Below, piece after piece: positions 1-64,000 of a stretch of DNA of 64,000 nucleotides. The notes under the pieces were generated by a model. That model was given only the letters and a program-made list of their open reading frames with translations. It made no database searches and was not told the origin of the DNA. The stretch is from Candidatus Nitrosotenuis uzonensis (lineage in GTDB: Archaea > Thermoproteota > Nitrososphaeria > Nitrososphaerales > Nitrosopumilaceae). Made by a program: the position numbers and the translations under genes. The DNA is taken from assembly GCF_000723185.1 (NCBI RefSeq), contig NZ_CBTY010000006.1, forward strand, positions 186,001-250,000, written 5' to 3'. Positions within the stretch are counted from its first letter, which is position 1. Each line of letters starts with the position of its first letter.

Positions 1-141
1 GATTTTTTTCAGCTTTTTTGCAGGTATGGACTGGTTTACAGGATGGATCACAGGTACAAATGCAGGCGTTTCTACCTTGCCATGGTTTGTATGCAGAATG
101 CCGATCCTTGCGGCCATGTCTGTCTTTAGTACCTCGAACAT
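1..141 (-). CDS. tgtA: Archaeosine tRNA-guanine transglycosylase, N-terminal fragment (runs off the window)
   Basis: Only the first 47 codons are inside the window; the gene continues to the left. From ATG at 141 the protein begins MFEVLKTDMAARIGIL and contains GKVETPAFVPVI, the N-terminal pattern of tRNA-guanine transglycosylases. In archaea this enzyme swaps guanine 15 of tRNA for preQ0 on the way to archaeosine. The start lies 5 bp after the stop of the adenylate kinase-like gene on the same strand, so the two are probably co-transcribed. The family call is by eye from a short stretch; the archaeal subtype is inferred from the host. Confidence 0.8.
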   Translation of the reverse strand, partial: MFEVLKTDMAARIGILHTNHGKVETPAFVPVIHPVNQSIPAKKLKKI

Positions 142-146
142 ATCTC

Positions 147-707
147 TCACTGTGGAAAGAACCTTGCAAGGTCTCTTTTTTTTGCTACTATTTCAAGCCA
201 GTCGACATTATCTCCACCTGATTTTTTCCCAAGAATCAAGAGTGCCTTCTGGGTCATTTGTTTTATTGAAATGTTGGTGGTATCTATCTGTGCGGTCTTT
301 TTTGCGCCAAAGCTTTTCACTGCGTCATACAAGATGACTCCGAGGATCTCACTCCCGGCATTTTCTATTGCCTTTCTTTTTGTGTATTTTCTTTTCTTGT
401 AAATTGCAATCAATTTGTAGGGATTTTTGCGTAAAATCAGGGCAAATTTAACTTGTGATCTAGGTATCACGTACGGTGCAAGGTGGCCTACGACTATGGC
501 GTTCTGTATTCTAATCTTCTTTACTATCTTTGCCAGCTGGGCCGTATCAACATCGAGCGTGCCACCACTCTTCTTGAAGGCTTTGCTCTCTACTGCAATC
601 TTGTTTAAATCGACAATCTCGACTCTGAGCTTGGAGGCAAGATTTCTTGCCAATGTGTGCTTTCCGACCCCCGGATTTCCTGTTATTACTAACACACACT
701 TGATCAA
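147..707 (-). CDS. Adenylate kinase-like NTPase (AK6/Fap7 type)
   Basis: A 186-residue P-loop protein with Walker A GNPGVGKHT at residues 10-18, very near the N-terminus as in the AK6/Fap7 group, followed by an N-terminal half that fits a nucleotide monophosphate kinase fold. AK6/Fap7 proteins combine weak adenylate kinase activity with a role in small ribosomal subunit maturation, where the partner is protein S11. The start is TTG at 707, with GTG at 695 as an alternative. It is transcribed leftward into tgtA and is divergent from the GTPase at 771; a TATA-like CATTTAATC lies about 20 bp upstream. The C-terminal half is basic and less recognisable. Confidence 0.75.
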   Translation of the reverse strand: MIKCVLVITGNPGVGKHTLARNLASKLRVEIVDLNKIAVESKAFKKSGGTLDVDTAQLAKIVKKIRIQNAIVVGHLAPYVIPRSQVKFALILRKNPYKLIAIYKKRKYTKRKAIENAGSEILGVILYDAVKSFGAKKTAQIDTTNISIKQMTQKALLILGKKSGGDNVDWLEIVAKKRDLARFFPQ

Positions 708-770
708 AGCCGCACCCGATTAAATGATTTGGGCTGTACAATAATATGAAGTCGGCAAGAACTGGCTTCT

Positions 771-1952
771 GTGCAAATAGGGCTTTTAGGCAAGGCGAAC
801 GTTGGAAAATCGACGTTTTTTTCGGCTGCAACAGAGACCGCTGTGCCAATAGGAAACTATCCATTCACCACAATTGAGCCAAACGTTGGAGTCACATACG
901 TTAGGACCAAGTGCGCCTGCAAGCATTTTACAATCGTTCATCAGAATCCGCACTGCATGAACGGGATAAGATTGGTGCCGGTCAAGTTGATTGATGTTGC
1001 AGGGCTTGTTCCGGGAGCACATGAAGGGAAGGGTCTTGGCAACAAATTCCTTGACGACGCAAGGCAAGCAGAAGTACTAATACACGTAGTTGATATTGCG
1101 GGGACAACTGACATACAGGGCCAGCCAGTTCCTGCTGGAACACACGATCCGCTCGAGGATGTGGAGTTTGTCGAATCAGAATTTGATTTGTGGTTCAAGC
1201 AGATACTTGATAGGGAATGGCAGAAGCTACTCAGGGAGATCACACAAAAGACGGCCACATTAACGGAAGGAATCGCAAGGAGGTTCAGCGGTCTTGGAGT
1301 CAAAGAATTTCTTGTATCTGAGGTTCTCAAAGAATCAGGTCTTGTAACAAAAAAGCCTGCAGAATGGAGCGATAGTGATATTTTGAGTTTTGTGAGAATA
1401 CTTCGGAAAAAAACAAAGCCTATTCTTATAGCTGCAAACAAGGCCGACTTGTGTAAGGATCTCTCAATCGTGGAAAAGATCAAAGGTCATGTAGTGCTGT
1501 GCAGCGCCGAGTCGGAGCTTCTTTTGCGCAAGGCAGTCAAGGCAAATCTGATAAAGTATGTTCCGGGGGATTCAAGCTTTGAAGTGCAGGGTAATGCAAC
1601 ACCGCAACAAAAGCAGGCGCTTGAACTTGTACGCACAGTACTTGGCAAGATAAAGACTACCGGAATACAACAGGCGCTAAATCATGCGGTATTTGAGACG
1701 CTCAAATTCATCACTGTATATCCAGTCGAGGATGAGGCAAAACTCACAAACAAGGACGGGGTTGTTCTGCCTGATGCAAGACTGCTGCCTTTGGGATCTA
1801 CCGCAAGAGATCTTGCGGCAACTATACATGCTGATCTTGCAAAAGGATTCTTGCATGCAGTTGATGTGAAGACAAAGCAGAGAATAGGCGCCGACCACAT
1901 ACTAAAGGACGGAGATGTAATCAAGATAGTCTCCACTATGAGCCGTGGATAA
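771..1952 (+). CDS. YchF/Obg-family GTP-binding protein with TGS domain
   Basis: A 393-residue TRAFAC-class GTPase. The G1 motif GKANVGKST is at residues 7-15, G3 is in DVAGLVPGAHEGKGLG, and G4 is ANKAD (about residues 222-226). The C-terminal ~70 residues look like the TGS domain found in YchF and DRG/Ygr210 proteins, which act on or near the ribosome. The start is GTG at 771, with an AATAAT-type TATA element about 25 bp upstream, so the mRNA is probably leaderless. The stop TAA (1950-1952) is one base before the best kae1 start, making these two an operon. The precise subgroup (YchF or archaeal Ygr210-like) is not resolved by eye. Confidence 0.85.
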   Translation: MQIGLLGKANVGKSTFFSAATETAVPIGNYPFTTIEPNVGVTYVRTKCACKHFTIVHQNPHCMNGIRLVPVKLIDVAGLVPGAHEGKGLGNKFLDDARQAEVLIHVVDIAGTTDIQGQPVPAGTHDPLEDVEFVESEFDLWFKQILDREWQKLLREITQKTATLTEGIARRFSGLGVKEFLVSEVLKESGLVTKKPAEWSDSDILSFVRILRKKTKPILIAANKADLCKDLSIVEKIKGHVVLCSAESELLLRKAVKANLIKYVPGDSSFEVQGNATPQQKQALELVRTVLGKIKTTGIQQALNHAVFETLKFITVYPVEDEAKLTNKDGVVLPDARLLPLGSTARDLAATIHADLAKGFLHAVDVKTKQRIGADHILKDGDVIKIVSTMSRG

Positions 1953-1953
1953 G

Positions 1954-2934
1954 ATGCTGTGTCTTGGGTTTGAGAGCACCGCTCACACATTCTCATGTGC
2001 AGTGGTTGAAAAAAAAGACCATAGGGGAAGAATACTTTCTGACGTGAGGAGAATATACCGGCCTCCGGAAGGGCAGGGAATACACCCAAGAGAAGCGTCA
2101 CGACACCACATAGAGTGCAGCTCTGAAGTACTTGCAGAATGCCTCAAAGAGGCAAACCTGACAATAAAGGACATTGACATCATATCCTATGCTGCAGGGC
2201 CTGGGCTTGGACCGTGTCTGAGGGTGGCAGGAGTGATTGCAAGGACGATATCCTCATACTACAAAATTCCAATTTATCCTGTAAACCACGCAATAGGACA
2301 TATAGAACTTGGCAAGCTTCTCACGGGAGCAAATGATCCGCTGGTACTGCTTGTCTCAGGCGGCCATACCATGCTTGCCGCATTCAAGGGGAAAAAATGG
2401 CGCATATTTGGCGAAACACTTGATATCACGCTCGGACAGTTATTGGACCAGTTCGGTCGCTCACTCGGCTTTGCATCTCCATGTGGAAAGAAAATAGAGG
2501 ATCTTGCACTCCAGTCGGAAAATTATGTAGAACTTCCGTACCTTGTCAAGGGGAATGATGTCTCATTCTCAGGTCTTTTATCTGCTACAAAAAAGATATC
2601 AAAGAACGTGGCAGACGCATGCTATTCCTTACAGGAAACTGCATTTGCGATGATTGGCGAGGCAACAGAAAGAGCGCTATCGTTTACGGAAAAAAGGGAG
2701 CTTTTAGTGGTGGGCGGTGTTGCTGCAAACAAGAGGCTTTCTGGGATGCTAGAGAAAATATGTACAAGACAGGAAGCCGCGTTTTATGTCTCACCAATAC
2801 AGTATGCAGGAGACTGTGGCTCACAGATTGCCTGGACTGGGCTGCTTGAATCTACGGTAAAAAATGGAGCCAAGATGAGTGATACTTTTGTGAGGCAGTC
2901 TTGGAGACTGGATACTGTGGAAATTAACTATTAA
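1954..2934 (+). CDS. kae1: KEOPS complex subunit Kae1 (tRNA N6-threonylcarbamoyladenosine synthase)
   Basis: A 326-residue ASKHA-fold protein. The metal-binding HAIGH motif is at residues 112-116, with the family motif SGGHT and a C-terminal GDCGSQIAW that supplies the conserved aspartate. Kae1 transfers the threonylcarbamoyl group to A37 of ANN-decoding tRNAs, working with Bud32, Cgi121 and Pcc1. I place the start at ATG 1954, directly after the upstream stop; a GTG at 1945 in frame would overlap that gene. The 3' end overlaps a convergent gene by 11 bp. Bud32 lies only 394 bp downstream, separated by one opposite-strand gene. Confidence 0.95.
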   Translation: MLCLGFESTAHTFSCAVVEKKDHRGRILSDVRRIYRPPEGQGIHPREASRHHIECSSEVLAECLKEANLTIKDIDIISYAAGPGLGPCLRVAGVIARTISSYYKIPIYPVNHAIGHIELGKLLTGANDPLVLLVSGGHTMLAAFKGKKWRIFGETLDITLGQLLDQFGRSLGFASPCGKKIEDLALQSENYVELPYLVKGNDVSFSGLLSATKKISKNVADACYSLQETAFAMIGEATERALSFTEKRELLVVGGVAANKRLSGMLEKICTRQEAAFYVSPIQYAGDCGSQIAWTGLLESTVKNGAKMSDTFVRQSWRLDTVEINY

Positions 2935-3310
2935 GCGAGTCTATCGCGTTCTGGATGTCTTTTTGCCAGCTGCCGGTGTTAAAGACGCCAAACTTGAACG
3001 TTTTCTCGCCTTCTGCAGTCTTGGCAGTAAAGCAGACTTTTTTTATTAGCAGGCCCTCCTTCCAGACCTTGGTGATATCACCCAACTGCACATCAAGCAC
3101 CGTGTCGCCTATCTTCTTTGTAAAATCAGCAATCCTGCCACGCGTCTTGTCAAAGGCGATGCGTTTGTTTGTAAGCGTGAGTATGCCTGCACCCAGAGTA
3201 TCCTCGTTACAGTCTTCCTGCTTTAGCCGCTTTTCTGACTCGTCCATGCAGTAAATGCCCAATCTTGGGTTATAATGGTATTTTTTCTGGCAAAAAGAGC
3301 AAATATCCAC
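2924..3310 (-). CDS. Small PH/GRAM-like domain protein with N-terminal cysteine motif
   Basis: A 128-residue protein of unknown function. The N-terminus has CSFC, a possible half zinc-knuckle, and the rest (about residues 42-125) has the pattern GILTLTNKRIAF followed by alternating beta strands and a final helix, which resembles bacterial PH/GRAM-type folds. No signal peptide or membrane segment is visible. It sits between kae1 and bud32 on the opposite strand, overlaps kae1 by 11 bp at its 3' end and starts 18 bp from the bud32 ATG, so both genes share one short divergent promoter. A role with KEOPS would be pure speculation. Confidence 0.6.
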   Translation of the reverse strand: MDICSFCQKKYHYNPRLGIYCMDESEKRLKQEDCNEDTLGAGILTLTNKRIAFDKTRGRIADFTKKIGDTVLDVQLGDITKVWKEGLLIKKVCFTAKTAEGEKTFKFGVFNTGSWQKDIQNAIDSLNS

Positions 3311-3328
3311 AAATTACACAATGTTGGT

Positions 3329-3949
3329 ATGAAATTGCTCAAAAAGGGAGCAGAAGGAGACATCTATCTTACAAAGTATGACGGAATGATTGCGGTTCTA
3401 AAGACACGAAAGAGAAAGCCGTACAGGAATCAGACATTGGACGATAAGATAAGAAGGTACAGGACAATACACGAGGCGATGATCTTGGCGGAGGCCAAGT
3501 TGTTTGGCGTGCCGACGCCTCTGGTCTACAGGGTGGATACCAACGAGTGCACCATACTGATGCAGCACATTCCGGGAATTGCAGTAAAAAACCTAAAACA
3601 AAAAGAGTTGACTGCGGCGTGCAGCCAAATAGGCAGGATAACAGGAATACTTCATAGGAATGGGGTAATGCACGGGGATCTTACCACGTCTAATTTTATC
3701 TCGTACAAAAAAAGGATCTTTGCAATAGATTTTGGCCTTGCACAAAAAACGCCAAGGCTTGAAGATCACGCAGTGGACATAAGACTGTTCAAAGAAATAC
3801 TTGGAAGTGAGCATGTGGAATGCATGGGCAAGTTGCTTTCGGCGTTTTTGAAGGGATACAGATCATCTGTTGGCACTCAAAGATTTTCTAAGGTAATTCA
3901 TCATGTGTCTGTAATTGAGGGGCGTGGAAGATATGCGCAGGTCATATGA
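3329..3949 (+). CDS. bud32: KEOPS-associated kinase/ATPase Bud32
   Basis: A 206-residue minimal RIO-like kinase. The catalytic HGDLTTSN is at residues 115-122 and the metal-binding DFG at 134-136; the glycine loop is the short KKGAEGDIYL near the N-terminus. Bud32 works as an ATPase that drives Kae1 in t6A synthesis. I use ATG 3329, because the sequence MKLLKKGAEG matches the family N-terminus; an in-frame ATG at 3275 would run into the divergent gene. Here Bud32 is separate from Kae1 rather than fused as in some archaea. The last 17 bp overlap the pyrophosphatase gene. Confidence 0.93.
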   Translation: MKLLKKGAEGDIYLTKYDGMIAVLKTRKRKPYRNQTLDDKIRRYRTIHEAMILAEAKLFGVPTPLVYRVDTNECTILMQHIPGIAVKNLKQKELTAACSQIGRITGILHRNGVMHGDLTTSNFISYKKRIFAIDFGLAQKTPRLEDHAVDIRLFKEILGSEHVECMGKLLSAFLKGYRSSVGTQRFSKVIHHVSVIEGRGRYAQVI

Positions 3950-4493
3950 TGTATTTTTTGCATCATCGAACAGGCACAAATATGCTGAGGTAAGGGACAT
4001 TCTGGAAAAATTCCAGATAAGAGCTGGTTTTTTTAAATTCAATCCTGTTGAGATACAATCAGATTCTATATCTGATATAGCAAGACAAAAGGTCATTGAC
4101 GCATATGAAAAATGCAAAATGCCGGTAATAGTGGAGGATGTGGGCCTCTACATAACATCGCTTAATGGGTTTCCGGGACCGTACTCGTCATTCGTGTTCA
4201 AGACGATAGGTAACAAAGGGATAGTGAGATTGTTGGGAAAAAATCGCAATGCCGAATTTCTCTCCGTCGTTGCATTTTATGATGGCAAAAAAAGACCAAG
4301 GCTCTTTGAGGGGAGGGTCCGCGGAAAAATAGCAAAAAGACTGGAACCTGGAGGATGGGGGTATGATCCGATCTTTATTCCTCGGGGAAAAGACAAGGCA
4401 TATGCACAGCTTGATGACAAAAATTCTGTATCGCACAGGTATAAAGCGCTTGCAAAATTTGCTACCTATATGCTGCAATCCAGCGATCGATAG
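3933..4493 (+). CDS. XTP/dITP pyrophosphatase (Ham1/RdgB family)
   Basis: A 186-residue house-cleaning nucleotidase that hydrolyses non-canonical purine triphosphates such as XTP and dITP. The N-terminal FFASSNRHKYAEV is the family's substrate-binding signature (SGNxxKxxE type), followed by VEDVGLYI with the catalytic acid pair, and near the C-terminus WGYDPIFIP and SHRYKAL. ATG 3933 is preferred; upstream TTG (3915) and GTG (3924) are in frame. It overlaps the bud32 end, so it belongs to the same transcript, and converges on taw1 with a 32-bp 3' overlap. Confidence 0.92.
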   Translation: MRRSYDVFFASSNRHKYAEVRDILEKFQIRAGFFKFNPVEIQSDSISDIARQKVIDAYEKCKMPVIVEDVGLYITSLNGFPGPYSSFVFKTIGNKGIVRLLGKNRNAEFLSVVAFYDGKKRPRLFEGRVRGKIAKRLEPGGWGYDPIFIPRGKDKAYAQLDDKNSVSHRYKALAKFATYMLQSSDR

Positions 4494-5478
4494 GCTTTTG
4501 CTGATTCTGCAACACTACTATTCTTGAGGACTCGCTATCATCCATTATGGAATAGACACCGCTCTTTTTTGCAAGCTCTGTTGCAAAATGCTGGACCTCT
4601 GCAAACTCTAGCATGTTGGTCCTCTCAAGTCTGTTTGTGGACCTACCAATGTGCATGTATGATTTTATCTCGATAAAATGTATGCCGGAGTTTTTTATCA
4701 TACTGGCAAATGCTTCGATATCCTGCAAAGAATTGTTGTAATCTCTGATAAGTGTCATGCGCAAGACTGTCCGTGTGTTAAGATTTGACATTATCTGCAG
4801 AGTATTATGCCATCTCTCCCAAGAGTCGGTGTATCTTGGTTTGTTTATTCTCATAAATGATTCCCGATCCGCTGCGTTTGTAGAAAGGTAAAGCTGGGTT
4901 GGAAGCGCGTCCTCATCAACAAGTCTTTGTATCATGTGGGGTTCCTGTCCGTTTGTCACAAGGAATACTGATTTTGTTGCAGGCAGAGATTTGAGGTATC
5001 TTATCAGGGCTGGAAGCTTGGGATACATCGTTGGCTCTCCTGAAAGTGAGATTGCATAGTGGCTTGGCATAAGTGACTCGTCAAGCTTTTTTCTGTCTGA
5101 CTTTGGGTCGCCATAGTGTCCCATGATCAGCTTTCTTCGCTCTTCCATAAGCTTATCTAACATCTGCTTTGGCTCAGCAACCTTTCCGGGATCCATCTGG
5201 AGCGAGTCATAAAACTCCATAGGGCGCCAACAGTAAACGCATCTGTTCTCACAATGCATTCCTGCAGGGGAGAACTCCATGCACTGGTGGGTCGATATGC
5301 CATAGAATTTGTGCTTGTAGCATCCCACGTCACCCTTGAAAGACTTTTTTGTCCAGTGACACAGCTCCACTGTTGCATGGTCTGCTACGCCATACTTGGC
5401 TTTTTTTAGCTGTTTCACTATTGAAGGTCTTATCTGAATTAGATCGTCCTGCTCTACAAACTCTCCTGAACAGCTCAA
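4462..5478 (-). CDS. taw1: tRNA 4-demethylwyosine synthase (Taw1/TYW1)
   Basis: A 338-residue radical SAM enzyme that makes the tricyclic core of wyosine at G37 of tRNA-Phe. The six cysteines have the exact Taw1 spacing C-x12-C-x12-C-x9-C-x3-C-x2-C: three for the auxiliary cluster and the last three (CENRCVYC) for the radical SAM [4Fe-4S] cluster. SLSGEPTMYP and IEIKSYMHIG are further family motifs. The start is TTG at 5478; no better ATG exists upstream before a stop at 5530-5532. It is transcribed away from the structured RNA at 5649. Confidence 0.95.
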   Translation of the reverse strand: MSCSGEFVEQDDLIQIRPSIVKQLKKAKYGVADHATVELCHWTKKSFKGDVGCYKHKFYGISTHQCMEFSPAGMHCENRCVYCWRPMEFYDSLQMDPGKVAEPKQMLDKLMEERRKLIMGHYGDPKSDRKKLDESLMPSHYAISLSGEPTMYPKLPALIRYLKSLPATKSVFLVTNGQEPHMIQRLVDEDALPTQLYLSTNAADRESFMRINKPRYTDSWERWHNTLQIMSNLNTRTVLRMTLIRDYNNSLQDIEAFASMIKNSGIHFIEIKSYMHIGRSTNRLERTNMLEFAEVQHFATELAKKSGVYSIMDDSESSRIVVLQNQQKPIDRWIAAYR

Positions 5479-5582
5479 ACTGGAATTGATTGCATTTTGT
5501 GCAATATCAAATCTTCTTTGGTGATCGTATTATGAAATTATTACAATATGTATGTTTATTTTGGAAAATAATTTGAACTAAA

Positions 5583-5597
5583 TTTTAAATATTATAA
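5583..5597 (+). promoter_or_regulatory. TATA-rich promoter region before the structured RNA
   Basis: The run TTTTAAATATTATAA matches archaeal TATA elements. A start site about 25 bp downstream would begin a transcript near 5620, some 29 nt ahead of the first helix at 5649. The sequence is nearly symmetric, so it could also serve taw1 on the other strand. Confidence 0.4.
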
Positions 5598-5648
5598 TTT
5601 CCTATGATGTTTAATGCGGATAGTTGTAATCTATAACAAATAATCCGC

Positions 5649-5742
5649 GCGTGGCCTAGCAGAACTGCAAGGTGAGCCATGAACGCACTGGCGTTATGGC
5701 ATCGAGAGGTGTTCTCTCAATGTTCTGCGCTTGAGGCCACGC
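5649..5742 (+). ncRNA. Unidentified structured RNA, three-way junction on a two-part stem
   Basis: The sequence folds without mismatches into four helices. P1 is 9 bp (5649-5657 with 5734-5742), P2 is 7 bp (5659-5665 with 5722-5728), P3 is an extended hairpin (5676-5680 with 5696-5700, then after one bulged G 5682-5686 with 5691-5695, loop ACTG), and P4 is a 5-bp hairpin (5704-5708 with 5714-5718, loop GTGTT). P2, P3 and P4 meet at a junction containing TGCAAGGTGA. The element is GC-rich in an AT-rich gap. It is not a tRNA (no T-loop) and I do not recognise it as 5S, SRP, RNase P or a riboswitch class I know. Strand is uncertain; corA downstream has its own TATA box, which favours a free-standing RNA over a leader. 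Confidence 0.6.
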
Positions 5743-5810
5743 CCAAATTTTCATGATAAAAAAACTCACTGATTCTGTAAATGGGGACATGCCCAAGACG
5801 CAATCAAAAA

Positions 5811-5820
5811 TTTAAATTTA
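5811..5820 (+). promoter_or_regulatory. TATA box of corA
   Basis: TTTAAATTTA lies 23-32 bp before the corA ATG at 5843, the usual spacing for a leaderless archaeal transcript. It places transcription start at or next to the ATG, so the upstream RNA element is unlikely to be part of the corA mRNA. Confidence 0.6.
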
Positions 5821-5842
5821 TTGTCACAGTCTGGAAGCTGCA

Positions 5843-6865
5843 ATGAAAAAAGGTACGATCATATCAAGACTTCCACATCTGAGAAGGCATCAACAACAGG
5901 ATGTGCAGGTACCAAGCCATATTGAGACAATACAGGGAAATGGATTTTCTTGGACCGACATTCTCAATCCGACACGCGCTGAAATTGACAAACTAGGCCA
6001 GATGTATGATTTTAACACCCTTAATCTGGATGACTCGATATCGAAGATACAGCTTGCTAAAATTGACAACTATGATGATCACTCGTTTATAATATTGCAT
6101 TTTCCTCCCATGATAATTAAAAAAGGCATGCCACGATTTTCCCAGCTATCTGTATTCATAGGTAAAGATTTTCTTGTCACCATACATAACGGCGACTTAA
6201 AGCCGCTAGTAGACATGTTCTTGCAGTGCAAGGAAAACCAGCAACGACGCGTTGAGCTACTCTCAAAGTCGCCCGGATTCCTATTGCATAAAATCATTGA
6301 TGCACTTGTAGATGATCTGTTGCATACGTTGCGCAGAATTGTGGCTAATCTGGATGAAATTGAAGATGATGTGTTTGACGAGAACAAGTCAACACCAAAA
6401 AAGATCTCGCTTTTGAGGCGTGAGATCACAATACTTAGGAGGATAGTGAACCCGCTGCGCAAGATTGTACTGGAAACATCAAAGAGTACGCAGAGATTCT
6501 CAAGCCCTGACGATGATCTTGTCATACATTTTGATGATGTCATAGACCACATCGACAAGGTGGTTGAGACACTCGATGAGGCAAAAGAAACGATGGAGAT
6601 CTACAAGGATACAGACTTTATGCTCTCAACTGAAAAGTCAAACAAGATACTTGCAACTCTTACCATCATATTCACCCTGTCTATTCCAGCAACCGTGATA
6701 GGCGCAATGTATGGGATGAATGTGAATCTGCCTGGGGGGATAGAAACAGGCGCGTGGCTATTCCTTGGAGAATATACTACCTTTATTGTGATGTTAATTC
6801 TATCTATAATACCGTCAATTCTGATGTTTCTGTGGTTCTACAGGCGTGAATGGCTAGTGTATTAG
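5843..6865 (+). CDS. corA: CorA-family divalent cation transporter
   Basis: A 340-residue CorA-type magnesium (or cobalt) channel. The signature YGMN is present, with GMN at residues 291-293, at the end of the first of two C-terminal transmembrane helices; the second helix is about residues 313-333 and ends in basic residues facing the cytoplasm. The N-terminal ~240 residues are the soluble funnel with long charged helices (about 150-240). The ATG at 5843 follows a well-spaced TATA box. The gene is monocistronic; its stop abuts the microprotein on the opposite strand. Confidence 0.95.
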   Translation: MKKGTIISRLPHLRRHQQQDVQVPSHIETIQGNGFSWTDILNPTRAEIDKLGQMYDFNTLNLDDSISKIQLAKIDNYDDHSFIILHFPPMIIKKGMPRFSQLSVFIGKDFLVTIHNGDLKPLVDMFLQCKENQQRRVELLSKSPGFLLHKIIDALVDDLLHTLRRIVANLDEIEDDVFDENKSTPKKISLLRREITILRRIVNPLRKIVLETSKSTQRFSSPDDDLVIHFDDVIDHIDKVVETLDEAKETMEIYKDTDFMLSTEKSNKILATLTIIFTLSIPATVIGAMYGMNVNLPGGIETGAWLFLGEYTTFIVMLILSIIPSILMFLWFYRREWLVY

Positions 6866-6866
6866 T

Positions 6867-6953
6867 TTACTTCCAGGGCGAAAGATAGTTTGCGCCCCAC
6901 CATACCAAAGCTACGGTTATTGCCATTGCGATAAACCAGCCTTTTCCTTGCAT
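6867..6953 (-). CDS. 28-residue single-span membrane microprotein
   Basis: ATG at 6953 opens a 28-codon frame: MQGKGWFIAMAIT at the start, one hydrophobic helix ending in LVWWGANYL, and the end SPWK. That gives one transmembrane segment with a positive N-terminus. A TATA-like TTTAATTA at about 6978-6985 lies close to 28 bp upstream, as for other leaderless genes here. The stop is 1 bp after the corA stop on the other strand. I do not recognise a family. It could be a small subunit or regulator of a membrane complex, or chance, but the clean promoter and strong membrane profile argue for a real gene. Confidence 0.5.
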   Translation of the reverse strand: MQGKGWFIAMAITVALVWWGANYLSPWK

Positions 6954-7045
6954 TTACTCGGTTTTTTTATATGGAATAATTAAATTTGTCCCTGATTTTC
7001 GGTCGTAGTTACGTTAATACCCCTTTTGTGGGGAGTAGTGCTTGC

Positions 7046-7118
7046 GGCCTTCGTAGTACAGTGGCTAGTATAGGGGACTGTGGATCCCCGGACAGGGGTT
7101 CGATTCCCCTCGAGGGCC
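7046..7118 (+). tRNA. tRNA-His (anticodon GTG)
   Basis: A full cloverleaf is visible: 7-bp acceptor (7047-7053 with 7111-7117, one G-U), D-stem GTAC/GTAT, a 5-bp anticodon stem GGGGA/TCCCC with loop CTGTGGA (anticodon GTG), and T-stem AGGGG/CCCCT with loop TTCGATT. G at 7046 opposite C at 7118 gives the extra G-1:C73 pair typical of histidine tRNA. CCA is not encoded. The 3' end of this gene is the attachment site of the genomic island to the right. Confidence 0.95.
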
Positions 7119-7194
7119 TACAATCCTTGATTTCGGTCCCCAAAGGTCGTCGACCTTATACTATTGAAAGGACAATGGACCTGTACAACTACAA
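7105..7194 (+). repeat. Left copy of the 90-bp att-type direct repeat
   Basis: This copy covers the last 14 bp of tRNA-His, a 56-bp spacer and the first 20 bp of the integrase gene. It matches 9731-9820 at 85 of 90 positions with no gaps. It marks the left boundary of the integrated element. Confidence 0.85.
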
Positions 7195-7903
7195 GGAAAG
7201 AGTAGGTAACGCAATCATACGATACCAGCAGAGCGACGACTACAACACGAAAAAAGTAGTCGAATTTACGAACAAACTGATAGCAGAAAATCTCTCCTAC
7301 GCCAGAATCTGGAAGTACATCTACAGTCTCCGCGAAATTGACAAGAGACTCGGCGGCAAGAGTTTTGATAGTGTAACAAAACGCGACATCGAGAACCTCA
7401 TCTCGGAGCTCAACACTTCGCACTACAGCGAGTGGACAAAGCACAGCTACCGGGTCGTAATCAAGAGGTTCTGGAAGTGGCTCAAGGGCGACGAGAACTA
7501 TCCCACCGAAGTGAAATGGATCAAGGCCTCCTGCAAGCAGAGAAACAAAATCGCAATCAGGCCGGAGGACGTTCTCACATCTGACGAGATTCGTGTGATG
7601 GTGGAGAACTGTGCCACCGTCAGGGACAAGGCGATGCTCCTGACTTTGTTCGAGTCTGGCATGAGACCCGGCGAGCTTCTGACGATGCGGATAAGGAATG
7701 TGAATTTCGACGAGCAAGGCGCATACATCTCTGCTACTGGAAAGACAGGGGACAAGGTGGTCTTCGTCTATCTCTCGGCACCTCTGTTGAGCCAGTGGAT
7801 TTCACAGCATCCACAGAACAGCGACCCAGATTCATTTCTGTGGATAAGCCTGAACCAGAGAAACTACCTCTCTTCCAATATCACTTGCAAAAGACATCTT
7901 TGA
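7175..7903 (+). pseudogene. Tyrosine recombinase/integrase lacking its catalytic C-terminus
   Basis: A 242-residue reading frame from ATG 7175. Residues ~1-120 look like the SAM-like core-binding domain, and ESGMRPGELL provides the first catalytic arginine; the conserved beta-hairpin lysine is in ATGKTGDKV. It stops after SSNITCKRHL, before the HxxR and tyrosine motifs. In another frame just downstream (about 7880-7983) KYRRAGVKTIKKEL resembles the segment that normally precedes PHLFRH, so a frameshift and then a deletion are likely. The start lies 57 bp after tRNA-His, within the left repeat. It is predicted to be inactive. Confidence 0.75.
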
Positions 7904-7988
7904 ATCTCAAGAAATGGAAAAACAATATCTGCAGAGAAAAATACCGTCGAGCTGGTGTTAAAACAATAAAAAAAGAATTATGAGATGG

Positions 7989-8279
7989 TCATAGATCCGC
8001 ATTGCAGTTCATGCAGTATCTCTGACCGTCTGACGTGACATCTTGGTCCTTCTTGGGATGATCGCACTTCTTAGGTAGTCTTTGTATTTTCACTGTCTGA
8101 ATCTCTGACAAGATCTTGGCAAGGTAATCTGCTTTGCCTTGTGATACTCTTGCCATGCCTCTTCTGATTCTATCTACTGAATATCTGTCATCGTACGGAC
8201 TTTCATTGAATATCTTGACAGTTTGGACCTCACAATCTCTTAGATTCTCTATCATTTTGATTGCAGTTTTGAGAGTCAT
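7989..8279 (-). CDS. Hypothetical protein with C-terminal zinc-knuckle-like motif
   Basis: A 96-residue island protein, start ATG 8279 (GTG at 8285 in frame). The N-terminal two thirds are charged and probably helical, with RIRRGMARVSQGKADYLAKI. The C-terminus has a Cys-His pair (KKCDHPKKD) and a second pair YCMNCNADL, which could hold one zinc ion. That suggests a small nucleic-acid-binding or adaptor protein, but I recognise no family. It is divergent from the Ymh-like gene at 8371 across an AT-rich spacer. Confidence 0.55.
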   Translation of the reverse strand: MTLKTAIKMIENLRDCEVQTVKIFNESPYDDRYSVDRIRRGMARVSQGKADYLAKILSEIQTVKIQRLPKKCDHPKKDQDVTSDGQRYCMNCNADL

Positions 8280-8370
8280 TAACACTTTAAACTCGAGTTG
8301 TTTTTTGAATTTTACAATTATAGAATATCCTTCATTAATTGTTAAATAATTACGAATTAAAATATTATTG

Positions 8371-9069
8371 ATGACAGATATCGCGAAATTCCGTAAAATT
8401 ATTGGTGAAATAAAGACATTGAAAAAACTTCATTGGAAGGATCCTAAAACATCAGTTTGGATAAGCAAGGTTTTACGTTACCTGAAAAACGAATTTGGGG
8501 AAGATTCAGATTATTATAAACAGTTTTACCGTGCTACTCATGGGCCTGTGGCAGTTTCATCTGGGACTCCTGATCATGTGTTTCAGCAGAGTCATCTAGA
8601 AAGATTGGAAAGATATGGTGGATATTTGAAAGCATTCTTAGAAGAGCTTCAAGAAGAGGATCCGATCCAAGAAAGTAAATTCCCAAAAGAACTGAAACTC
8701 CATCCAAAAATTGTTGCTGTGAGTGAAAAACTCTATCGCAACAAACACTACTCACAAGCAATTTTTGAGGCTGTTAAGGTATTGGAAATGGAGATTAAGA
8801 CAAAAAGCCGAATCAGAGACAAAATTGGTGTCAACTTGGTTAATCATGTCTTCAATAAAGATCATCCAACTATCAAGATAGTTGAAGGGGATGAATCCGC
8901 ACAAATCGATGAAAGAGAAGGATTCAGATTCTTGTACATGGGAGCATTCCTTGGAATAAAAGATCCTAAGTCTCATTCAACGCCTAATTTAGAAGATTCA
9001 GCAAAGGCCTTGGAGTATATTGCCTTTCTTAGTCTTTTGATGAAGCGATTAGATGAAGCATCTGTTTGA
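8371..9069 (+). CDS. Ymh-like (TIGR02391-type) protein with degenerate HEPN-type motif
   Basis: A 232-residue protein. The C-terminal ~120 residues (HYSQAIFEAVKVLEMEIK, then FRFLYMGAFLGIKDPKSH) match the pattern of the TIGR02391/Ymh group, in which the end of the motif is usually GIRNPxxH. Here arginine is replaced by lysine (K197, H202), so a HEPN-like nuclease, if present, may be altered. The group is often found in defence and mobile contexts. ATG 8371 is preferred over TTG 8368; TTAAATAATTA at 8342-8352 is a well-placed TATA box. The gene is AT-rich compared with its island neighbours. Confidence 0.65.
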   Translation: MTDIAKFRKIIGEIKTLKKLHWKDPKTSVWISKVLRYLKNEFGEDSDYYKQFYRATHGPVAVSSGTPDHVFQQSHLERLERYGGYLKAFLEELQEEDPIQESKFPKELKLHPKIVAVSEKLYRNKHYSQAIFEAVKVLEMEIKTKSRIRDKIGVNLVNHVFNKDHPTIKIVEGDESAQIDEREGFRFLYMGAFLGIKDPKSHSTPNLEDSAKALEYIAFLSLLMKRLDEASV

Positions 9070-9095
9070 AATACTGTCTAATCGCCTTCGCTCAT

Positions 9096-9154
9096 TCTGG
9101 TTTTCCCTTTTCCACGCGGGGCTCTGGGAAAAGGACGCTCCCGCTGAAACCAGA
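9096..9154. repeat. Inverted repeat before the TrmB-like gene
   Basis: An 8-bp arm TCTGGTTT (9096-9103) pairs with AAACCAGA (9147-9154). Inside it, CTTTTCC and GGAAAAG form a second pair of arms. The 59-bp element is GC-rich and sits 38 bp before the TrmB-like start. It may be a transcript hairpin, terminator of the upstream gene or a regulatory site. Confidence 0.4.
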
Positions 9155-9191
9155 TGGCTCGGCTCCGGAATTAACCAAACGAGGTGATTGA

Positions 9192-9605
9192 ATGTTCGTG
9201 CTAAATGGGAATGCTGACAGGATTCTTGAGACCTTGATGTCCTGCGGCTTGACGGAATACGAGTCTAAGGTCTACTTCACTCTGCTTCTGACAGAGAAAT
9301 CGAAGATGCTTGAACTCTCCAAGAAGAGTTCCGTCCCTCAGTCCAAAATCTACCTTACAGTAGACGGTCTAAGGGACAAGGGTCTGGTGGACGTGAGCGA
9401 TGAGATGCCCAAGACCGCCGCACCCAGAAAGTTCGAGCCGTATCTGGGCAAGGCGATAAATGAGAAGCAGAAGGAAATCTCGAACCTGATAGAGTCGGGA
9501 AACTCCATCAGGGACATAATCTACGGTCTGAGACCCGTGGCGGTGAAATACAAGAACAAGTATCGGGTCTTCGAGCCGAAGCACAGGAGAAAATGTCTGA
9601 CCTGA
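9192..9605 (+). CDS. TrmB-family HTH transcriptional regulator, short form
   Basis: A 137-residue protein. Residues ~8-75 form a TrmB-type winged helix (LMSCGLTEYESKVYFTLL, KKSSVPQSKIYLTVDGL, DKGLVDV). After that only ~60 residues remain, so the ligand-binding part of full-length TrmB proteins is missing; the frame ends in basic sequence RRKCLT. It may be a short stand-alone regulator or a truncated one. GAGGTGA 4-10 bp before the ATG is a good ribosome-binding site, unlike most leaderless genes here. It likely regulates island genes. Confidence 0.75.
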   Translation: MFVLNGNADRILETLMSCGLTEYESKVYFTLLLTEKSKMLELSKKSSVPQSKIYLTVDGLRDKGLVDVSDEMPKTAAPRKFEPYLGKAINEKQKEISNLIESGNSIRDIIYGLRPVAVKYKNKYRVFEPKHRRKCLT

Positions 9606-9730
9606 CAGCTACACAGAACTCAGCAAAAAGCTAAATAGTTCTGTTAGGTATACAAAACTCAAGAATTGAAGGACAAATCTAACACAAGTTCTCCTTCGAT
9701 AGTAAAAGGGACCGAAACCCGTGATGGGGC

Positions 9731-9820
9731 TCCCCTCGAGGGCCTTCAATCCTTGATTTCGGGCCCCAAACGTCGTCGACCTTTTACTATTGAGAGGACA
9801 ATGGACCTGTACAACTACAA
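9731..9820 (+). repeat. Right/internal copy of the 90-bp att-type direct repeat
   Basis: Matches 7105-7194 at 85 of 90 positions. It carries the last 14 bp of tRNA-His, the spacer and an integrase start codon (ATG at 9801), after which the sequence diverges within a few codons. The 2.6 kb between the copies behaves like one integrated unit, and the DNA to the right like another that used the same site. Confidence 0.85.
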
Positions 9821-9822
9821 CA
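9801..9822 (+). pseudogene. Vestigial integrase start
   Basis: The codons MDLYNYN repeat the start of the integrase at 7175, then homology ends in a G-rich run. This is the remnant of a second integrase from a related element inserted at the same tRNA gene. Confidence 0.6.
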
Positions 9823-9948
9823 GGGGGGGACTAGACACAGCATAATGGAACTTCATGAACCATATGGAAAGAAAGATAATGACTACAAAGAGGATTTTGA
9901 GAAGTTTTGCAGAAAATTATTTAGTTCCAGAATCTAATTCTCTGCAGC

Positions 9949-11361
9949 ATGGAAAAATCGAAACTGGAAAAGAAATTCACTTCTATGATTGACACTTTCA
10001 GACAGGAATATGAGAAACTGTCCCCTGAAGAAAAACGATATTGCGGTCCAGCAGAGTCACTAAGCAAGCTTTGTCAAATTTACATTATCACATGCAAAGA
10101 TTACGAATTGTACTTGGTCATCAAGACGAGTTTTCCAGATCTTCCGGATAAATTAGTCAAGGTAATTGAGGTCACACCGAAGAACTTTGAAAAACAGCTC
10201 GAGGATTTTTCAAATCAGGACATCTGGAAGAGAGAAATCGAAGGTGAATTCGGAAAAACTAGAACGTATGATTTCTTTCTACCGCAAATAGTTGAGTTTG
10301 GAAGAAAGATGAGGCAGAGAAGTCTGGAACTGCAGAGTAAATTAACTGGCTTTTGGGGGAATTCTCTTGCCTTTTGGGATTTTGCAGGCAGCATAGATGA
10401 TATCGATCTTGACGCAAAAGCAAAATTCACAATCCAAGTCTGCAAGAACTCATTCACACGTTTACAAGCACAAACGACGAACGATGATGTTCAGCCTTCA
10501 ACATTCGCCCCCAAGACAGGGTGGGGCGCATATTTCTATCCATTCATACTGATTGGAGAATTCAAAAAGACTTTCATGGGACAGTTGTCAGGCGGTGATC
10601 ATCTTCACCTTGACGACACCGTATATGACGGCAAATTCGATCACATCCATCTGATAGTCAATAGAGATGGTTTGGTGGGACTTGATACCGAGGAAGGAAC
10701 CAAGGCAAATAATGTCATCAACACGATATTTGGAACTGCCTTGCTGCTTGGATTGAATTGTTATGCCAATAGACTACATGAGTTGGCTACCGTGTTTGTC
10801 AAGGACAGATTGTTCGTGCATTCGTGGCAAATCGCAGGATTGCGTACTGTGCCATATGACTATAGGAGCAGGTATGTCAAGCTGGACGTATTACGTCGAT
10901 TGAGTGTTCCTATTGAGGTTTTAACGGAAATACTTCAGACGGCAGAAAAGATCTGGCAGGGCAAGTTTGCGGGTGAGCTCAGGCTGTTACTAGAATCATA
11001 CACTCACGCGCAAAACAACGAATTGCTACAGTCATTCAACACATCATGGTTGGTAATTGAGAAATACTTGAGGCAGAAGTGGGACAAAAAACTACAATCT
11101 GACGGAATGAGAAAGCAGCTGAAAAACTGGGATCTTGGCAGGATTCTTGATGTCTTGAAAACTGATGATGACATAACAGCTGACGATTTCCATAAAATGG
11201 ACGAACTAAGAGAAACCCGTAACATCGTTTTTCATGGCAAAGATGAGATTGATGTGAAGAAATCAATAGAATGTTTTGAGGCGGCCCTTACAATCATAAG
11301 GAATGAGACGGAAGTCAGCAAAAAATTCGATTCTTCACAATTTGAGACAATCGATGTCTAA
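9949..11361 (+). CDS. ApeA-like protein with C-terminal HEPN domain
   Basis: A 470-residue protein. The C-terminal ~130 residues are helical and contain RETRNIVFHGK, a canonical HEPN nuclease motif R-N-x3-H (R424, H429). The long N-terminal part is beta-rich with a central GEFKKTFMGQLSGGDHLHLD stretch. Large proteins of this shape with a C-terminal HEPN domain occur in the ApeA/Apea-like group, whose members include anti-phage proteins that cleave RNA. ATG 9949 follows a TATA-like sequence by about 26 bp, so the mRNA is leaderless. It is monocistronic. The ApeA link is from motif and layout only. Confidence 0.6.
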   Translation: MEKSKLEKKFTSMIDTFRQEYEKLSPEEKRYCGPAESLSKLCQIYIITCKDYELYLVIKTSFPDLPDKLVKVIEVTPKNFEKQLEDFSNQDIWKREIEGEFGKTRTYDFFLPQIVEFGRKMRQRSLELQSKLTGFWGNSLAFWDFAGSIDDIDLDAKAKFTIQVCKNSFTRLQAQTTNDDVQPSTFAPKTGWGAYFYPFILIGEFKKTFMGQLSGGDHLHLDDTVYDGKFDHIHLIVNRDGLVGLDTEEGTKANNVINTIFGTALLLGLNCYANRLHELATVFVKDRLFVHSWQIAGLRTVPYDYRSRYVKLDVLRRLSVPIEVLTEILQTAEKIWQGKFAGELRLLLESYTHAQNNELLQSFNTSWLVIEKYLRQKWDKKLQSDGMRKQLKNWDLGRILDVLKTDDDITADDFHKMDELRETRNIVFHGKDEIDVKKSIECFEAALTIIRNETEVSKKFDSSQFETIDV

Positions 11362-11375
11362 GCGCAATATCTGCA

Positions 11376-11915
11376 TTATTTGTTTTTTTGATCTTTTTTA
11401 CGATTATTTGTATTTGTTTTACTTTTAATCTCCTCAAATTTTTGTGTCGCAACTTCGATTTTTAGATTAATGAGCTCGAGTTTTAGATTTTCTATCTCTA
11501 AACGAGCGTCAACATTTTTAATTTCTTCTTGTTGATTTATTTTTAATGAATCTTGATGATCTGGTTTTTGTGGACTATCCGATTTATCCACATCTGACTT
11601 GAGAGAATTGGATAGTTTCTTTACGTATAAGGGAATCGCAGTCCCACTTACAGCAATAATTAACAAACCGAGGGCGAATATTTCTACTCCCAATCCTAGG
11701 AACCTAAATGCTACATCTAATATCCGATCTTGTGATTTTCCTTCTGGAAGATCGATTCCGTGATTCGCTTCTATTGCACCAGCAATAAGAAATGCTACAC
11801 CAGCAGAAGACAACACTCCGCCAACAGTAAGCAATACTGCTAATCCGACATTAGTCATTGCGATTTTTTTATCAAATTCATATTTGTCCAAATTGCTACC
11901 ATCGTTGTATCTCAC
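11376..11915 (-). CDS. Membrane protein with two helices and a coiled-coil tail
   Basis: A 179-residue protein starting with GTG 11915. Two hydrophobic segments, about residues 22-48 (VGLAVLLTVGGVLSSAGVAF) and 74-97, are followed by a charged cytoplasmic region and a coiled coil (about 130-165, IENLKLELINLKIEVATQ) with a Lys/Asn-rich end. I recognise no family. It converges on the HEPN gene and is divergent from the wHTH-MNT-HEPN gene, so the palindromic operator at 11960-11997 lies in their shared promoter region. It could be a membrane effector of the island, but nothing proves it. Confidence 0.55.
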   Translation of the reverse strand: MRYNDGSNLDKYEFDKKIAMTNVGLAVLLTVGGVLSSAGVAFLIAGAIEANHGIDLPEGKSQDRILDVAFRFLGLGVEIFALGLLIIAVSGTAIPLYVKKLSNSLKSDVDKSDSPQKPDHQDSLKINQQEEIKNVDARLEIENLKLELINLKIEVATQKFEEIKSKTNTNNRKKDQKNK

Positions 11916-11959
11916 GTAATTGGTTTAAACTTACCTTTCGGCAACCTATCGTATTTATC

Positions 11960-11997
11960 TATAGTAAAAAACTATAATATTATAGTAAATTACTATA
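11960..11997. promoter_or_regulatory. Tandem palindromic operator of the HEPN/nucleotidyltransferase module
   Basis: Two 17-bp palindromes, TATAGT-AAAAA-ACTATA (11960-11976) and TATAGTAA-A-TTACTATA (11981-11997), start 21 bp apart, two turns of the helix, so both face the same side of DNA. The joining sequence is a 16-bp palindrome (11971-11986) with a TATA-like core. They lie 14-51 bp before the ATG at 12011, where a bound dimeric repressor would block transcription. The wHTH protein encoded next is the natural candidate for autoregulation. Confidence 0.7.
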
Positions 11998-12010
11998 ATT
12001 GGTGAAAACA

Positions 12011-13084
12011 ATGGACGAAACCATGCACAGAATACTGGATATGTTATCAAGGAACCTGGGAAGGCCGATGTCGATACACGAGCTTACCAGCAAAATGGAG
12101 CAGACGTACGGCAGCGCCTACTACGCTAACATACATGAAAAAATCCAGGAAATGGCTCAGGATCTCTTAATCACACTTTCGAGGTCCGGCAGGTCTTCCA
12201 TAATATCTCCCTACTTTGAGAACTATCTGCTAATCGACTTTTTTGCGGAAATGGAGCTGATTAGGAAGCAAGACTTTCTGAAGGGAAGGCAGGAGATGCA
12301 GATGCTGATGATGGAAATACACACTTTCATGCACAACATCCCTTTCATCAAATCCATCTCCTTGATGAGTCCGGAAAGAAACTCGAAGCTGAACAAGGCC
12401 GAGATCATGTTTCATTTGAAATCTTCAAACAAAAAATCATCTGAAGAGGCAAAGATTGAGATCAGTGCCATAATGGCCAACCTTCAGAGAATGCACAACA
12501 TCAGAATAGACTATCTGATTTTGGAGGATGAAACGTTTCTTGACCTGCTGAGATCAAACGAGAGTAATCCCGTCAGGGAGATGCTGCACAACAAGATCAC
12601 AATTCTGTATCCGCAGAGCTTTTGGATGTCGATAAGGGGAGAGATTTTGAGGGGCACCACGATAGTCACGGAAGAGAGCGAGACGCACCCCGCAAAGATA
12701 AGCGAAGAGAATCTGGTCTTCAATCTCGCGAGGTTCGGCTACACGGAGTTTGGGCCAAAACTAGAACAAGGTAGACCTATCTGTATGGAGTACATCATAT
12801 CCGCGATAATGTTTCACAAAGACGCAAGAAGGATGGATGCAATCCCGATAATTCTTGCAAAGAACTCCAAGAAAACAAGCTACGACCTACTGCTCTTTTT
12901 GGCGCGAAGATATGATTTCGAGGGGAAGATACTGGGCATCCTCAAGGCGCTCAGAAACCTCGTCGCGCACGGGATGGCCAACGTTGACGAGTCTATAAGG
13001 CTGCTCGAGGCCATGAAAATAGAAGAGGTCAAGGCAAACGCTAAGAGCATGAAGGAGAAACTGAGGCTGTATAATGTCACTTGA
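12011..13084 (+). CDS. wHTH / degenerate nucleotidyltransferase / HEPN protein
   Basis: A 357-residue protein with three visible parts. Residues 1-65 look like a winged helix (RILDMLSRNLGRPMSIHELTS). The middle (about 95-215) has the strand-helix pattern of a minimal nucleotidyltransferase, including RIDYLILEDETFLDLL and ITILYPQSFW, but lacks the G-S and D-x-D catalytic motif. The C-terminus (about 225-330) is helical with LRNLVAHG, a HEPN R-x4-H motif (R315, H320). ATG 12011 is preferred over GTG 12002. The last 11 bp overlap the nucleotidyltransferase gene. HEPN/MNT pairs are toxin-antitoxin systems; this fused, DNA-binding form is not one I recognise. Confidence 0.6.
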   Translation: MDETMHRILDMLSRNLGRPMSIHELTSKMEQTYGSAYYANIHEKIQEMAQDLLITLSRSGRSSIISPYFENYLLIDFFAEMELIRKQDFLKGRQEMQMLMMEIHTFMHNIPFIKSISLMSPERNSKLNKAEIMFHLKSSNKKSSEEAKIEISAIMANLQRMHNIRIDYLILEDETFLDLLRSNESNPVREMLHNKITILYPQSFWMSIRGEILRGTTIVTEESETHPAKISEENLVFNLARFGYTEFGPKLEQGRPICMEYIISAIMFHKDARRMDAIPIILAKNSKKTSYDLLLFLARRYDFEGKILGILKALRNLVAHGMANVDESIRLLEAMKIEEVKANAKSMKEKLRLYNVT

Positions 13085-13586
13085 CAACACAAAGCTGCTT
13101 GATTTTCTAGGAGAAGTCGACAAAGAGCTGAGTCGCAGAATTGTGGTGGTGGCAGTAGGCGGGACTGCGATGACTCTTTTGAAGGCAAAGCCGTCCACCA
13201 TCGACGTTGACTTCACGATACCGGGGGAGTTCTACGACGAGTTTGAAAAGGCAAAGAAGATCGTCAATCCGGGATTCAGAGTCGATCTATTCCAGGACGG
13301 TGCGGTGTTTATCACGATGCTTTCAGAAGACTATCTGAAGAAAAGCAAGCCGATAAGGACCAAATTGAAAAACATACAGTTGAGGGCGTTGAATCCTGTA
13401 GACATAGTCATTACAAAAATTGCCAGACTGGACGAAAGGGATGAGCAAGACATAGAGTCATGCATCAAGAAATTCAAGATCAAAAAGAGTCAGATCATAA
13501 AACGCGCAAAGGCCATCGGTTATTCTGGTAATGATGAGGTTTTCAAAGGCAACCTAGAAATCATGCTGAAAAAGTTTTTTGGATGA
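13074..13586 (+). CDS. Nucleotidyltransferase (DUF6036/AbiEii-like)
   Basis: A 170-residue protein with a complete nucleotidyltransferase signature: VAVGGTAMTLLKAKPS followed by TIDVDFTI, i.e. G-G-x13-D-x-D (about residues 28-45). The third acid is likely in GFRVDLF. The rest resembles DUF6036-type proteins, including NPVDIVITKIARLDERDEQD near residue 115. Such enzymes can add nucleotides to tRNA or to partner proteins. Its start overlaps the upstream wHTH-HEPN gene by 11 bp, so the two are co-translated and very likely partners, one modifying or being silenced by the other. Confidence 0.7.
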   Translation: MSLDNTKLLDFLGEVDKELSRRIVVVAVGGTAMTLLKAKPSTIDVDFTIPGEFYDEFEKAKKIVNPGFRVDLFQDGAVFITMLSEDYLKKSKPIRTKLKNIQLRALNPVDIVITKIARLDERDEQDIESCIKKFKIKKSQIIKRAKAIGYSGNDEVFKGNLEIMLKKFFG

Positions 13587-13640
13587 ATAAAAGAGCATAT
13601 GAAAACCTGGATCATGCTGTTTTAATCGTTGATTCACTAA

Positions 13641-14390
13641 ATGATGAACATGTCGAATAAAACCGAAATCACAATGGCGATGCTCATGGCAATGCAACCG
13701 AGCCATCATCTACTCTACATAAAATCAAGGGTGATGAAAAGAGCACTAGACGATCCGAATTTTGGACTCAAGAAACCGATTGATGATAAAGAACTTGAAC
13801 TGTTGACAAGAGAACTCTTACGCATCGAGATAATTGCAACTACTATTCACTATGCAGAAGTTTTTGCATCCAGATTATTGGCAATGAAAAAATACAAACG
13901 GTTTCATAAGTTTCTCCTTGAATACTATCCAAGCGAGATTATAAAATTCTATAAAAATATGAATAAAAAGAACAACAGCTATGTTTCAAGCTTGTTGCAA
14001 TATCCACGGATGAGCCGGATATTGCCCAATGAATCCAAAAAAGAAATAGAAAAATCAGTGCGAGACGTGCGCTTAGAGCTGAATAAACTGGCAAAATTCT
14101 ATCTGAAATGGCACGACTTTTACAACAGCTATAAGCACGGTTTTAGGGTATTTGCAAGCAAGCCAAACCCATATGACGACTTTACGCTAGCTGGATACAT
14201 CACCGACCCTAAGAGTCTCAACTCGTTTCAAGTGCGATTGACAAACGACAAAATCGAAGAGGCGTTAGATTACTGCGATTTTATGTTCAAAATTCTTAGC
14301 ACTACCGAGGACATATTCATTCAACATAAAATTAGAAAAAATAATAAGATGAAAATTACCGTATTCGTAAAAAATAGAAGGCGCAAATAA
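13641..14390 (+). CDS. Hypothetical helical protein with YNSYKHG motif
   Basis: A 249-residue protein predicted to be mostly helical with no signal peptide or membrane span. The segment HDFYNSYKHGFRVFA (about residues 162-176) has the N-x3-H-G look of some HEPN-like proteins, though the usual R-x4-6-H is absent. The end is strongly basic (KNRRRK). It lies 54 bp after the nucleotidyltransferase gene on the same strand, with a possible weak promoter between. ATG 13641 is used, with a second ATG at 13644. Function unknown. Confidence 0.55.
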   Translation: MMNMSNKTEITMAMLMAMQPSHHLLYIKSRVMKRALDDPNFGLKKPIDDKELELLTRELLRIEIIATTIHYAEVFASRLLAMKKYKRFHKFLLEYYPSEIIKFYKNMNKKNNSYVSSLLQYPRMSRILPNESKKEIEKSVRDVRLELNKLAKFYLKWHDFYNSYKHGFRVFASKPNPYDDFTLAGYITDPKSLNSFQVRLTNDKIEEALDYCDFMFKILSTTEDIFIQHKIRKNNKMKITVFVKNRRRK

Positions 14391-14428
14391 CGTAAAAAGT
14401 CTGAATCCGATAATTAGTTATTTTCACA

Positions 14429-15721
14429 TTAAGCAGTTTCAAGATACGGCTTTTCCAGTGCGAAAAGAATGGATTGCCTGCATTTGAACTTCGGTATCTT
14501 CTCGGCAGGCGTCATATGACTATTGAATTCTGGATATTTGTTGATCCCATAAAGTGACACAGTAGTGGCTCTTACGACTCCATCTAAGTCGTCCCATTCC
14601 TCTACACCATTTATTGCAAGTATCTGTGCCACCGTTTCTTTTGGATATTGTGCCAACAGTCCTTTTTGCGCTAGATCTTTAATGTAGCGAATTGCATCGG
14701 GTATCTCATCCATTTTTATCATTTTGGTTCTTATCCCAATTGTATTTAGCGCCTCAATGTAAGTGGAGAAAGGAATCTCTTTACCTGGATGCCTTTCTAT
14801 AATGGTTTCAGTGCGAATGATTTTTTCTATTCTGTCTTGATTGAATTGAAAATCAGGATGGGACAGTTCTGTGATGTTTACGACTTCACAAGCCTCTTCT
14901 GACACCATCTTAGCGATTACACTGAAACTCATAGTTGGCTTTCCACTAAATGTCATATTGGAATCATCGGATAATGCAGCCATGTTTGCACCAATTTTCT
15001 TCTCTTTTTTTGCGATGGACAGGGCCATCATCATGGATTTTATCATTGGGTGGGGATACCATTGTTCATCACTTTGTTTATCTATTGTTTTTAGATATTC
15101 CAACATGGTTTTGCGAAAAACTCCGAAGGACAGAAATTGAAATGATCTCTGATCTATGAACTGTTGCATGACTTTAAGGCCTTTTTCGTATTTTACCGAA
15201 TCAACTTTACTTTGAATTGGAGGAGACAGGCTATTACATTCCCATTTGTCAGGAGTCTTGAGTTCAACATATGATGGATATGGAACTTTTCGCAGCAATT
15301 GCCCAGTCTCTCTTAATTTATTGACGTACCTTTCAATTCCCATTTTTAACATGTTCAGATTAGTCTGTGCCTCTGCAAAAACATAGAAAGCAAGGGCCTC
15401 CTGCATATCTCCAGAAAACTCATCAAAAACTACCCATTTCCCTCTAAGTTTGTCCCAATTTACATAGAAGCATCCCTCTCGAAGCTCTTGAAAATGAGAA
15501 TGAATACCAGAACGATTTTCCATGTTTTTGATTAGAAAGTCGACGTTAAACCCATCCGTATTTTGGCCGGTTTTCTTGAGAATCTCGTAGATGCTTCTTT
15601 GGTCGTTGAGCTTATCATGAAGGTAAGAGAGCCTGTATTTTCTTGCACACTTTGCAGCAGCCTTATCTATTCTATCGTTATGACATCCAAATTTTTCATC
15701 TCGGATTCTCTTGCCGCACAT
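14429..15721 (-). CDS. Hypothetical protein, 430 residues
   Basis: A soluble protein with no motif I can assign. The N-terminus has Cys and Lys/Arg-rich segments (MCGKRIRDEKFGCHND), the middle is mixed helix, and the C-terminal third is charged. No membrane span or signal peptide is seen. The ATG at 15721 is 29 bp from the start of the rightward DUF2958-like gene, so they share a promoter region. It converges on the hypothetical gene at 13641. It is probably the last gene of the island. Confidence 0.55.
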   Translation of the reverse strand: MCGKRIRDEKFGCHNDRIDKAAAKCARKYRLSYLHDKLNDQRSIYEILKKTGQNTDGFNVDFLIKNMENRSGIHSHFQELREGCFYVNWDKLRGKWVVFDEFSGDMQEALAFYVFAEAQTNLNMLKMGIERYVNKLRETGQLLRKVPYPSYVELKTPDKWECNSLSPPIQSKVDSVKYEKGLKVMQQFIDQRSFQFLSFGVFRKTMLEYLKTIDKQSDEQWYPHPMIKSMMMALSIAKKEKKIGANMAALSDDSNMTFSGKPTMSFSVIAKMVSEEACEVVNITELSHPDFQFNQDRIEKIIRTETIIERHPGKEIPFSTYIEALNTIGIRTKMIKMDEIPDAIRYIKDLAQKGLLAQYPKETVAQILAINGVEEWDDLDGVVRATTVSLYGINKYPEFNSHMTPAEKIPKFKCRQSILFALEKPYLETA

Positions 15722-15750
15722 ACCTTAAGGCAAATTACATCTTTACCTGT

Positions 15751-16065
15751 ATGTCAGATTTTCAAAAACCGGACATGCGTAATATTCCGACCCTATATGA
15801 AACAGAGGATATCCCGGCACATGGGAAGATAATCTACCAGAAATGGGAGATTTCACAAATTGGTTTTTACTGGCTTATTGCAGAGCTTGACATAAAGGAA
15901 AAAATTGCATATGGATACGCCAATCTCAACAATGACATGTTTGCAGAATGGGGCTACATTAGCATCACTGAGCTTATGGACAATAATGCTGTGCAATGTC
16001 AGGACTGGGAACCATGCACTTTTGAGCAGGCCCAAAAAATAATGAAGCAAAAGCGTTCAGGATAG
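15751..16065 (+). CDS. DUF2958-like protein
   Basis: A 104-residue protein. TLYETEDIP, then KIIYQKWE, WLIAELDIKEKIAYGYANL, and EWGYISITELM follow the order of conserved blocks in DUF2958 proteins, whose function is unknown and which are common on plasmids and integrated elements. ATG 15751 fits this alignment; an upstream in-frame ATG overlaps the divergent gene. It may be the right-hand border gene of the island or host DNA. Confidence 0.55.
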   Translation: MSDFQKPDMRNIPTLYETEDIPAHGKIIYQKWEISQIGFYWLIAELDIKEKIAYGYANLNNDMFAEWGYISITELMDNNAVQCQDWEPCTFEQAQKIMKQKRSG

Positions 16066-16099
16066 AACCACATTTAGATAGCAAATACAATAAACAGGC

Positions 16100-17047
16100 A
16101 TGAAAGTGCTGTATTTTGAACAAAAGATAACACTAAAGGATGACTATCCGCAACCAAAATCTGGAGAAGCCCTAGTAAGAGTTAGACTTGCAGGAATATG
16201 TGGAACCGACCTTGAGATGATACGCGGCTACATGGACTATACTGGTGTGCTAGGACACGAGTTTGTAGGAGTGGTGGAAAAGTCCAATAATTATGACCTT
16301 GTAGGAAAGCGCGTTGTGGGGGAAATTAACGCAGGCTGTGGTAGATGTACATACTGTTCATCTGGACTTGAGAGACACTGTCCGCAAAGAACTGTTCTTG
16401 GAATCTACAAACGTGATGGCGCATTCGCACAATATCTCTCACTGCCAGAAAAAAACCTACACACTATACCTGACTCGATCTCTGATGAGGAGGCAGTATT
16501 CATAGAGCCGCTAGCTGCCGCATTTGAAATAGAAGAGCAGATTCGTATACAAGAAAATCAGAAAATAGCAATAGTTGGTGACGGCCGGCTTGCCCAGCTG
16601 ATTGTGCGCGTGTTAAAAATAAAAAACAAAAACATCACATGTTTTGGAAGACACCAAAACAAGCTGCATATGTTACAAAAAATGCAGATTGCGGCCAAGA
16701 TGGGCATCTCAAAAGATGACGAGCACACATTTGATGTGGTAGTGGAAGCAACAGGCAACGAAAGCGGTTTTTCTGACGCGATAAAGCTAGCGAAACCTCG
16801 TGGCACGATAATTCTTAAATCGACCTTGGCGTCAAAGGGAAATCTGGATTTTGCACCTGCAATAATTAACGAAATAACCATGGTCGGCTCCAGATGCGGG
16901 CCATTCAGACCTGCAATCGAGGCGTTAGCATCTGGCGTAGTAAAAGTAAATGATATGGTATCTGCAGTTTATCCTATTGAGGAATTTGAGAAAGCATTCG
17001 AGGAAGCAAAAAAGCCTACAAATATCAAGATCCTTCTAAGACCTTAA
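16100..17047 (+). CDS. Zinc-dependent medium-chain alcohol/sugar dehydrogenase
   Basis: A 315-residue MDR-family oxidoreductase, a little shorter than the usual ~340. Catalytic zinc ligands are in AGICGTDLEM and GHEF; the structural zinc site is CGRCTYCSSGLERHC; the nucleotide-binding Rossmann motif is the unusual VGDGRLAQL (about residues 155-163) instead of GxGxxG, as in glucose/threonine dehydrogenase relatives. The substrate cannot be told. Its stop overlaps by 4 bp the convergent small gene at 17044. Confidence 0.85.
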   Translation: MKVLYFEQKITLKDDYPQPKSGEALVRVRLAGICGTDLEMIRGYMDYTGVLGHEFVGVVEKSNNYDLVGKRVVGEINAGCGRCTYCSSGLERHCPQRTVLGIYKRDGAFAQYLSLPEKNLHTIPDSISDEEAVFIEPLAAAFEIEEQIRIQENQKIAIVGDGRLAQLIVRVLKIKNKNITCFGRHQNKLHMLQKMQIAAKMGISKDDEHTFDVVVEATGNESGFSDAIKLAKPRGTIILKSTLASKGNLDFAPAIINEITMVGSRCGPFRPAIEALASGVVKVNDMVSAVYPIEEFEKAFEEAKKPTNIKILLRP

Positions 17048-17388
17048 AAGATCCCATACTTGCTTGACTCCATTTCTTCTTTAATGGCAAACTTTATCCT
17101 AAGCCCTTTTTGATCCATTTTTTGCTGTAGCCAGAACAAAAACTTTTTCTCAGGAGTCTTTCCCTTTAACTTTTCAAAGTCATGACCCATCTGATCTGCA
17201 AGCTTTTGTACCAGATCCGCACGCACGGAAACTACAAAAAAATGCCATCCAAAGGCGAACTCAGAATCGGTTACCACAAAACCATCGGTTTCATGAACCA
17301 TCTCTTCCAAAAGAGTGAGTGTGGATGTTATCTCGCGGCTTGACTTGTCATAATCAGTTGCGGAAACATTGATGTTTACTCTGCTCAT
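17044..17388 (-). CDS. Hypothetical protein, about 114 residues
   Basis: A small soluble alpha/beta protein. I use ATG 17388 (MSRVNINVSATDYDKSS); a TTG at 17409 is also in frame. The sequence has strands with hydrophobic alternation (GWHFFVVSV) and a charged C-terminal helix. No known domain recognised. It follows the methyltransferase gene by about 40 bp on the same strand and may share its transcript. Confidence 0.6.
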   Translation of the reverse strand: MSRVNINVSATDYDKSSREITSTLTLLEEMVHETDGFVVTDSEFAFGWHFFVVSVRADLVQKLADQMGHDFEKLKGKTPEKKFLFWLQQKMDQKGLRIKFAIKEEMESSKYGIF

Positions 17389-17430
17389 GAGTTTAGTTAC
17401 CTTTTGCAAGATAAAAGGCTGACTGTGAAA

Positions 17431-18180
17431 TCATTCAAGGAGATGCTTTACTTCTATATTGAAAAAGTTACGCAGAATTTCAACGTACGCCTTTATGGGG
17501 TCGGGCATCTCCTCGGTACACGAAAGTCCGAGTTTTTTTGCATTTATCCATATTGTCACAGTCTGCAATATGGTTAGAAATCTATCATTTCCTGCATCAG
17601 GAGATCCTATTGCCTTGGTATACCTTTCTGCATGTTCCCAGGCGGTGGTAAAGTCAATACACTCTGTGTCAAATACAGCTCTGATCTGATCCTTGAGTGT
17701 CTTTGTAGTTTTAAGTGGTGTACTGTGCAATATATATGGAAAGTTTACCTTGCTTGGAAGCACCCATGGCAGCGGATCAAATATTGTAATTATCCTAGCT
17801 TTGTCAAGCTTGGAAAATTTTTCCATCATAATTTCTGTTACCGTTGTGTCGGAAAACCAGAACAGGATCACAGTCGCATCAGAAATATCGGATTCTAATA
17901 TGTCCTCACATCGTACTTGAGATTTTTCCAGACCACGCGTTGTTTTCTTGGCCTTTTCGATTTTTTTCACATCGATGTCGATGCCAACTGATCTTGCTCC
18001 AAACTCTTTCTCAGCAATTACAAGCGAATTTCCTGTACCGCATCCAAGATGATAAAACACATCGTTCTTACCAAGGTCTGCAAACCTGAATATGTCCCTT
18101 AACGAATCATCTAGAAGCTGGACATCATCGCCCGATATTATTGAGGGTGGCAAGGACGAGATATATTCTTCAATTCTCAC
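17431..18180 (-). CDS. Class I SAM-dependent methyltransferase
   Basis: A 249-residue protein with motif I VFYHLGCGTGNSLVIAE (about residues 41-57), motif II VGIDIDVKKIEKA, and a less regular motif IV, so it has the Rossmann-type methyltransferase core. The segment after residue 130 (FDPLPWVLPSK) may be the substrate site. It looks like the DOT1-like/protein or nucleic acid methyltransferase shape, but the substrate is unknown. GTG 18180 is the start. Confidence 0.8.
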   Translation of the reverse strand: MRIEEYISSLPPSIISGDDVQLLDDSLRDIFRFADLGKNDVFYHLGCGTGNSLVIAEKEFGARSVGIDIDVKKIEKAKKTTRGLEKSQVRCEDILESDISDATVILFWFSDTTVTEIMMEKFSKLDKARIITIFDPLPWVLPSKVNFPYILHSTPLKTTKTLKDQIRAVFDTECIDFTTAWEHAERYTKAIGSPDAGNDRFLTILQTVTIWINAKKLGLSCTEEMPDPIKAYVEILRNFFNIEVKHLLE

Positions 18181-18210
18181 AAATTGTTTTATGGTTTTGG
18201 AGATTATAAC

Positions 18211-18483
18211 TTACTCTCTGATGTTCTCAAGATTGGAGACTGCTTGCCACAGCGTCACTCTAACATATGACGGCATGTTTGGATCCTGTGTAATATCGTC
18301 AAGCTGGCTTATTGCGTTTGCTGCCCTTACCGACATTGGATCATCACTTGATTTGAGGCTGCCGATTAGATCCGTGAGGCTTTTTTTGATATTTTTTGGG
18401 GTAGTGGGGTTTGCGGCAACTTGCGTTAGAGTCTGAACTGCCATATCAAATGATTTTTGGTTTTGTGCCTTTTTGTCCGCCAT
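18211..18483 (-). CDS. UPF0147 family protein
   Basis: A 90-residue all-helical protein. The order of conserved blocks (ANPTTPKNIKK, DDPMSVRAANAIS, DPNMPSYVRVTLW, SNLENI) is that of the archaeal UPF0147 family, which is nearly universal in archaea and has no known function. ATG 18483. It sits alone between the methyltransferase and the Rieske protein on the same strand. Confidence 0.9.
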   Translation of the reverse strand: MADKKAQNQKSFDMAVQTLTQVAANPTTPKNIKKSLTDLIGSLKSSDDPMSVRAANAISQLDDITQDPNMPSYVRVTLWQAVSNLENIRE

Positions 18484-18517
18484 GCCCGCTATCTTGTAGA
18501 TAATACTTAATTTAAAA

Positions 18518-18826
18518 TCATACCTCTACAAAAACGCTGTCTGACTCTATTACTGTCCTGTATGATTTCAAATCACTTATTTTTGCTGGAAATTTTTCCA
18601 GCTTTCCTGTCTGGCAGTTAAACTTTGCTCCGTGCCAGCCGCATGTGACCGTATTGCCTTCAAGGGCTCCTTCAGAGAGACTGGCCCCAGCATGCGTACA
18701 CGTATCATCACATGCATAAAAATTACCATTTATGTTTGCAACTAGGATGTCCCTGCCGTCCACTGAGACCTTTTGCATCTTTCCTTGCGGAATGTCTGAT
18801 ATCTTTCCAACTATTATCTTGCCCAT
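18518..18826 (-). CDS. Rieske-type [2Fe-2S] ferredoxin
   Basis: A 102-residue soluble Rieske domain with both cluster boxes, C-T-H (residues ~43-45) and CGWHGAKF (~62-69). There is no membrane anchor, so it is a stand-alone ferredoxin like those serving ring-hydroxylating systems or nitrite reductases rather than a bc1 subunit. The upstream FAH-family gene is 31 bp away on the same strand. The partner is unknown. Confidence 0.9.
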   Translation of the reverse strand: MGKIIVGKISDIPQGKMQKVSVDGRDILVANINGNFYACDDTCTHAGASLSEGALEGNTVTCGWHGAKFNCQTGKLEKFPAKISDLKSYRTVIESDSVFVEV

Positions 18827-18857
18827 GATTTAGAAGATCTTACTGCCGATAATAGCT

Positions 18858-19721
18858 TTACGGGACAAACTTGACCGTGTTTTCCAATTTGCCTAGCATT
18901 TCTATTTCCATCTCTATTTTGTCCCCATCCTGCAGAAAAACCGCATTGGGCTTGTTTAGCATCACTCCTGCAGGCGTACCTGTTGAGATTACGTCTCCTT
19001 TTTCCAGAGTCATGACTTTGCTTATCTTTGAGATGATGGATGGTATCTTGATGAACATGTTGGATGTGGAGGAATCCTGCCTTAGGCTTTCGTTGATCCA
19101 AGTCCTCAATTTCAGATTCTGAGGATCAGCAATCTCATCTGCAGTCGTTATCCATGGTCCGCATGGGGCAAACGTGTCAAATCCTTTTGCTCTGCCAAAC
19201 TGCTTATCCTGTGCTTGTACATCCCTTGCAGAAACGTCGTTGAACACCATGTATCCAAAAATATGCGAGAGAGACTCACTTTCAGGTATGTTCTTTCCAC
19301 CCTTCCCAATTACGAGCGCAAGCTCCACCTCATAATCAAGTTGTTTTACAAAACTCGGACAAACAATCTCAGAGTTTGTCCCATTAAGGGTAGTTCTTGG
19401 AATCATTACTATTGCTGGCTCTTGCGGGGGCGTCAAGTTCTGCTCCTTTGCATGGTCTACATAATTGAATGCAAGGCAAATTATCTTTGGCGGATTTGGA
19501 ATTGGTGCCAAAATCTTTACGTCGGAGATACTCACAGCATAATCTAACTTTGGATTTTGTGATATTACCTCACTGTACCAGCCATCAAAGAGAAATTCTT
19601 TGATTGTCAGTGGAATCGGAATTCCAGTCTTTGAAATTATCTCTTCTTTTGTGGCTATTTTTCCATCCTTGACAAAACCATAAGTTTCCTTACCTGAAAT
19701 CAAAAATCTACCTACCTTCAT
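18858..19721 (-). CDS. Fumarylacetoacetate hydrolase family protein
   Basis: A 287-residue FAH-fold protein. The metal site is formed by DYEVELALVIG and FNDVSARDVQ, and TLEKGDVISTGTPAGV is the C-terminal family motif. Members hydrolyse C-C bonds of diketo acids or decarboxylate oxaloacetate-like acids; I cannot tell which. ATG 19721 lies 6 bp after the stop of the gltX gene, so it is likely the tail of that long leftward operon. Confidence 0.88.
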   Translation of the reverse strand: MKVGRFLISGKETYGFVKDGKIATKEEIISKTGIPIPLTIKEFLFDGWYSEVISQNPKLDYAVSISDVKILAPIPNPPKIICLAFNYVDHAKEQNLTPPQEPAIVMIPRTTLNGTNSEIVCPSFVKQLDYEVELALVIGKGGKNIPESESLSHIFGYMVFNDVSARDVQAQDKQFGRAKGFDTFAPCGPWITTADEIADPQNLKLRTWINESLRQDSSTSNMFIKIPSIISKISKVMTLEKGDVISTGTPAGVMLNKPNAVFLQDGDKIEMEIEMLGKLENTVKFVP

Positions 19722-19727
19722 GTCTTA

Positions 19728-21431
19728 TCACTTGTGAGTGTAAATTGCCTGCAACTGTGAATCCTTTCTGCAGTAACCAAATCTAACAAACTGAATTTCT
19801 GCTCCCTCTTTGAGCTGGTTGTAATATGGTTCTGTAAATACGTTGAGCTCCTCAAGACTATTCTCATTGAATTCTTCTCCATGAAACAGTATGCTTGGAA
19901 CCAGTATCTTTAGTCTCTGTGCAGTGTTCTCTGATAACCAATGTATCTTTGGAATATCTTGTCTCAAGTCGTCTCCTGTGTATTGACCTTCAAGAGCAGA
20001 ATCATTGCGTGTTATCTTGATGTTGCCAAGTCCCATGAATCGTATCGTATCTTCTGGCTTTGCACGTGCCAAGTCGTCTTCCTCAACTAGGAGACTCTGT
20101 CCTAGCTCGACAATCCTTGTACCAAGATCTTTTGTAGGGTGATTATGCATAGTTATTGTCTTTGGCAGCCCACTCACATCAATTACCTTGGGGTTTTTTA
20201 TCATATGAAGCCTAATACTTTCACCATCAACTATTTTGCGATTGAATGATTCTAGTGTTTCAAACGGGGCTTGAGTGTCTGCCTTTGTGAACCCAAGGGA
20301 GAGGACGAATTTTCTTATGGCATCCGGCCTTATTCCGCGGCGCCTAAGTGCTTCAAGTGTGGGAAGACGGGGATCATCATATCCTGAAACCTTTCCCTCT
20401 TCGATTAGTGGTCTTAGAATCCTCTTTGAGACAGGCATGCCCTCAAAACCCAGTCTTGAGAATTCAATCACCTTGGGTTTGCGCATCTTTAATGCTTCCA
20501 GTATGGAATAATACAACTCGTTTCTCAGCTCATACTCTTTAGTCCTGAATGCATGCGTTACCCCATCAATACTGTCCTCTATTGCAACTGCAAAATCGTA
20601 ACTTGGATATACCCTGTACTTGTCGCCAAGTAATGGGTGTTTTGTCTCTATTATTCTGAACATTACAGGATCCCTCATCACGGTATTCTCAGACTTCATG
20701 TCTCCACGAAACCGTACTATTGCATCACCCTGTTTGTATTTTGAAAACATCTTCTCCCATCTGTCAAAATTCTGCACCTGTTCTCCGAGGCTGCATTTGC
20801 AAGCTTTCATTTCACGCCTGTTGGCAGAAATTGTCTCCTGTTTGCAAGTGCATACATACGCAAAGCCGCCTTCTAGCATCTCTTTGCCCTTTTTGTAGAG
20901 AATCTCAATGTCATCTGAGGTGTTTTTTACAACATCATATCTTACACCAAGCCAATCTAGGCCTACTTTTATTGCTGCATAATATTCAAGTCTTTCAGCC
21001 TCCGGGTTGGTATCGTCAAATCGCAGGATCAGTTTTCCACCATACATTCGTGCATATTCTTCATCAATTATGGCCGCCTTTGCATGCCCTATGTGGGGGT
21101 AACCGTTGGGTTCTGGGGGAAATCTTGTTATCACCTTTCCATGTTCTGCTCCTTCAAGAGGAGGCAATCCCTGCTGTTCTTCATGCTTTGGTTTTTCCTC
21201 AAGAAGATCAGCAAAATTCTGTTCCACCTCTTTTCTTATCTGGCTAGCGCTCATCTTGTTTACCGATGCAACTATTTCAGAAATGATTGGCATTATCTCC
21301 TTGACATGTGCCCGCAGATGTGATTCTTGGCCAAGCACCTTGGCAAGAACTATTTTGTCTTGCGTTTTTCCATGATCAAGAGCATTCTGCAGCGCTAACT
21401 TGCGTATTTTCTCCTTTGTCTCATCGTCCAA
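19728..21431 (-). CDS. gltX: Glutamyl-tRNA synthetase (archaeal type)
   Basis: A 567-residue class I synthetase with RFPPEPNGYPHIGHAKAA, the archaeal/eukaryal HIGH motif, and MPVSKRIL as the KMSKS-type loop. An N-terminal ~95-residue extension precedes the catalytic core, and the C-terminus has the beta-barrel type anticodon domain of the GlnS-like family. It charges tRNA-Glu and, in archaea, tRNA-Gln indirectly. TTG 21431 follows the prenyltransferase stop by 1 bp, so co-transcription is clear. Confidence 0.95.
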   Translation of the reverse strand: MDDETKEKIRKLALQNALDHGKTQDKIVLAKVLGQESHLRAHVKEIMPIISEIVASVNKMSASQIRKEVEQNFADLLEEKPKHEEQQGLPPLEGAEHGKVITRFPPEPNGYPHIGHAKAAIIDEEYARMYGGKLILRFDDTNPEAERLEYYAAIKVGLDWLGVRYDVVKNTSDDIEILYKKGKEMLEGGFAYVCTCKQETISANRREMKACKCSLGEQVQNFDRWEKMFSKYKQGDAIVRFRGDMKSENTVMRDPVMFRIIETKHPLLGDKYRVYPSYDFAVAIEDSIDGVTHAFRTKEYELRNELYYSILEALKMRKPKVIEFSRLGFEGMPVSKRILRPLIEEGKVSGYDDPRLPTLEALRRRGIRPDAIRKFVLSLGFTKADTQAPFETLESFNRKIVDGESIRLHMIKNPKVIDVSGLPKTITMHNHPTKDLGTRIVELGQSLLVEEDDLARAKPEDTIRFMGLGNIKITRNDSALEGQYTGDDLRQDIPKIHWLSENTAQRLKILVPSILFHGEEFNENSLEELNVFTEPYYNQLKEGAEIQFVRFGYCRKDSQLQAIYTHK

Positions 21432-21432
21432 A

Positions 21433-22410
21433 TTACAAACTCCTTTTTACGACAAAATCCAAAAGCGACATCATCTCTGACTTGGCTGTACCTGAATATG
21501 GTGATAATGCATTCCTTGCCTTTTCTGCATACTGCAAGGCTGATTTCCTCACATCGTGCTCTATCTGAAGCGAGCGCATTAATTCCACTGCCTGATTTAT
21601 CTGGCTTTTTGTTGCCTTGGGGTTTCCAAAAACTGCCATTATTGCCTTTTTCCTTTTAGCGTCCGCCTTTCTTATTGCCAAAACTATGGGAAGTGATTTT
21701 TTGCCTTCGCGTAGATCATTTCCCACCGGCTTCTTTGTCACTTTTGGATCCCCTAGCACGCCGATAAGATCATCAATTATCTGGAATGCCACGCCCAAGT
21801 TTCTTCCAAATGATGCAAGATTTTCGATATCTCTTCCTGTTCTCTTGGCGCATATTGCTCCCATGGCACACGAAACCTCAAAGAGGGCTGATGTTTTTTT
21901 CTCCACCATCTTTATGTAGTCTTCTCTCTTGGGAATTTTCTTTCCTTCCGCCATCTTTATGTCAAGCACTTGTCCCTCGCAGACATCCACACATGCTTCT
22001 GCAAGCCTTTCTACTAGCTTTGATGAAACTGCTGTATTATGGACGTTGGAAATGGAAACGGTCTGAAACGCTTTTGAGAAAAGAACATCGCCTGCAAGTA
22101 TGGCAAGAGGCATCCCGTACCGTGTATGCACTGTGGGAACGCCATGCCTTATCTCGTCATTGTCCATGATATCATCATGAACAAGCGTGAAATTGTGGAT
22201 CATCTCTATTGCAGATGCAGCTGCGAGGGCGTCTTTTATTGAACCTCCAAGCATCTGGCAGCTCTTAATTACAAGGTATGGGCGTAACCTTTTTCCGCCA
22301 TTAACTATGAGGTGTGAAGCAGCTCTGTAAAGTTCCTCGGGTCTTCCATCAAGTCTTACCTTTAGGTATCTGTTTACCTGTTTTGCTGTGTTCGGAAGAG
22401 TTGAGGTCAA
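21433..22410 (-). CDS. idsA: Trans-prenyl diphosphate synthase (GGPP/FPP synthase)
   Basis: A 325-residue type I polyprenyl synthase. The first aspartate-rich motif is DDIMD in FTLVHDDIMDND; the second reads DDLIG, followed by GDPKVTKKPVGNDLREGKK, so the last acid of DDxxD is a glycine. It makes the C20 chain for archaeal lipids. TTG 22410 overlaps the idi stop by 4 bp. It sits downstream of mevalonate kinase, isopentenyl phosphate kinase and the Nudix protein, which together supply its substrates. Confidence 0.92.
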   Translation of the reverse strand: MTSTLPNTAKQVNRYLKVRLDGRPEELYRAASHLIVNGGKRLRPYLVIKSCQMLGGSIKDALAAASAIEMIHNFTLVHDDIMDNDEIRHGVPTVHTRYGMPLAILAGDVLFSKAFQTVSISNVHNTAVSSKLVERLAEACVDVCEGQVLDIKMAEGKKIPKREDYIKMVEKKTSALFEVSCAMGAICAKRTGRDIENLASFGRNLGVAFQIIDDLIGVLGDPKVTKKPVGNDLREGKKSLPIVLAIRKADAKRKKAIMAVFGNPKATKSQINQAVELMRSLQIEHDVRKSALQYAEKARNALSPYSGTAKSEMMSLLDFVVKRSL

Positions 22411-23039
22411 TTCAACAGTCTCCAGTTACCTGTTGGAAAGTGATGTTTAAGTGATTCTTCCAGCCTGTTTTTTTGTTCTATCCACTTTGCAAGTGTTTTA
22501 TGGTGTTTTTGCAGCATGGTGTTATCTGATTTTTCCAAAAGATGCAGAGCAACTAGCATCCAAGGGCAGTAATTCTGGGGATTCCTTTCTATATCGGAGA
22601 ACAACTCATCAGGGGATGCCCACTTTACCTCGCTTATCTCGTCCTCCACCAACTTGACCGAAAACGAATCGTCAACTATTCCCACAAGAGTTCCGCAGAT
22701 CTCGTTCTCAGAGCCTATGTTCTTGTATGGTACATGGTATTCGAACTTGAACAAATAGTCCAATCTGCACGAAGCGCCTATCTCCTCTGGAAGCCTTCTC
22801 TCAGCAGATGAGACGTACGTTTCGCTCTTCCTTGGATGGCTTGCCACCGTTCCATCCCAGTCCCCTGGCCAAAGCATCTTGCTTGGGCTTCTTCTGGTCA
22901 GCAATAATCTGTCTTTTTTATCAAATAAAAGTACTGTGAATGCCCTGTGAAGCTTGCCATCAGGTAGGTGACATCTCACCTTCTCTTCCATTCCAATGGG
23001 ATTGTCATCCTTGTCTACCAAAATGAGATATTCTGACAT
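22407..23039 (-). CDS. idi: Type 1 IDI-like Nudix protein lacking the catalytic cysteine
   Basis: A 210-residue Nudix protein with isopentenyl diphosphate isomerase type 1 features: LWPGDWDGTVASHPRKSET, AERRLPEEIG (Nudix helix) and ENEICGTLVG, which holds the conserved catalytic glutamate. The catalytic cysteine of the CxHP motif is replaced by Ala66, with Ser67 next to it. It is placed between isopentenyl phosphate kinase and prenyl synthase, so a role with IPP/DMAPP is near certain; whether it is an isomerase or a Nudix hydrolase is open. Start ATG 23039. Confidence 0.75.
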   Translation of the reverse strand: MSEYLILVDKDDNPIGMEEKVRCHLPDGKLHRAFTVLLFDKKDRLLLTRRSPSKMLWPGDWDGTVASHPRKSETYVSSAERRLPEEIGASCRLDYLFKFEYHVPYKNIGSENEICGTLVGIVDDSFSVKLVEDEISEVKWASPDELFSDIERNPQNYCPWMLVALHLLEKSDNTMLQKHHKTLAKWIEQKNRLEESLKHHFPTGNWRLLN

Positions 23040-23783
23040 CTATCTTCCTCCAAACAACGTGCCTTCGAATTTGGACCTTTGCACTGCCTTTACTATTCTC
23101 TCAGGATGGTTTCCATTCACGAAAAACACCTTCAATCCGATCTTTGAGATTGCAGTAGCTTCCTCAACCTTGCGGCTCATGCCGCCAGTCACATCCATCG
23201 ACACGTCCTTTGCGGAAAAAGCCTCGCCATTCATTTGACGTATGAGTTTTTGTGATTTTAAATCAGAATAAAGTCCGTCAACGTTTAGTACAAATATGGA
23301 AAGACGTGGCCGCAGAAATTTTGCAAGTATGCTCATTATCTTGTCCCCTGACAGTATGTATGATTTTTTATTTCCGTACCAGAGGGCATCACCAAATGTG
23401 ACCGGAACCAGTCCTGATGATGCGATCTTTCCTATCTCTTTTATCTTGACTGGTATGGGCTTGTTCCCAGACATAAAGTCGGTGGGGGGCAGACAGTAGG
23501 GATTTAGATTATTTTTCTCAAGAATATCAAGTATTATCTTGTTGAGCTCTACCATAGAGTTCTTTACAACAGACACCCCATGCATGTTGTATTTGGCTGG
23601 CTTGGTATGCATGTCGTATTTTACTGACCAATAGTGACCAAATGAGCCGCCACCGTGAACTATAACAAATGGCTCTTTTATCCTGCGCAGCTGGGATGCA
23701 ATCCTGGTAATGGTGACCATTCTTGGTGAAAGGGGTTTTTCCTTGTTGGTAATAATTGAGCCGCCAAGCTTGATTAGGATCAT
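23040..23783 (-). CDS. Isopentenyl phosphate kinase
   Basis: A 247-residue amino acid kinase-fold protein. LIKLGGSIIT at the start, then VIVHGGGSFGHYW with the histidine diagnostic of isopentenyl phosphate kinases, VTFGDALW, and TGGMSRKV near the C-terminus. It phosphorylates isopentenyl phosphate to IPP, the last step of the archaeal alternative mevalonate pathway. It follows mevalonate kinase by 86 bp and abuts the Nudix gene without a gap. Confidence 0.93.
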   Translation of the reverse strand: MILIKLGGSIITNKEKPLSPRMVTITRIASQLRRIKEPFVIVHGGGSFGHYWSVKYDMHTKPAKYNMHGVSVVKNSMVELNKIILDILEKNNLNPYCLPPTDFMSGNKPIPVKIKEIGKIASSGLVPVTFGDALWYGNKKSYILSGDKIMSILAKFLRPRLSIFVLNVDGLYSDLKSQKLIRQMNGEAFSAKDVSMDVTGGMSRKVEEATAISKIGLKVFFVNGNHPERIVKAVQRSKFEGTLFGGR

Positions 23784-23869
23784 AATGTCCCTTCCGAAAG
23801 CAGGCAGTTAAAAATCATAGGTGCCATCTTATGGGATAATCATTTAGCTAGTGTACAGCCAATCCAGAA

Positions 23870-24829
23870 CTATGTTAGCTCAAGTTTGTGTTGCAGTCCT
23901 AGCATATCCACTTTAACTCCGAAACACTGATGCCCGCTCTCACAGAGAACCTTCATGGTACTTTCAATGTTGGACTGGTCCACTAGTGCGATAATGCATC
24001 CTCCATCTCCGGCCCCGGTTATCTTTGCGCCGTAGCTGGTGCTCTTTGCAAGATCCACCATGACGTTAAGCTTATCATTTGATACGCCAATCTGTTCAAG
24101 ATATTTCTGATTCTGAGACATTCTCTGACCGACAACTCTAAGATCACCATTTTTGAGTGCTTCCAGTGCATCTTCGATCAGCCTTTCCTCTTGGGTGCAT
24201 AAGAGTGAGAATATTGCAGGATTGTTGTCTTTGTATTTTCTTACACGCGACACAACGGAGCTTGTCGAATGAGAGATCTGCGAGTCTGCCACGATCAGAG
24301 TGAAATTGGGCTCAAAATCCAATTTGGCAGCATACCCGTCGCGATGGTATTCTATTGCGCCTCCAAGAGTGCATACTGTGGTGTCTGCCCCTGAAGTGCT
24401 CTCAAATACTGTTCTTTCTGCTTCTAGTGCAAGCTCAAGTACGCGATCCCTTGTCTGGTCTGCAAAGAGCCCCAGAATGGAGCTTGCTGCAGCAACACAG
24501 CATGCAGATGAGGAACCAAGGCCTACTCCTGCAGGAAATTCTGCATATATGCCGATCCTGATACCCGATGTGGAATTGTATTCTGCAAGAATCTTCTTCG
24601 CAAGGTGTACGATCGGTCTTAAGGACGGCTCAACAGAAGACACTTGGTCACTAGTTGATAACAGCGCGTTACCAACCGATGATGTTATCTCTATTTTACC
24701 ATTGTCCATTAGCTCAGACTCTACTGTTATTCGCCTATCTATGGCGCACAGTATTGCTTTTCCGCCATATACGATAAAGTGTTCACCAAACAAGATTATC
24801 TTGCCTGGTGCAGATGATACCGACTTCAA
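23870..24829 (-). CDS. mvk: Mevalonate kinase
   Basis: A 319-residue GHMP kinase. Motif 1 is APGKIILFGEHFIVYGG, motif 2 is PAGVGLGSSSACCVAA, and motif 3 is KITGAGDGGCIIAL. It phosphorylates mevalonate at the start of the lower pathway to isoprenoids. It overlaps the upstream MEMO1 gene by 4 bp. The other pathway genes are not in the window. Confidence 0.92.
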   Translation of the reverse strand: MKSVSSAPGKIILFGEHFIVYGGKAILCAIDRRITVESELMDNGKIEITSSVGNALLSTSDQVSSVEPSLRPIVHLAKKILAEYNSTSGIRIGIYAEFPAGVGLGSSSACCVAAASSILGLFADQTRDRVLELALEAERTVFESTSGADTTVCTLGGAIEYHRDGYAAKLDFEPNFTLIVADSQISHSTSSVVSRVRKYKDNNPAIFSLLCTQEERLIEDALEALKNGDLRVVGQRMSQNQKYLEQIGVSNDKLNVMVDLAKSTSYGAKITGAGDGGCIIALVDQSNIESTMKVLCESGHQCFGVKVDMLGLQHKLELT

Positions 24830-25650
24830 CTAAACACAATTGAGGCGTAGCCTACAACGGAGTCCTTGCTTCCCGCAACGTCGCCGCTTGTGGCGTATTT
24901 GAGAAGCATTGCTTCCCTTGCGCCAAGTTCCTTGCATGCAACCATTGTAGCTGCAATCGCACCGTATCCGCACGCACTCACCCTCCTGTTCTCTAGCACA
25001 TCGTAGAATCTTTCCACATCCATTTCTAGTATGGGCTCAATTAGCGCTTTGTCTTGTCTGTGCGCTATTTCGTTCTGCTCGTAGTGTGTAAAATCCGAAG
25101 AGCCTATTATCACTGCTTTTTTCTCCTTGGCAATATTGGCTACAGCCCGCCCAACTTCCAATGCAAATTCATAGTCTTGGTTTAAAATGCAAATCGGCAG
25201 GATTGTGAATTTGGACTTGTAATATTGGAGCATGGGCACCTGTACCTCTATGCTATGTTCTCGTGTGTGGGAGAAAAAGTCTATCTCTATCATTCTGGAC
25301 AATTTGTTTATTTTTTCTGCAGCATCCGAGTCAACTTCCACGTTGCCCAGAGGGCTGGCCCAAACTGCATCCTTCATAGTGGCCACTTGGCAACCAAGAC
25401 CCCAGTGATTAGGGCCTAGTATTATTGCAACTTCAAAGTCCTGTTCAGATATTGCCTCAAACGAGTGAGTTGCAATAGGACCAGAATACATGTATCCTGC
25501 ATGGGGACAGATTGCGCCAAATATCTTCTTTGACAGCTTGGTTTTGCCTACGCCGTATTCGTTGTAAATGGAACTCTTGATTGACTGTATAAGCTCATCC
25601 TTTTCGCTTGGGTAGAACATGCCAGCAACCGCCGGTGTTCTAACTCGCAT
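24826..25650 (-). CDS. MEMO1 family protein
   Basis: A 274-residue MEMO protein (AmmeMemoRadiSam system protein B), starting MRVRTPAVAGMFYPSE, with PHAGYMYSG and GPNHWG metal/substrate residues, GSSDFTHYE and ACGYGAI. The family resembles extradiol dioxygenases, with an unknown reaction in archaea. It is conserved between rps2 and mevalonate kinase in many archaea, as here. Its start is 1 bp from the rps2 stop. Confidence 0.93.
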   Translation of the reverse strand: MRVRTPAVAGMFYPSEKDELIQSIKSSIYNEYGVGKTKLSKKIFGAICPHAGYMYSGPIATHSFEAISEQDFEVAIILGPNHWGLGCQVATMKDAVWASPLGNVEVDSDAAEKINKLSRMIEIDFFSHTREHSIEVQVPMLQYYKSKFTILPICILNQDYEFALEVGRAVANIAKEKKAVIIGSSDFTHYEQNEIAHRQDKALIEPILEMDVERFYDVLENRRVSACGYGAIAATMVACKELGAREAMLLKYATSGDVAGSKDSVVGYASIVFS

Positions 25651-26274
25651 TTACTCGTTTTCCTCGTCTGTTATCTTTGTCTCGAAATCGTCTATTTCGT
25701 ACTTCATAGGATCGGTTTCTTGCATCTGGCCCTTCTGAATAAGTATCTCACGTGCTAGGAGCCAAAACACTGTGGCAAGCGACTTTCTTCCCCTGTTGTT
25801 TGCTGGTATGACAAGGTCAATCTTTGATGTGACATTGTCTGTGTTTGAGATTCCAATTACTGGTATACCTGCATTTGTTGCCTCTATTATGGCCTGAGAG
25901 TCAACCTGCGGATCTGAGATTATGACTAGCTTTGGCTCAGTGTAATATGGAAGGGACGGATTGGTAAGTGTTCCAGGCATGAATCTGCCTAACATCTTTC
26001 TTGCACCTGTTATCTCACAGAACTTTTCTATGGGTGTGCTTGCATATTCTCTGCCAGAGCACACTAGAATTTTTTCAGATTCTATTCTGTTGATGAACTT
26101 GGCTGCAGTGTTTATCCTTGCAAGTGTCTTGTCAAGGTCTATCATATAGAGGCCTTCGGGGCTTGCCTTTGTGATAAATGGCTGCATGAACGTGGTCTTT
26201 ACAGTGGTACCTACCCTGATTCCTGTGGACAGGATCTTCTTTTTGATGTCTTGACTTTCTGCCTGCTGAGCCAT
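25651..26274 (-). CDS. rps2: Small ribosomal subunit protein S2 (uS2)
   Basis: A 207-residue uS2 protein. GTTVKTTFMQPFITK, the family block FMPGTLTNPSLPYYTEP, VISDPQVDSQAI and GIPVIGISNTDN followed by DLVIPANNRGRKS are clear. It sits in the 30S head. Its place after enolase and rpoN in a leftward operon is the common archaeal order. A short acidic tail ends the protein. Confidence 0.96.
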   Translation of the reverse strand: MAQQAESQDIKKKILSTGIRVGTTVKTTFMQPFITKASPEGLYMIDLDKTLARINTAAKFINRIESEKILVCSGREYASTPIEKFCEITGARKMLGRFMPGTLTNPSLPYYTEPKLVIISDPQVDSQAIIEATNAGIPVIGISNTDNVTSKIDLVIPANNRGRKSLATVFWLLAREILIQKGQMQETDPMKYEIDDFETKITDEENE

Positions 26275-26280
26275 GTGATT

Positions 26281-27519
26281 TTAAACCTCTGCCATACCCG
26301 ATATTAAACTATGCTCTGATAGGCGTATGAGCTCGTTCAGCTTTGATACCCGCTCGCCTCCAAGTACGCCTACCTTTAACATCTTGGAACCGGTGGCAAC
26401 TCCTATGTGGGAGATCTGATGGTCAGTGGACTCGCCAGATCTATGGGATGTTATGATTCCTATCTTGTTCTTTGTTGCTATCTGGGCAAACTCCAATGCA
26501 TCATAGAGGCTTCCTGCCTGATTTACCTTGAGTATGACACCGCTGCATGATTTTTTGATAATTGCTTTCTTGAGAATCTTTGGGTTGGTGACGGTAAGAT
26601 CATCGCCTGTAACGTATGTTCTTGGAAACTTTTTTCTAATAATGGCCATCTCGGAGAACGCCTCTTCATGTACTGCGTCCTCGGCGTAGATGAGTTTGTA
26701 TTTTTTGATAATGTTTGATGCAAAGTCAATTTGTTCTTCCGGGGTGTTCTCAAACCCTGCTCTTTCGTAGACGTATTTCTTCTTCTTTTCGTCCCACTGT
26801 GTGGATGATGCAAAGTCGACCCCGAGTGCAACCTCCTTTCCGAGAGTGTATCCGAGCCTCTCGCAAGCCTTTGCGGAAATCTCTAGTGCTTCCTCGTTGT
26901 CCATCTGAGGTGCCCACCCCCCCTCATCTCCTCTGCCGTTTGTAAACCGTGAATCTGATTCCTGGAGGAGCTTACCAAGCTCTCTGTGCACTGCAAAGTT
27001 TCTCTCTATTGCCTCCCTTGGAGATTTTGCGCCGATGGAACAGATCAGAATCTCTTGTATATCTGGGGTACCTGGGCCTGCATGGGCGCCCCCACCCAAA
27101 ATATTTCCAAGTGGAAAGGGGAATTTTGGCCTCTTTGTTTGGGATATTATCTTGAACATGGGCTCATCAAGGGCTTTTGCTGCAGAGTCTGTGGCAGCGA
27201 TTGTCAGGGAATATGCTACGGCGCCTCCTATCTTTGAATAGTTTGGGGTGTTATCGATTTTTCTTATTTGAGATTGGATTGACTTGAGATCGTCAGAGTC
27301 CAGGCCAATGAATTTTTTTATGTTTTCGTTTAGGATCTGAAGGCTTTTTTCCGGCTTGTTGTCTGCAAAACTTTGGGCTTCGTATTTTCCAACACTTGCA
27401 CCTGATGGAGCACATGCCCTGCCAAGATACCTTTTGTCAGAAATTATGTCAATTTCGATTGTTTTACTTCCACGGCTGTTGTAGACAAGCCTTCCTTTAA
27501 CGGAAGTTATCTTTGGCAA
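26281..27519 (-). CDS. eno: Enolase
   Basis: A 412-residue phosphopyruvate hydratase that interconverts 2-phosphoglycerate and phosphoenolpyruvate in gluconeogenesis. Family motifs are SRGSKTIEIDI near the start, GNILGGGAHAG, the catalytic DEGGWAP, the metal acids in YAEDAVHEEA and TGDDLTVTNP, and ILKVNQAGS and SHRSGES at the end. The start is TTG at 27519, 1 bp after the rpoN stop, as in the archaeal rpoN-eno-rps2 operon; no rpoK lies between. Confidence 0.96.
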   Translation of the reverse strand: MPKITSVKGRLVYNSRGSKTIEIDIISDKRYLGRACAPSGASVGKYEAQSFADNKPEKSLQILNENIKKFIGLDSDDLKSIQSQIRKIDNTPNYSKIGGAVAYSLTIAATDSAAKALDEPMFKIISQTKRPKFPFPLGNILGGGAHAGPGTPDIQEILICSIGAKSPREAIERNFAVHRELGKLLQESDSRFTNGRGDEGGWAPQMDNEEALEISAKACERLGYTLGKEVALGVDFASSTQWDEKKKKYVYERAGFENTPEEQIDFASNIIKKYKLIYAEDAVHEEAFSEMAIIRKKFPRTYVTGDDLTVTNPKILKKAIIKKSCSGVILKVNQAGSLYDALEFAQIATKNKIGIITSHRSGESTDHQISHIGVATGSKMLKVGVLGGERVSKLNELIRLSEHSLISGMAEV

Positions 27520-27520
27520 A

Positions 27521-27757
27521 TTACTCTAGCTCAGATTGTACTTCCAGGTATCGTCTCTGGATTGCCTCGTAGAACGGGATTATCTGCTGCATTGTCTCAA
27601 CAGTGGTCAGCATCATCCTTCTACAGCAATATCTTTTCAGGCCGAGCGAATCTAGAACCTTACCGGGTTCCTCTCCTGACTTTATTCTATTTTGATAATC
27701 TTCATGTCTGTCCGCAATAAGATTTCCACAAGTAAAACATCTGACTGGAATTAACAC
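27521..27757 (-). CDS. rpoN: RNA polymerase subunit N (Rpb10)
   Basis: A 78-residue zinc-binding polymerase subunit, with the signature VRCFTCGN at residues 5-12 and KRYCCRRMML for the second zinc pair. It is about 10 residues longer than average owing to a helical C-terminus. It starts with GTG 27757 and heads the nine-gene leftward operon from rpoN to the FAH gene. Confidence 0.95.
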   Translation of the reverse strand: MLIPVRCFTCGNLIADRHEDYQNRIKSGEEPGKVLDSLGLKRYCCRRMMLTTVETMQQIIPFYEAIQRRYLEVQSELE

Positions 27758-27777
27758 GAAATCAAAAAGTGATCAAG

Positions 27778-27788
27778 GATTATAAAAA
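27778..27788 (+). promoter_or_regulatory. TATA box of tRNA-Leu
   Basis: GATTATAAAAA sequence here lies about 20-30 bp before the tRNA 5' end at 27808, the spacing expected for an archaeal promoter. It also separates the rightward tRNA from the leftward rpoN operon. Confidence 0.55.
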
Positions 27789-27807
27789 CCCTGCACGGAC
27801 GCTTTGT

Positions 27808-27892
27808 GCGGGAGTTGCCAAGCCCGGCCAACGGCGCTAGCTTGAGGGGCTAGTATCTTAGGATTTCGTGGGTTCAAATCCCACTTCCCGCA
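27808..27892 (+). tRNA. tRNA-Leu (anticodon GAG)
   Basis: An 85-nt class II tRNA: acceptor GCGGGAG (27808-27814) with TTCCCGC (27885-27891), discriminator A 27892, anticodon stem CTAGC/GCTAG around loop TTGAGGG (anticodon GAG), a long variable arm, and a T-arm with loop TTCAAAT. CCA is not encoded and there is no intron. Confidence 0.95.
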
Positions 27893-28046
27893 TTTTTACA
27901 ATATTTACTATTTCATCCTCAATTATCTTCTTGAATAGGGAACTAAAATTAGCCTTACAACTGGGATCATGTCTGAATGAGAGTGTGATTTCTCATTCCA
28001 CAAACTATGTGTGCAGATTAAGAGTTTTTCCATATTTTACAAAAAG

Positions 28047-28652
28047 CTACTTGCCTTTCATACTTTTGATTAGCTCAGAGCGCCTCATCTCCTCTGTGAT
28101 GGCAATTCTAGTTTCCTCAACTAAGATTCTGTCTACATCAAGCTTCTTTCTTGCCTCTTTGATTATCTTATCAAAATGCGCAAACGGGTATAATGTAAGG
28201 TAAAGCTCTTCCATCACATCAAACAGACTTTGCGCATCTTCAGCTCTGCCTACTCTTATTTTGTCATAGATATTCCTTCTTAACTCACCTATGCAATCCA
28301 TAAGTCCAAGAACGTATGATTCCTCTCTTACGCCAAGAGATTCGTGGGTAGGAACTTGGTTGCCCTCTAGTATGGCAAGCAGGGACGATGCCTCGACGAA
28401 TTCCTGTTCTGGAGTTACAAGGTATCTATGTAAGCTGGAATCAGTATGTTTTCTGTATTTTTCCAACAGTCTTCTTGCAGTCTCTATTTTTTTTCTTGCA
28501 CTTTTTGTATTATTCCTGTGACATTCGATTATTGCCTCACTGGACAAATTCACAATCTGGCGCGTGTTCTTCAGTAGCATCTCTCGTTCATCGTTAGTCT
28601 TTTCGAGGATTTTTGATATCTTTCCGAGCGAGTTTTTTGCTCCCTTTAACAT
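28047..28652 (-). CDS. Translin family protein
   Basis: A 201-residue all-helical protein. AIIECHRNNTKSARKKIETA, VTPEQEFVEASSLLAIL and YVLGLMDCIGELRRNIYDKI follow the layout of translin/TRAX proteins, which form ring complexes with RNA- or DNA-binding and, in TRAX, nuclease activity. I choose ATG 28652 because upstream codons lie under the divergent promoter. It is divergent from the NAD(P)HX epimerase gene. The archaeal role is unknown. Confidence 0.75.
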   Translation of the reverse strand: MLKGAKNSLGKISKILEKTNDEREMLLKNTRQIVNLSSEAIIECHRNNTKSARKKIETARRLLEKYRKHTDSSLHRYLVTPEQEFVEASSLLAILEGNQVPTHESLGVREESYVLGLMDCIGELRRNIYDKIRVGRAEDAQSLFDVMEELYLTLYPFAHFDKIIKEARKKLDVDRILVEETRIAITEEMRRSELIKSMKGK

Positions 28653-28724
28653 ACCACAGGACACAATGACTTGGATAAAGTCTTTTTCCAATGAATTTAT
28701 TTTATGTAAAACTTGAAGCTTGGC

Positions 28725-29369
28725 ATGGAAATTACGGTAAAACAGATGTATCAGATTGAGGAAAATGGTCACCAGATGGGCTTCCCAAGACAGCTTATGA
28801 TGGAAAATGCCGGCGCATCGATGGTAAAGAATCTTGTAAATCAATTCGGCGATCTATCATCAAAAAAGGTTCTCGTGTTTGCTGGGCTTGGTAACAACGG
28901 TGGCGATGCACTTGTGGTTGCAAGACATCTTGCAGGACATGGAAGCTCTGTTTCTGTAGTACTCCTTGGAAATCCCAAAGACATCAAGACTGTAGAATGC
29001 AGGACAAACTGGCAGGTGTTGCAAAAGATGAAGTCGGTTTCAATCAAGACACTGGAGGATGCAAGCTCGATGGAGCCTGATATAATAATTGACGGAATTC
29101 TGGGTACTGGAATCTCCGGAACAATAAGGGAACCACACGCATCGGCAATAGATCTGATTAACCATCTCTCAGCTTACAAGGTTGCAGTTGACGTCCCCTC
29201 AGGATTAAACCCTGACACAGGAGAGACGGCCAACAAATTTGTCAAAGCTGACATGACAGTTACGTTTCATAGGATGAAAAGAGGAATACCAAAAAGAATA
29301 GATCTATGCGGCAGGATATTTGTAGAAAAGATAGGCATACCGCCTGAGGCAGAGATGGGCGTTCTATGA
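28725..29369 (+). CDS. nnrE: NAD(P)H-hydrate epimerase
   Basis: A 214-residue YjeF N-domain protein, repairing damaged NAD(P)HX by epimerisation. Motifs: MMENAGASM, VFAGLGNNGGDALVVARHL, IIDGILGTG and AVDVPSGLNPDTGE. The dehydratase domain normally fused in bacteria is absent, so it must be separate. ATG 28725 is preferred over TTG 28713. Its last 4 bp overlap the MBL-fold gene. Confidence 0.92.
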   Translation: MEITVKQMYQIEENGHQMGFPRQLMMENAGASMVKNLVNQFGDLSSKKVLVFAGLGNNGGDALVVARHLAGHGSSVSVVLLGNPKDIKTVECRTNWQVLQKMKSVSIKTLEDASSMEPDIIIDGILGTGISGTIREPHASAIDLINHLSAYKVAVDVPSGLNPDTGETANKFVKADMTVTFHRMKRGIPKRIDLCGRIFVEKIGIPPEAEMGVL

Positions 29370-29977
29370 TAGTACACCAGATACCTGTGGGCAAGATGCA
29401 GAACTTTACTTATGTTGTAGAGGATGAGAACACAAGCGAGGCGATAATAATAGACCCATCATGGGATCTCCAAACTGTAATGAACGTAGTTGAAAAGAAC
29501 GGCTTGAAAGTAAAGTATGTCGTTAATACTCACCACCATTTTGATCACACGATAGGAAATGAAGCAATTTCAAAGCAGACTGGCGCAAAGATAATCCAAC
29601 ACAAGATGTCCCAGCTAAAGTACGACATACCTGTATCTGATGGTGATACAATAAACTTTGGAAACTCGGAATTAAAGGTGATACACACCCCAGGCCATTC
29701 CAAGGACAGCATGTGTCTTGTAGGTGACGGAAAGATATTCTCCGGTGACACGCTATTTGTTGGCACATGCGGCCGAGTAGACCTTCCTGGTGGAGATGCA
29801 CGGGAATTGTACCACAGTCTTGTTGACACACTCCGAAGCCTTGATGACGATCTCATGGTGTATCCTGGACATGACTATGGCTCGACACCTACGTCAACGC
29901 TGGGAACGCAGAAAAAGACAAACTTTGTAATGCAGCCAAGAACGGAGCAAGAATTTCTGGAAATAATGGGGCAGTAA
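29366..29977 (+). CDS. Metallo-beta-lactamase fold hydrolase (glyoxalase II-like)
   Basis: A 203-residue metal hydrolase. The zinc motif THHHFDH (about residues 54-60), HTPGHSKDS, SGDTLF and YPGHDYG are all present, as in hydroxyacylglutathione hydrolase-like enzymes. Archaea of this group lack glutathione, so the substrate is probably another thioester. It overlaps nnrE and is followed by cobT with no gap, so these three genes are one operon. Confidence 0.88.
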   Translation: MIVHQIPVGKMQNFTYVVEDENTSEAIIIDPSWDLQTVMNVVEKNGLKVKYVVNTHHHFDHTIGNEAISKQTGAKIIQHKMSQLKYDIPVSDGDTINFGNSELKVIHTPGHSKDSMCLVGDGKIFSGDTLFVGTCGRVDLPGGDARELYHSLVDTLRSLDDDLMVYPGHDYGSTPTSTLGTQKKTNFVMQPRTEQEFLEIMGQ

Positions 29978-31048
29978 TTGCAAAAAAATATCGATATACT
30001 TGTTGACACAAAAAAAGGACAGGCTCTTATTGACTGTCTTGAGAAAAAACAATTCCTGTTCTCACTTGTTATATCATACACCGATACATGCACAGTTCCA
30101 GGAATAACGATGGCAGGAAAAAGTGCGGAACTATTACAGTACACGCCTCCTGCGGATGCAGAATTTTTGAACTTTGGATATTGTAAGTGTGTTAATGCAG
30201 TTCCAGTATCACCGGACGGCAAGCCTACGCCAGGACTTTTGACAAAGACGGCGCTAGAATCTGCAAGTATACCTAACGTGGTGATAAATGCAGGGAGCAA
30301 AATCGCCCCGATGCTGCCTTATTTTGAAACTGGTCTGCCATACGGAAAAAATATTGCTATTGAGGCGGCAATGTCGTTGGATACAGTATCGCGCGCAGTA
30401 GAATATGGCAGGATGATAGGGAGATGTCTTGGCTCTACTACTGACTGTTTGCTAATAGGTGAAAGCATACCTGGGGGCACTACTACTGCGCAAGCGGTGC
30501 TCTCAGGATTAGGATTTGAGGCAAAGGTGAGCAGCAGCATGGAGCATAATCCATTGCATTTGAAAAACAGGATCGCCCTGGAGGCGCTGGGAAGAACGAG
30601 CAGAAAAGATCCCTTCAGCATAGTAGCTGGAGTTGGAGACCCATTGATACCTGCTATCGCAGGCATACTTTCTACTGCGTCCCTGCAGACAAAGGTCATA
30701 CTTGCAGGTGGTACGCAGATGGCCGCAGTGCTCGCCTTTGCAAAATCTGCAGGATATAACAGGGACAACACCGCCATCGCCACCACCTCTTATGTGATTG
30801 ATGACAAATCGGCCAATCTAGTTGATACTGTAAGACAAATAGACCAAATACCTGTATTTGGTGTTCGACTGGCTCTTGGAGACTCTAGAATTGACGGACT
30901 TAGGGCCTATGCAAACGGGTCGGTAAAAGAGGGAGTGGGTGCAGGCGGTGCATCTCTTGCAGCAATGCTCAAAGTTGGAATTGGCTCATCACACTTGTTG
31001 CATCTTGCAGAAAACCAGTATGAAGAAATCTTTGCAAACGCTGCCTAG
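29978..31048 (+). CDS. cobT: CobT-like phosphoribosyltransferase (UPF0284)
   Basis: A 356-residue protein of the archaeal CobT/UPF0284 group, which activates the lower ligand base for cobalamin using nicotinate mononucleotide. GESIPGGTTTAQAVL, GVGDPLIPAIAGI and GGTQMAAVLAFA are family blocks; the C-terminus GVGAGGASLAAM is glycine-rich. It starts with TTG immediately after the MBL gene's stop. It fits the known ability of these archaea to make B12. Confidence 0.85.
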   Translation: MQKNIDILVDTKKGQALIDCLEKKQFLFSLVISYTDTCTVPGITMAGKSAELLQYTPPADAEFLNFGYCKCVNAVPVSPDGKPTPGLLTKTALESASIPNVVINAGSKIAPMLPYFETGLPYGKNIAIEAAMSLDTVSRAVEYGRMIGRCLGSTTDCLLIGESIPGGTTTAQAVLSGLGFEAKVSSSMEHNPLHLKNRIALEALGRTSRKDPFSIVAGVGDPLIPAIAGILSTASLQTKVILAGGTQMAAVLAFAKSAGYNRDNTAIATTSYVIDDKSANLVDTVRQIDQIPVFGVRLALGDSRIDGLRAYANGSVKEGVGAGGASLAAMLKVGIGSSHLLHLAENQYEEIFANAA

Positions 31049-31066
31049 GTGCAGGCGTGATAATGA

Positions 31067-32827
31067 CTATTTTACTGTTACTGACTTGGCAAGGTTTCTT
31101 GGATAATCAGGATCGGTATTCTTTTCTACTGCACAATAATATGCTAGCAGTTGAATTGGGATGATCTCTATTAGCGGATAGAACGCATCATCTATTGCAG
31201 GAATCTCTATCCAAAAATCGTATACATCACTAGGCTTGTCGGATATTCCGATTATTTTTGCACCTCGAGCCTTTATCTCACGCGCGCTGGTCAGGGTGTC
31301 ACTATAGGTATGATCATTAGGATTGATAATGATCACATAGACACTAGAGTCCATGAGTGCAAGTGGGCCGTGTTTGAGCTCGCCGCCGGGTATGCCTTCT
31401 GCGTGTATGTATGTGAGTTCCTTTAACTTGAGGGCTGACTCTGATGCAATCGGATAATGAACTGCTCGACCTAGAATGTAAATGTCTTTTATCTCACGCA
31501 ATTCCTTTGCAATCTCTTTTATCTTTGTATGGTCTGCAAGAATTCTTGATACGGCGTCTGATATCTTACGCTCGTCAAGTTTGATACATCCGTCACAGAG
31601 CTTTTCGGTTATTTTGTATATTATGCTCAGCTGCGCAGTAAAGCTCTTGGTTGCCGCAACGCCTATCTCTGGACCGCAGTTCATTCCCATCACCAAGGCA
31701 GATTCTTGCGCAAGCGATGAAGTAAGAATATTGACAATTGATAGTATCTTTGCATTTGATTTCTTTGCAATATTGACTGCTTCCAGCACATCTGCACTCT
31801 CACCACTCTGAGATATTGCGATGAGGATAGAGTTAGGCTCTATGGCATCTGGGGAAAAGAAGAGTTCGCTTGAGATTATTGGCTCTGTTTTTATCTTGGC
31901 GTATTTCTGCCACAGATATTTTGCCACAAGGGCTGCGTTGTAACTAGTCCCACTTCCTGTGATGTAGATGTTTCTTGCATGCCTGATGAATTCGGTGGCA
32001 TTGCTTACTGCATCGCGTGAGCTTTCGCCAGCCCTGACTATTGTGTCGGGCTGCTCTGAGATTTCCTTTAATGTAAAGTGTGCGTAATCTCCCTTGTAGA
32101 CATCGGCAAATTCCTTTGACACTTTTGTTACCTGGTGCTTGACTGGATTTCCATCAAAGTTGAATATCTGCAGTCCAAGCCTGTCTAGGATGACAAATTC
32201 GCCGTTGTCAAGATAAATTACATCGTCAGTTTTTTCAATGAAGCCAAGCACATCGCTGGAAAGAAAGTATCCGTTCTTTCCGATTCCTATTATGAGAGGC
32301 TCGTGGTATTTTGCAGCCGCAAGTGTGCCGCTCTCAAACATTGCAACAAATGCATAGTGGCCCTTTAGCTGTGATGTTGTTTTTATCATGGATTTTTTTA
32401 TATCTAGCAATTCATCAAAGTTAAACTGCAAAAGATTTGCAATCACCTCGCTGTCTGTCTGGCTCTTGAACTGGTATCCGCGTTTTTCCAGATCAGCCTT
32501 TAATTCAGAATAATTCTCAATGATGCCGTTGTGCACTATGGCTATCTTGCCTGAACTGCTAGGATGTGGATGGGCATTAACATCGGTAACATTGCCATGT
32601 GTAGCCCACCTAGTATGGCCTATTCCTATATGTCCTGGGAGAGTATCAAGATGAAGCATATTGTTGACATCTGACACCTTTCCTACACCCTTTTTCACAA
32701 GTATCTCTTGCTGGTCCTTTGTTGCAACGCCTACACTATCATAGCCTCTGTACTCCATTCTCTTCAGACCGCGAACCAGAATGGGGGCCGCACTACCATC
32801 TCCATAATATCCTATTATCGAACACAT
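31067..32827 (-). CDS. glmS: Glutamine-fructose-6-phosphate aminotransferase (isomerizing)
   Basis: A 586-residue two-domain enzyme giving glucosamine 6-phosphate. After Met the nucleophile Cys2 (MCSIIGYYGDG), then GLKRMEYRGYDSVG and HTRWATHG form the glutamine amidotransferase domain; after residue ~230 two SIS domains follow (ITGSGTSYNAA, ISQSGESADV, CGPEIGVAATKSFT) with HAEGIPGGELKHGPLAL near the end. It feeds amino sugars for glycans, e.g. on surface proteins. ATG 32827. Confidence 0.97.
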   Translation of the reverse strand: MCSIIGYYGDGSAAPILVRGLKRMEYRGYDSVGVATKDQQEILVKKGVGKVSDVNNMLHLDTLPGHIGIGHTRWATHGNVTDVNAHPHPSSSGKIAIVHNGIIENYSELKADLEKRGYQFKSQTDSEVIANLLQFNFDELLDIKKSMIKTTSQLKGHYAFVAMFESGTLAAAKYHEPLIIGIGKNGYFLSSDVLGFIEKTDDVIYLDNGEFVILDRLGLQIFNFDGNPVKHQVTKVSKEFADVYKGDYAHFTLKEISEQPDTIVRAGESSRDAVSNATEFIRHARNIYITGSGTSYNAALVAKYLWQKYAKIKTEPIISSELFFSPDAIEPNSILIAISQSGESADVLEAVNIAKKSNAKILSIVNILTSSLAQESALVMGMNCGPEIGVAATKSFTAQLSIIYKITEKLCDGCIKLDERKISDAVSRILADHTKIKEIAKELREIKDIYILGRAVHYPIASESALKLKELTYIHAEGIPGGELKHGPLALMDSSVYVIIINPNDHTYSDTLTSAREIKARGAKIIGISDKPSDVYDFWIEIPAIDDAFYPLIEIIPIQLLAYYCAVEKNTDPDYPRNLAKSVTVK

Positions 32828-32869
32828 TTGATATCTGATCTATTCTTGTTGCTAATAAAAATAAGCTTC

Positions 32870-33457
32870 TTAGGATTCGTCTTTGGATTCTGGTTCTTCA
32901 GAAGTGCCATCGGTTGCCTCAACGGTTTCTGCAGCGGTTTCCTCGACTGCAGTTCGTTCTGTTTTTGACTGTAGGTTTTCCAAGATTCTTGGTGATAGTG
33001 AGATGTTCGATTCCTCCTCTACTGTTACCGTATATGATGGAATTGTAATGACCCTGTCACCTATGCTGACATGGCCGTGCACTATGGCCTGCCTTGCCTG
33101 ATACGGAGTCTTGAACGCGAATTTTCTTTGTACTATTGTTTGCAGTCGTCTTGAGAGAAGCATATTGATATCAAGATTCAATACGTCATCAAGTGTGGCG
33201 CCGTCCTTGACTAGCCCTATCCTTGTAAGTGATTTCATAAGTATGGGTTCTTTCTGTTCTCTTATTTCCTGTCTTAGTGCTAACAATGATCTTGCTTGAT
33301 GTCTGACTCTTGAAAGCTCAGTCCTTGCCTTCCACAACTCTCTTTTGTTCTTTAGACCGTATGTTCCAAGAGTATTGAGGTCTTCCATCATAAAGTCGTA
33401 GTTCAGTGGGCGCTTGGGTCTTTTCCATACTCTGCTTGGATATTTTGGATCTCCCAT
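32870..33457 (-). CDS. rps4: Small ribosomal subunit protein S4 (uS4)
   Basis: A 195-residue uS4. KRPLNYDFMMEDLNTLGTYG, RVRHQARSLLALR and the S4 RNA-binding domain RRLQTIVQRKFAF, AIVHGHVSIGDRVITIPSYTV are clear. A Glu/Thr/Ser-rich acidic extension of about 30 residues follows. It initiates 30S assembly. Start 33457, 10 bp after the rps13 stop. Confidence 0.96.
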   Translation of the reverse strand: MGDPKYPSRVWKRPKRPLNYDFMMEDLNTLGTYGLKNKRELWKARTELSRVRHQARSLLALRQEIREQKEPILMKSLTRIGLVKDGATLDDVLNLDINMLLSRRLQTIVQRKFAFKTPYQARQAIVHGHVSIGDRVITIPSYTVTVEEESNISLSPRILENLQSKTERTAVEETAAETVEATDGTSEEPESKDES

Positions 33458-33467
33458 TCACTTACAC

Positions 33468-34100
33468 CTATTTCTTGGCCTTTGCATCAGCTGCAGGCTT
33501 TGCAGGAGCTTTTGCCGGTGCCGCTGCAGGTGCAGCCGCTGCAGCTGGTGCTGCTGCCGCTGCAGGTGCAGCCGCTGCAGCTGGTGCTGCAGCCCCTGCT
33601 GGTAACACCTTGCCTCCTTTTCTTACTCCAACTGATGCTCCCTTACGACCTGTCGTACGGGTTCGCTGTCCTCTAACTTTTAATCCATACATGTGACGAA
33701 ATCCCCTCCAACTGTTAACTTGTTTTTCTCTCTCAATATCGTTTCTTACGGTAAAATCAATATCTGAAGTGATAAGATGCATAGTCTTACCTGTTTCCAA
33801 ATCCTTCCTTCTGTTAAGAAGCCAGGCAGGAAAATTAACTGACGATGTGTCCCTGAGTGACTTTTCAATAATCTCTACTTGAGACTCGGTAAGAAATCCA
33901 ATGTGGCTGTCTGGATTCAAGTCCAGAGTCCTGATTATGGCATTTGCAAAGTTCTTTCCTACGCCCTTTATCTGAGTGAGTCCCACTAGGAGCTTTTTAT
34001 CTCCTGGAATATCCTTTCCGATTATCCTGACAATGTGTCTGTAGTCTTGTGCGGACAAGTATTGGAACGTCGGCCCAACCCCGATAAAAACCCTGCTCAA
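33468..34100 (-). CDS. rps13: Small ribosomal subunit protein S13 (uS13) with Ala/Pro tail
   Basis: A 210-residue uS13. [30 protein letters not shown] and the C-terminal [16 protein letters not shown] are the family signature. From about residue 167 the tail is almost only Ala and Pro, ending in Lys-rich [18 protein letters not shown] 34100 is used; a second TTG at 34058 gives [10 protein letters not shown], which fits relatives as well. It forms an operon with rps4. Confidence 0.95.
33521..33590. repeat. Tandem 36-bp repeat within rps13
   Basis: Two copies of the same 34-nt sequence begin at 33521 and 33557, 36 bp apart. They code for Ala-rich repeats with single prolines in the S13 tail. 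Such repeats change length easily by slippage. Confidence 0.85.
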
Positions 34101-34166
34101 ATAGGTATGGTACGATGATGGAATGTTCAGTAATGTTATATGATAATTTGTCTGTAATGGTATTGT

Positions 34167-35795
34167 TTGGCCGATCTTAGGGAGACAATTCGTAAAATAT
34201 ATGGTTCCTCACCAGCTTATTCTCAGACAAGGGCTGGACTCCCAGAAAATTACGAGCAAATCAGGACGATCCGTGATCTTTTGGACATCAACTACAAGAT
34301 GGTAGACGCAAGAGAGCAAATAAGACAGAATCTTATTGCAGCAATGCGCTCTGGCCAAAAAAAATACCCTGGAATAATAGGATATGATGATGACGTCGTA
34401 CCGGCACTTGATAGGGCGATTCTCTCAGGACATGACATATTCCTTGTAGGGCAAATAGGACAAGCCAAGACAAGGCTTGCAGAGACGATAGCAAAACACT
34501 TGCTCTCGCCAATTCCTGTGATAGAGGGAAGCATCACTAATGATTCTCCAATGGATCTGCCTGCAGATGATCTGGCATTGTTGCTCGAAGGACAAGAGCC
34601 GGACAGCAGTTCACCAAAATTTCATATCGGTCCAGAGAGTGTGGAAAAAATTCTTGACAACAAATTTGATACCAAAGTAAAATGGGTTGAAGGTGCTCAG
34701 AGATTTAGATACGTACTTGCAACGCCAGACATATCGGTAAAAGATCTAGTCGGTTACATTGACGCAATAAAGGTAGCAAAAAAAGGAGTGGAAATGTACA
34801 AGATAGATTCATACTCTCCGGGACAATTAATGCAGGCAAAACATGGAATCTTCTGTATAGATGAGCTGCCCGTGCTCGATCCAAGAAAACAAGTAGCACT
34901 TCTGTCAGTACTGCAGGAAGGAAGGTATACGACTGGTTCGTATCCTGTTATATTTGAGCCAAAGACTATGTTCTTTGCAACCGCAAATCCGATTGACTAT
35001 ACTCACTCTGGTAAAATAATAGAGCCGCTATACGATAGGCTGAAAAGTCACATTCACACTCATTATCCTAAAACGATAGATGATGAGACATTGATAATGC
35101 TGCAGGAAGCAAAAACTCCGCAATGTGTGATACCATCATTTGTGTTAAAGACTCTGGCAAGATTGGTACAAAAGGCACGGACAAGCCCCGAGATTAATCA
35201 GACAAAGGGAGTAAGCGTAAGATTCGGAATACATGGATTGGAACTACTTGTCGGGGAGTCGGAAAGGACAAGGGCTATTCCAAAGCAAAGTGCCACAGTT
35301 CTCCGGCATTCTGATATGTATTGCCTATCACAGATAGCCAAGTTTGAGCTCTCTGAAATAGATGACACACTTGAGAACCGATTACGTGTATTCAGGCATA
35401 TTCTTGATGACTCTATTCGGGAAACATGTCTTGAGTATTTGCATGGATTGGATGCCTCTGCACTTGATGCAATAAAACAAGAATTCTCAGGGAAAACATT
35501 CCGAGCATCACAGAAAATTGTTTGGAAGGACGGCGAAGCTTCGTACGAGAGCCAATTGGGTGGTTTTGCGCGCCTCACAGAACTGGTGGAAAGCCAAGTA
35601 AAACAGGTAGCGGATGTACAAAAGGAGCTTGAAAGTAAAATGTCGGAGAGCGGTGTCTTGAACAAAAACATACTGCTGACTGATTCTGCTGCCGGAGAGC
35701 TTAGAGCGGCCGTACTTGAGATGATACTTGATGGACTGTGCTTTACGAGCCCAAAAGTTCTTGAAAGAAAAGAGGGCACATATGTCGCAGTCTGA
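34167..35795 (+). CDS. AAA+ ATPase of the ChlI/MoxR type
   Basis: A 542-residue protein. Walker A GQIGQAKT is at residues 95-102, Walker B in [11 protein letters not shown], sensor 1 in [11 protein letters not shown]. The family includes magnesium chelatase ChlI subunits and MoxR, which work with VWA partners to insert metals or remodel proteins. The next gene, overlapping by 14 bp, is a VWA protein, which supports such a pair. TTG 34167. It is divergent from rps13. Confidence 0.85.
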
Positions 35796-37125
35796 TCACA
35801 CAAATTTTGTATATTCTGCAAGCAGGGAGGAAACAGGTGGAGAAAAAAACGAGGGCTATGAGCCTCTTGACCAAAAAACATTACAGATCTTATTGGAATC
35901 CCTTGCAAGGCAATCAATAAGAGAGAAAGCTCCAACCTTGGATGAGCTTGAAGGAATTTTGAAAAATGATCTAGAGTCAAAATCCGATTCTGGAACCAAG
36001 ACAAAATCCGAGGATACGCCAAAAAGCGACGATCTGCATTCTATTACAAAACTGCTTTTGGAGCATGGATATCTAAAAGATGAGAAACACTGGCTTACAA
36101 AAAAAGGGTTTTTCGCAATTGGTGATCACATATTGAGGGATATTATGAGTGAGCTGAAGACAGGAGATTTTGGACTGCATGAAACGCGAGCTGTTGGTAC
36201 AGGCACCACCATACTTGACACCACAAAAAAATTCGAAATTGGAGATGACATAAGGATACTAAATGTTCCGACTACAATACTGAATACAATAACAAGAATA
36301 ACAAAAAGCAAGGATCTTAGGTTTCCACTCGACATTGAGATAGACGACTTTGAACAGTTTGAAACTGTGGATGATGTGAGGGCAGCAGTAGTATATTGCA
36401 TAGATCTGAGCTCAACAATGAAATCAGCGCTTGCAGGTTCTGGAATGAGCAGAATTGAGGCTGCCAAAAAGGCACTTTGGTCACTTTACGTTCTAAACAA
36501 AAGGTTCTTTCCAAACGACACCATCATGATTATAGGTTTTGCATCAATGGCATCAATAGTCAATCCCGTTGACATTCCGTTTCTAAAAACATATGATGCA
36601 AATGACGAGTTTCTTCATTACACCAACTATCAGGCAGCACTCAGATTGGCAAGAAAAATACTACAAAAAGAATCCGCGACAAACAAGCGCATAGTACTGA
36701 TCACCGATGGCCAACCAAGTGCCTGCTTTGTTGATGATGAATTCCAAAAAAATAAGATACTTGAGGAAAAACCGTATTCTAATTTTTATGCGCCAAATAT
36801 GTCTCTTCTCTCAAAGATAAGAGAAGAGAAAAACATCAAAATCGAAGATTCTGGAAGCCTTGTCTATTTGTGTTATCGTTACAAAAAGGTTGATCCGAAA
36901 ATAGACGAAAGAACTATTTTGGAAGCAAAAAAATGCAGACGCGAGAACATAGAAATAGATTCCATAGTGGTAAGCGAGGAAATGGAGCTTTTAACATATG
37001 TGCAAGAAATGGAAAAGCGGATTCACGGCCGCACATATCATATCAACCAGGACAACATGGACAAGGTACTGGTGGTAGACTATATTTTTAACACCAAGAA
37101 GATATTAGGTTCCAAAAACATGTAG
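35782..37125 (+). CDS. VWA-domain protein, partner of the ChlI/MoxR ATPase
   Basis: A 447-residue protein. The von Willebrand A domain occupies the C-terminal half; the MIDAS motif DLSST is at residues 208-212, and IVLITDGQPS follows. The N-terminal ~130 residues are charged helices. I choose ATG 35782, overlapping the ATPase gene by 14 bp. With the ATPase it resembles the ChlI/ChlD pair of chelatases. In this genome, with no chlorophyll genes, a chelatase for cobalt or a chaperone role is more likely. Confidence 0.85.
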   Translation: MSQSDHTNFVYSASREETGGEKNEGYEPLDQKTLQILLESLARQSIREKAPTLDELEGILKNDLESKSDSGTKTKSEDTPKSDDLHSITKLLLEHGYLKDEKHWLTKKGFFAIGDHILRDIMSELKTGDFGLHETRAVGTGTTILDTTKKFEIGDDIRILNVPTTILNTITRITKSKDLRFPLDIEIDDFEQFETVDDVRAAVVYCIDLSSTMKSALAGSGMSRIEAAKKALWSLYVLNKRFFPNDTIMIIGFASMASIVNPVDIPFLKTYDANDEFLHYTNYQAALRLARKILQKESATNKRIVLITDGQPSACFVDDEFQKNKILEEKPYSNFYAPNMSLLSKIREEKNIKIEDSGSLVYLCYRYKKVDPKIDERTILEAKKCRRENIEIDSIVVSEEMELLTYVQEMEKRIHGRTYHINQDNMDKVLVVDYIFNTKKILGSKNM

Positions 37126-37129
37126 TTGC

Positions 37130-37435
37130 ATGACCGAAAAAAGTGAGAATGCCAAAGTAATAGAGCACCTTTTCAATCCTGAGATATCTGTCATCCTCTC
37201 AGAACTTGAACATGGGCCGAAGGCATCATCAAACCTTGCACAGTCTTTAGGCATATCCGAACAGGAAATAAGAGAACGACTTGGACTTCTCATTCAAACA
37301 GGGTATGTATATGCTAGCAAGATTCCACTTGAATACTCTGTTGACACAGAAAAAATTGCCAAGCTGATGGAAAATGATGAGAACTACAAGGGTGTAGTCG
37401 ACGGACTTACAGAGCTTGATAGCTACCTTAACTAG
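37130..37435 (+). CDS. Winged-helix HTH protein
   Basis: A 101-residue protein. PEISVILSELEHGPKASSNL, LGISEQEIRERLGLLIQTGY are the HTH with a wing after it; the rest is a helical tail (YKGVVDGLTELDSYL). It is a small ArsR-like DNA-binding protein, 4 bp after the VWA gene, so co-transcribed. It could regulate the operon or the nearby membrane protein gene, with which it overlaps by 8 bp at the 3' end. Confidence 0.7.
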   Translation: MTEKSENAKVIEHLFNPEISVILSELEHGPKASSNLAQSLGISEQEIRERLGLLIQTGYVYASKIPLEYSVDTEKIAKLMENDENYKGVVDGLTELDSYLN

Positions 37436-37928
37436 ACTTTCTGCGAGTTTTTACTGCATAAATAACTGCAATGCCTACTCCAACGAATCCAGAAATTATT
37501 GCCGCCTGTCCAAATATGTTGAGTGCCACGATAGATTTGTCAGGCATGTGCGATAGACCTATGAGTGCTCGAGTCTCCTGCGAATCGATATTTTCAAGCA
37601 CCATCCTATATTCTCCTTTTGATGATAAGTCAAACTGCTCTTCGGTCCTGTCTTCATCGATGGTTTTAGAAACTATTTGGTTGCCGAGAGGATCAAAAAT
37701 CCTCACCGACATTGTCACGCCTGACAGCTCGGTATGTACTATGTAAATTCCTGTTTTCGCTACCGCCGGATCCATCTGCCGACTAAGCTCAAGCGGAGAA
37801 GCCTGACTTACGAGGCCATCAGTTATGGCAACTCCCTGCGTAATTATGGCAGAACCATAAAATGAGATTACCATGCCTGCAGCAACCAATCCTCCTGCCA
37901 CAAAAAGCACCAGATGGGGTTTTTTCAT
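37428..37928 (-). CDS. Membrane protein with two terminal helices and a beta-rich ectodomain
   Basis: A 166-residue protein: an N-terminal hydrophobic segment (residues ~6-30), an extracellular beta-rich part of ~100 residues (TGIYIVHTELSGVTMSVRIF), and a second helix (~137-160) followed by a basic end KTRRKSS. No family recognised. Its start is 54 bp from the paired palindromes at 37982-38022, so the metal repressor that may bind there could also control this gene. Confidence 0.6.
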   Translation of the reverse strand: MKKPHLVLFVAGGLVAAGMVISFYGSAIITQGVAITDGLVSQASPLELSRQMDPAVAKTGIYIVHTELSGVTMSVRIFDPLGNQIVSKTIDEDRTEEQFDLSSKGEYRMVLENIDSQETRALIGLSHMPDKSIVALNIFGQAAIISGFVGVGIAVIYAVKTRRKSS

Positions 37929-37981
37929 ATTTTATCCCTCTGCATGCCATATTATTGAGTTGTGTTTCTAATTGGATCCTA

Positions 37982-38022
37982 AAAGTTAGCCTATACTAAC
38001 AAAGTTAGCCTAGGCTAACTTT
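37982..38022. promoter_or_regulatory. Paired DtxR/MntR-like operator
   Basis: A perfect 22-bp palindrome (38001-38022, half-site AAAGTTAGCCT) is preceded 19 bp upstream by an imperfect copy (37982-38000, AAAGTTAGCCTATACTAAC). The core GTTAGCCTA matches the DtxR/IdeR box core. A TATA box TTTAAATA (38021-38028) overlaps the palindrome's right end, so a bound repressor would block TBP. It precedes the multicopper oxidase gene by about 33 bp. Confidence 0.75.
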
Positions 38023-38054
38023 TAAATAAACAAAATTACAACATCTACTGTACG

Positions 38055-39074
38055 TTGAAGCCGTTTTCAAAAATGATATTTGCCCTAGTAATCACTGCGA
38101 TCATCGCATCATTTTACTTTGCATATCCTATATCGTCAATTGCAAACAACGAGGAAAAGACGTTTGTAACACACAGTGGTGCGGTAATTCGAACCACAGG
38201 CGATGTGCTTGATCCAGTATATTTGCCACAGACCGTCGAAATAGATCCGGAAAAATACCTGCGTGAGTTCAATTATGGGCGAGTTTCGACACTCGCAGAC
38301 GGCACAACGTTACGTGAATTCACCATAATTGCGCGTGATGATCAAATAATGGAGATATCTCCTGGAGTTTTCTACAATGTCTGGACGTTTAACGGAACTG
38401 TGCCTGGGCCCACAATTAGGGCCACCGAAGGAGATCTTATAAGAGTACACTTTGTAAACGAGGGCTCAAAACAGCACACGATACATTTTCACGGGATACA
38501 CGCTGCCGAAATGGACGGTGTCTTTGAGATCGTAGGAAGTGGTGGGGGCCAGTTCACATACGAATTTGTAGCAGGTCCGGCAGGAGTACATCCATATCAC
38601 TGCCATGTCATGCCGTTAGAGGAACACATTGCACACGGTCTGTATGGTGCATACATTGTGGATCCCAAGCAGCCTAGGGCGCCAGCAGACGAGATGGTAA
38701 TGGTGCTCAACGGATTTGACACAGACTTTGATACTGAAAACAATTTTTACGCTGCAAACACTATCCCGTTTTACTACCAACACCATCCAATCAAGATAGA
38801 GCAGGGTAAGCTGATCAGAATCTATGTTCTCAACATACTGGAGTTTGACCAGATAAACAATTTCCACCTACACGGCAATCTGTACTACTATTATCCTACG
38901 GGTACATCTAGTGTACCGTGGACATACACTGACATGATTACACTGTCACAGGGAGAGCGAGGCATTATGGAGTTCACATATGATTATCCTGGAAAGTATC
39001 TTTTCCATGCACATAAAACGGAATTTGCTGAAAAGGGTTGGACGGGACTGTTCTTAGTCGAGGGCAAGTACTGA
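38055..39074 (+). CDS. Multicopper oxidase, two-domain type, exported
   Basis: A 339-residue exported copper enzyme. A signal or anchor helix is at residues ~8-26. Cupredoxin domain 1 has HTIHFHGIH and HPYHCHVMPLEEHIAHGLYG, which gives a type 1 copper site with Leu in place of the axial Met; domain 2 has NNFHLHGN and YLFHAHKTEF for the trinuclear site between subunits, and lacks a type 1 cysteine. It may oxidise metal ions, NO or phenolics. TTG 38055 (ATG 38073 also possible). The ZIP gene overlaps its stop by 1 bp. The DtxR-like operator just upstream suggests iron or manganese control. Confidence 0.9.
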   Translation: MKPFSKMIFALVITAIIASFYFAYPISSIANNEEKTFVTHSGAVIRTTGDVLDPVYLPQTVEIDPEKYLREFNYGRVSTLADGTTLREFTIIARDDQIMEISPGVFYNVWTFNGTVPGPTIRATEGDLIRVHFVNEGSKQHTIHFHGIHAAEMDGVFEIVGSGGGQFTYEFVAGPAGVHPYHCHVMPLEEHIAHGLYGAYIVDPKQPRAPADEMVMVLNGFDTDFDTENNFYAANTIPFYYQHHPIKIEQGKLIRIYVLNILEFDQINNFHLHGNLYYYYPTGTSSVPWTYTDMITLSQGERGIMEFTYDYPGKYLFHAHKTEFAEKGWTGLFLVEGKY

Positions 39075-40237
39075 TGGAATCTGCAAAGTCATCGCGTGTA
39101 AAGCTTGTAGTAAGCGGCATAATCCCGTTGGTGCTTCTTGGCATCATGATATTTTACCTATTTGGCCCTGGCTCAGAACTTTTGAACTTTGGAATTCCAC
39201 TGCCTCAGATCACATTAGAGAAAATCGAGTTTGTTGATTCTGAAATCCATGTCACGGTCAGGAATACTGGGCCAATAGAAGTCTCTATCGCGCAAGCAGA
39301 CGTAAACGATAGAGTGCAGCCAGCCGCAATAGAGCCTGACAGACATCTTGCTAGATTCGAAGCTGCAAAGGTGCGAATTCCATATTCTTGGAATGAGGCA
39401 GAACCGTATGAGATAGGACTCACAGTACATGATGGGACCAGGTTCTCATCCTCAGTGACGGCTGCAGCGCCTGCAATGAAACCAAGCCTTGAGCTTGTAT
39501 CTTATTTTGCGATAATTGGAACATACGTGGGAATAATACCTGTGTTGATAGGACTTTTATGGTTCCCATTTATAGCAAAGATGAGCCGCGCAAAATACAC
39601 ATTCTTTTTGGCCATCACTGTAGGTCTTTTGATATTTCTTGGAATAGACGCAATAGAGGAAGGAGTAGAAATATCTGCGCAAAGGCTAGCAGGGGCGTTT
39701 AACGGACAACTCTTGATTGCAACTGTTACAATATGCTCGTTTGTTGCACTTTACTATATCTCAGAAAGACTGGTCAGTAGAGTTTCAGCGGCATCAAAAT
39801 CTGTTGCAATCGCGTTAATGGTGGCAATAGGAATAGGATTGCACAATCTCGGAGAAGGACTTGCGATTGGAGCTGCGATAGGATTAGGTGAGGTCGCGCT
39901 GAGTACATTCCTTATTGTAGGATTCACAATACACAACACTACAGAGGGCCTTGCAATAGCTGCACCAATGGCAAGGCAGAAGCCTATGATTGCAAAGCTT
40001 GCCGCAATGGGATTGATTGCAGGCGCACCTGCAATATTTGGTGCATGGATTGGCGGATTCGAGTACTCCCCTGTCACATCCATAATATTTCTCTCAGTTG
40101 GGGCAGGAGCGATATTTCAGGTGGTAGCCGTCATCTTGAACTGGATACGATGTGACGGATCTCTACTGTCAGCGCCAGTTGTGGCTGGCATAGCTATAGG
40201 GATGATTATAATGTACATTACCAGCATCATCATCTAG
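39074..40237 (+). CDS. ZIP-family metal transporter with large N-terminal ectodomain
   Basis: A 387-residue protein. One N-terminal helix (residues ~10-30) and an extracellular beta domain (~35-130) precede a ZIP-type bundle of eight helices. The metal motifs are HNLGEG and HNTTEG. ZIP proteins import zinc, iron or manganese. It starts with ATG overlapping the stop of the multicopper oxidase gene, and converges on the CDF exporter with a 4-bp overlap. Confidence 0.88.
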   Translation: MESAKSSRVKLVVSGIIPLVLLGIMIFYLFGPGSELLNFGIPLPQITLEKIEFVDSEIHVTVRNTGPIEVSIAQADVNDRVQPAAIEPDRHLARFEAAKVRIPYSWNEAEPYEIGLTVHDGTRFSSSVTAAAPAMKPSLELVSYFAIIGTYVGIIPVLIGLLWFPFIAKMSRAKYTFFLAITVGLLIFLGIDAIEEGVEISAQRLAGAFNGQLLIATVTICSFVALYYISERLVSRVSAASKSVAIALMVAIGIGLHNLGEGLAIGAAIGLGEVALSTFLIVGFTIHNTTEGLAIAAPMARQKPMIAKLAAMGLIAGAPAIFGAWIGGFEYSPVTSIIFLSVGAGAIFQVVAVILNWIRCDGSLLSAPVVAGIAIGMIIMYITSIII

Positions 40238-41637
40238 AAAGGCTCTGGGTGTATGGTTATCACAGAATTCTTGAAGTGATCCCTGATGCGGTGCTCTATC
40301 TGTGACGTCAAATCATGAACACTTTCAATCGAAAGATCTCTATCAAAAGAACAGTTGATATCGATCTTAAGCAGATTGTCGTACTTTAAGGTGACAATCC
40401 TTCCTATCTTTCTTACCTCGGTTCGCTCCTTTAGCAGTGCAATGATCTTCTCATCCGCAGTCTTGTATTCAGTTAGGTCTGTTGGAATAGCTATGTGTGG
40501 TTCAAGATGTACTGTGATGTTGTCAATTTCAGGCACTTGGCTTCGTATTTTTTCTTCTATTTTGTCTGATAATTCATGTGCCTTCTCAAGGCTCATGTTT
40601 CTATCTACCATCACGTGAAAACTTACAAACTTGGCGCCTTTTGTGACATGGTGTGACACATTATGGATTCCCTTGACACCTGAAACACTAGATGCAATGT
40701 CGAATATTCTGGAGTCGATGGGTACACCCTTCCAGCTTGGCTCAAAGTGTACTGTTATCTCCGAATTTGGAATGGATTTTTTGATATTGTCCTCCACATT
40801 ACTGCTTATTTCGTGTGCCTTGTCAAAACTGACATCAGCTCTTACTGAGACTGTCACATCTGCAAATATCGTATCCCCTGATCGTCGCATTAGGACTTGA
40901 CCCACATCCAACACACCGTCAGTTGCTAGGACTGTCTGTCTTACTTTCTTGACAAGTTCTGGTGAGATGATATCGGTGAGCTCTTGTGCAGTTCTATACA
41001 CAAGCTTTAGACTCAAGACAACAAGTAACACTCCAAGGATTAGGGCTGCTGCAAAGTCTGCATCATGGAAACCAAGATTTGCCATTACTATGCCTGCAAT
41101 TACAACCATGGTGGAGCCAAGATCTAAGAATGCATGGTAAAAATCGGCCTTCAGAGTGGTGCCGCCTACCTTGTTAATTGATCTTTTAAGAAGAATGATT
41201 CTGAAAATATCGATGCCTATTGTGTATATGGCCGCCGCTATGGCATAAAGTCCAGGAGCAAAACTACTCGGACTCTGGATTCTGTCTACCGCCTCGTAAA
41301 TGAAAAAAACGGCAATTAGGAATATTGCAATTCCGCCTATCATGCCTCCAAGTGACTCGACCTTGCCGTGTCCGTATGTGTGCTCTGCATCAGGCGGTTT
41401 TACTGCATAGCGTGCAGCCAAAAGCAGCACCAAGGTGACAACGCTGTCCAAAAGTGCATGAATGCTGTCTGTTAGTAATGCAAGACTGCCTGACACCATT
41501 CCAAAAACGAATTCAACTACAAAGGCAGAAAGTATGGCAACTAGGGATATCTTCAGAACGCTGGTCCGTTGCACAAAGATGCTACGCATTAAATCATTAC
41601 CGCCAAGCTGTAATAACTCGCTTTGCGAATAAATCAT
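40234..41637 (-). CDS. CDF cation exporter with three tandem C-terminal domains
   Basis: A 467-residue cation diffusion facilitator. Residues ~25-210 are six helices with LLTDSIHALLDS and HTYGHGKVES, and a second metal site in FYHAFLDLGST. After it come three similar ~75-residue ferredoxin-like domains, where most CDF proteins have one. Each copy has AHEIS, AHELS or VHDLT and ends in HFEP, HLEP or HPEP. It exports zinc, manganese or iron. ATG 41637; the secreted-protein gene starts 40 bp away. Confidence 0.92.
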   Translation of the reverse strand: MIYSQSELLQLGGNDLMRSIFVQRTSVLKISLVAILSAFVVEFVFGMVSGSLALLTDSIHALLDSVVTLVLLLAARYAVKPPDAEHTYGHGKVESLGGMIGGIAIFLIAVFFIYEAVDRIQSPSSFAPGLYAIAAAIYTIGIDIFRIILLKRSINKVGGTTLKADFYHAFLDLGSTMVVIAGIVMANLGFHDADFAAALILGVLLVVLSLKLVYRTAQELTDIISPELVKKVRQTVLATDGVLDVGQVLMRRSGDTIFADVTVSVRADVSFDKAHEISSNVEDNIKKSIPNSEITVHFEPSWKGVPIDSRIFDIASSVSGVKGIHNVSHHVTKGAKFVSFHVMVDRNMSLEKAHELSDKIEEKIRSQVPEIDNITVHLEPHIAIPTDLTEYKTADEKIIALLKERTEVRKIGRIVTLKYDNLLKIDINCSFDRDLSIESVHDLTSQIEHRIRDHFKNSVITIHPEPF

Positions 41638-41677
41638 ACGATAACGTTATCTTTGGCGGACTCGGATCTGACGTAAA

Positions 41678-44581
41678 TTGAACAAGTTGGTTTTGCTTGC
41701 AATAATGGGCATATTATTAATCCCGTTGGCCTCTAGCGCTTTTGCTGCAAACCCGAATCTATACGTCTCTGCGGAAAATCCACTACACAACAACCATTTT
41801 GCTGGTTCGATGGTAGTAGAAGTAGTAATAAGCGATCCGTCGCTCTCTGACACCTCGGAAGGAAAGGGTGAGCCTGATGTGACCGTAAACGGAAAGGATC
41901 TGCGTATGGTGCAGGCAACAGATGGAAAATGGTATGGGTACTTTGCAAATGTGGATAAGGCAAGGGCAGCTGATCAGACCGTGCCAACAGGACAACCAGG
42001 AAAGGGGCTTGATTTTGGCGTGTTTTGTAGCAAGGATACAATATCACTTGGTCCATCATTTACCCAGTCTGAAGGAATTGCAGTGCCCAGAGCTATGACT
42101 GGTTCAACAAATGGGCAGACAGGATTTAACACATGCACGGGTACCCCATCAGGACCCAACATAAACAACGTGATCAAATTTCCAAAATCAATTAACACCA
42201 ATCCGAGCATTCAACCAGGACAGATAAACCTGAATGCGGATGCTTGGCCGATAATTCAGCTTTATTCGTTTAACAATGATGTAGTAGTACAGTACAACGC
42301 GGCCGGCGGTACGCAGCAAGTCAAGCTGCAATATGATGACATTCCTAACATCGGGCTGAGTCTTGATAGGACATCGTATCCACCAAACTCTGAGGTATTT
42401 GTTACTATTAATGACATGCAGCTAAACCAGGATCCTACCGCACGCGATTCGTGGACTTTTAACGTGGAATCCCCACAAGCAGTATTCTACCATGCTTTCA
42501 CGGAAAACGGCTCACCTGCCGCAAGCGGAGCAGGGCTTGTAAACCTGATGTCACATTTATCAAATATAGGATTTGAGAAGAACGGGAAACTCTCAATGGT
42601 GCTTGGTAGTGTAGTCAAGCTAAAGTCAAACGGTTTTCAGGCAGCGTCAGTATCTGATTCTACTACCACATATCAGAAAATAGTCACATTTGTTGAAACG
42701 CAGCCAAACTCTGCAGTGTTTGAGACGGGCGACTTTGGGGATGTCTCTAGCATTGGAATACTCTCTAGCGCGCCAAGGGGGCAATCTGCAACAATCCAGT
42801 ACAACTCCAAGTCAACATCTATTGTATCGGGACTTGACACAGCAGACATATCGCTTGGCTCAAACAGGGTGCTTTCAGGACAAAAAATCCCTGTCACAGT
42901 AGTGGATCCTGATCAAAATATCAACAACGGCGTAAGGGACAGACTTGAGGTCTTCAGAAGCTCAGCACTAATTCCATCGATGACTATAGGAAATCCGATC
43001 ACGCTAGAATCTGCAAGCGGTGTCAAGTTCCATGCAAACTCTGGCGATAACATTTTGACTACGGGCACCTCTGTGAGTTCATCAGTTCCTGACAAGAATT
43101 CTGACAGGCTGATAATTGATACACGACCTAACTCGTTCGGATTTGCAAAGATCTCAATGAACCTTGGTATAAGCGCGTCGCAGTTGCAATCCATGCTGAT
43201 AAATACGGGACAGGGAGACATGGGAACGAACTGGGTAAACTATGATATGCGTTCTTTTGCAAATCAACTTGGAATTTCCAGCTTTTCTGGCACCTCGATA
43301 TCATTGTTTTTCTCGTCTGACAGTTCAACTGTCACGCTACTGGGAGCAGGAAGCGTATCATCGCAAGGATTTGCCCAGATTAGCGACGCGACAGTCACCC
43401 AGATAAGCTCTAAATCCGGCCCTGTCTTTCTTGTTGTCGACTTTGGCACAGCCGGTAATGTTGCATCTGAAACTGACACGCAGCCGCTAGTGTTTGATCT
43501 TTTCTCTTTTGGAAAGAAAGGTAACGCCGATGTGAATAACGCAATATACAGATTTGAGCTAAGAGAAACTGCGCAAAATTCTTCCACGTTTACTGGAACG
43601 CTAGAGTATGTAATTGCAAGTCAGTTAAATCAATTTGATGCAAATCTGATAAGGACACTAAGAACGATAGATCAAGATGTAAAGTTCTTTGTTAACCAGA
43701 GACTCATAGACGAGAAGGGAATCAACATAGCGTACGCTGATAGAGATGCGACTGGACTGACAACAGAGACTTCGACAAAAACAGATGTCAGGACCAACTC
43801 TGGAACGGTATCACTTAACTCAAAGACATTCAGATTCGGCTCTCCTGTCACAGTTACTTTGATGGACCCTGATCTTAATGTCAACCATGACACGGTTGAC
43901 ATTTATTCTGTGATTGACAATCCTGCTTCCTCAGATGTGGATGCTGTAGGAGGCTCAGGTGGAATACTTCTTGAGGTGCTAATAAAGGACATACGTTACA
44001 AGCGGTGTACCATAAACGGCGTTGAATACGGGGGACTGGCCTCAACCGGATTTACGCTAGTTGAAACTGGACCCAACACAGGCCGATTCGAGGGGACGTT
44101 TAAGATGCCCTCAAAGATTTGCAACAGGAGCGGCACAGAGCTTATCTCCACCGCAGGCGGAATAGTAGATCTCAAGTACTATGATTTTAGAGATTCATCA
44201 GGACAACAAAATATTATCAGCCTCTCAAAGGACACAAAAACCCAGACGACACAAACTCCAACAAAAACGACACCAGCACTCCCGTCCAAATCAAAGGTGT
44301 ATGTACTTCCCACATACGGCAAAACAACGGATGTAGTACTGACTGGAAAGATACCAAACTACAAACAAGGCACCACGATCCAGCTGTTGCTCACAATGCC
44401 TGACGGCAAAACAACAAAGCTTGACGCATTTGCAACAAAACAGGGATTGTACAAGACACTGATAACACTAAAACACAACTCGCCAACTGGCAAGTACACA
44501 GTTGATATCAAGTACATGCAGTCACAGATAGGCAAAATCTCATTTGATGTGGTAAGATCAAGCTCGGGCATTCTGAGATAA
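41678..44581 (+). CDS. Large secreted S-layer-like protein
   Basis: A 967-residue protein. A signal peptide (residues 1-23, LVLLAIMGILLIPLASSAFA) is followed by beta-rich repeats; two copies of a DPDxN motif (VVDPDQNINNG and LMDPDLNVNHD) suggest repeated Ig-like or calcium-binding domains. Near the end a Thr/Pro-rich linker (TQTTQTPTKTTPALPSKS) leads into an Ig-like domain. There is no C-terminal membrane helix. It resembles the S-layer-type surface proteins of ammonia-oxidizing archaea but is shorter than the known ~1700-residue form. TTG 41678. Confidence 0.7.
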   Translation: MNKLVLLAIMGILLIPLASSAFAANPNLYVSAENPLHNNHFAGSMVVEVVISDPSLSDTSEGKGEPDVTVNGKDLRMVQATDGKWYGYFANVDKARAADQTVPTGQPGKGLDFGVFCSKDTISLGPSFTQSEGIAVPRAMTGSTNGQTGFNTCTGTPSGPNINNVIKFPKSINTNPSIQPGQINLNADAWPIIQLYSFNNDVVVQYNAAGGTQQVKLQYDDIPNIGLSLDRTSYPPNSEVFVTINDMQLNQDPTARDSWTFNVESPQAVFYHAFTENGSPAASGAGLVNLMSHLSNIGFEKNGKLSMVLGSVVKLKSNGFQAASVSDSTTTYQKIVTFVETQPNSAVFETGDFGDVSSIGILSSAPRGQSATIQYNSKSTSIVSGLDTADISLGSNRVLSGQKIPVTVVDPDQNINNGVRDRLEVFRSSALIPSMTIGNPITLESASGVKFHANSGDNILTTGTSVSSSVPDKNSDRLIIDTRPNSFGFAKISMNLGISASQLQSMLINTGQGDMGTNWVNYDMRSFANQLGISSFSGTSISLFFSSDSSTVTLLGAGSVSSQGFAQISDATVTQISSKSGPVFLVVDFGTAGNVASETDTQPLVFDLFSFGKKGNADVNNAIYRFELRETAQNSSTFTGTLEYVIASQLNQFDANLIRTLRTIDQDVKFFVNQRLIDEKGINIAYADRDATGLTTETSTKTDVRTNSGTVSLNSKTFRFGSPVTVTLMDPDLNVNHDTVDIYSVIDNPASSDVDAVGGSGGILLEVLIKDIRYKRCTINGVEYGGLASTGFTLVETGPNTGRFEGTFKMPSKICNRSGTELISTAGGIVDLKYYDFRDSSGQQNIISLSKDTKTQTTQTPTKTTPALPSKSKVYVLPTYGKTTDVVLTGKIPNYKQGTTIQLLLTMPDGKTTKLDAFATKQGLYKTLITLKHNSPTGKYTVDIKYMQSQIGKISFDVVRSSSGILR

Positions 44582-44678
44582 ATTGATTGGGTCAAAAAAG
44601 GTTCAAGAAAAGTATAATCAAGTCAATTTTTGTTTCATAGAATACATAAATACCCTGAAATGTTGTACAAGCCTAGAA

Positions 44679-45767
44679 ATGAGAGTATCAGCAAGGATTG
44701 CACTGTTATCTTTGATCCTATTTTCGCTTGGTACCTCCAGCGCATTTGCCCAAGTCGACATTCCGCCGCTCTCTGTCAAGACGGAGCTACCACTTTACGA
44801 CCAAGGTGATACGGTAGTATTCAAAGGACACGTAAAGAACTTGGATGCAAACAACATGATAGATCTTACAGTCAGAGTAGTCGGACCACTGGTCAATGGC
44901 ACTTCTAGTAACATTTTACAGGTAAAACAGATTACACCGCAGCTTAACGGTGATTATGAAGGTTTTTTCATAGTTTCAGGCCCGCTCTGGAAGACAAAGG
45001 GCGATTACAGGATTCTAGTTAATTATGGTCCACAAAAGGCAGATACTACATTCTTCTTCAATGGTGGAACTGGCGCTTCCGTAATAGACACACCGCCGCC
45101 ACCGCCGCCTCCAAAATGTGGCCCTGGAGAGGTTTTACAAAATAATGTATGCGTACCGTTTACCCAGCCGCCACCGCAATGTGGAACTGGCACCGTATAT
45201 GACCCAGTTTCAAAGACATGTGTAGTGGCACAGCCAGTGCAATGTCCTCCAGGACAGATACTCTCAGGAGGTATTTGCGTTGACGAGCCACCAAAGCCTA
45301 TAGACAAGCCGGTAGTCTGTGGACCTGGAACGGTGCCAAACGCACAAGGCATATGTGTTCCGGCGCCAAAAGCTGATGACAAGGGTGGATGTCTGATTGC
45401 AACTGCCGCATTTGGCTCTGAGCTGGCACCTCAAGTACAGCTACTCAGGGAGGTAAGAGATAACGTTCTGCTTAGCACACACTCTGGAACTGGATTTATG
45501 AGTGCATTTAACGCAGTGTACTACTCGTTCAGTCCAACGGTGGCAGACTGGGAAAGAGACAATCCTGTATTCAAGGAACTGGTAAAGACAGCAATCACGC
45601 CAATGCTCTCAACACTCTCAATACTCAACTACGTTGATATCGATTCTGAGGGACAGATGCTAGGGTATGGCATAGGAATCATACTGCTAAATATCGGCAT
45701 GTACTTTGTCGTTCCGGCAGTTGTGATTATCAAAGTCAGGGGACTATTGCAAAAAAGGCGCCTCTAG
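44679..45767 (+). CDS. Exported CFI-box protein with Cys/Pro-rich repeats
   Basis: A 362-residue protein. The signal peptide ends in SSAFA (residues ~1-24). Residues ~30-130 form the Ig-like domain (YDQGDTVVFKGHV ... GDYRILVNYG) also seen in the PEFG proteins at 53-56 kb. Four CxPGxx-type Cys repeats in a Pro-rich region follow (about 140-235), then a CFI-box domain (CLIATAAFGSELAPQV, LREVRDNVLLS) and a final transmembrane helix. ATG 44679 follows a TATA box at 44641-44652. Probably surface exposed. Confidence 0.75.
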   Translation: MRVSARIALLSLILFSLGTSSAFAQVDIPPLSVKTELPLYDQGDTVVFKGHVKNLDANNMIDLTVRVVGPLVNGTSSNILQVKQITPQLNGDYEGFFIVSGPLWKTKGDYRILVNYGPQKADTTFFFNGGTGASVIDTPPPPPPPKCGPGEVLQNNVCVPFTQPPPQCGTGTVYDPVSKTCVVAQPVQCPPGQILSGGICVDEPPKPIDKPVVCGPGTVPNAQGICVPAPKADDKGGCLIATAAFGSELAPQVQLLREVRDNVLLSTHSGTGFMSAFNAVYYSFSPTVADWERDNPVFKELVKTAITPMLSTLSILNYVDIDSEGQMLGYGIGIILLNIGMYFVVPAVVIIKVRGLLQKRRL

Positions 45768-45796
45768 ATTATATATCCTGACATCTCACTTCATTT

Positions 45797-46120
45797 ATGC
45801 ACGTAGAATACGAGGAATTTGAGTCGATTCCGGACATCTTTTCATACATGGCATCTGTGATGCCTCCGATGAAAAACACGATGCCGATCAACTATTACAA
45901 AGGCTACATCTTTGCATTCATCCCATTGACACATAGCAATGACAACGTATACCTTATGATATACACAAAGGGCACACTTGACGGCAGGATACTAGAGTTT
46001 GACATAAATGCAAATACATACCGCAAAGTCAACGCAATAGAGAGGGCAGACAAGACTTACTTTATTGTGATGACGCCGAAAAGAAACACCCTTGCAGACG
46101 AAGCAATAAAGAGTCTGTAA
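45797..46120 (+). CDS. Hypothetical protein, 107 residues
   Basis: A small soluble alpha/beta protein beginning MHVEYEEFESIPDIF, with strands such as KGYIFAFIPLTH and NVYLMIYTKG. No signal peptide, membrane span or known domain. It follows the CFI-box gene by about 29 bp, so it may be co-transcribed. Codon use matches its neighbours. Function unknown. Confidence 0.6.
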   Translation: MHVEYEEFESIPDIFSYMASVMPPMKNTMPINYYKGYIFAFIPLTHSNDNVYLMIYTKGTLDGRILEFDINANTYRKVNAIERADKTYFIVMTPKRNTLADEAIKSL

Positions 46121-46122
46121 AG

Positions 46123-46165
46123 CGGGTGTAAATTTTTCTACCCGGTGTGTTCGATTCGGACACCG
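46123..46165. repeat. Two adjacent inverted repeats between convergent genes
   Basis: CGGGT (46123-46127) pairs with ACCCG (46140-46144), with a T-run in the loop; CGGTGT (46143-46148) pairs with ACACCG (46160-46165). The arms share two bases, so only one hairpin can fully form at a time. It may be a bidirectional terminator between the hypothetical gene and the radical SAM gene. Confidence 0.4.
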
Positions 46166-46269
46166 AACGGAATAATACTATTGGAGTGTATTGGTAATCT
46201 GGTATTTGGGGCTGTCGTCAATTTACATCCCGTTGTTGACCTTAAGCCTTGGATGCCAATTTTTTCAAG

Positions 46270-47838
46270 TTATCTGGTATAGTTTGGCGCAGCCACGGAT
46301 CTGCTTCTTGCGTATCGTTCCACAATCTCCTCTGGAAGCTTGCCGTTAAAGAGATCTTTGCACAGTCCGCGCAGGTATCTCATGATTGCCCACGTTCCTG
46401 CTTTGATAAGACCGTACATGAATAGCTTCATTGGAGGCCCGTACGTCTTGTTCCTGAGTATGATTGGGACTATGTCGTTGATGACTCTTAGGTTGTTCTC
46501 CCAACATCTCCAAAAGAGTGTGAATTGGGCCTCGTTTAGGTTGCCAAAGTGCATCGAGTTTTTCTCGGAAAAGTCTTGGTATAGAAGAGGAGCAACAAGT
46601 CCTCTAAAGTTGGTCTTTCTAAAGTCCTCTATGAGGTCAATCGTGTATTGAGTTTCATCTGGCGTCTCGTCTGGCCAGCCTATGATGAGCGTAGCTGCAG
46701 GGAACCAGTGGTTCTCGTTCATTATTCTGGCGCCCTCTCTTACCACCCATCCCCATTCGTCTGTGGAAAATGGTTTTGTCTTGACGCCAAGATGTTTTTT
46801 GACCATCCTTGGGGCTACTGTTTCAATTCCGAGATTAGTGGCAAGCCATCTGCCCGTAGTATGCATGTTATTTATCTCGGACATTTGTTTTAGCAATAGT
46901 GGGTCTGCAGCTACTGCAGAAAATGTCATGTGGGTAGTTCCTACAAAATTTGCACCCATTGACTTTAGGCTGCGCCATAACTCTGTAATTGCGTCTCGAT
47001 TTGGCTGAAAGTCCTTGCTTTCACATCCGTAAAGCAGCATCTCGTCTGAGTGCAACCAAATTGAATCAAATCCGTAATCGAGGTTTATCTTTGCCTCGTG
47101 CTGAAGTCTTTCTATCGGGAGATCTTTTTTGGATCTCTTGTTTACATCGCAAAAGTCGCATCCCCTTCCACATCCCCTCATTGCCTCTATGAGTGAGTTG
47201 ACAGTAGGACCTTCAATGATTGGTATGTTTTGTATGTTCTTGACAAAACAGTGCATCAGTTCTGGAGCGTCTCCATTTTCAAGGTCTTTGAACAAGTCAA
47301 GTGCCAATTCGTCTGCCTCTCCAACCACAACTGTGTCGATTCCGTGAATCTTCATCCTGTCAGTCTTTGCAAGCTCCCAAGCTCCATTTCCACCAACTAC
47401 GACATGAAAATCATATTGTTTTTTTAGCTGAATTATTTTTGCACACATTCGCTTGAACTTCATTGCAACATAGGAAAGCTTTTCAGGAGACATTGTAGTC
47501 GTTACTGGTGCCATGCCTAATGGGTCCATTACGTTAATTCCGACAACCTTGGTATCAGGACCAATGCATTTTTCCAGATAATCAGGATTTGCAACAAAGA
47601 CCTCGTCTCTTCTGTATCCCTGCAATAATGCGCTCTCAACACGTCTTAGGCCGACCTGTGCTACCTTTGCCTCTCCAGTATTTTGGTCCGTCTCAACTGC
47701 GGGACAGAACACTTTGTCAAATACCCATTCTGGCAAAAGCTCGTATGGCCCACAAGCTATGAACCCATAAAGAAAATTGCCACGATAATTAGTCATAAGA
47801 CTGCGGTCTGCAGTCAGTACTATTCTCTTGCCAGCCAA
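46270..47838 (-). CDS. B12-binding-type radical SAM protein
   Basis: A 522-residue protein. Residues ~60-180 form a Rossmann-like B12-type domain (VVGINVMDPLGMAP, VVVGGNGAWEL), and the radical SAM cluster motif CGRGCDFC has C223, C227 and C230. The later part has TLIIGWPDETPDET, typical of these enzymes. The archaeal GDGT ring synthases and tetraether synthases belong to this class, and this host makes ring-containing lipids, so such a role is possible but not shown. It is monocistronic. ATG 47838. Confidence 0.75.
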   Translation of the reverse strand: MAGKRIVLTADRSLMTNYRGNFLYGFIACGPYELLPEWVFDKVFCPAVETDQNTGEAKVAQVGLRRVESALLQGYRRDEVFVANPDYLEKCIGPDTKVVGINVMDPLGMAPVTTTMSPEKLSYVAMKFKRMCAKIIQLKKQYDFHVVVGGNGAWELAKTDRMKIHGIDTVVVGEADELALDLFKDLENGDAPELMHCFVKNIQNIPIIEGPTVNSLIEAMRGCGRGCDFCDVNKRSKKDLPIERLQHEAKINLDYGFDSIWLHSDEMLLYGCESKDFQPNRDAITELWRSLKSMGANFVGTTHMTFSAVAADPLLLKQMSEINNMHTTGRWLATNLGIETVAPRMVKKHLGVKTKPFSTDEWGWVVREGARIMNENHWFPAATLIIGWPDETPDETQYTIDLIEDFRKTNFRGLVAPLLYQDFSEKNSMHFGNLNEAQFTLFWRCWENNLRVINDIVPIILRNKTYGPPMKLFMYGLIKAGTWAIMRYLRGLCKDLFNGKLPEEIVERYARSRSVAAPNYTR

Positions 47839-48117
47839 CTATGGTTAGACTTCTAATATAGTATAAATTATTTTCTGACTGTTTTTCATAGTTGGTTTTT
47901 AGCTGGAATTACTCGTGAATGCGAAATAATCACATTGCATGGAGTCGCATCTGAGTGAGGCAGAATTTACGATTTGTTTAGGATTTGGGGAGATTGATGC
48001 CTCATGTGGTCTGCAGTCCACGTAGGTGCCTCCAGTTTTGTCTAATCTGATGATTTTCGTGGTACTGAGAATACTCACTGGCGTCAATGACAATGCAGAA
48101 ATAAAACAATCTTGGAA

Positions 48118-48897
48118 TTAATTGCGTGCGGCCTTTGCCCTGTTTGCAATGTTCGCGGCAACTGCCCCAGCACCTATGCCGTTATCTATGTTTACCACGG
48201 ATAGCCCTAATGAGCAGCTCTGGAGCATTGATGCAAGTGCCGCAACACCCTTCTCACCATACCCGTATCCTACAGAAGTTGGCAGGCCTATTACTGGAAC
48301 ATCTACAAGAGATGATACCACTGATGCAAGTGCTCCTTCCATGCCTGCGGCGACTATTATCACGTCTACATCCTCTTGGATGAATTTTTTAATAACTGGA
48401 AACATTCTATGCATCCCGGCTATTCCTACATCGTAGGTGCAAATACACGAGCAGCTCATTGCCTCGCAGGTGAGCCTTGCTTCCTCGGCAATCCCAATAT
48501 CGGAGGTTCCTGCGGTGATTATTCCTATCTTTCCTCCTGTATTCTTGAGCTTCTTGTAGATTAGGAGTGTCGTAGTGTTCTTTCCGGATTTGATCTTGAA
48601 CTTGTTTCTTTTTACAAATACTAGCATTTTTTTGTAATCTTGTTTGGGAATCCTTGAGACTAGTACAAAGTCGGATTTTACAAGTGTCTTTTGAACTATC
48701 TTCTTTACTTCGTCAAGCTGCTTTCTTTCCGCAAAAATGACTTCGGGAATTCCCTTGCGGTATTTTCTTCCAACATCTATCTGTGCAAACTCTTCAATCT
48801 TTTCGATGGAGTAAAGCGAGAGCAGTTTTCTTGCCTTCGGCACGCTTATCTTTCCGTCTCTGAGTGATTCTAACACGTCGTGAATTTCCAATATCAA
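48118..48897 (-). CDS. larB: Pyridinium-3,5-biscarboxylic acid mononucleotide synthase LarB
   Basis: A 259-residue LarB. The C-terminal ~130 residues have the AIR carboxylase-like signature GTSDIGIAEEA, DVGIAGMHRM, VAAGMEGALASVV and PVIGLPTSVGYGYGEKG. It carboxylates and hydrolyses nicotinic acid adenine dinucleotide in the first step of nickel-pincer nucleotide synthesis. The other two genes, larC and larE, start 1.1 kb away on the opposite strand; the malate dehydrogenase gene lies between. Start ATG 48897 region. Confidence 0.92.
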   Translation of the reverse strand: MILEIHDVLESLRDGKISVPKARKLLSLYSIEKIEEFAQIDVGRKYRKGIPEVIFAERKQLDEVKKIVQKTLVKSDFVLVSRIPKQDYKKMLVFVKRNKFKIKSGKNTTTLLIYKKLKNTGGKIGIITAGTSDIGIAEEARLTCEAMSCSCICTYDVGIAGMHRMFPVIKKFIQEDVDVIIVAAGMEGALASVVSSLVDVPVIGLPTSVGYGYGEKGVAALASMLQSCSLGLSVVNIDNGIGAGAVAANIANRAKAARN

Positions 48898-48927
48898 AGA
48901 TTGTGGTGTGTTCTATAAAAAATCTGG

Positions 48928-49836
48928 TTAGATGCCGGCAAGGGCCGTCTTGACGCTGTTTACTCCCTTTTCAAACCATTCCTTCTCCTCTGAGTTGAGG
49001 TCAAGCTCTATTATCTTCTCTACACCTTTCCTTCCAATCACAGCAGGAACGCCTATTGAGACATCCGAGTGGCCATATTGTCCTGTGAGAGGTGTTGCCA
49101 CAGGAATGACTTTCTTTCTGTCTTTTATGATGGCCTCTACTATTGCAGATATGGCATTACCTGGGGCGTGTACTGTTGCGCCTTTTAGCTCGATTACCTT
49201 GGCCGCAACGCCTCTTGTGTCTTTTACGATCTGATCCAGCTTTTCCTTTGGTAGGATGCTGGCAAGCGGAATTCCTGACACCGTGGAAAATCTTGGAAGC
49301 GGAAGCATATTCTCGCCATGTTCTCCTATGACAAGGGCCCTTATGGAATCGCGAGAGTGGCCAGTTGACTCGTGGATAAACTGAATGAATCTTGAGAGAT
49401 CGAGCATATTTCCCATTCCGACAATTCTGCTGGGCTCAAATCCTGACGTCTTGTATGTTATGTGCACCATAGGATCAAGCGGGTTTGTTACCGGAACTAT
49501 GATTGCATTGCTTGCGTGTTTTTTGATGTTTTCTACAACATCCTTTACAATGCCTGCGTTTATCTTGAGAAGATCCATTCTGGTCATGCCGGGCTTTCTG
49601 CCAGAGCCGGCCACAACAACTACAATATCTGAGCCTTTCATGTCTGCATAGTCGTTCGAACCTCTAATGTGTACATCTACGCCCTGCTCTGAGAGCATGT
49701 GGTTCAAGTCCATCGCCTCGCCTTGAGGCAGTCCATTTACTACGTCTAAAAGCAGTATGTCCTTGTCGACCTTTCGGAGTGCGGAAAACAATGCCGCATC
49801 GCCGCCAACTTTGCCTGAACCAATTATTGTAAGCAT
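48928..49836 (-). CDS. mdh: Malate dehydrogenase (LDH/MDH family)
   Basis: A 302-residue dehydrogenase. NAD binding [14 protein letters not shown] at the start; the loop [14 protein letters not shown] has Arg, which marks malate rather than lactate as substrate; [10 protein letters not shown] and GEHGENMLP (catalytic His) follow. I prefer ATG 49836 over an in-frame codon at 49854, since [12 protein letters not shown] fits the family N-terminus. It is followed by larB 30 bp downstream, so they are probably co-transcribed. Confidence 0.93.
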
Positions 49837-50003
49837 ATTGTGCGACTTTTCCACTCTGTAATTAAATCTATCCTGATGGACTGAAGTACAACTATGCTTG
49901 CATGTATGAGCATTTTGAAAATTCTATCTGTCGGTTTTCTGTAACCATCAAAATCACTGATGCTATGTGAGAATTTATATGCATTTTTGTAATCTGCTTT
50001 GTA

Positions 50004-51218
50004 ATGGTTCTGGTAATTGATTCTCAGATAGCTGGAATATCTGGAGATATGATGTTATCATCACTTGTACATATTGGGGCCAACAAATCAAAAATAATAG
50101 ACGGTGCATACTCTGCGCAAGACTTTCTTCCTGGCTCCAAGATAAAGAAAATCTCTTTTGGTAATGTGTACAAACACGGCATACATGCAACCAGGCTTAC
50201 TCTGAAGCTTGATGAGGTGCACCATGAAAGAAAAGGAACAGAAATTGCAGGCTGCATAGCCAAAACTGCAAGGAAAATTGGATTATCACAAAGAGCGCAG
50301 GAATTTGCAGAAAATACGATACAGACGCTGATTGGAGCTGAGGCCAAGGTTCATGGAATCTCAAAGAACTCGGTACATTTTCATGAAGCATCCAGCATCG
50401 ATACCGTAATAGACATTATAGGATGTGCTATAGCGCTGGACGACCTGAAGTGTTTTGATCAGGAAATAGTTGCAACGCCGGTAGCAGTTGGAAGCGGTAC
50501 AGTGACCTTCTCACACGGAACCGTGTCAAATCCGGCAGGAGCAATACTGGAGATATTTAAAAAATCAAAGATACTAGTACAGGGTAGTAGTATAACGGAC
50601 GAGCTAACAACGCCTACTGGAGCTAGTATTCTTGTAAATCTGGCAGACAGGTGTTCTGAATTCTATCCTCAGATGAAGATAAGCTCAATTGGATATGGAG
50701 CAGGTCAGAAAGACTTTGATGGAATATCTAACGTGCTCAAAATAGTGCGCGGTGATGCTTTTGACAGATTAAAGTCGGATCGGGTGGGAATTTTGGAGAC
50801 CAATCTGGATGATGTTTCGGGCGAATTACTGGCCCACTCTATTGACAAGATCATGTCTGCAGGAGCAAAAGATGTTACTGTGATCCCAGCAGTGACAAAA
50901 AAAGGCAGACCAAGCCATGTAATGTCTGTGATATGCGATCCTTCACATGTGGATAGAATCACTGATCTGATTTTCTCAGAAACAGGTACTCTTGGTGTAC
51001 GGATTCGCTTCTCAGATAGAATAACAGTTCCAAGAAAACTGCTTACTCTAAAAATAATGATACGTGGTAAAGAATTCAAAGTTAGATGCAAGATAAGGGA
51101 ACAAAAGCAGTTCAAAGTGGAGTACGATGATATCAAGACCGTATCGGACAGACTCAACCTGCCGTTCAAGGATGCTGAAGGTATGATAAAAACACAGGTG
51201 GGCAGACAGCTAAAATGA
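50004..51218 (+). CDS. larC: Nickel insertion protein LarC
   Basis: A 404-residue CTP-dependent nickel cyclometallase that inserts Ni into the pincer precursor. QIAGISGDMMLSSL, KVHGISKNSVHFHEASSIDT, TVTFSHGTVSNPA, ETNLDDVSGE and GTLGVRIR are family blocks. It is a single frame, unlike forms split by a programmed frameshift. larE overlaps it by 4 bp. ATG 50004. Confidence 0.94.
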   Translation: MVLVIDSQIAGISGDMMLSSLVHIGANKSKIIDGAYSAQDFLPGSKIKKISFGNVYKHGIHATRLTLKLDEVHHERKGTEIAGCIAKTARKIGLSQRAQEFAENTIQTLIGAEAKVHGISKNSVHFHEASSIDTVIDIIGCAIALDDLKCFDQEIVATPVAVGSGTVTFSHGTVSNPAGAILEIFKKSKILVQGSSITDELTTPTGASILVNLADRCSEFYPQMKISSIGYGAGQKDFDGISNVLKIVRGDAFDRLKSDRVGILETNLDDVSGELLAHSIDKIMSAGAKDVTVIPAVTKKGRPSHVMSVICDPSHVDRITDLIFSETGTLGVRIRFSDRITVPRKLLTLKIMIRGKEFKVRCKIREQKQFKVEYDDIKTVSDRLNLPFKDAEGMIKTQVGRQLK

Positions 51219-52015
51219 GCAAGATTGAAAGCCTGGTTTCGTGGTTCTCGGGCAAGGCAGGCGTAATAGTCGCACTGTCCGGAGGAGTTGACAGTGCAGT
51301 TGTTGCGTACGCGGCACACAGGGCACTTGGCAGAGGAGCTCTGGCAGTGACTGCGGACTACAAGACTTTGGCACAAGAAGAACTAGAGTCAGCAAAGAAG
51401 ATTTGCAATGAAATAGGAATAAGGCACAGAATAATCTCATACAGTGAACTTGAAAACGAAGACTTTGTAAGAAACGACAAGAATAGATGCTTTTACTGCC
51501 GTAGCGAGCTCTCACAACATCTGATCAACGTGGCAAGGTCGGAACGAATTGATCTGATAGTGGATGGCACAAACGTTGATGATCTTGGAGACTACAGGCC
51601 TGGAATCTACGCTCTAAAGAGCAACGGAATACGCAGTCCTCTCGTGGAAGTTGGGATAACAAAAAATCAGGTTCGCAGTATTGCACAGTGTGCTGGACTG
51701 TCAGTGTATGATCGACCGTCAAATGCGTGTCTTGCATCCAGGATTCCTTGGGGCCAGCGTGTTACTGCAGAAAGGCTTGCACGAATAGAGATTGGAGAGA
51801 TATTCGTGAAGCAGATATTTGGGGCAAAACAGGTGCGGGTAAGGGATATTGATGGCACCGCAAGAATCGAGGTCGGCCAAGACGAACTGGGTTTGCTATT
51901 GGATAAAACAAAGCTTGACGATCTGACATCGAAGCTAAAGTCAATCGGATTTACTGCAGTACAAGTAGACCCTCATGGATACAGGTCTGGAAAGATAAAC
52001 GTGATTGCAGATTGA
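51215..52015 (+). CDS. larE: Sulfur transferase LarE, three-cysteine form
   Basis: A 266-residue PP-loop protein. SGGVDS is at residues 22-27. Three cysteines, C92 and C95 (RCFYC) and C172 (PSNACLASRIPWG), match the LarE forms reported to hold a [4Fe-4S] cluster and act catalytically, not the type that sacrifices its single cysteine. It thiolates the pincer nucleotide precursor. It overlaps larC by 4 bp and is overlapped by the cysteine desulfurase by 4 bp, a likely sulfur source. Confidence 0.93.
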   Translation: MSKIESLVSWFSGKAGVIVALSGGVDSAVVAYAAHRALGRGALAVTADYKTLAQEELESAKKICNEIGIRHRIISYSELENEDFVRNDKNRCFYCRSELSQHLINVARSERIDLIVDGTNVDDLGDYRPGIYALKSNGIRSPLVEVGITKNQVRSIAQCAGLSVYDRPSNACLASRIPWGQRVTAERLARIEIGEIFVKQIFGAKQVRVRDIDGTARIEVGQDELGLLLDKTKLDDLTSKLKSIGFTAVQVDPHGYRSGKINVIAD

Positions 52016-53163
52016 TTTACCTTGATCATGCTGCCTCAACTCCGATGAACGAGGAGGTCATACAAGAGATGATGCCATACCTTAAGGAAAATTTTGGCAA
52101 TCCTTCATCCATTCATAGGCTTGGCCGAGTAGCTGCCAAGGCACTTGATTCTGCAAGGAAAAGAATAGCTGACTTGATAAACGCCAGCCCGGATGAGATA
52201 CTGCTGACCTCGGGTGGTACGGAATCTAACAACACTGCCCTGTTTGGAATGGTGCATCAAGGCAAGAGACTCATAACATCATCAATTGAGCACGATGCAG
52301 TACTTGAGCCGTGCAAGAAGCTACAAAGGCTTGGTTGCGATGTGGTTTACCTTCCAGTAGACAGCTCTGGCATGGTAGATCTTGATGCGTTGAGAAACTC
52401 GATCACAAACGATACAGCGCTTGTGAGCATAATGTACGCTAACAACGAGGTAGGTACAGTCCAGCCTGTAGATGAGATTGCAAGGATCTGCAGACAGCAC
52501 AACGTGCCGTTTCATTCAGATGCGGTCCAGGCAGTGGGAAAGATCAAAGTTGATGTTAAAGAAAGCGGGATTGATTTGATGTCGATATCATCGCACAAGA
52601 TTAACGGGCCCAAGGGCGTCGGAGCTCTATACGTTAGACGCGGAATGAAAATCGAGCCACTTGTCTTGGGGGGAGGTCAAGAAAGCGGATTGCGTTCTGG
52701 AACTGAAAACGTTGCAAGCATTGTGGGGTTTGGTAAGGCATGCCAGATTGCAAAAGAAAATCTTGCATCAAACTATGAGCGTCTTAAGACACTTCGTGAC
52801 AGACTCGTCAGGAGAACGACAAACGAGATAACACATGTGACTTTGAACGGAGAGAGAGAAAAGAGGCTTCCTAACAATGCCCACTTTACTTTTCTTGGGG
52901 TTAATGGAGAGGATCTGATAATCAAACTTGACGAGCACGGTATTGCAGCATCTACTGGTTCTGCATGCTCTGTCAAGACACAAAAGGCATCACACGTTCT
53001 TATGGCGATGGGATTCTCTCATGAACAGATAACCGGCTCTCTAAGACTTACGGTAGGGTATGGAAATACGCAAGATGACATTGACAAAACAGTAGACATA
53101 CTCAAGGAAATCGTATCTGATCTACGAAGCGTTTCACCGTTTAAGGCAAAGTATGACTTTTAG
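52012..53163 (+). CDS. Cysteine desulfurase (NifS/IscS-like)
   Basis: A 383-residue PLP enzyme. LDHAASTPMNEEV, TSGGTESNNTAL, the PLP lysine in SISSHKINGPKGVGAL and the active-site cysteine loop STGSACSVKTQ are present. It moves sulfur from cysteine to acceptors. TTG 52012 overlaps the larE stop TGA, so larC, larE and this gene are one tight operon; it probably supplies sulfur for the LarE cluster. Its end overlaps the convergent PEFG gene by 23 bp. Confidence 0.93.
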   Translation: MIYLDHAASTPMNEEVIQEMMPYLKENFGNPSSIHRLGRVAAKALDSARKRIADLINASPDEILLTSGGTESNNTALFGMVHQGKRLITSSIEHDAVLEPCKKLQRLGCDVVYLPVDSSGMVDLDALRNSITNDTALVSIMYANNEVGTVQPVDEIARICRQHNVPFHSDAVQAVGKIKVDVKESGIDLMSISSHKINGPKGVGALYVRRGMKIEPLVLGGGQESGLRSGTENVASIVGFGKACQIAKENLASNYERLKTLRDRLVRRTTNEITHVTLNGEREKRLPNNAHFTFLGVNGEDLIIKLDEHGIAASTGSACSVKTQKASHVLMAMGFSHEQITGSLRLTVGYGNTQDDIDKTVDILKEIVSDLRSVSPFKAKYDF

Positions 53164-53974
53164 ATAATCTTTGGCTTCCTCTCTTTGCGGAAAGGAACAT
53201 CATCGATACTATGGACACTACAAGGACCAGCATAGCTATTGTGCCAAATTCAGGTATGACGTATGTTCCGATTATCTCAATGTCAGAGTCGCCCTCGAGG
53301 AACTGTATTGTGATTATTCTAGAGTCCGGGCTTACAGATGACTCTTGATATGGGACTTGGACTCCGTCAATCTGGATAATGTATGTATCATCAGTTCCAT
53401 CGGGTTTTTTTGCATCTATCCAGTTTCTTCCAAGATCCAAAATTATGGTACCGTCATTATCTGCTTGTATCTGAATCACAAGCGCTAGCATGGCAGGATC
53501 TACGAACATGTTCTTGACTGTCCCGCCACGTATTGTGTATGGAACATCAAACGTTCCAGAATCACCAGCTCTTACCTCAAAGATCTGGGTTATCGCGCTT
53601 GCAGTATTTTTTGTCTGGAACTGGAAACTGGTCTCGTAAATGTTGCCGCTTGGGCCGTAAGATGCCTGTACTGTATAGTTGCCATCTGCCTTAAAGTACG
53701 GGCCGTCTGCTGGAAAAGTGTAGGTAAAGCTACCATCTTGGGCTACTGTGACTTGTGCTATGTGCACCCGGTTGTTATTGTTGTATACCTGGATGAGCAA
53801 ATCCGTATCTGGAAGAACTGCATCAACCCTTCCCAAAATGACTACTGTGTCGCCCTGTTCGTAGAACTTTTCTGCAACGCATATTCTGCAATCAGGAGAT
53901 TGTGCAAATGCATGCTGTGCAAAGACAAATACAATACTTGATACAAAAATCAAAACAAGGTGGGAGTAATTCAC
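53141..53974 (-). CDS. PEFG-CTERM surface protein 1
   Basis: A 277-residue exported protein. Signal peptide (residues ~1-24, ending AFAQ), Ig-like domain (~35-115, FYEQGDTVVILGRV, GNYTVQASYG), a second beta domain (~140-245, IRGGTVKNMFVDPAMLA), then the sorting signal IPEFGTIAMLVLVVSI plus a basic end. PEFG-CTERM is the thaumarchaeal archaeosortase substrate tail, so it is probably cut and attached at the surface. GTG 53974. It is the left-most of three paralogues. Confidence 0.85.
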   Translation of the reverse strand: MNYSHLVLIFVSSIVFVFAQHAFAQSPDCRICVAEKFYEQGDTVVILGRVDAVLPDTDLLIQVYNNNNRVHIAQVTVAQDGSFTYTFPADGPYFKADGNYTVQASYGPSGNIYETSFQFQTKNTASAITQIFEVRAGDSGTFDVPYTIRGGTVKNMFVDPAMLALVIQIQADNDGTIILDLGRNWIDAKKPDGTDDTYIIQIDGVQVPYQESSVSPDSRIITIQFLEGDSDIEIIGTYVIPEFGTIAMLVLVVSIVSMMFLSAKRGSQRLSKSHTLP

Positions 53975-54045
53975 GATAAACTTGCTATCTGATTGTATAT
54001 TTCTTTTTCGTGGAAATTGTCTAAAAAATGAAAAAAGTAGTGGCC

Positions 54046-54960
54046 TTAGTATCTTGGGAAGATGCTAAGTCGTGTTCTTGCAGTCACTGCAATTATGGAT
54101 ATAATTGCCACCGCTAGAACTATTGCTGCTATTGTGCCAAATTCTGGAACTGCCCAAGTACCGATTATTTCAATCTGTGTTGTGCCTTCTGCAAAGAAGA
54201 TCTCGACAGTCCTTGAGGTACCGTCGCTATCTATCTCGTCAAAGTCGGCTTCCTCATCATCTGTTAGTATGATGAAGTCAGTGTCACCACTGTTGGACTC
54301 TGATTTCAGAACGCTTCTTGGGATTTGCAAGATGATTGAGCCGTCGCTTCGTGCGTCAATCGTCAACACAACTGATTTTGTCTCACTGCTGACGGAAGCC
54401 TTCTTCACAACTGCAGAACCATAGATCTCGTATGGTATACAGTATGTCTTGTTTCCGCCTTTTACTGCAATCTCGTTTGCATGGCATGCTCCTCCTGTCT
54501 CTACTCCGGGTGCACCAACAAGCTCGACTTGGACTTTGTCGTTGATCTCTTGTGGTCCGTATTGAGCCCTGATGGTGTATATGCCGTTTTGCTTGAAGAG
54601 TGGGCCTGCTGTGATGAATGCTGTCTCGAATGTGTTGTCTCCAGCAACCTCAACTTGTCTTACAGTTACAATGTTGCCTTGTGGGCCCTGTACTGTAATT
54701 GTGACTGGTGCATCGCCTCTAAGATTTGAAACGGCCCCGACTACTCTGATCTCTGTGCTGTGATCATATAGTGTTCTGTCCGTCCAGATCTTTAATGGAA
54801 CTTTGGCTTTTTGTGCCAGGTTTGCTTTGTAGTAGAGATCATCACCACCGCAATCCGGGCATGCCTCTTCCAAAAAGGTAGATGCATAAGTTGGTACTGT
54901 TGCTAAAGTGCCTGCTGCAGCCATTATGGCAATTAGCACGGATAGTGCATAACTATTCAT
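54046..54960 (-). CDS. PEFG-CTERM surface protein 2
   Basis: A 304-residue paralogue. Signal peptide (residues ~1-27), then a short cysteine pair CPDCGGDD absent from its neighbours, the Ig-like domain (~60-145), a middle beta domain with an extra acidic insert DDEEADFDEIDSD, and the tail VPEFGTIAAIVLAVAI. ATG 54960 follows the TATA-like CATAAATAG by about 28 bp. It is 72 bp from paralogue 1 and has its own promoter. Confidence 0.85.
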   Translation of the reverse strand: MNSYALSVLIAIMAAAGTLATVPTYASTFLEEACPDCGGDDLYYKANLAQKAKVPLKIWTDRTLYDHSTEIRVVGAVSNLRGDAPVTITVQGPQGNIVTVRQVEVAGDNTFETAFITAGPLFKQNGIYTIRAQYGPQEINDKVQVELVGAPGVETGGACHANEIAVKGGNKTYCIPYEIYGSAVVKKASVSSETKSVVLTIDARSDGSIILQIPRSVLKSESNSGDTDFIILTDDEEADFDEIDSDGTSRTVEIFFAEGTTQIEIIGTWAVPEFGTIAAIVLAVAIISIIAVTARTRLSIFPRY

Positions 54961-55023
54961 CTTGATTGGCGATTAGAGTACTGACTATTTATGTATATTT
55001 AAAAAATGAAAAAAGTAGAGGAT

Positions 55024-55863
55024 CTAGTATTTTGGCAGTATGTTCAGTCTACTTCGTGAGGTGACTGCAATTATGGATATAATTGCCACCGCTAGGATTA
55101 TGACTGCTATTGTGCCAAATTCTGGGATTACCCAAGTACCGATGATCTCAATCTGAGTTGTTCCGTCCTCGAACGGGATGGTCAGTGTGCGATCACGCGA
55201 TGTGGACACTTCTGCAGGCGATTCTAATAACTCTGAGCCGTCTACTAGGACGATAAAGTCTTGATCTTCACCGGACATGCCGTCAGCGCCAAATCTTGAA
55301 TCGATTACGCTTCTTGGCAGTGTGATGGTCAATTCTCCGCCGTTGCTACTAGTGGTCTCGATCTCTATTATTAACGACTTGGCATCAATATCTGGAGTGA
55401 TACTGATGACTTTGCCGCCTCTGATAGAGTATGTTATTAGGTCATCACTGCCTTCTATCTTGAAGGTCTTACCTGATGGTCCTCCTGGAGCGGATCCTGC
55501 GAACTCAAAGGTCGTTTCTGCGGTTCTTGTATCAGTTCCGTAGAGGACTTTGATTGTGTAGGTGCCAGCTGATCTCCAAAGTGCTCCTCCTGCTGTAATC
55601 TCGACTCCGTAGGTTTTATCCTCGGATACATCAATTTGCTCGACAGTAACCAAGTTACCATTGGCGGCAATTACCTGTAACGTTACTGGGTAGCCAGAAA
55701 GCCTATCTCTGACTTGACCTGTAACAGTAATTATGTCGCCGTCCTCGTAAGAGTCTTGGTCTGTAGTTACCGTGATTGCATCTATGATTTGAGCATAAGC
55801 TGGTATAGATACACCTGTGGCCAGAATTGCAAATACTGCTATTGCTGCGTACAGAGTACTCAT
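55024..55863 (-). CDS. PEFG-CTERM surface protein 3
   Basis: A 279-residue paralogue. Signal peptide (ending SIPAYAQ), Ig-like domain with DSYEDGDIITVTGQV, middle beta domain with IRGGKVISITPD, and the tail IPEFGTIAVIILAVAI. ATG 55863 is preferred because TTAAATA lies about 28 bp upstream; GTG 55884 is in frame. The C-terminal 90 residues are the most alike among the three, which fits recent duplication of 2 and 3. Confidence 0.85.
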   Translation of the reverse strand: MSTLYAAIAVFAILATGVSIPAYAQIIDAITVTTDQDSYEDGDIITVTGQVRDRLSGYPVTLQVIAANGNLVTVEQIDVSEDKTYGVEITAGGALWRSAGTYTIKVLYGTDTRTAETTFEFAGSAPGGPSGKTFKIEGSDDLITYSIRGGKVISITPDIDAKSLIIEIETTSSNGGELTITLPRSVIDSRFGADGMSGEDQDFIVLVDGSELLESPAEVSTSRDRTLTIPFEDGTTQIEIIGTWVIPEFGTIAVIILAVAIISIIAVTSRSRLNILPKY

Positions 55864-55954
55864 GTTGCTTATCGGTGCTACCAAATACTATTTAAGCTTA
55901 AGAAAAAAATCATTGACTAAAAACAAAAAATATTGATTTCGGATGGGATCTTGA

Positions 55955-55969
55955 TTAAATATATATAAA
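55955..55969 (+). promoter_or_regulatory. Promoter of the rpoH-rpoB-rpoA operon
   Basis: TTAAATATATATAAA is a strong TATA box. A start about 25 bp later, near 55993, leaves a leader of about 27 nt before rpoH. No other promoter is seen within the three overlapping genes. Confidence 0.6.
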
Positions 55970-56019
55970 GTCTTTTAGGAGGTTTGACAGTTTGTGTGGT
56001 AATTTTGCATATTTAGCTA

Positions 56020-56292
56020 ATGCTATCGAAGGTGAGCAAGTTGGCAACTAAGAAGAGTCACGTACTAGTACCTGATCACGTGTATGTCCCAAAACATGAG
56101 ATCATGACAAAAAAGGAGGCAGAAGAAGTACTAAAGAAATTCAACTGCAAGCCTACTGAAATGCCGTTGATATTTTCAAACGATCCTGCGATCATAGGAC
56201 TTGGCGTAAAACCTGGTGATATGATAAAAATCACAAGAAAGAGCCCAACTGCAGGTGAGAGCATCTACTACAGATACGCGGTGGAAGTATAA
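56020..56292 (+). CDS. rpoH: RNA polymerase subunit H (Rpb5 C-terminal type)
   Basis: A 90-residue subunit with HVYVPKHEIMTKKEAEEVL, LIFSNDPAI and PGDMIKITRKSPTAGESIYYR, the family's C-terminal domain of eukaryotic Rpb5. ATG 56020; GTG 56032 or TTG 56041 would drop a short basic lead. Its stop TAA shares one base with the rpoB ATG (taATG), so translation is coupled. Confidence 0.94.
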   Translation: MLSKVSKLATKKSHVLVPDHVYVPKHEIMTKKEAEEVLKKFNCKPTEMPLIFSNDPAIIGLGVKPGDMIKITRKSPTAGESIYYRYAVEV

Positions 56293-59200
56293 TGGCAGAC
56301 TCTTCAAACAAACGATGGCCAATCATACAGGACATTCTAAAAAGGGAAGGAATCGCACGACAACACCTCAATTCATTTGACGAATTTTTAGAGCGCGGCT
56401 TGCAAAGTATCATTGATGAAGTAACCCAAATTGAAATTGAAAACGCCGAATACCCGTACAAGATCCAACTTGGCAAAGTAAAGCTGCAACAGCCGCGAAT
56501 GATGGAACTTGACGGCTCTATCACACATATAACTCCGGCAGAGGCAAGACTCAGAAATGTTTCATATTCTGCCCCTATAATGATGGAGGCAAGCGTTGTT
56601 GAGGACGGCAAGATTCTAGAGTCAAGATTCGTACACATAGGTGACATACCTGTAATGGTAAGATCAAATGCGTGCATACTGCACAACTTTTCAACACAAA
56701 AGCTAATCGAACACGGCGAGGATCCAAACGATCCTGGTGGATATTTCATAATTAATGGATCTGAACGAGTCATAGTTGGACTTGAGGATCTCTCGTACAA
56801 CAAAATTATCGTAGACAAGGAAAAGGTCGGAGGCAATGACGTATTCAAGGCAAAAGTGTACTCTTCGATTGTGGGATACAGGGCAAAGCTTGAACTTGTG
56901 ATGAAAAATGATGGATTGATTGTAGCAAGAATTCCGGGTTCACCTGTTGATATCCCAGTGGTCACTCTGATGAGGGCACTCGGACTAGAATCTGACAGGG
57001 AGATTGCAGCAGCGGTGTCTTTGGTTGATTCTATACAGAATGAGCTAGAGGCATCGTTTGAAAAGGCAGCTGACGTGCAAACTACAAAGGATGCAATTGT
57101 GTATATCAGTAAAAGAATCGCACCTGGAATGCTTGAAGAATTCCAAATAAAGCGTGCAGAAACACTGCTTGACTGGGGGCTCTTGCCACACCTTGGCAAA
57201 CATCAAGAAAATAGAAGAGAAAAGGCACAGTTCCTCGGAGAGGCTGCATGCAAACTAATTGAGCTAAAACTTGGGTGGATCTCACCTGATGACAAGGATC
57301 ATTATGGTAACAAGGTAATAAAATTCGCAGGACAGATGCTAGCAGACCTTTTCAGGACAGCATTTAGAAATCTTGTGCGCGACATGAAATACCAGCTTGA
57401 AAGATCTGGTCAAAAGCGAGGTATCAACGCGGTTGCAGCTGCGATAAGACCTGGCATCGTCTCTGACAAACTCAATAACGCAATTGCTACTGGTAATTGG
57501 GGACGAGGAAGAGTCGGCGTCACACAACTTCTTGATAGGACCAATTACCTTTCGACAATATCTCACCTAAGAAGAATTCAGTCTCCGCTGTCAAGGACTC
57601 AGCCAAACTTTGAGGCAAGAGATCTGCACCCGACACATTTTGGAAGAATTTGCCCATCTGAAACTCCAGAAGGATCAAACTGTGGGCTGGTAAAGAATTT
57701 GGCGCTATCTGCTATTATTTCAGTTAATGTTTCGCCCGAGGAGATAGTGGAAAAGCTCTACGATCTTGGTACTGTTCACTTTACTGATGCAAAAGAGGAT
57801 CTAAAGCGAGATGGTACGCGTATCTTTGTCGATGGTCGACTCGTCGGTTATTACAAGGACGGCGACAAGCTTGTCGAATCACTCCGTGATCTTAGGCGAA
57901 GCTCCAAAATACATCCGCACGTTGGAATTTCATTTTTCAAGCCTAATGTCGAAGGCGCGACAAAGAGACTATATGTTAACTGCAATGCAGGACGTGTCCT
58001 AAGACCGCTAATTGTAATAAAGGACGGTAAGCCACTTGTAACTCAGGAATTAATCGAAAAGGTCTCAAAGAAGCTCATGTCATGGAATGACCTTCTGAGA
58101 ATGGGGGTAATAGAGCTAATTGATGCAAACGAGGAGGAGAACTTTTACATCACACTTGATGACAAGGACACAAAAAAATACACGCATCTTGAGATATTTC
58201 CGTCAGCAATATTGGGTGCAGGGGCATCAATCATTCCGTATCCGGAACACAACCAGTCTCCAAGAAATACGTACGAGTCTGCAATGGCAAAGCAAAGTCT
58301 TGGATTTTCAACTCCTATGATGAATACTAGCACTTATGTAAGACAGCACTTTATGTGGTATCCACAAACACCAATTGTTACAACAAAAGCCATGAATCTA
58401 CTCGGACTTGAAGACAGGCCGGCAGGACAGAACTGTGTTGTGGCAGTGTTGCCGTTTGATGGTTACAATATCGAGGATGCAATTGTTATCTCAAAGGCAG
58501 CAGTAGACAGGGGCCTTGGAAGAACATTCTTCTTTAGAATTTACGAGGCGGAGGCAAAGCAGTATCCTGGAGGGATGAGAGACAACTTTGAGATTCCGAA
58601 TGCCGAGGATAACATTCGCGGCTACAAGGGAGAAAAAGCATACAGACTACTTGAAGAGGACGGAGTCATTGCAACAGAATCCGCAGCAATTGGTGGCGAT
58701 ATACTGATCGGCAAGACAAGCCCGCCGCGATTCATGGAAGAATACAGGGAGTTTGAATCAAAGGGACCGTATAGACGTGACACATCTATAGGTGTAAGGC
58801 CATCTGAGACGGGAGTCGTGGATACCGTGGTGATGACTCAGTCAAGTGAGGGTGGCAAGATGTACAAGATTAGGGTAAGGGACATGAGGATTCCTGAAAT
58901 TGGCGACAAGTTTGCGTCAAGACACGGACAAAAGGGAGTTGTAGGCATTCTAGCAAGATACGAAGATCTACCATACACTGCAGAGGGAATAATCCCAGAT
59001 GTACTGATCAATCCACACGCATTCCCATCTCGTATGACTGTTGGCATGTTCATGGAATCAATTTCAGGTAAGGCAGCTGCTGTCAGAGGTGCCAAGTTCG
59101 ATGGCTCGGCCTTTGTCGGAGAAAAAATGGATGAGATAAAATCGGCACTTGAGAATAGCGGACTGAAATATTCTGGTAAGGAGACAATGTATGATGGAAG

Positions 59201-59639
59201 AACTGGCAAGCCATTTCCAGTCGATGTCTTTATTGGAGTAGTGTATTATCAAAAACTTCACCACATGGTTGCAGACAAGATTCATGCAAGAGCAAGAGGC
59301 CAGGTCCAAATGCTCACAAAGCAGCCAACTGAGGGAAGAGCAAGGGGGGGAGGTCTTAGATTTGGTGAAATGGAACGAGATTGTTTGATTGCGTACGGCG
59401 CGTCAATGATTCTAAAAGACAGACTTCTTGATGAATCTGACAAATCTGAGATATACGTCTGTGAAAGATGTGGACTTGTAGCGTACCATGATGTTAAACA
59501 AAGAAAATACTTGTGCAGGGTGTGCGGAGACAAGGCAAAAGTCTCATCCGTCTCAGTCGCATATGCATTTAAACTACTACTGCAAGAAATGCAAAGCCTC
59601 AATGTGGCCCCAAGATTGATGATAAAGGAGAAGGTGTAA
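56292..59639 (+). CDS. rpoB: RNA polymerase subunit B (undivided Rpb2)
   Basis: A 1115-residue second-largest subunit as a single gene, not split into B'' and B'. Family blocks include GSERVIVGLEDL, HPTHFGRICPSETPEGSNCGL (positions ~57629-57685), GYNIEDAIVIS, SRHGQKGV and the C-terminal zinc fold CERCGLVAY with CRVCGD. It forms half of the active-site cleft. A 1-bp overlap joins rpoB to rpoA (taATG). Confidence 0.98.
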   Translation: MADSSNKRWPIIQDILKREGIARQHLNSFDEFLERGLQSIIDEVTQIEIENAEYPYKIQLGKVKLQQPRMMELDGSITHITPAEARLRNVSYSAPIMMEASVVEDGKILESRFVHIGDIPVMVRSNACILHNFSTQKLIEHGEDPNDPGGYFIINGSERVIVGLEDLSYNKIIVDKEKVGGNDVFKAKVYSSIVGYRAKLELVMKNDGLIVARIPGSPVDIPVVTLMRALGLESDREIAAAVSLVDSIQNELEASFEKAADVQTTKDAIVYISKRIAPGMLEEFQIKRAETLLDWGLLPHLGKHQENRREKAQFLGEAACKLIELKLGWISPDDKDHYGNKVIKFAGQMLADLFRTAFRNLVRDMKYQLERSGQKRGINAVAAAIRPGIVSDKLNNAIATGNWGRGRVGVTQLLDRTNYLSTISHLRRIQSPLSRTQPNFEARDLHPTHFGRICPSETPEGSNCGLVKNLALSAIISVNVSPEEIVEKLYDLGTVHFTDAKEDLKRDGTRIFVDGRLVGYYKDGDKLVESLRDLRRSSKIHPHVGISFFKPNVEGATKRLYVNCNAGRVLRPLIVIKDGKPLVTQELIEKVSKKLMSWNDLLRMGVIELIDANEEENFYITLDDKDTKKYTHLEIFPSAILGAGASIIPYPEHNQSPRNTYESAMAKQSLGFSTPMMNTSTYVRQHFMWYPQTPIVTTKAMNLLGLEDRPAGQNCVVAVLPFDGYNIEDAIVISKAAVDRGLGRTFFFRIYEAEAKQYPGGMRDNFEIPNAEDNIRGYKGEKAYRLLEEDGVIATESAAIGGDILIGKTSPPRFMEEYREFESKGPYRRDTSIGVRPSETGVVDTVVMTQSSEGGKMYKIRVRDMRIPEIGDKFASRHGQKGVVGILARYEDLPYTAEGIIPDVLINPHAFPSRMTVGMFMESISGKAAAVRGAKFDGSAFVGEKMDEIKSALENSGLKYSGKETMYDGRTGKPFPVDVFIGVVYYQKLHHMVADKIHARARGQVQMLTKQPTEGRARGGGLRFGEMERDCLIAYGASMILKDRLLDESDKSEIYVCERCGLVAYHDVKQRKYLCRVCGDKAKVSSVSVAYAFKLLLQEMQSLNVAPRLMIKEKV

Positions 59640-62600
59640 TGTCGGTTCAAACAGTAAAGTCAATTGACGGAATTAGGTTTTCTGTGTGGTCGCCAACTGA
59701 AATAAGAAAGTATTCGGTGGCAGAGATAACCGCACCAGAAACGTATGATGAGGACGGAATGGCAGTGCAAGGAGGGTTGATGGATGGCAGACTTGGAACC
59801 TTGGAGCCAGGACAAAAATGCCTCACATGCGGCAACACTGCAGCAAGGTGCCCTGGCCACTTTGGACACATCGAGCTTGCAGAACCTGTGCTGCACATAG
59901 CATTCATTGACAATATTCACAAACTGCTTCTGGCAACGTGTCGCTCTTGTTCAAGACTCAAACTTCCGCAAGAAGAACTTGATTCATACTCGCAAATCCG
60001 GAAAAAAGAGGCCGCCTACACCATAATATCGCAAAAGAGAATTCCTGAAGAAATACTGGACAAGGCAAAAAAGGCAAAAGAGTGTCCGCACTGCGGAAAG
60101 CCACAATATGACCTGATATTTACAAAGCCTACCATATTCATAGAAAAGACAGAGATAGGAGAACACAGACTGCTTCCAATCACGATAAGGGAGAGATTCA
60201 CGCAGATTCGAGACGAGGATCTCAAACTGCTAGGATATGATCCGACCACGGCAAGACCTGAATGGTTCATCTTACAAGTACTACCAGTTCCGCCAGTCAC
60301 TGTGAGACCGTCAATCATACTTGAAACTGGAATCAGATCTGAGGATGATCTGACGCACAAGATGGTGGATATCATAAGGGTCAATCAGAGACTAAAGGAA
60401 AGCAAGGATGCAGGAACACCGCCACTCATAGTTCAGGATCTGGTGGACCTATTACAATATCATACAACCACATACTTTGACAACGAGGTCTCAGGAATAC
60501 CGCAGGCTCACCACCGCTCTGGAAGACCGCTAAAAACACTAACGCAACGACTCAAAGGAAAGGAAGGAAGATTCAGAGGATCTCTTTCTGGCAAAAGAGT
60601 GGACTTTTCAAGCAGAACCGTTATCTCGCCAGATCCAAGCTTGGACCTGTCGGAGGTGGGCGTCCCAGAAGCTGTAGCCAAGAAGCTCACAATTCCGGAA
60701 ATTATCACAGAATGGAATATTGAAAGGATGAGAGAGCTTGTAATCAACGGCCCGGAGAAATTCCCAGGCGTCAATTATATTGTAAGACCTGATGGGGTAA
60801 AAATCAGACTTGACTTTGTAGAGGATAGGACAACAATTGCGCAAAACTTGGAAGTTGGATACCTTGTGGAAAGACACCTCTCAGATGGAGACATTGTAAT
60901 GTTCAACAGGCAGCCATCGCTGCATCAGATGTCCATCATGGCGCACTATGTGAGAGTGCTTCCGGGAAAGACCTTTAGGCTACATCCGTCAGTTTGCCCA
61001 CCGTACAACGCAGATTTTGATGGCGATGAGATGAACCTGCACGTACCGCAAAGTGAAGAGGCAAGAGCAGAGGCCATACTTTTGATGAGAGTCCAGGATC
61101 AGCTAATCTCTCCAAGATATGGAGGGCCAATCATTGGCGGACTCAGGGACTTTATCACCGGCTCGTACCTGCTAACAAAAGATGATACACTGCTCACTCC
61201 GCAAGAATTTGCCAACTATGCAATGCTTGGAGGATATGAAGGAACATTCCCAGAGCCAGCAGCAAAAGGCAAGGACGGACCGATGTATACTGGCAAGCAA
61301 CTATTCTCGCTATTCTTACCGTCTGACTTTAATTTTGTAATCACATCCAAGTGGTCCAAGGGTACAAAAGGACAGCAAAAGGATGTAGTGATAAAAAACG
61401 GGCAGCTGATTTCTGGAGTAATAGACAAAGCGTCAATTGGCGCAGAAGAGCCGGAAAGCGTGCTACATAGAATTGCAAAAGACTATGGCAACGCAACAGC
61501 AAAGAAATTCCTCAACTCTGTTCTCATTGTTGCAAAACAGTTTATCACACACTATGGATTTAGCTACGGATATGCTGACCTTGAGCTGTCCGAGAAGGTA
61601 AAAGGCGAAATAAACTCGGCAATCGAAGAGACGTATAATCAGGTCTATGACCTCATATCGCAGGCAAAGAAGGGGACTTTGAGACTGACAAGAGGTCTTT
61701 CCGCAGAGGAAGCACTTGAAGCATATATTGTAAACGAACTATCAAAGGCAAGGGACAAGGCGGGAAACACGGCAGACCAGCAGCTAGAAAAGAACAATGC
61801 TGCAAGAATAATGGCTACCACGGGTGCAAGAGGCTCATCACTTAACATAGGTCAGATGGCAGGAGCACTAGGACAACAGTCTCTGCGTGGAAACAGAATA
61901 AACAAAGGATACAACAACAGATCTCTGCCGCATTTTAAAGAAGGTGATGATAATCCTGACGCTCACGGATTTGTAAAATCAAACTATAGAGATGGACTTT
62001 CTGCAATCGAATTCTTCTTCCACGCGATGGGAGGCAGGGAGGGACTTGTAGACACAGCAGTCAGAACACAACAGTCTGGATACATGCAAAGAAGACTTGT
62101 CAACGCACTTGAGCACATCAAGCTGGAATATGATGGAACAGTCAGAGATCCGCATGGACACATAATACAGTTCCTGTACGGTGAAGACGGAATTGACGTG
62201 GCAAAGTCCGACCATGGTGAGGCATTCAACATCAACAGGCTGATCGAATCGGAGACAATAGTTGATTCTGGCAAAAAGGCAACAAAAGAGGAGGCAGAGG
62301 AACTACTCAAAAAATACACTAAAACATTTAACCCAAGATTGACAAAGCTTGTAGAAGAAGGAATACTCAATTCAAAGCTTAGTAGGGATGGAGCCGAGAA
62401 GGTGCTCAAGAAAGCACTTGATCTTTACAACAAGGCAAAGGCAGAGCCTGGACAGGCAGTAGGCATAGTTACCGCACAGTCAATCGGAGAGCCGGGCACA
62501 CAGATGACACTTAGAACATTCCACTTTGCAGGAATCAGGGAAAGAAACGTAACACTGGGTCTTCCAAGACTTATTGAACTGGTAGATGCCAGAAAAAAAC

Positions 62601-63427
62601 CCGTAACGCCTACGATGGACATCTATCTTGAGGAAAAATACAAAAAGTCAAGAGAGAAGGCAATCGAGGTTGCACGAAACACGTTACAGACAAAGGTAAG
62701 CGCACTAGTCGCAAATGTTGATACGGATTATTCCACACAAATTACAATCGAGCTTAGTGAAGCAGCTTTGAGCCAGAGGGGTTGCACTATTGAAGAGGTT
62801 GAAACTGCACTTGCATCAAACAAAAAATTCAAGCTAGAAACGGCAGGACACACAATAAAGCTGAACTTGGCTGAAGCATCTGATGCTCCCACAGTAATAG
62901 CAATCAGAAACAAGGTGCTAAACACAATTGTAAAAGGAGTTCCTGACATAACCAGAGTCACAGTGGCACAAAAAGATGATGAGTGGGTCATTCAGACTAC
63001 AGGCTCTAACCTTTCAAAGGTTCTTGAAATTGATGGTATAGACAAGCAGAACGTGAGGACAAACAACGTGTTTGAGATTGCTGCAACGCTTGGAATAGAG
63101 GCTGCACGAAATGCACTAATCAATGAGCTGAGCACAACCTTGGAGGATCAGGGACTAGAAGTTGACTCCAGATACATCATGCTAGTGGCAGACATGATGT
63201 GCTCTAGAGGATATTTGCAGCAAATAGGAAGACACGGTATCGCAGGAACAAAAGATAGTGTGCTTGCAAGAGCTGCATTTGAAATCACGGTACCCACAAT
63301 CGCCGAGGCTGCGCTTACTGGCGAAGTTGAAGAGCTAAAGGGCGTAACTGAAAACGTAATTGTTGGAAGCAACATTCCTGTTGGCTCTGGAACAGTTGAC
63401 TTGTTCATGCAAGTCTCCAAACACTAG
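59639..63427 (+). CDS. rpoA: RNA polymerase subunit A (undivided A' plus A'')
   Basis: A 1262-residue largest subunit in one frame. The zinc clamp CLTCGNTAARCPGHFGH, the catalytic NADFDGDEMNLHVP, the bridge helix region near EFFFHAMGGREGLVDTAV, and the A'' part beginning around residue 870 (GQAVGIVTAQSIGEPGTQMT) are all joined. Most archaea encode A' and A'' separately; the joined form is a known mark of the Thaumarchaeota. Stop TAG at 63425-63427. Confidence 0.98.
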   Translation: MSVQTVKSIDGIRFSVWSPTEIRKYSVAEITAPETYDEDGMAVQGGLMDGRLGTLEPGQKCLTCGNTAARCPGHFGHIELAEPVLHIAFIDNIHKLLLATCRSCSRLKLPQEELDSYSQIRKKEAAYTIISQKRIPEEILDKAKKAKECPHCGKPQYDLIFTKPTIFIEKTEIGEHRLLPITIRERFTQIRDEDLKLLGYDPTTARPEWFILQVLPVPPVTVRPSIILETGIRSEDDLTHKMVDIIRVNQRLKESKDAGTPPLIVQDLVDLLQYHTTTYFDNEVSGIPQAHHRSGRPLKTLTQRLKGKEGRFRGSLSGKRVDFSSRTVISPDPSLDLSEVGVPEAVAKKLTIPEIITEWNIERMRELVINGPEKFPGVNYIVRPDGVKIRLDFVEDRTTIAQNLEVGYLVERHLSDGDIVMFNRQPSLHQMSIMAHYVRVLPGKTFRLHPSVCPPYNADFDGDEMNLHVPQSEEARAEAILLMRVQDQLISPRYGGPIIGGLRDFITGSYLLTKDDTLLTPQEFANYAMLGGYEGTFPEPAAKGKDGPMYTGKQLFSLFLPSDFNFVITSKWSKGTKGQQKDVVIKNGQLISGVIDKASIGAEEPESVLHRIAKDYGNATAKKFLNSVLIVAKQFITHYGFSYGYADLELSEKVKGEINSAIEETYNQVYDLISQAKKGTLRLTRGLSAEEALEAYIVNELSKARDKAGNTADQQLEKNNAARIMATTGARGSSLNIGQMAGALGQQSLRGNRINKGYNNRSLPHFKEGDDNPDAHGFVKSNYRDGLSAIEFFFHAMGGREGLVDTAVRTQQSGYMQRRLVNALEHIKLEYDGTVRDPHGHIIQFLYGEDGIDVAKSDHGEAFNINRLIESETIVDSGKKATKEEAEELLKKYTKTFNPRLTKLVEEGILNSKLSRDGAEKVLKKALDLYNKAKAEPGQAVGIVTAQSIGEPGTQMTLRTFHFAGIRERNVTLGLPRLIELVDARKKPVTPTMDIYLEEKYKKSREKAIEVARNTLQTKVSALVANVDTDYSTQITIELSEAALSQRGCTIEEVETALASNKKFKLETAGHTIKLNLAEASDAPTVIAIRNKVLNTIVKGVPDITRVTVAQKDDEWVIQTTGSNLSKVLEIDGIDKQNVRTNNVFEIAATLGIEAARNALINELSTTLEDQGLEVDSRYIMLVADMMCSRGYLQQIGRHGIAGTKDSVLARAAFEITVPTIAEAALTGEVEELKGVTENVIVGSNIPVGSGTVDLFMQVSKH

Positions 63428-63480
63428 GCTCTCTTACACAGGTAAAATTTTTATTTACAATCAGATCGAACTCGCTCTAG

Positions 63481-63963
63481 TTGTTTGAGTTTATCAACGG
63501 CACTGAACTCAAAGTTCTGATAAACTTTGGGTTTTCAATGTTAGCTGGGATTCTAATAGGTATAGAACGAGAGAGCCGTGGCAAACCTGCTGGAATAAGT
63601 ACATTTTCACTTGTAATTTCAGGTTCGATGGTCTTCACGTTTTTGTCTTCGCAGGTAGATCCTGCCTCGACCACAAGGATTGCAGCATATGTGGTTGGAG
63701 GAATAGGATTTCTGGGTGGCGGCATGATCATAAAAGGTGATATAAAAAATATCTTCAATCTTACGACTGCAGCAAGTATCTGGTTTGCGGCATCAATTGG
63801 GATGGCAATCGGATTTGGCTATTACTTTCTTGCGATAATAGGAATAATAGTGTGCGTTCTAACACCTCGCATTCCTCATATTACCAAGATTAAAAAATCC
63901 AAAGCCGTCCCCAAGTCACAAAATTCAGAAGATGACTACACGCCACCACTGGATTCTGACTAG
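63481..63963 (+). CDS. MgtC/SapB-family membrane protein
   Basis: A 160-residue protein with about four helices in the first 130 residues. GILIGIERESRGKPAGI and GGIGFLGGGMIIKG are MgtC family motifs. A charged tail (KSQNSEDDYTPPLDSD) lies in the cytoplasm or outside. TTG 63481, with a TTTTATTTACA promoter at about 63447-63458, 25 bp upstream, so it is separate from rpoA. MgtC proteins regulate magnesium-linked ATPases or act in acid and ion stress; the exact role is not clear. Confidence 0.85.
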   Translation: MFEFINGTELKVLINFGFSMLAGILIGIERESRGKPAGISTFSLVISGSMVFTFLSSQVDPASTTRIAAYVVGGIGFLGGGMIIKGDIKNIFNLTTAASIWFAASIGMAIGFGYYFLAIIGIIVCVLTPRIPHITKIKKSKAVPKSQNSEDDYTPPLDSD

Positions 63964-64000
63964 GAACATACATGCTGGTAATTAGTTAACTTCAAAAATT

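Follow-up and report, generated by a model that had tools for sequence, protein, structure and literature searches.

A conserved structured RNA gene in one family of ammonia-oxidizing archaea, with a predicted leaderless reading frame of fixed length

Introduction

Dual-function small RNAs such as SgrS/SgrT, RNAIII/hld and SR1/SR1P code for conserved peptides of more than nine residues, which are read from a leader. The trp, mgtL and corL attenuators have translated leader ORFs, and tmRNA combines a reading frame of about ten codons with a structured domain. Among archaea, ribosome occupancy has been measured for ribosome-associated small RNAs of Haloferax volcanii, mostly without evidence of a coded protein (PMC12482152), and the Tan1 ncRNA of marine group II Euryarchaeota has a length of 229 nt (PMC5069720).

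Here, we report an element located 5′ of corA in the window, i.e. the whole stretch of 64,000 nucleotides of DNA that was analysed. The element is a previously uncatalogued small RNA gene that is present in nearly every member of its family. The reading towards which we lean slightly is that of a translation-gated structured RNA, comprising a leaderless frame of 8–9 codons with a hairpin (P0) inside it, followed by a three-way junction formed by P1–P4 and by a U-tract.

Extent, structure and strand of the RNA gene

The initial annotation placed a structured RNA at 5649–5742. These coordinates describe the core domain correctly; they are too short at the 5′ side, where 5614–5648 (the mini-ORF and P0) was missed, because the predicted start, 29 nt downstream of the TATA box, is at 5614. 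The features of the window copy are as follows.

About 5614 to 5752, + strand: candidate RNA gene of about 140 nt, longer than the 5649–5742 first proposed
5585 to 5591, + strand: TATA box TTAAATA, 29 nt 5′ of the predicted start; kept in family copies at 27–30 nt
5614 to 5643, + strand: predicted leaderless mini-ORF, ATG to TAA, 9 codons (MRIVVIYNK*); frame length kept across family copies
5616 to 5648, + strand: P0 hairpin from folding, GCGGAU (5616–5621) with AUCCGC (5643–5648) in the window copy; overlaps the mini-ORF
5649 to 5657, + strand: 5′ strand of P1, 9 bp with 5734–5742; 99.0% of cells paired, both-side changes in 7/9 pairs
5659 to 5665, + strand: 5′ strand of P2, 7 bp with 5722–5728; 95.5% of cells paired, both-side changes in 7/7 pairs
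About 5674 to 5703, + strand: P3, a variable, interrupted hairpin; both-side changes in 7/7 pairs of model helices 3 and 4
5704 to 5718, + strand: P4 hairpin GAGAG-GUGUU-CUCUC, strands 5704–5708 and 5714–5718; 96.8% of cells paired
5722 to 5728, + strand: 3′ strand of P2, paired with 5659–5665 in the alignments
5734 to 5742, + strand: 3′ strand of P1, paired with 5649–5657 in the alignments
5748 to 5751, + strand: U-tract 3′ of P1, a probable termination region judged from the T-rich tails of copies, weak in the window copy

The helices at 5649–5742 are present as first described (P1 of 9 bp, P2 of 7 bp, an interrupted P3, and P4), and P4 is the best conserved part of the core, with hardly any variation in alignments A1 and A3. 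Downstream of P1, 134/157 copies have a T-rich tail, compared with 24/157 at a control position 60 nt further downstream. The compensatory changes in relatives that the initial annotation had named as a check are strong. As shown by alignment A2, 96.9% of the cells are paired and both-side changes occur in 26/28 pairs, and in alignment A4, which consists of loci outside the training set of covariance model R2 yet partly of the same genes as A2, 97.4% of the cells are paired and 90 are both-side cells, where 15.8 would be expected, both alignments having been fitted to the structure model, which flatters these pair counts. The covariation score of A2 is 0.366, against 0.176 for shuffled and at most 0.075 for slid alignments, with 0/500 shuffles scoring as high; the MAFFT-only alignment A1 contains both-side changes in 7/28 pairs.

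A stretch of 113 nt folds on the + strand with a minimum free energy of −46.6 kcal/mol (z = −4.19; 0/200 shuffles as stable), whereas the fold of the − strand is more stable (−54.6, z = −6.32). The + strand was nevertheless chosen because of the asymmetry of the wobble pairs, those readable on + only outnumbering those readable on − only by 136:25 and 107:4 in two comparisons, and because of the conservation of the promoter; on the same grounds an RNA from the reverse strand was rejected despite its lower energy. Structure and strand are thus drawn from comparison between copies, according to which the element almost certainly represents a conserved + strand RNA family.

Distribution of the RNA family

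By BLASTN, the genome of the window has one further copy, 79% identical, and almost every genome of the genus has clear copies, mostly two apiece. Two covariance models were built, R1 on 27 copies (alignment A1) and R2 on 91 divergent matches. With these models all 17/17 genomes of the genus were matched, with 1–4 copies each, and across the family R1 matched 171/200 genomes with 1–5 matches per genome; the family members without a match include the small-genome genus g5 and the genera g8, g11 and g14. When R2 was run on a sample of the order (201 genomes), 52 were matched, all from the same family and corresponding to 52/52 of its members, with no match in the 149 genomes from other families. 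The phylum sample gave the same picture: 36/250 genomes were matched, all in the family (36/36 of its members), with no match in 214 genomes from other families. In the class sample 160/300 genomes were matched, and all of the matches listed fall within the family. When 84,980 species were scanned for an exact motif, 95 stretches were found, and the 80 matches listed are thaumarchaeal/nitrososphaerotal or unnamed archaeal, mostly from Nitrosopumilus and Nitrosarchaeum. The element is accordingly taken as restricted to one archaeal family, which we take as Nitrosopumilaceae. A scan of viral contigs found no copy.

The initial annotation recognized no known RNA class and no tRNA features in the element, and the searches agree on both points. 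No Rfam 15 family reached its gathering threshold for the element, the only matches in the window being two tRNAs; at E-values of up to 10, the region 5500–5900 gave implausible weak matches and nothing credible. A search of 20 divergent loci returned a single tRNA and nothing else, and none of the box C/D or H/ACA guide-RNA families, as represented by Rfam models, exceeded threshold in the window or in these 20 loci. The only genes that ARAGORN called in the window were those for tRNA-His and tRNA-Leu, both elsewhere, and it placed no cloverleaf or tRNA-like domain in the element. No description of the element was found in the literature, of which coverage was partial, so that this lends weak support to novelty.

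Promoter and predicted leaderless reading frame

The TATA-like region that had been noted 52–66 bp upstream corresponds to TTAAATA at 5585–5591 and is conserved in relatives. Alignment of the flanks showed this conserved box and then conserved sequence from an ATG located 35 nt 5′ of the start first reported. In all copies whose 5′ end is included, the TATA box lies 27–30 nt, nearly always 28–29 nt, before an ATG, GTG or TTG codon, so that the transcript should begin at or next to the AUG and should be leaderless. The frame was measured in two sets of copies, in both of which the start codon was picked by its distance from the TATA box and frame length was ignored. In 88 distinct copies, the frame has 9 codons in 83, 8 in four and 12 in one, and the TATA-to-start distance is 29 nt in 69, 28 nt in 17, 30 nt in one and 27 nt in one. 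In 91 copies from other loci, a set that overlaps in part with the first (some of the genes are the same), the frame has 9 codons in 84 and 8 in seven, all start with ATG, and the distance is 29 nt in 87 and 28 nt in four. The start codons of the 88 copies are ATG (82), GTG (5) and TTG (1), with no CTG, and all three stop codons are in use (TAA 56, TAG 16 and TGA 16). The stop codon lies 3–4 nt from P1 in 142/157 copies, and while the frame varies in length by whole codons, the spacer outside it varies by single bases. At locus L152 (2001–2135), the sole copy found without a stop at codon 10 has CGA instead, and its frame runs for 12 codons to a stop within P1. Locus L155 (2001–2440) contains a tandem pair about 180 nt apart, in which one frame has 8 codons and the other 9.

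The statistics on unique ORFs (open-frame and substitution tests) were restricted to 9-codon frames. All 66/66 unique ORFs are free of internal stops in frame 0, whereas frame +1 has stops in 50 and frame +2 in 25; because the copies share ancestry, these counts are not independent events, the 66 ORFs forming 8 clusters at 70% single linkage. The frame is open in all 8 clusters, for which base shuffling gives a chance probability near 0.007.

The best surviving alternative, which we regard as rather unlikely, is an untranslated, structured small RNA acting in trans by antisense pairing or protein binding, in which the ATG, the stop and the spacing are by-products of the start-site sequence, P0 and the linker. 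It would account for the conservation of P0 inside the frame, where the mini-ORF region of unique copies folds better than shuffles (mean z −1.98, median −2.4), and for the absence of synonymous bias described below, and a purine followed by TG at the start might reflect a preference at the start site. Given the overlap of P0 with the mini-ORF, conservation of the ATG and stop could indeed stem in part from RNA structure or start-site sequence. It explains less well why all three stop codons are used with one exception in 88, why frame 0 is open in 66/66 while the other frames hold stops, why frame length shifts by whole codons only and why the starts include GTG and TTG but never CTG. The mini-ORF is likely to be translated.

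Genomic context

The window copy lies between a radical SAM/wyosine gene (4462–5478, −) and corA (5843–6865, +). As the initial annotation had noted, corA has a separate TATA box, the TATA-like AAATTTAAATTT near its start (approximately 5808–5819), and its transcript is probably leaderless too. The second copy in this genome is flanked by an SDR gene and by a convergent gene for a small secreted-type protein, which is followed by TFB. Other classes adjoin purP (DUF1246/DUF1297), sit between aroC and aroA on the opposite strand, or adjoin a Sir2 gene. The gene order at each locus is conserved across genera. Further on in the window, at 7046–7903, a tRNA-His is directly followed by an ORF (6986–7903, +) that is tyrosine recombinase-like by sequence, possibly the edge of a tRNA-integrated element.

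The copies of the aroC–aroA class (L151, L153, L156, L158, L160, L161, L164, L165 and L168–L170, near 2000) have a different P4, GUGAGGAG-AAUG-CUUUUCAC, and a long, fused P1. Amino-acid attenuation at these copies was considered and rejected, as they contain at most one Tyr/Phe codon and are antisense to the aro genes. At the Sir2/membrane-protein locus, the orientation of the element relative to both genes is opposite in L154/L157 compared with L162.

An element acting in cis on a neighbour, as a corA leader or Mg2+ sensor, or as an antisense RNA or terminator for the convergent gene, appears improbable. The window copy does lie 5′ of corA, and many copies end 10–80 nt from a convergent stop codon; however, corA is the neighbour in this genus only and carries its own TATA-like sequence, the loci vary (SDR/TFB, purP, aroC–aroA and Sir2), and genomes differ in the orientation of one arrangement. 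Because the next gene is convergent at most loci, the element is unlikely to act generally as a cis leader. The magnesium-responsive corA leader offered by the initial annotation consequently falls away, whereas its alternative of a free-standing structured RNA is borne out by the promoter and covariation, and by neighbours that differ with a downstream gene that is mostly convergent, which together indicate a free-standing gene.

Role of the frame and proposed mechanism

The codon-substitution test on unique ORFs gave no clear bias in frame 0, whether judged by synonymous changes or by BLOSUM, i.e. no sign of selection on the peptide: substitutions per codon position are 55.4/75.0/58.7, with no excess at the third position, and the synonymous fraction of frame 0 (0.146) lies between those of the other two frames (0.164 and 0.124). 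The peptides are diverse, for example MRKDINPID, MSLVVKSGD, MQKRVNYKP, MTFVVRAMD and VIVESLQMA. A dual-function RNA with the nine-residue peptide as its product (a signal, an inhibitor or a leader peptide) is therefore very doubtful: some classes do keep a recognizable peptide (MRKD.NP.., MPKDIIPID and MSLVVKSGD), but the peptides differ completely from class to class, there is no clear BLOSUM or synonymous signal, and no shared codon would mark amino-acid attenuation. Comparison of the copies indicates that the frame is conserved as a frame of set length and not as a peptide, which suggests that translation itself, rather than the peptide, matters. Least credible of all are an inverted repeat that is mobile or selfish and a fold that arose by chance: the 1–4 copies per genome would suit a repeat, but the locus gene order is conserved across genera, the restriction to the family is strict, viral contigs gave no match and covariation contradicts both.

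Returning to the translation-gated RNA, in which we infer both transcription and translation from sequence, the + strand would be transcribed from its own TATA box with the 5′ end at or next to the AUG, and the act of translation would be the signal. A ribosome initiating on the leaderless AUG would open P0. Once it reached the stop codon (codon 10), most of the 5′ strand of P1 would be covered by its leading edge and P1 would melt, whereas P1 would refold in RNA that is untranslated or has been vacated by the ribosome. The junction would in this way toggle between closed and open with ribosome traffic on leaderless mRNA. The folded domain probably acts in trans, or sets RNA stability or termination, and P4, with its near-invariant stem and loop, may be the likeliest contact site. 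Such a gate would require both the frame length and the stop-to-P1 distance to be constant, as they are among the copies. When nucleotides 1–39 were blocked and the RNA was refolded, P2–P4 were kept and about half of P1 was lost in 4/5 modelled copies; the blocked fold of the aro-locus type (L158) rearranges differently. The chances that translation gating is the function are about even. More tentatively, and with the balance somewhat against it, the element may be a stand-alone RNA device that needs translation of a frame whose length is fixed and whose peptide is arbitrary, the transit of the ribosome opening and closing the fold, and that serves as a sensor of leaderless translation.

Nearly all members of the family, which holds the main marine and freshwater ammonia oxidizers, carry this uncatalogued RNA gene, and a genome can have up to four copies. 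A conserved mini-ORF without a conserved peptide leads to a clear, testable prediction, namely that the passage of the ribosome is selected and not a product. If true, the element would represent a new mode of RNA control and might serve as a readout of leaderless translation in archaea, with the sensor sitting in the most abundant ammonia-oxidizing archaea.

Comparison with known systems

The attenuators resemble the element in that the position of a ribosome on a short ORF could remodel downstream helices. They differ from it in that the element is free-standing, usually without a co-directional downstream gene, and lacks conserved regulatory codons; the same-strand regulated gene that an attenuator would have downstream was not found, the downstream gene being convergent at most loci. 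With tmRNA the element shares a short frame joined to a structured domain, whereas ARAGORN found no tRNA-like domain in the window and the frame of the element opens with a start codon at the 5′ end. The dual-function small RNAs are similar in being short, independent transcripts with a small ORF and a structured part, features that are predicted for the element from its sequence, and the conserved TATA box and U-rich tail of the copies are consistent with a transcription unit with its own promoter; however, the substitution test in frame 0 gave no sign of a selected peptide, and the predicted frame is leaderless, 8–9 codons long and fixed in length, with a peptide that is not conserved. The H. 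volcanii small RNAs are also archaeal, from another group, and their occupancy was measured, whereas the element is known from sequence comparison (PMC12482152). Tan1, although euryarchaeal, 229 nt long and compared here by description only, is like the element an uncatalogued structured ncRNA of archaea from the marine plankton (PMC5069720).

Follow-up and report, generated by a model that had tools for sequence, protein, structure and literature searches.

A probable AbiE-like toxin–antitoxin operon of ammonia-oxidising archaea pairing a winged-helix protein with a DUF6036 nucleotidyltransferase

Two overlapping genes, P1 and P2, in a 1.64-Mb thaumarchaeal genome represent a conserved, self-regulated two-gene module, and this much is well supported. 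We consider it rather probable that P1/P2 is an AbiE-like toxin–antitoxin operon of ammonia-oxidising and related archaea, in which P1 serves as antitoxin and autorepressor and P2 is a nucleotidyltransferase (NTase) toxin. P1 is most likely an undescribed antitoxin family in an NTase toxin–antitoxin system. In the proposed mechanism, the winged helix of P1 would bind an operator of four half-sites overlying the core promoter of P1 and keep the operon repressed. P2, a DUF6036 NTase, would probably add nucleotides onto RNA, for example tRNA, as MenT toxins do. P1, made first and coupled to P2, would neutralise P2 through its dead-NTase and helical part, either by binding it or by inducing its self-modification. 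The features of the locus are collected in Table 1; the window is the whole 64,000-nucleotide stretch of DNA analysed (G000:C6:186001-250000).

Table 1. Positions, in window coordinates, of the features of the P1/P2 locus
Feature	Position	Strand	Description
Operator, four alternating half-sites	11960..11997	.	TATAGT 11960-11965, ACTATA 11971-11976, TATAGT 11981-11986, ACTATA 11992-11997
GGTGA, ribosome-binding-site-like	12001..12005	+	seen in the sequence
P1 ORF	12011..13084	+	357 aa; regulator with a winged helix, candidate antitoxin and autorepressor
P1 winged helix, residues 1-68	12011..12214	+	AF2, Foldseek; residues 37/39 covary with operator
P1 middle, residues 72-215	12224..12655	+	long helix and probable degenerate NTase core
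P1 PxxNxKLN, residues 121-128	12371-12394	+	invariant loop, at the place expected for GS...DxD
P1 C-terminal helical region, residues 224-357	12680..13081	+	227 to 311 well conserved
P1 RNLVAH, R315-H320	12953..12970	+	proposed HEPN motif; not conserved
P1/P2 overlap	13074..13084	+	11 bp
P2 ORF	13074..13586	+	170 aa; DUF6036 nucleotidyltransferase, candidate toxin; VGG 13155-13163, DVD 13203-13211

Pairing, setting and decay of the two genes

The reading frames and their 11-bp overlap are as the earlier note had described them. Of 31 loci, 30 show an overlap of 8-14 bp, which in 21 of them is 11 bp long; translational coupling of P1 and P2 through it is likely. The GGTGA element is also present upstream of many relatives. 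Among named relatives, Candidatus Nitrosotenuis sp. GW928_bin.17 is the closest, with a P1 88% identical to that of the window. Between the two closest species, purifying selection is seen on both genes, with a dN/dS of about 0.08 (P1) and about 0.06 (P2).

The two genes were expected to occur together in related genomes, and they do. P1 is found in 25 and P2 in 27 of 400 genomes of the class, in nearly identical sets, and the tree of P1 agrees with that of P2 (Mantel r 0.66, p 0.0005). The unpaired cases are mainly contig ends (G225, G083), a fragment (G394) and a P2 without P1 (G366); the last, the only one of its kind, has lost the GG and the first catalytic aspartate. Further pairs occur outside the class, in other classes of the same phylum. 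No relatives were found in viral contigs, and no P1 was found on plasmids. Bacterial plasmid DUF6036 genes (L158, L159; Cupriavidus, Acidovorax) are preceded by a gene for a 96-aa protein with no Pfam match, possibly a different partner of DUF6036.

Decay of the module falls on one gene. Beside an intact P1, P2 is broken in 6 of the 31 loci, by truncation in G158b, G185 and G029 and by frameshift in G123, G140 and G477; no broken P1 beside an intact P2 was seen among the 31. P2 makes up 513 of the 1584 coding bases; if breaks fell in proportion to length, all six would land in P2 with a probability of about 0.001, or about 0.03 for the three truncations alone. The frameshifts are possible sequencing errors (that of G123 lies within a G run). 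Two of them, from different genera, fall close to the same GG motif (L083 7429-7527 in G123; L081 1558-1671 in G140), with sequencing error, decay and programmed frameshifting as candidate causes. Breakage of P2 only is the pattern expected when a toxin is lost and its antitoxin kept; any dispensable partner would give the same.

An alternative is that the locus is a regulatory module, with P1 an autoregulated transcription factor and P2 nucleotidylating P1 or a small molecule as a switch. The coupling of the two genes, the dispensability of P2 while P1 stays and the strong covariation of P1 with its operator described below would all suit such a module. However, the patchy distribution (25/400) together with truncated remnants resembles an accessory conflict module, one relative has the pair next to other defence-like genes, and the operator occurs in its own genome essentially at the P1/P2 locus only, which leaves P1 with no regulon. 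We regard the regulatory reading as rather unlikely. The relative concerned is GW928_bin.17 (L006 533-4331), where a multiubiquitin/E2/ThiF (E1-like) set and two TIR-domain genes stand immediately upstream of the pair, in surroundings that look like a defence island. In the window, PADLOC left P1 and P2 unmatched, and a 233-aa Hypoth_Ymh protein (PF09509, E 2.8e-27) is encoded near the pair at 8368-9069 (+).

The operator and its reader

The double palindrome that had been noted upstream of P1 is genuine and kept in the family. The palindromes, at 11960-11976 and 11979-11999, are the only two matches in the window against 0.07 expected; the 21 bp given in the earlier note as their separation is the distance between their starts, and the half-sites follow one another at about 10-11 bp, about one helical turn. 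In its own genome the longer form of the palindrome is present here only, apart from one site with two mismatches. Across the class, the pattern TATRGT-N-ACYATAATATTATRGT-N-ACYATA, scored with flexible spacers of 5-7 bp, is matched at 23-28 of 28 positions in 21 of 24 loci; a fixed-spacing pattern was discarded because the outer spacers are either 5 or 6 bp and half of the loci were missed. The operator stands above dinucleotide shuffles at p<=0.01 in 22 of the 24 class loci, and six loci outside the class, left out of the definition of the pattern, score 24-26 of 28. The upstream regions of G027 and G122 are off the consensus. The core mostly begins 34-43 bp upstream of the P1 start codon; at about 40 bp it would sit where a TATA element is expected, which fits occlusion of an archaeal TATA element.

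In nearly all loci the operator covers the stretch where the promoter is expected, and P1 might check P2 through repression, with no direct neutralisation. Many invariant columns of P1, however, lie in its middle and C-terminal regions (121-354), which are not obviously needed for repression alone, and this simpler scheme appears improbable to us.

Covariation connects the operator to P1. Half-sites of the form TATGGT, with G as fourth base, occur in G009, G322, G293, G236, G158a (in three of four half-sites) and G140. P1 has D37 and K39 in all six of these loci and in none of the 21 with TATAGT operators. Residues 37 and 39, the first adjoining and the second within the predicted recognition helix (38-50), are the two best-associated of the 357 P1 columns (Fisher 3.4e-6 each, a value that ignores kinship). 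In a tree of P1 residues 70-357 the TATGGT rows do not form one clade (p-AU 1e-59); operator class changes four times on it, and so does D37. Three kinship-independent pairs on well-supported branches all agree, a number too small for a sign test. In a tree of the winged helix only, G009 joins G322, G293 and G236, away from the relatives of its P1 body, with modest support. Residues 1-68 and the upstream region of P1 in G009 (L064/L007) group with another subclade than the rest of the protein. Part of the covariation may therefore reflect exchange of operator and winged helix together as a block rather than parallel mutation.

Under both explanations, operator and winged helix stay in step, and binding of the operator by P1 is strongly indicated. 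Judged from these comparisons, P1 very probably reads the putative operator, and autorepression through it is probable. The earlier suggestion of DNA-binding autoregulation by P1 is probably right. The natural switch between TATAGT without D37/K39 and TATGGT with D37/K39 also offers a ready experiment on the specificity of an archaeal repressor.

Domain make-up of P1 and P2

An N-terminal winged helix had been proposed for P1, and structure prediction bears this out. AF2 gives residues 3-67 in the order H-H-H-E-E (pLDDT about 62-82), and the top Foldseek matches of the model are winged-helix regulators, as are almost all of the matches listed. Support from sequence is weak: Pfam HVO_A0114 reaches a best E of 0.0017 in the P1 family, and the P1 of the window itself falls below the cut-off. 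P1 has no match above the cut-off to any family searched.

The middle of P1 is probably a degenerate, dead NTase domain. In a model built from an alignment of four sequences, residues 113-172 adopt a b-a-b-a-b topology (pLDDT about 54-70), and the loop at the place of the catalytic motif is invariant at P121, N124 and K126-L127-N128, with E131 in 21 of 23 relatives. The dead NTase core described in the earlier note is weakly supported by topology and the invariant loop; no NTase family profile matched. Confidence in this four-sequence model is low overall (pLDDT 47.5) and below 50 after residue 187, and a separate prediction of the C-terminal part alone reached 39.2, so that no usable model of the C-terminal 170 residues is available. 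For residues 257-319, hhalign finds a match (probability 93) in a 299-aa winged-helix protein (G402) adjoining another DUF6036-like gene, which ties the C-terminal module to DUF6036 partners and not to HEPN. The idea that P1 and P2 are homologous to one another was rejected, as hhalign found nothing.

P2 is an NTase with an intact motif, as had been proposed, and the description of the module as two genes with an active-looking NTase in second place holds. It matches Pfam PF19502 (DUF6036) at E 1.5e-11 (44.8 bits against a cut-off of 23.6), and all 20 P2 members match at E <= 1. Its VGG-x13-DVD fits the pol-beta pattern hG[G/S]x9-13DhD. Among the 20 intact copies, G29 is invariant and G30, D44 and D46 are nearly so, the exceptions being G366 and G158a. 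The latter (D46N) lies beside a P1 and speaks against the AbiE-like reading.

The earlier note had assigned the roles the other way round, with P1 as a HEPN RNase toxin bearing docking and repressor domains and P2 as an NTase antitoxin that modifies it. Such a division of labour has a precedent in known HEPN/MNT pairs, in which, according to PMC7641770, the MNT modifies the HEPN toxin, and RNLVAH is present in the P1 of the window and in one clade of relatives. The motif is nevertheless at chance level for a protein of this size: shuffles of P1 contain at least one R-x4-H in 50% of cases and R-x4-6-H in 90%. R315 and H320 are both kept in 9 of 23 full-length relatives within the class and in none of 8 outside it. 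Relatives without R315 have K, D, N, Q, Y, I or G instead, or a loop two residues shorter (e.g., QIKP). By entropy, positions 315 and 320 rank 270 and 304 of 357, among the more variable, and on the tree the pair marks a single clade and is partly lost again inside it (three changes). None of the HEPN Pfam models matched any of the 23 P1 members. Foldseek and structure prediction, which recovered the winged helix, gave no usable fold around R315/H320 (pLDDT <50).

Gene order and decay point the same way. Dyads of MNT and HEPN genes nearly always begin with the MNT (PMC3710099), the reverse of the order here if P1 were the HEPN protein. The P1 beside a truncated P2 in G158b, G185 and G029 retains R-N-x3-H; in G158, a single-contig genome, a P1 with intact RNLVAH has a truncated P2 for its neighbour and the sole remaining full-length P2 carries D46N, so that a HEPN toxin there would be left with no working modifier. 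P1 as a HEPN toxin was rejected on the variability of the motif, the absent profile match and the decay confined to P2. P1 is unlikely to be an RNase toxin; the roles in the earlier note are probably wrong, and we judge this assignment as a whole to be very improbable. Since the catalytic residues are typically missing from HEPN domains in fusions with MNTs (PMC3710099), a HEPN-like bundle of a non-catalytic kind is possible in the C-terminal region of P1. A 470-aa protein encoded two genes upstream of P1 (9949-11361, +) carries a C-terminal RNIVFH stretch, weakly resembles DUF4145 (E 8.8e-4) and PADLOC Csx1/Csm6 (E 0.0023), and is more likely than P1 to be a HEPN protein.

Comparison with known systems

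The statement that no described system has this layout was wrong in outline, as AbiE shares the plan. AbiE, a type IV toxin–antitoxin system, consists of a winged-helix autorepressor antitoxin that binds inverted repeats in its promoter, followed by a pol-beta-type NTase toxin (PMC3985639, PMC7319586). Antitoxin first is also the usual order in toxin–antitoxin operons (PMC3710099). The order and overlap of P1 and P2 fit this bicistronic arrangement, with the winged-helix gene first and the NTase, with its hG[G/S]x..DhD motif, second. The C-terminal domain of AbiEi, in which a helix and four strands are joined to a bundle of six helices, resembles adenylyltransferases (PMC3985639, PMC7319586), and the helix, b-a-b-a-b and helices predicted for P1 agree with it in outline, with AF2 pLDDT below 50 after residue 187.

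Compared to other NTase systems, the differences are as follows. First, P2 is a 170-aa DUF6036 protein and not DUF1814/AbiEii, whose profile matches the P2 family only weakly (E 0.097, in 2 of 20 members). AbiE (COG5340/DUF1814) uses 23-bp repeats, whereas the P1/P2 operator has four 6-bp half-sites at a spacing of about 10-11 bp. P1 as a sequence-level member of AbiEi was rejected: it matched AbiEi neither in Pfam nor in PADLOC, and hhalign against the archaeal AbiEi proteins collected gave a probability of 0.4 of 100, over the winged helix only. A divergent winged-helix and AbiEii-like NTase pair (AbiEii E 0.0053) lies on the same short contig as one P1/P2 pair (L007 306-1707, -). Second, MenAT of Mycobacterium tuberculosis likewise has an NTase toxin, and its MenA3 and MenA4 antitoxins are AbiEi homologues (PMC11375011, PMC10435456). 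The MenT toxins act by modifying tRNA, and MenT1 and MenT3 are silenced when their antitoxins induce them to auto-phosphorylate (PMC10435456, PMC11375011); the toxin family there is DUF1814, whereas P2 is DUF6036. Third, HEPN/MNT systems (HepT/MntA, type VII) resemble the locus in having an NTase and, perhaps, in a helical region like that of HEPN proteins. P1, however, has no conserved HEPN active site and does have a winged helix, and the roles suggested by the decay pattern are reversed.

In other archaeal pairs, too, a winged-helix gene directly precedes a DUF6036-type NTase; examples are the HVO_2833_C pairs of haloarchaeal plasmids and a second pair in the genome of the window (C6 of G000, about 67.6-69.2 kb; L155 2592-4247). 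These differ in their C-terminal domains (PF24271 in haloarchaea), and hhalign of P1 against their proteins was not significant. The open literature searched holds no mention of DUF6036, so that the present reading would give this NTase family a candidate function and a partner open to test. The findings suggest that AbiE-like NTase modules of ammonia-oxidising archaea are overlooked by current defence-system models.

A more detailed version of the favoured reading is possible but doubtful. In it, P1 would be a pseudo-NTase antitoxin combining a dead NTase with its own repressor, the PxxNxKLN loop and helical tail would keep hold of the active DUF6036 enzyme, operator and winged helix would form a specificity cassette exchanged between systems, and the DUF6036 pairs would make up an archaeal toxin–antitoxin class distinct from AbiE. 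As far as the sequence can tell, P1/P2 would work like AbiE, yet it is not to be classed as AbiE.

Follow-up and report, generated by a model that had tools for sequence, protein, structure and literature searches.

The cysteine of type-1 IPP isomerases belongs to textbook catalytic chemistry, and mutants lacking it in yeast and E. coli IDI are reportedly inactive or nearly so; the E. coli C67A variant is inactive. Protonation of IPP by type-1 enzymes is believed to fall to a glutamate, and removal of the C2 proton to the conserved cysteine, which is catalytic in E. coli (PMC3509576). Cys87, Glu149, Tyr137 and Trp197 of human IDI are all reported to be indispensable (PMC11415240). The box that defines Nudix hydrolases is GX5EX7REUXEEXGU, and the corresponding isomerase box has RR (PMC5389931). 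The IDI1 of Thaumarchaeota has already been recorded as horizontally acquired (Lombard 2012, PMC3533463), and in the literature searched, with most subscription journals outside it, we found no report of a missing cysteine in this protein. Here we describe a gene from Candidatus Nitrosotenuis uzonensis for which the annotation "isopentenyl-diphosphate isomerase" conceals an altered active site. It suggests that very common ammonia-oxidizing archaea make an essential lipid building block without the cysteine used by other type-1 enzymes.

A type-1-like gene within an isoprenoid operon

The window is the whole stretch of DNA that was analysed, 64,000 nucleotides in length, and all positions refer to it. 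The gene and its neighbours are as follows.

19728..21431, minus strand, glutamyl-tRNA synthetase-like ORF (GluRS), the downstream neighbour, named from sequence alone; same order at 74 of 80 loci
21433..22410, minus strand, polyprenyl (GGPP-type) synthase; PF00348, E 1.5e-74
22407..23039, minus strand, Cys-less type-1-like IPP:DMAPP isomerase gene; ATG start, intact ORF, 210 aa
23040..23783, minus strand, isopentenyl phosphate kinase (IPK); NF040647, 202.4 bits, cut-off 120
23870..24829, minus strand, mevalonate kinase; TIGR00549, 203.3 bits, cut-off 163
24826..25650, minus strand, MEMO-family protein, a conserved neighbour; PF01875, E 1.4e-80

The placement of the gene between IPK and a prenyl synthase, proposed in the first-pass annotation, is confirmed by the flanking NF040647 and PF00348 matches, and the three genes follow one another on the minus strand at spacings of 0 and -4 bases. 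Within contig reach, the order MEMO, mevalonate kinase, IPK, isomerase-like gene, prenyl synthase and GluRS recurs at 80 of 80 Nitrosopumilaceae loci, and the gene is retained in the same operon even in a streamlined 0.8-Mb genome. The encoded protein passes both curated IDI-1 equivalog models by small margins (NF002995, 138.4 bits against a cut-off of 127; TIGR02150, 111.7 bits against 105.8), whereas scores with Nudix hydrolase models are 43-54 bits, where 152 and 300 would be required. The AlphaFold (AF2) model, with a mean pLDDT of 87.7, finds its best structural match in E. coli IDI (1hx3_B; VIA Z 21.5, rmsd 2.5 A over 175 residues), followed by the hydrolase-like 2fkb (Z 20.1, rmsd 1.8 over 160 residues), which is nearly as close, so that fold alone cannot separate isomerase from hydrolase. 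The nearest PDB sequence is likewise 1hx3, which itself carries Ala at the E. coli Cys67 position. The C-terminus (residues 165-210) is extended by helical sequence in which W186, H200 and W206 are conserved; the sampled canonical bacterial enzymes have no such extension.

An alanine in the place of the catalytic cysteine

The active site was compared between 116 sequences of the clade and 18 canonical Cys-type enzymes (plasmid-borne bacterial copies, a distant archaeal locus designated L087, E. coli and human). The codons on which the comparison turns are listed below.

22971..22973, minus strand, Cys23, beside the metal ligand His24; Cys in 113 of 116 clade sequences and also in human IDI1
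22833..22859, minus strand, WDGTVASHP motif, residues 61-69, aligned with the 18 Cys-type IDI-1 enzymes, in which the canonical form is W-x-N-[ST]-x-C-x-H-P
22842..22844, minus strand, Ala66 (GCA), aligned with the catalytic Cys67 of E. coli IDI
22839..22841, minus strand, Ser67; shared with Cys-type enzymes such as human IDI1
22794..22796, minus strand, Arg82, giving isomerase-type RR for hydrolase RE; invariant in clade and canonical sets
22701..22709, minus strand, E111-N-E113, metal site and catalytic Glu (E. coli E114/E116); invariant in the 116 clade and 18 canonical sequences
22695..22697, minus strand, Cys115; the same in all clade members but not constant among canonical enzymes, of which E. 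coli has Cys
22566..22568, minus strand, Cys158, candidate replacement thiol; Cys in 116 of 116 clade sequences, Thr in nine and Ser in nine canonical enzymes
22560..22562, minus strand, Trp160 (E. coli Trp161, human Trp197); invariant in clade and canonical sets

The ORF is as first described, and its alanine does align with E. coli Cys67. Every member of the clade has Ala where all 18 sampled canonical enzymes have the catalytic Cys, and only two residues common to these 18 have been lost in the clade, Asn63 to Gly and Cys66 to Ala. The alignment of archaeal homologues that had been suggested as a check returned Ala in all of the approximately 120 Nitrosopumilaceae homologues inspected, at identities down to 44%. 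These comprise 110 of 110 family members among 111 homologous loci and six further homologues read separately, and in five divergent members (44-62% identity) Ala66, Ser67, Cys115 and Cys158 are all kept. A degenerate DNA pattern for WDGT[VF]ASHP, counted across 250 Nitrosopumilaceae genomes, occurs in 215, including 125 of the 131 with a completeness of 90% or more. Three of the six near-complete genomes without the pattern hold a variant gene that still encodes Ala66, and no gene was detectable in the other three, which are fragmented assemblies of 120 to 240 contigs. A type-1-like gene is likewise present in all 36 Nitrosopumilaceae within a draw of 250 genomes from the phylum. Ala66 is thus a family-wide state, neither a local mutation nor chance.

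The 111th locus, L087 (G234:C59:3045-3515), is a distant Cys-type IDI-1 (WSNTCCSHP) from another lineage of the phylum. Its genome is 62% complete and without a type-2 isomerase, and the protein shares 53% identity with one encoded on an Aromatoleum plasmid; the gene may have arrived by horizontal transfer or contamination.

Around Ala66 the type-1 active site is otherwise retained. Seventeen positions (K20, H24, H31, A33, R50, K54, H68, P69, R81, R82, E86, G88, Y101, E111, E113, E134 and W160) never vary in the clade and vary little or not at all among the canonical enzymes. They include the complete metal-binding His/His/His/Glu/Glu set (H24, H31, H68, E111, E113), the complete diphosphate-binding Lys/Arg set (K20, R50, K54, R82) and the active-site Tyr and Trp of type-1 enzymes (Y101, W160). 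The glutamates of the ENEIC segment, which the first-pass annotation reported as remaining, are thus in place. It also reported the Nudix helix as remaining, and a helix is there, though of another form than in hydrolases: the sequence is R81-R82-L-P-E-E, Arg82 standing where RE-U-x-EE has Glu, and the wider segment (S67-X5-E73-X7-R81-R82-L-P-E-E-I-G-A) departs from the hydrolase box. In this phylum the hydrolases among IDI-like Nudix proteins carry R-E at the helix and neither that Tyr nor that Trp. Maximum-likelihood analysis recovers the Cys-less proteins as a single group (100/99), with all sampled Cys-type enzymes as its sister (87/81) and the hydrolase-type group (98/92) separate from it; on this limited sampling, the cysteine may have been lost or never present in the clade.

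Elsewhere in the phylum, a genome that is 95% complete and has only a weak type-2 match (E 8e-6) encodes another Cys-less IDI/Nudix-like protein (L137 / L165; G218:C20:58622-59086), with WEFP-ASH, Tyr and Trp kept and RT in the helix. The gene lies outside any isoprenoid operon and is possibly a second independent Cys-less case. A scan of viral contigs with a canonical IDI query gave no match.

Predicted function and the alternatives to it

No type-2 isomerase was found in the source genome (99.7% complete) with TIGR02151 at E<=0.001, the search that had been proposed for this genome, nor in any of 250 Nitrosopumilaceae genomes at E<=1e-20. Within the phylum draw of 36 Nitrosopumilaceae and 214 other genomes, 204 of the 214 others have a type-2 isomerase above the cut-off, and the 36 gave matches at E between 1e-5 and 1e-3 or no match at all. 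We considered a hidden type-2 isomerase in the family and rejected it, as the weak matches in some genomes (E 1e-6 to 1e-3) fall far under the 281-bit cut-off. Two other genomes of the phylum, G201 and G206 (94-97% complete), have neither a type-2 match at E<=0.001 nor a type-1 match. Four genomes of sister lineages have a type-2 isomerase ORF where Nitrosopumilaceae have the Cys-less gene, with IPK on one side and the prenyl synthase on the other; three of them (G192, G209, G221) belong to the same taxonomic order as Nitrosopumilaceae, and G001 represents another lineage. Since the slot is held by IDI-2 in these four, the Cys-less gene took it over in place, and it has replaced the type-2 isomerase in the same operon slot. 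This takeover is strong but indirect evidence that the two have the same function. In the source genome TIGR02150 matches only the gene at 22407-23039; six Nudix proteins are recognized by PF00293, and a motif scan found no C-x-H in the three of these that were fully read.

The family-wide loss of type-2 isomerase, the replacement in the operon slot and the retained type-1 residues together strongly favour an isomerase. What speaks against it is that the missing Cys is reported as indispensable in human IDI and catalytic in E. coli, and that the Asn of W-x-N, shared by all sampled canonical enzymes, has gone as well. The protein probably works like a type-1 isomerase, and it is most likely the sole IPP/DMAPP isomerase of Nitrosopumilaceae, working without Cys66. 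It would represent a Cys-less clade beside the Cys-type type-1 isomerases, lacking one feature that defines the family. One of the two readings offered by the first-pass annotation, an isomerase with another acid/base, is therefore strongly favoured as to the isomerase. Its suggestion of Ser67 as the compensating residue was considered and set aside, because human IDI1 and many Cys-containing enzymes share this serine (Cys-Ser-His-Pro), which makes it an unlikely replacement. Docking has placed the homologous serine of the tomato enzyme on the diphosphate (PMC11415240).

The other reading was a Nudix pyrophosphohydrolase that converts IPP or DMAPP into the monophosphate, with IPK then rephosphorylating it to the diphosphate, as plants do. 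The Nudix fold, the strong structural likeness to 2fkb, the adjoining IPK gene and the presence of Ala, Ser or Thr for Cys in Nudix proteins of this phylum that resemble IDI all speak for such an activity. We nevertheless regard it as very improbable and did not find it borne out: RE-U-x-EE is RR in every clade member, as in isomerases, so that the helix is without the hydrolase Glu; Y101, W160 and the H-P motif, which hydrolase-type relatives lack, are kept; and the gene occupies a slot that elsewhere holds IDI-2, so that Nitrosopumilaceae would be left without a known isomerase. Its link to IPK also has another explanation. In the modified archaeal mevalonate pathway IPK turns isopentenyl phosphate into IPP. 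AcnX, of the phosphomevalonate dehydratase family (E 6e-119), and two UbiD-family proteins are encoded in the source genome and fit this pathway. IPK is then an on-pathway step, and a recycling phosphatase is not required to explain it. A catalytically dead or regulatory homologue, with DMAPP supplied by another, unknown enzyme, would accommodate the missing essential Cys, and isomerase activity is at present a prediction. No other catalytic or metal residue has been lost in any member, and the gene stays in its operon at all 80 loci, which makes this reading very improbable as well.

For an isomerase, the clade protein would run the type-1 protonation-deprotonation reaction, with C4 of IPP protonated by metal-bound Glu113 together with Tyr101, the tertiary cation steadied by Trp160, and the C2 proton removed by a base other than residue 66. 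Because Glu113, Tyr101 and Trp160 remain, the missing partner is the base. The clade-specific Cys158, two residues ahead of Trp160 and, in the AF2 model, where helix 159-166 begins, is the best candidate, though less likely than not to be that base; the argument for it amounts to one evolutionary event. Other candidates are Cys23, Cys115, a metal-bound water and the substrate diphosphate. The equivalent of Cys115, Cys118, is still present in the inactive E. coli C67A variant, which counts against Cys115 alone. Loss of the cysteine may instead simply be tolerated, leaving a slow enzyme in which Glu113, water or the diphosphate of the substrate serves as second base. In its favour, the demand for DMAPP is low in slow-growing organisms, conservation extends to all other residues and every replacement residue is only a candidate; against this stand the reportedly inactive or nearly inactive Cys mutants of yeast and E. 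coli, and the invariant, clade-specific D62, C158 and C115, which suggest a refitted site. We consider tolerated loss a possible but somewhat unlikely explanation, and rather doubtful, too, is the composite proposal that a relocated thiol, Cys158 beside the Trp, carries out the type-1 reaction in an enzyme that displaced the flavin isomerase in the same operon. Some haloarchaeal type-1 isomerases may read WDGTVASHP and have CPW, which is a lead only; if they do share these features, the Cys-less clade would be wider and the covariation of Cys158 would gain independent weight.

Comparison with known isomerases and hydrolases

If our reading is correct, an abundant archaeal family depends on a Cys-less enzyme, the isomerase reaction has another solution, and the DMAPP step of crenarchaeol lipid synthesis is filled in. 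The clade resembles type-1 IPP isomerases (E. coli Idi, human IDI1) in its fold, its metal site, its diphosphate-binding residues, Y101, W160 and the RR Nudix helix, and differs from them in the change of the catalytic Cys to Ala, of W-x-N to W-D-G and of Ser/Thr158 to Cys; relative to E. coli IDI, the protein at 22407-23039 also has the additional C-terminal helical extension. With the FMN-dependent type-2 isomerase (IDI-2) it shares the predicted reaction and the operon slot of sister lineages, although the fold and chemistry of that enzyme are unrelated and it does not occur in Nitrosopumilaceae. With the Nudix pyrophosphohydrolases (YfcD 2fkb; AtNUDX1) it has in common the Nudix fold and, for IDI-like members, a His near the Nudix helix, but these enzymes carry RE-U-x-EE where the clade protein combines RR with the isomerase Tyr and Trp.
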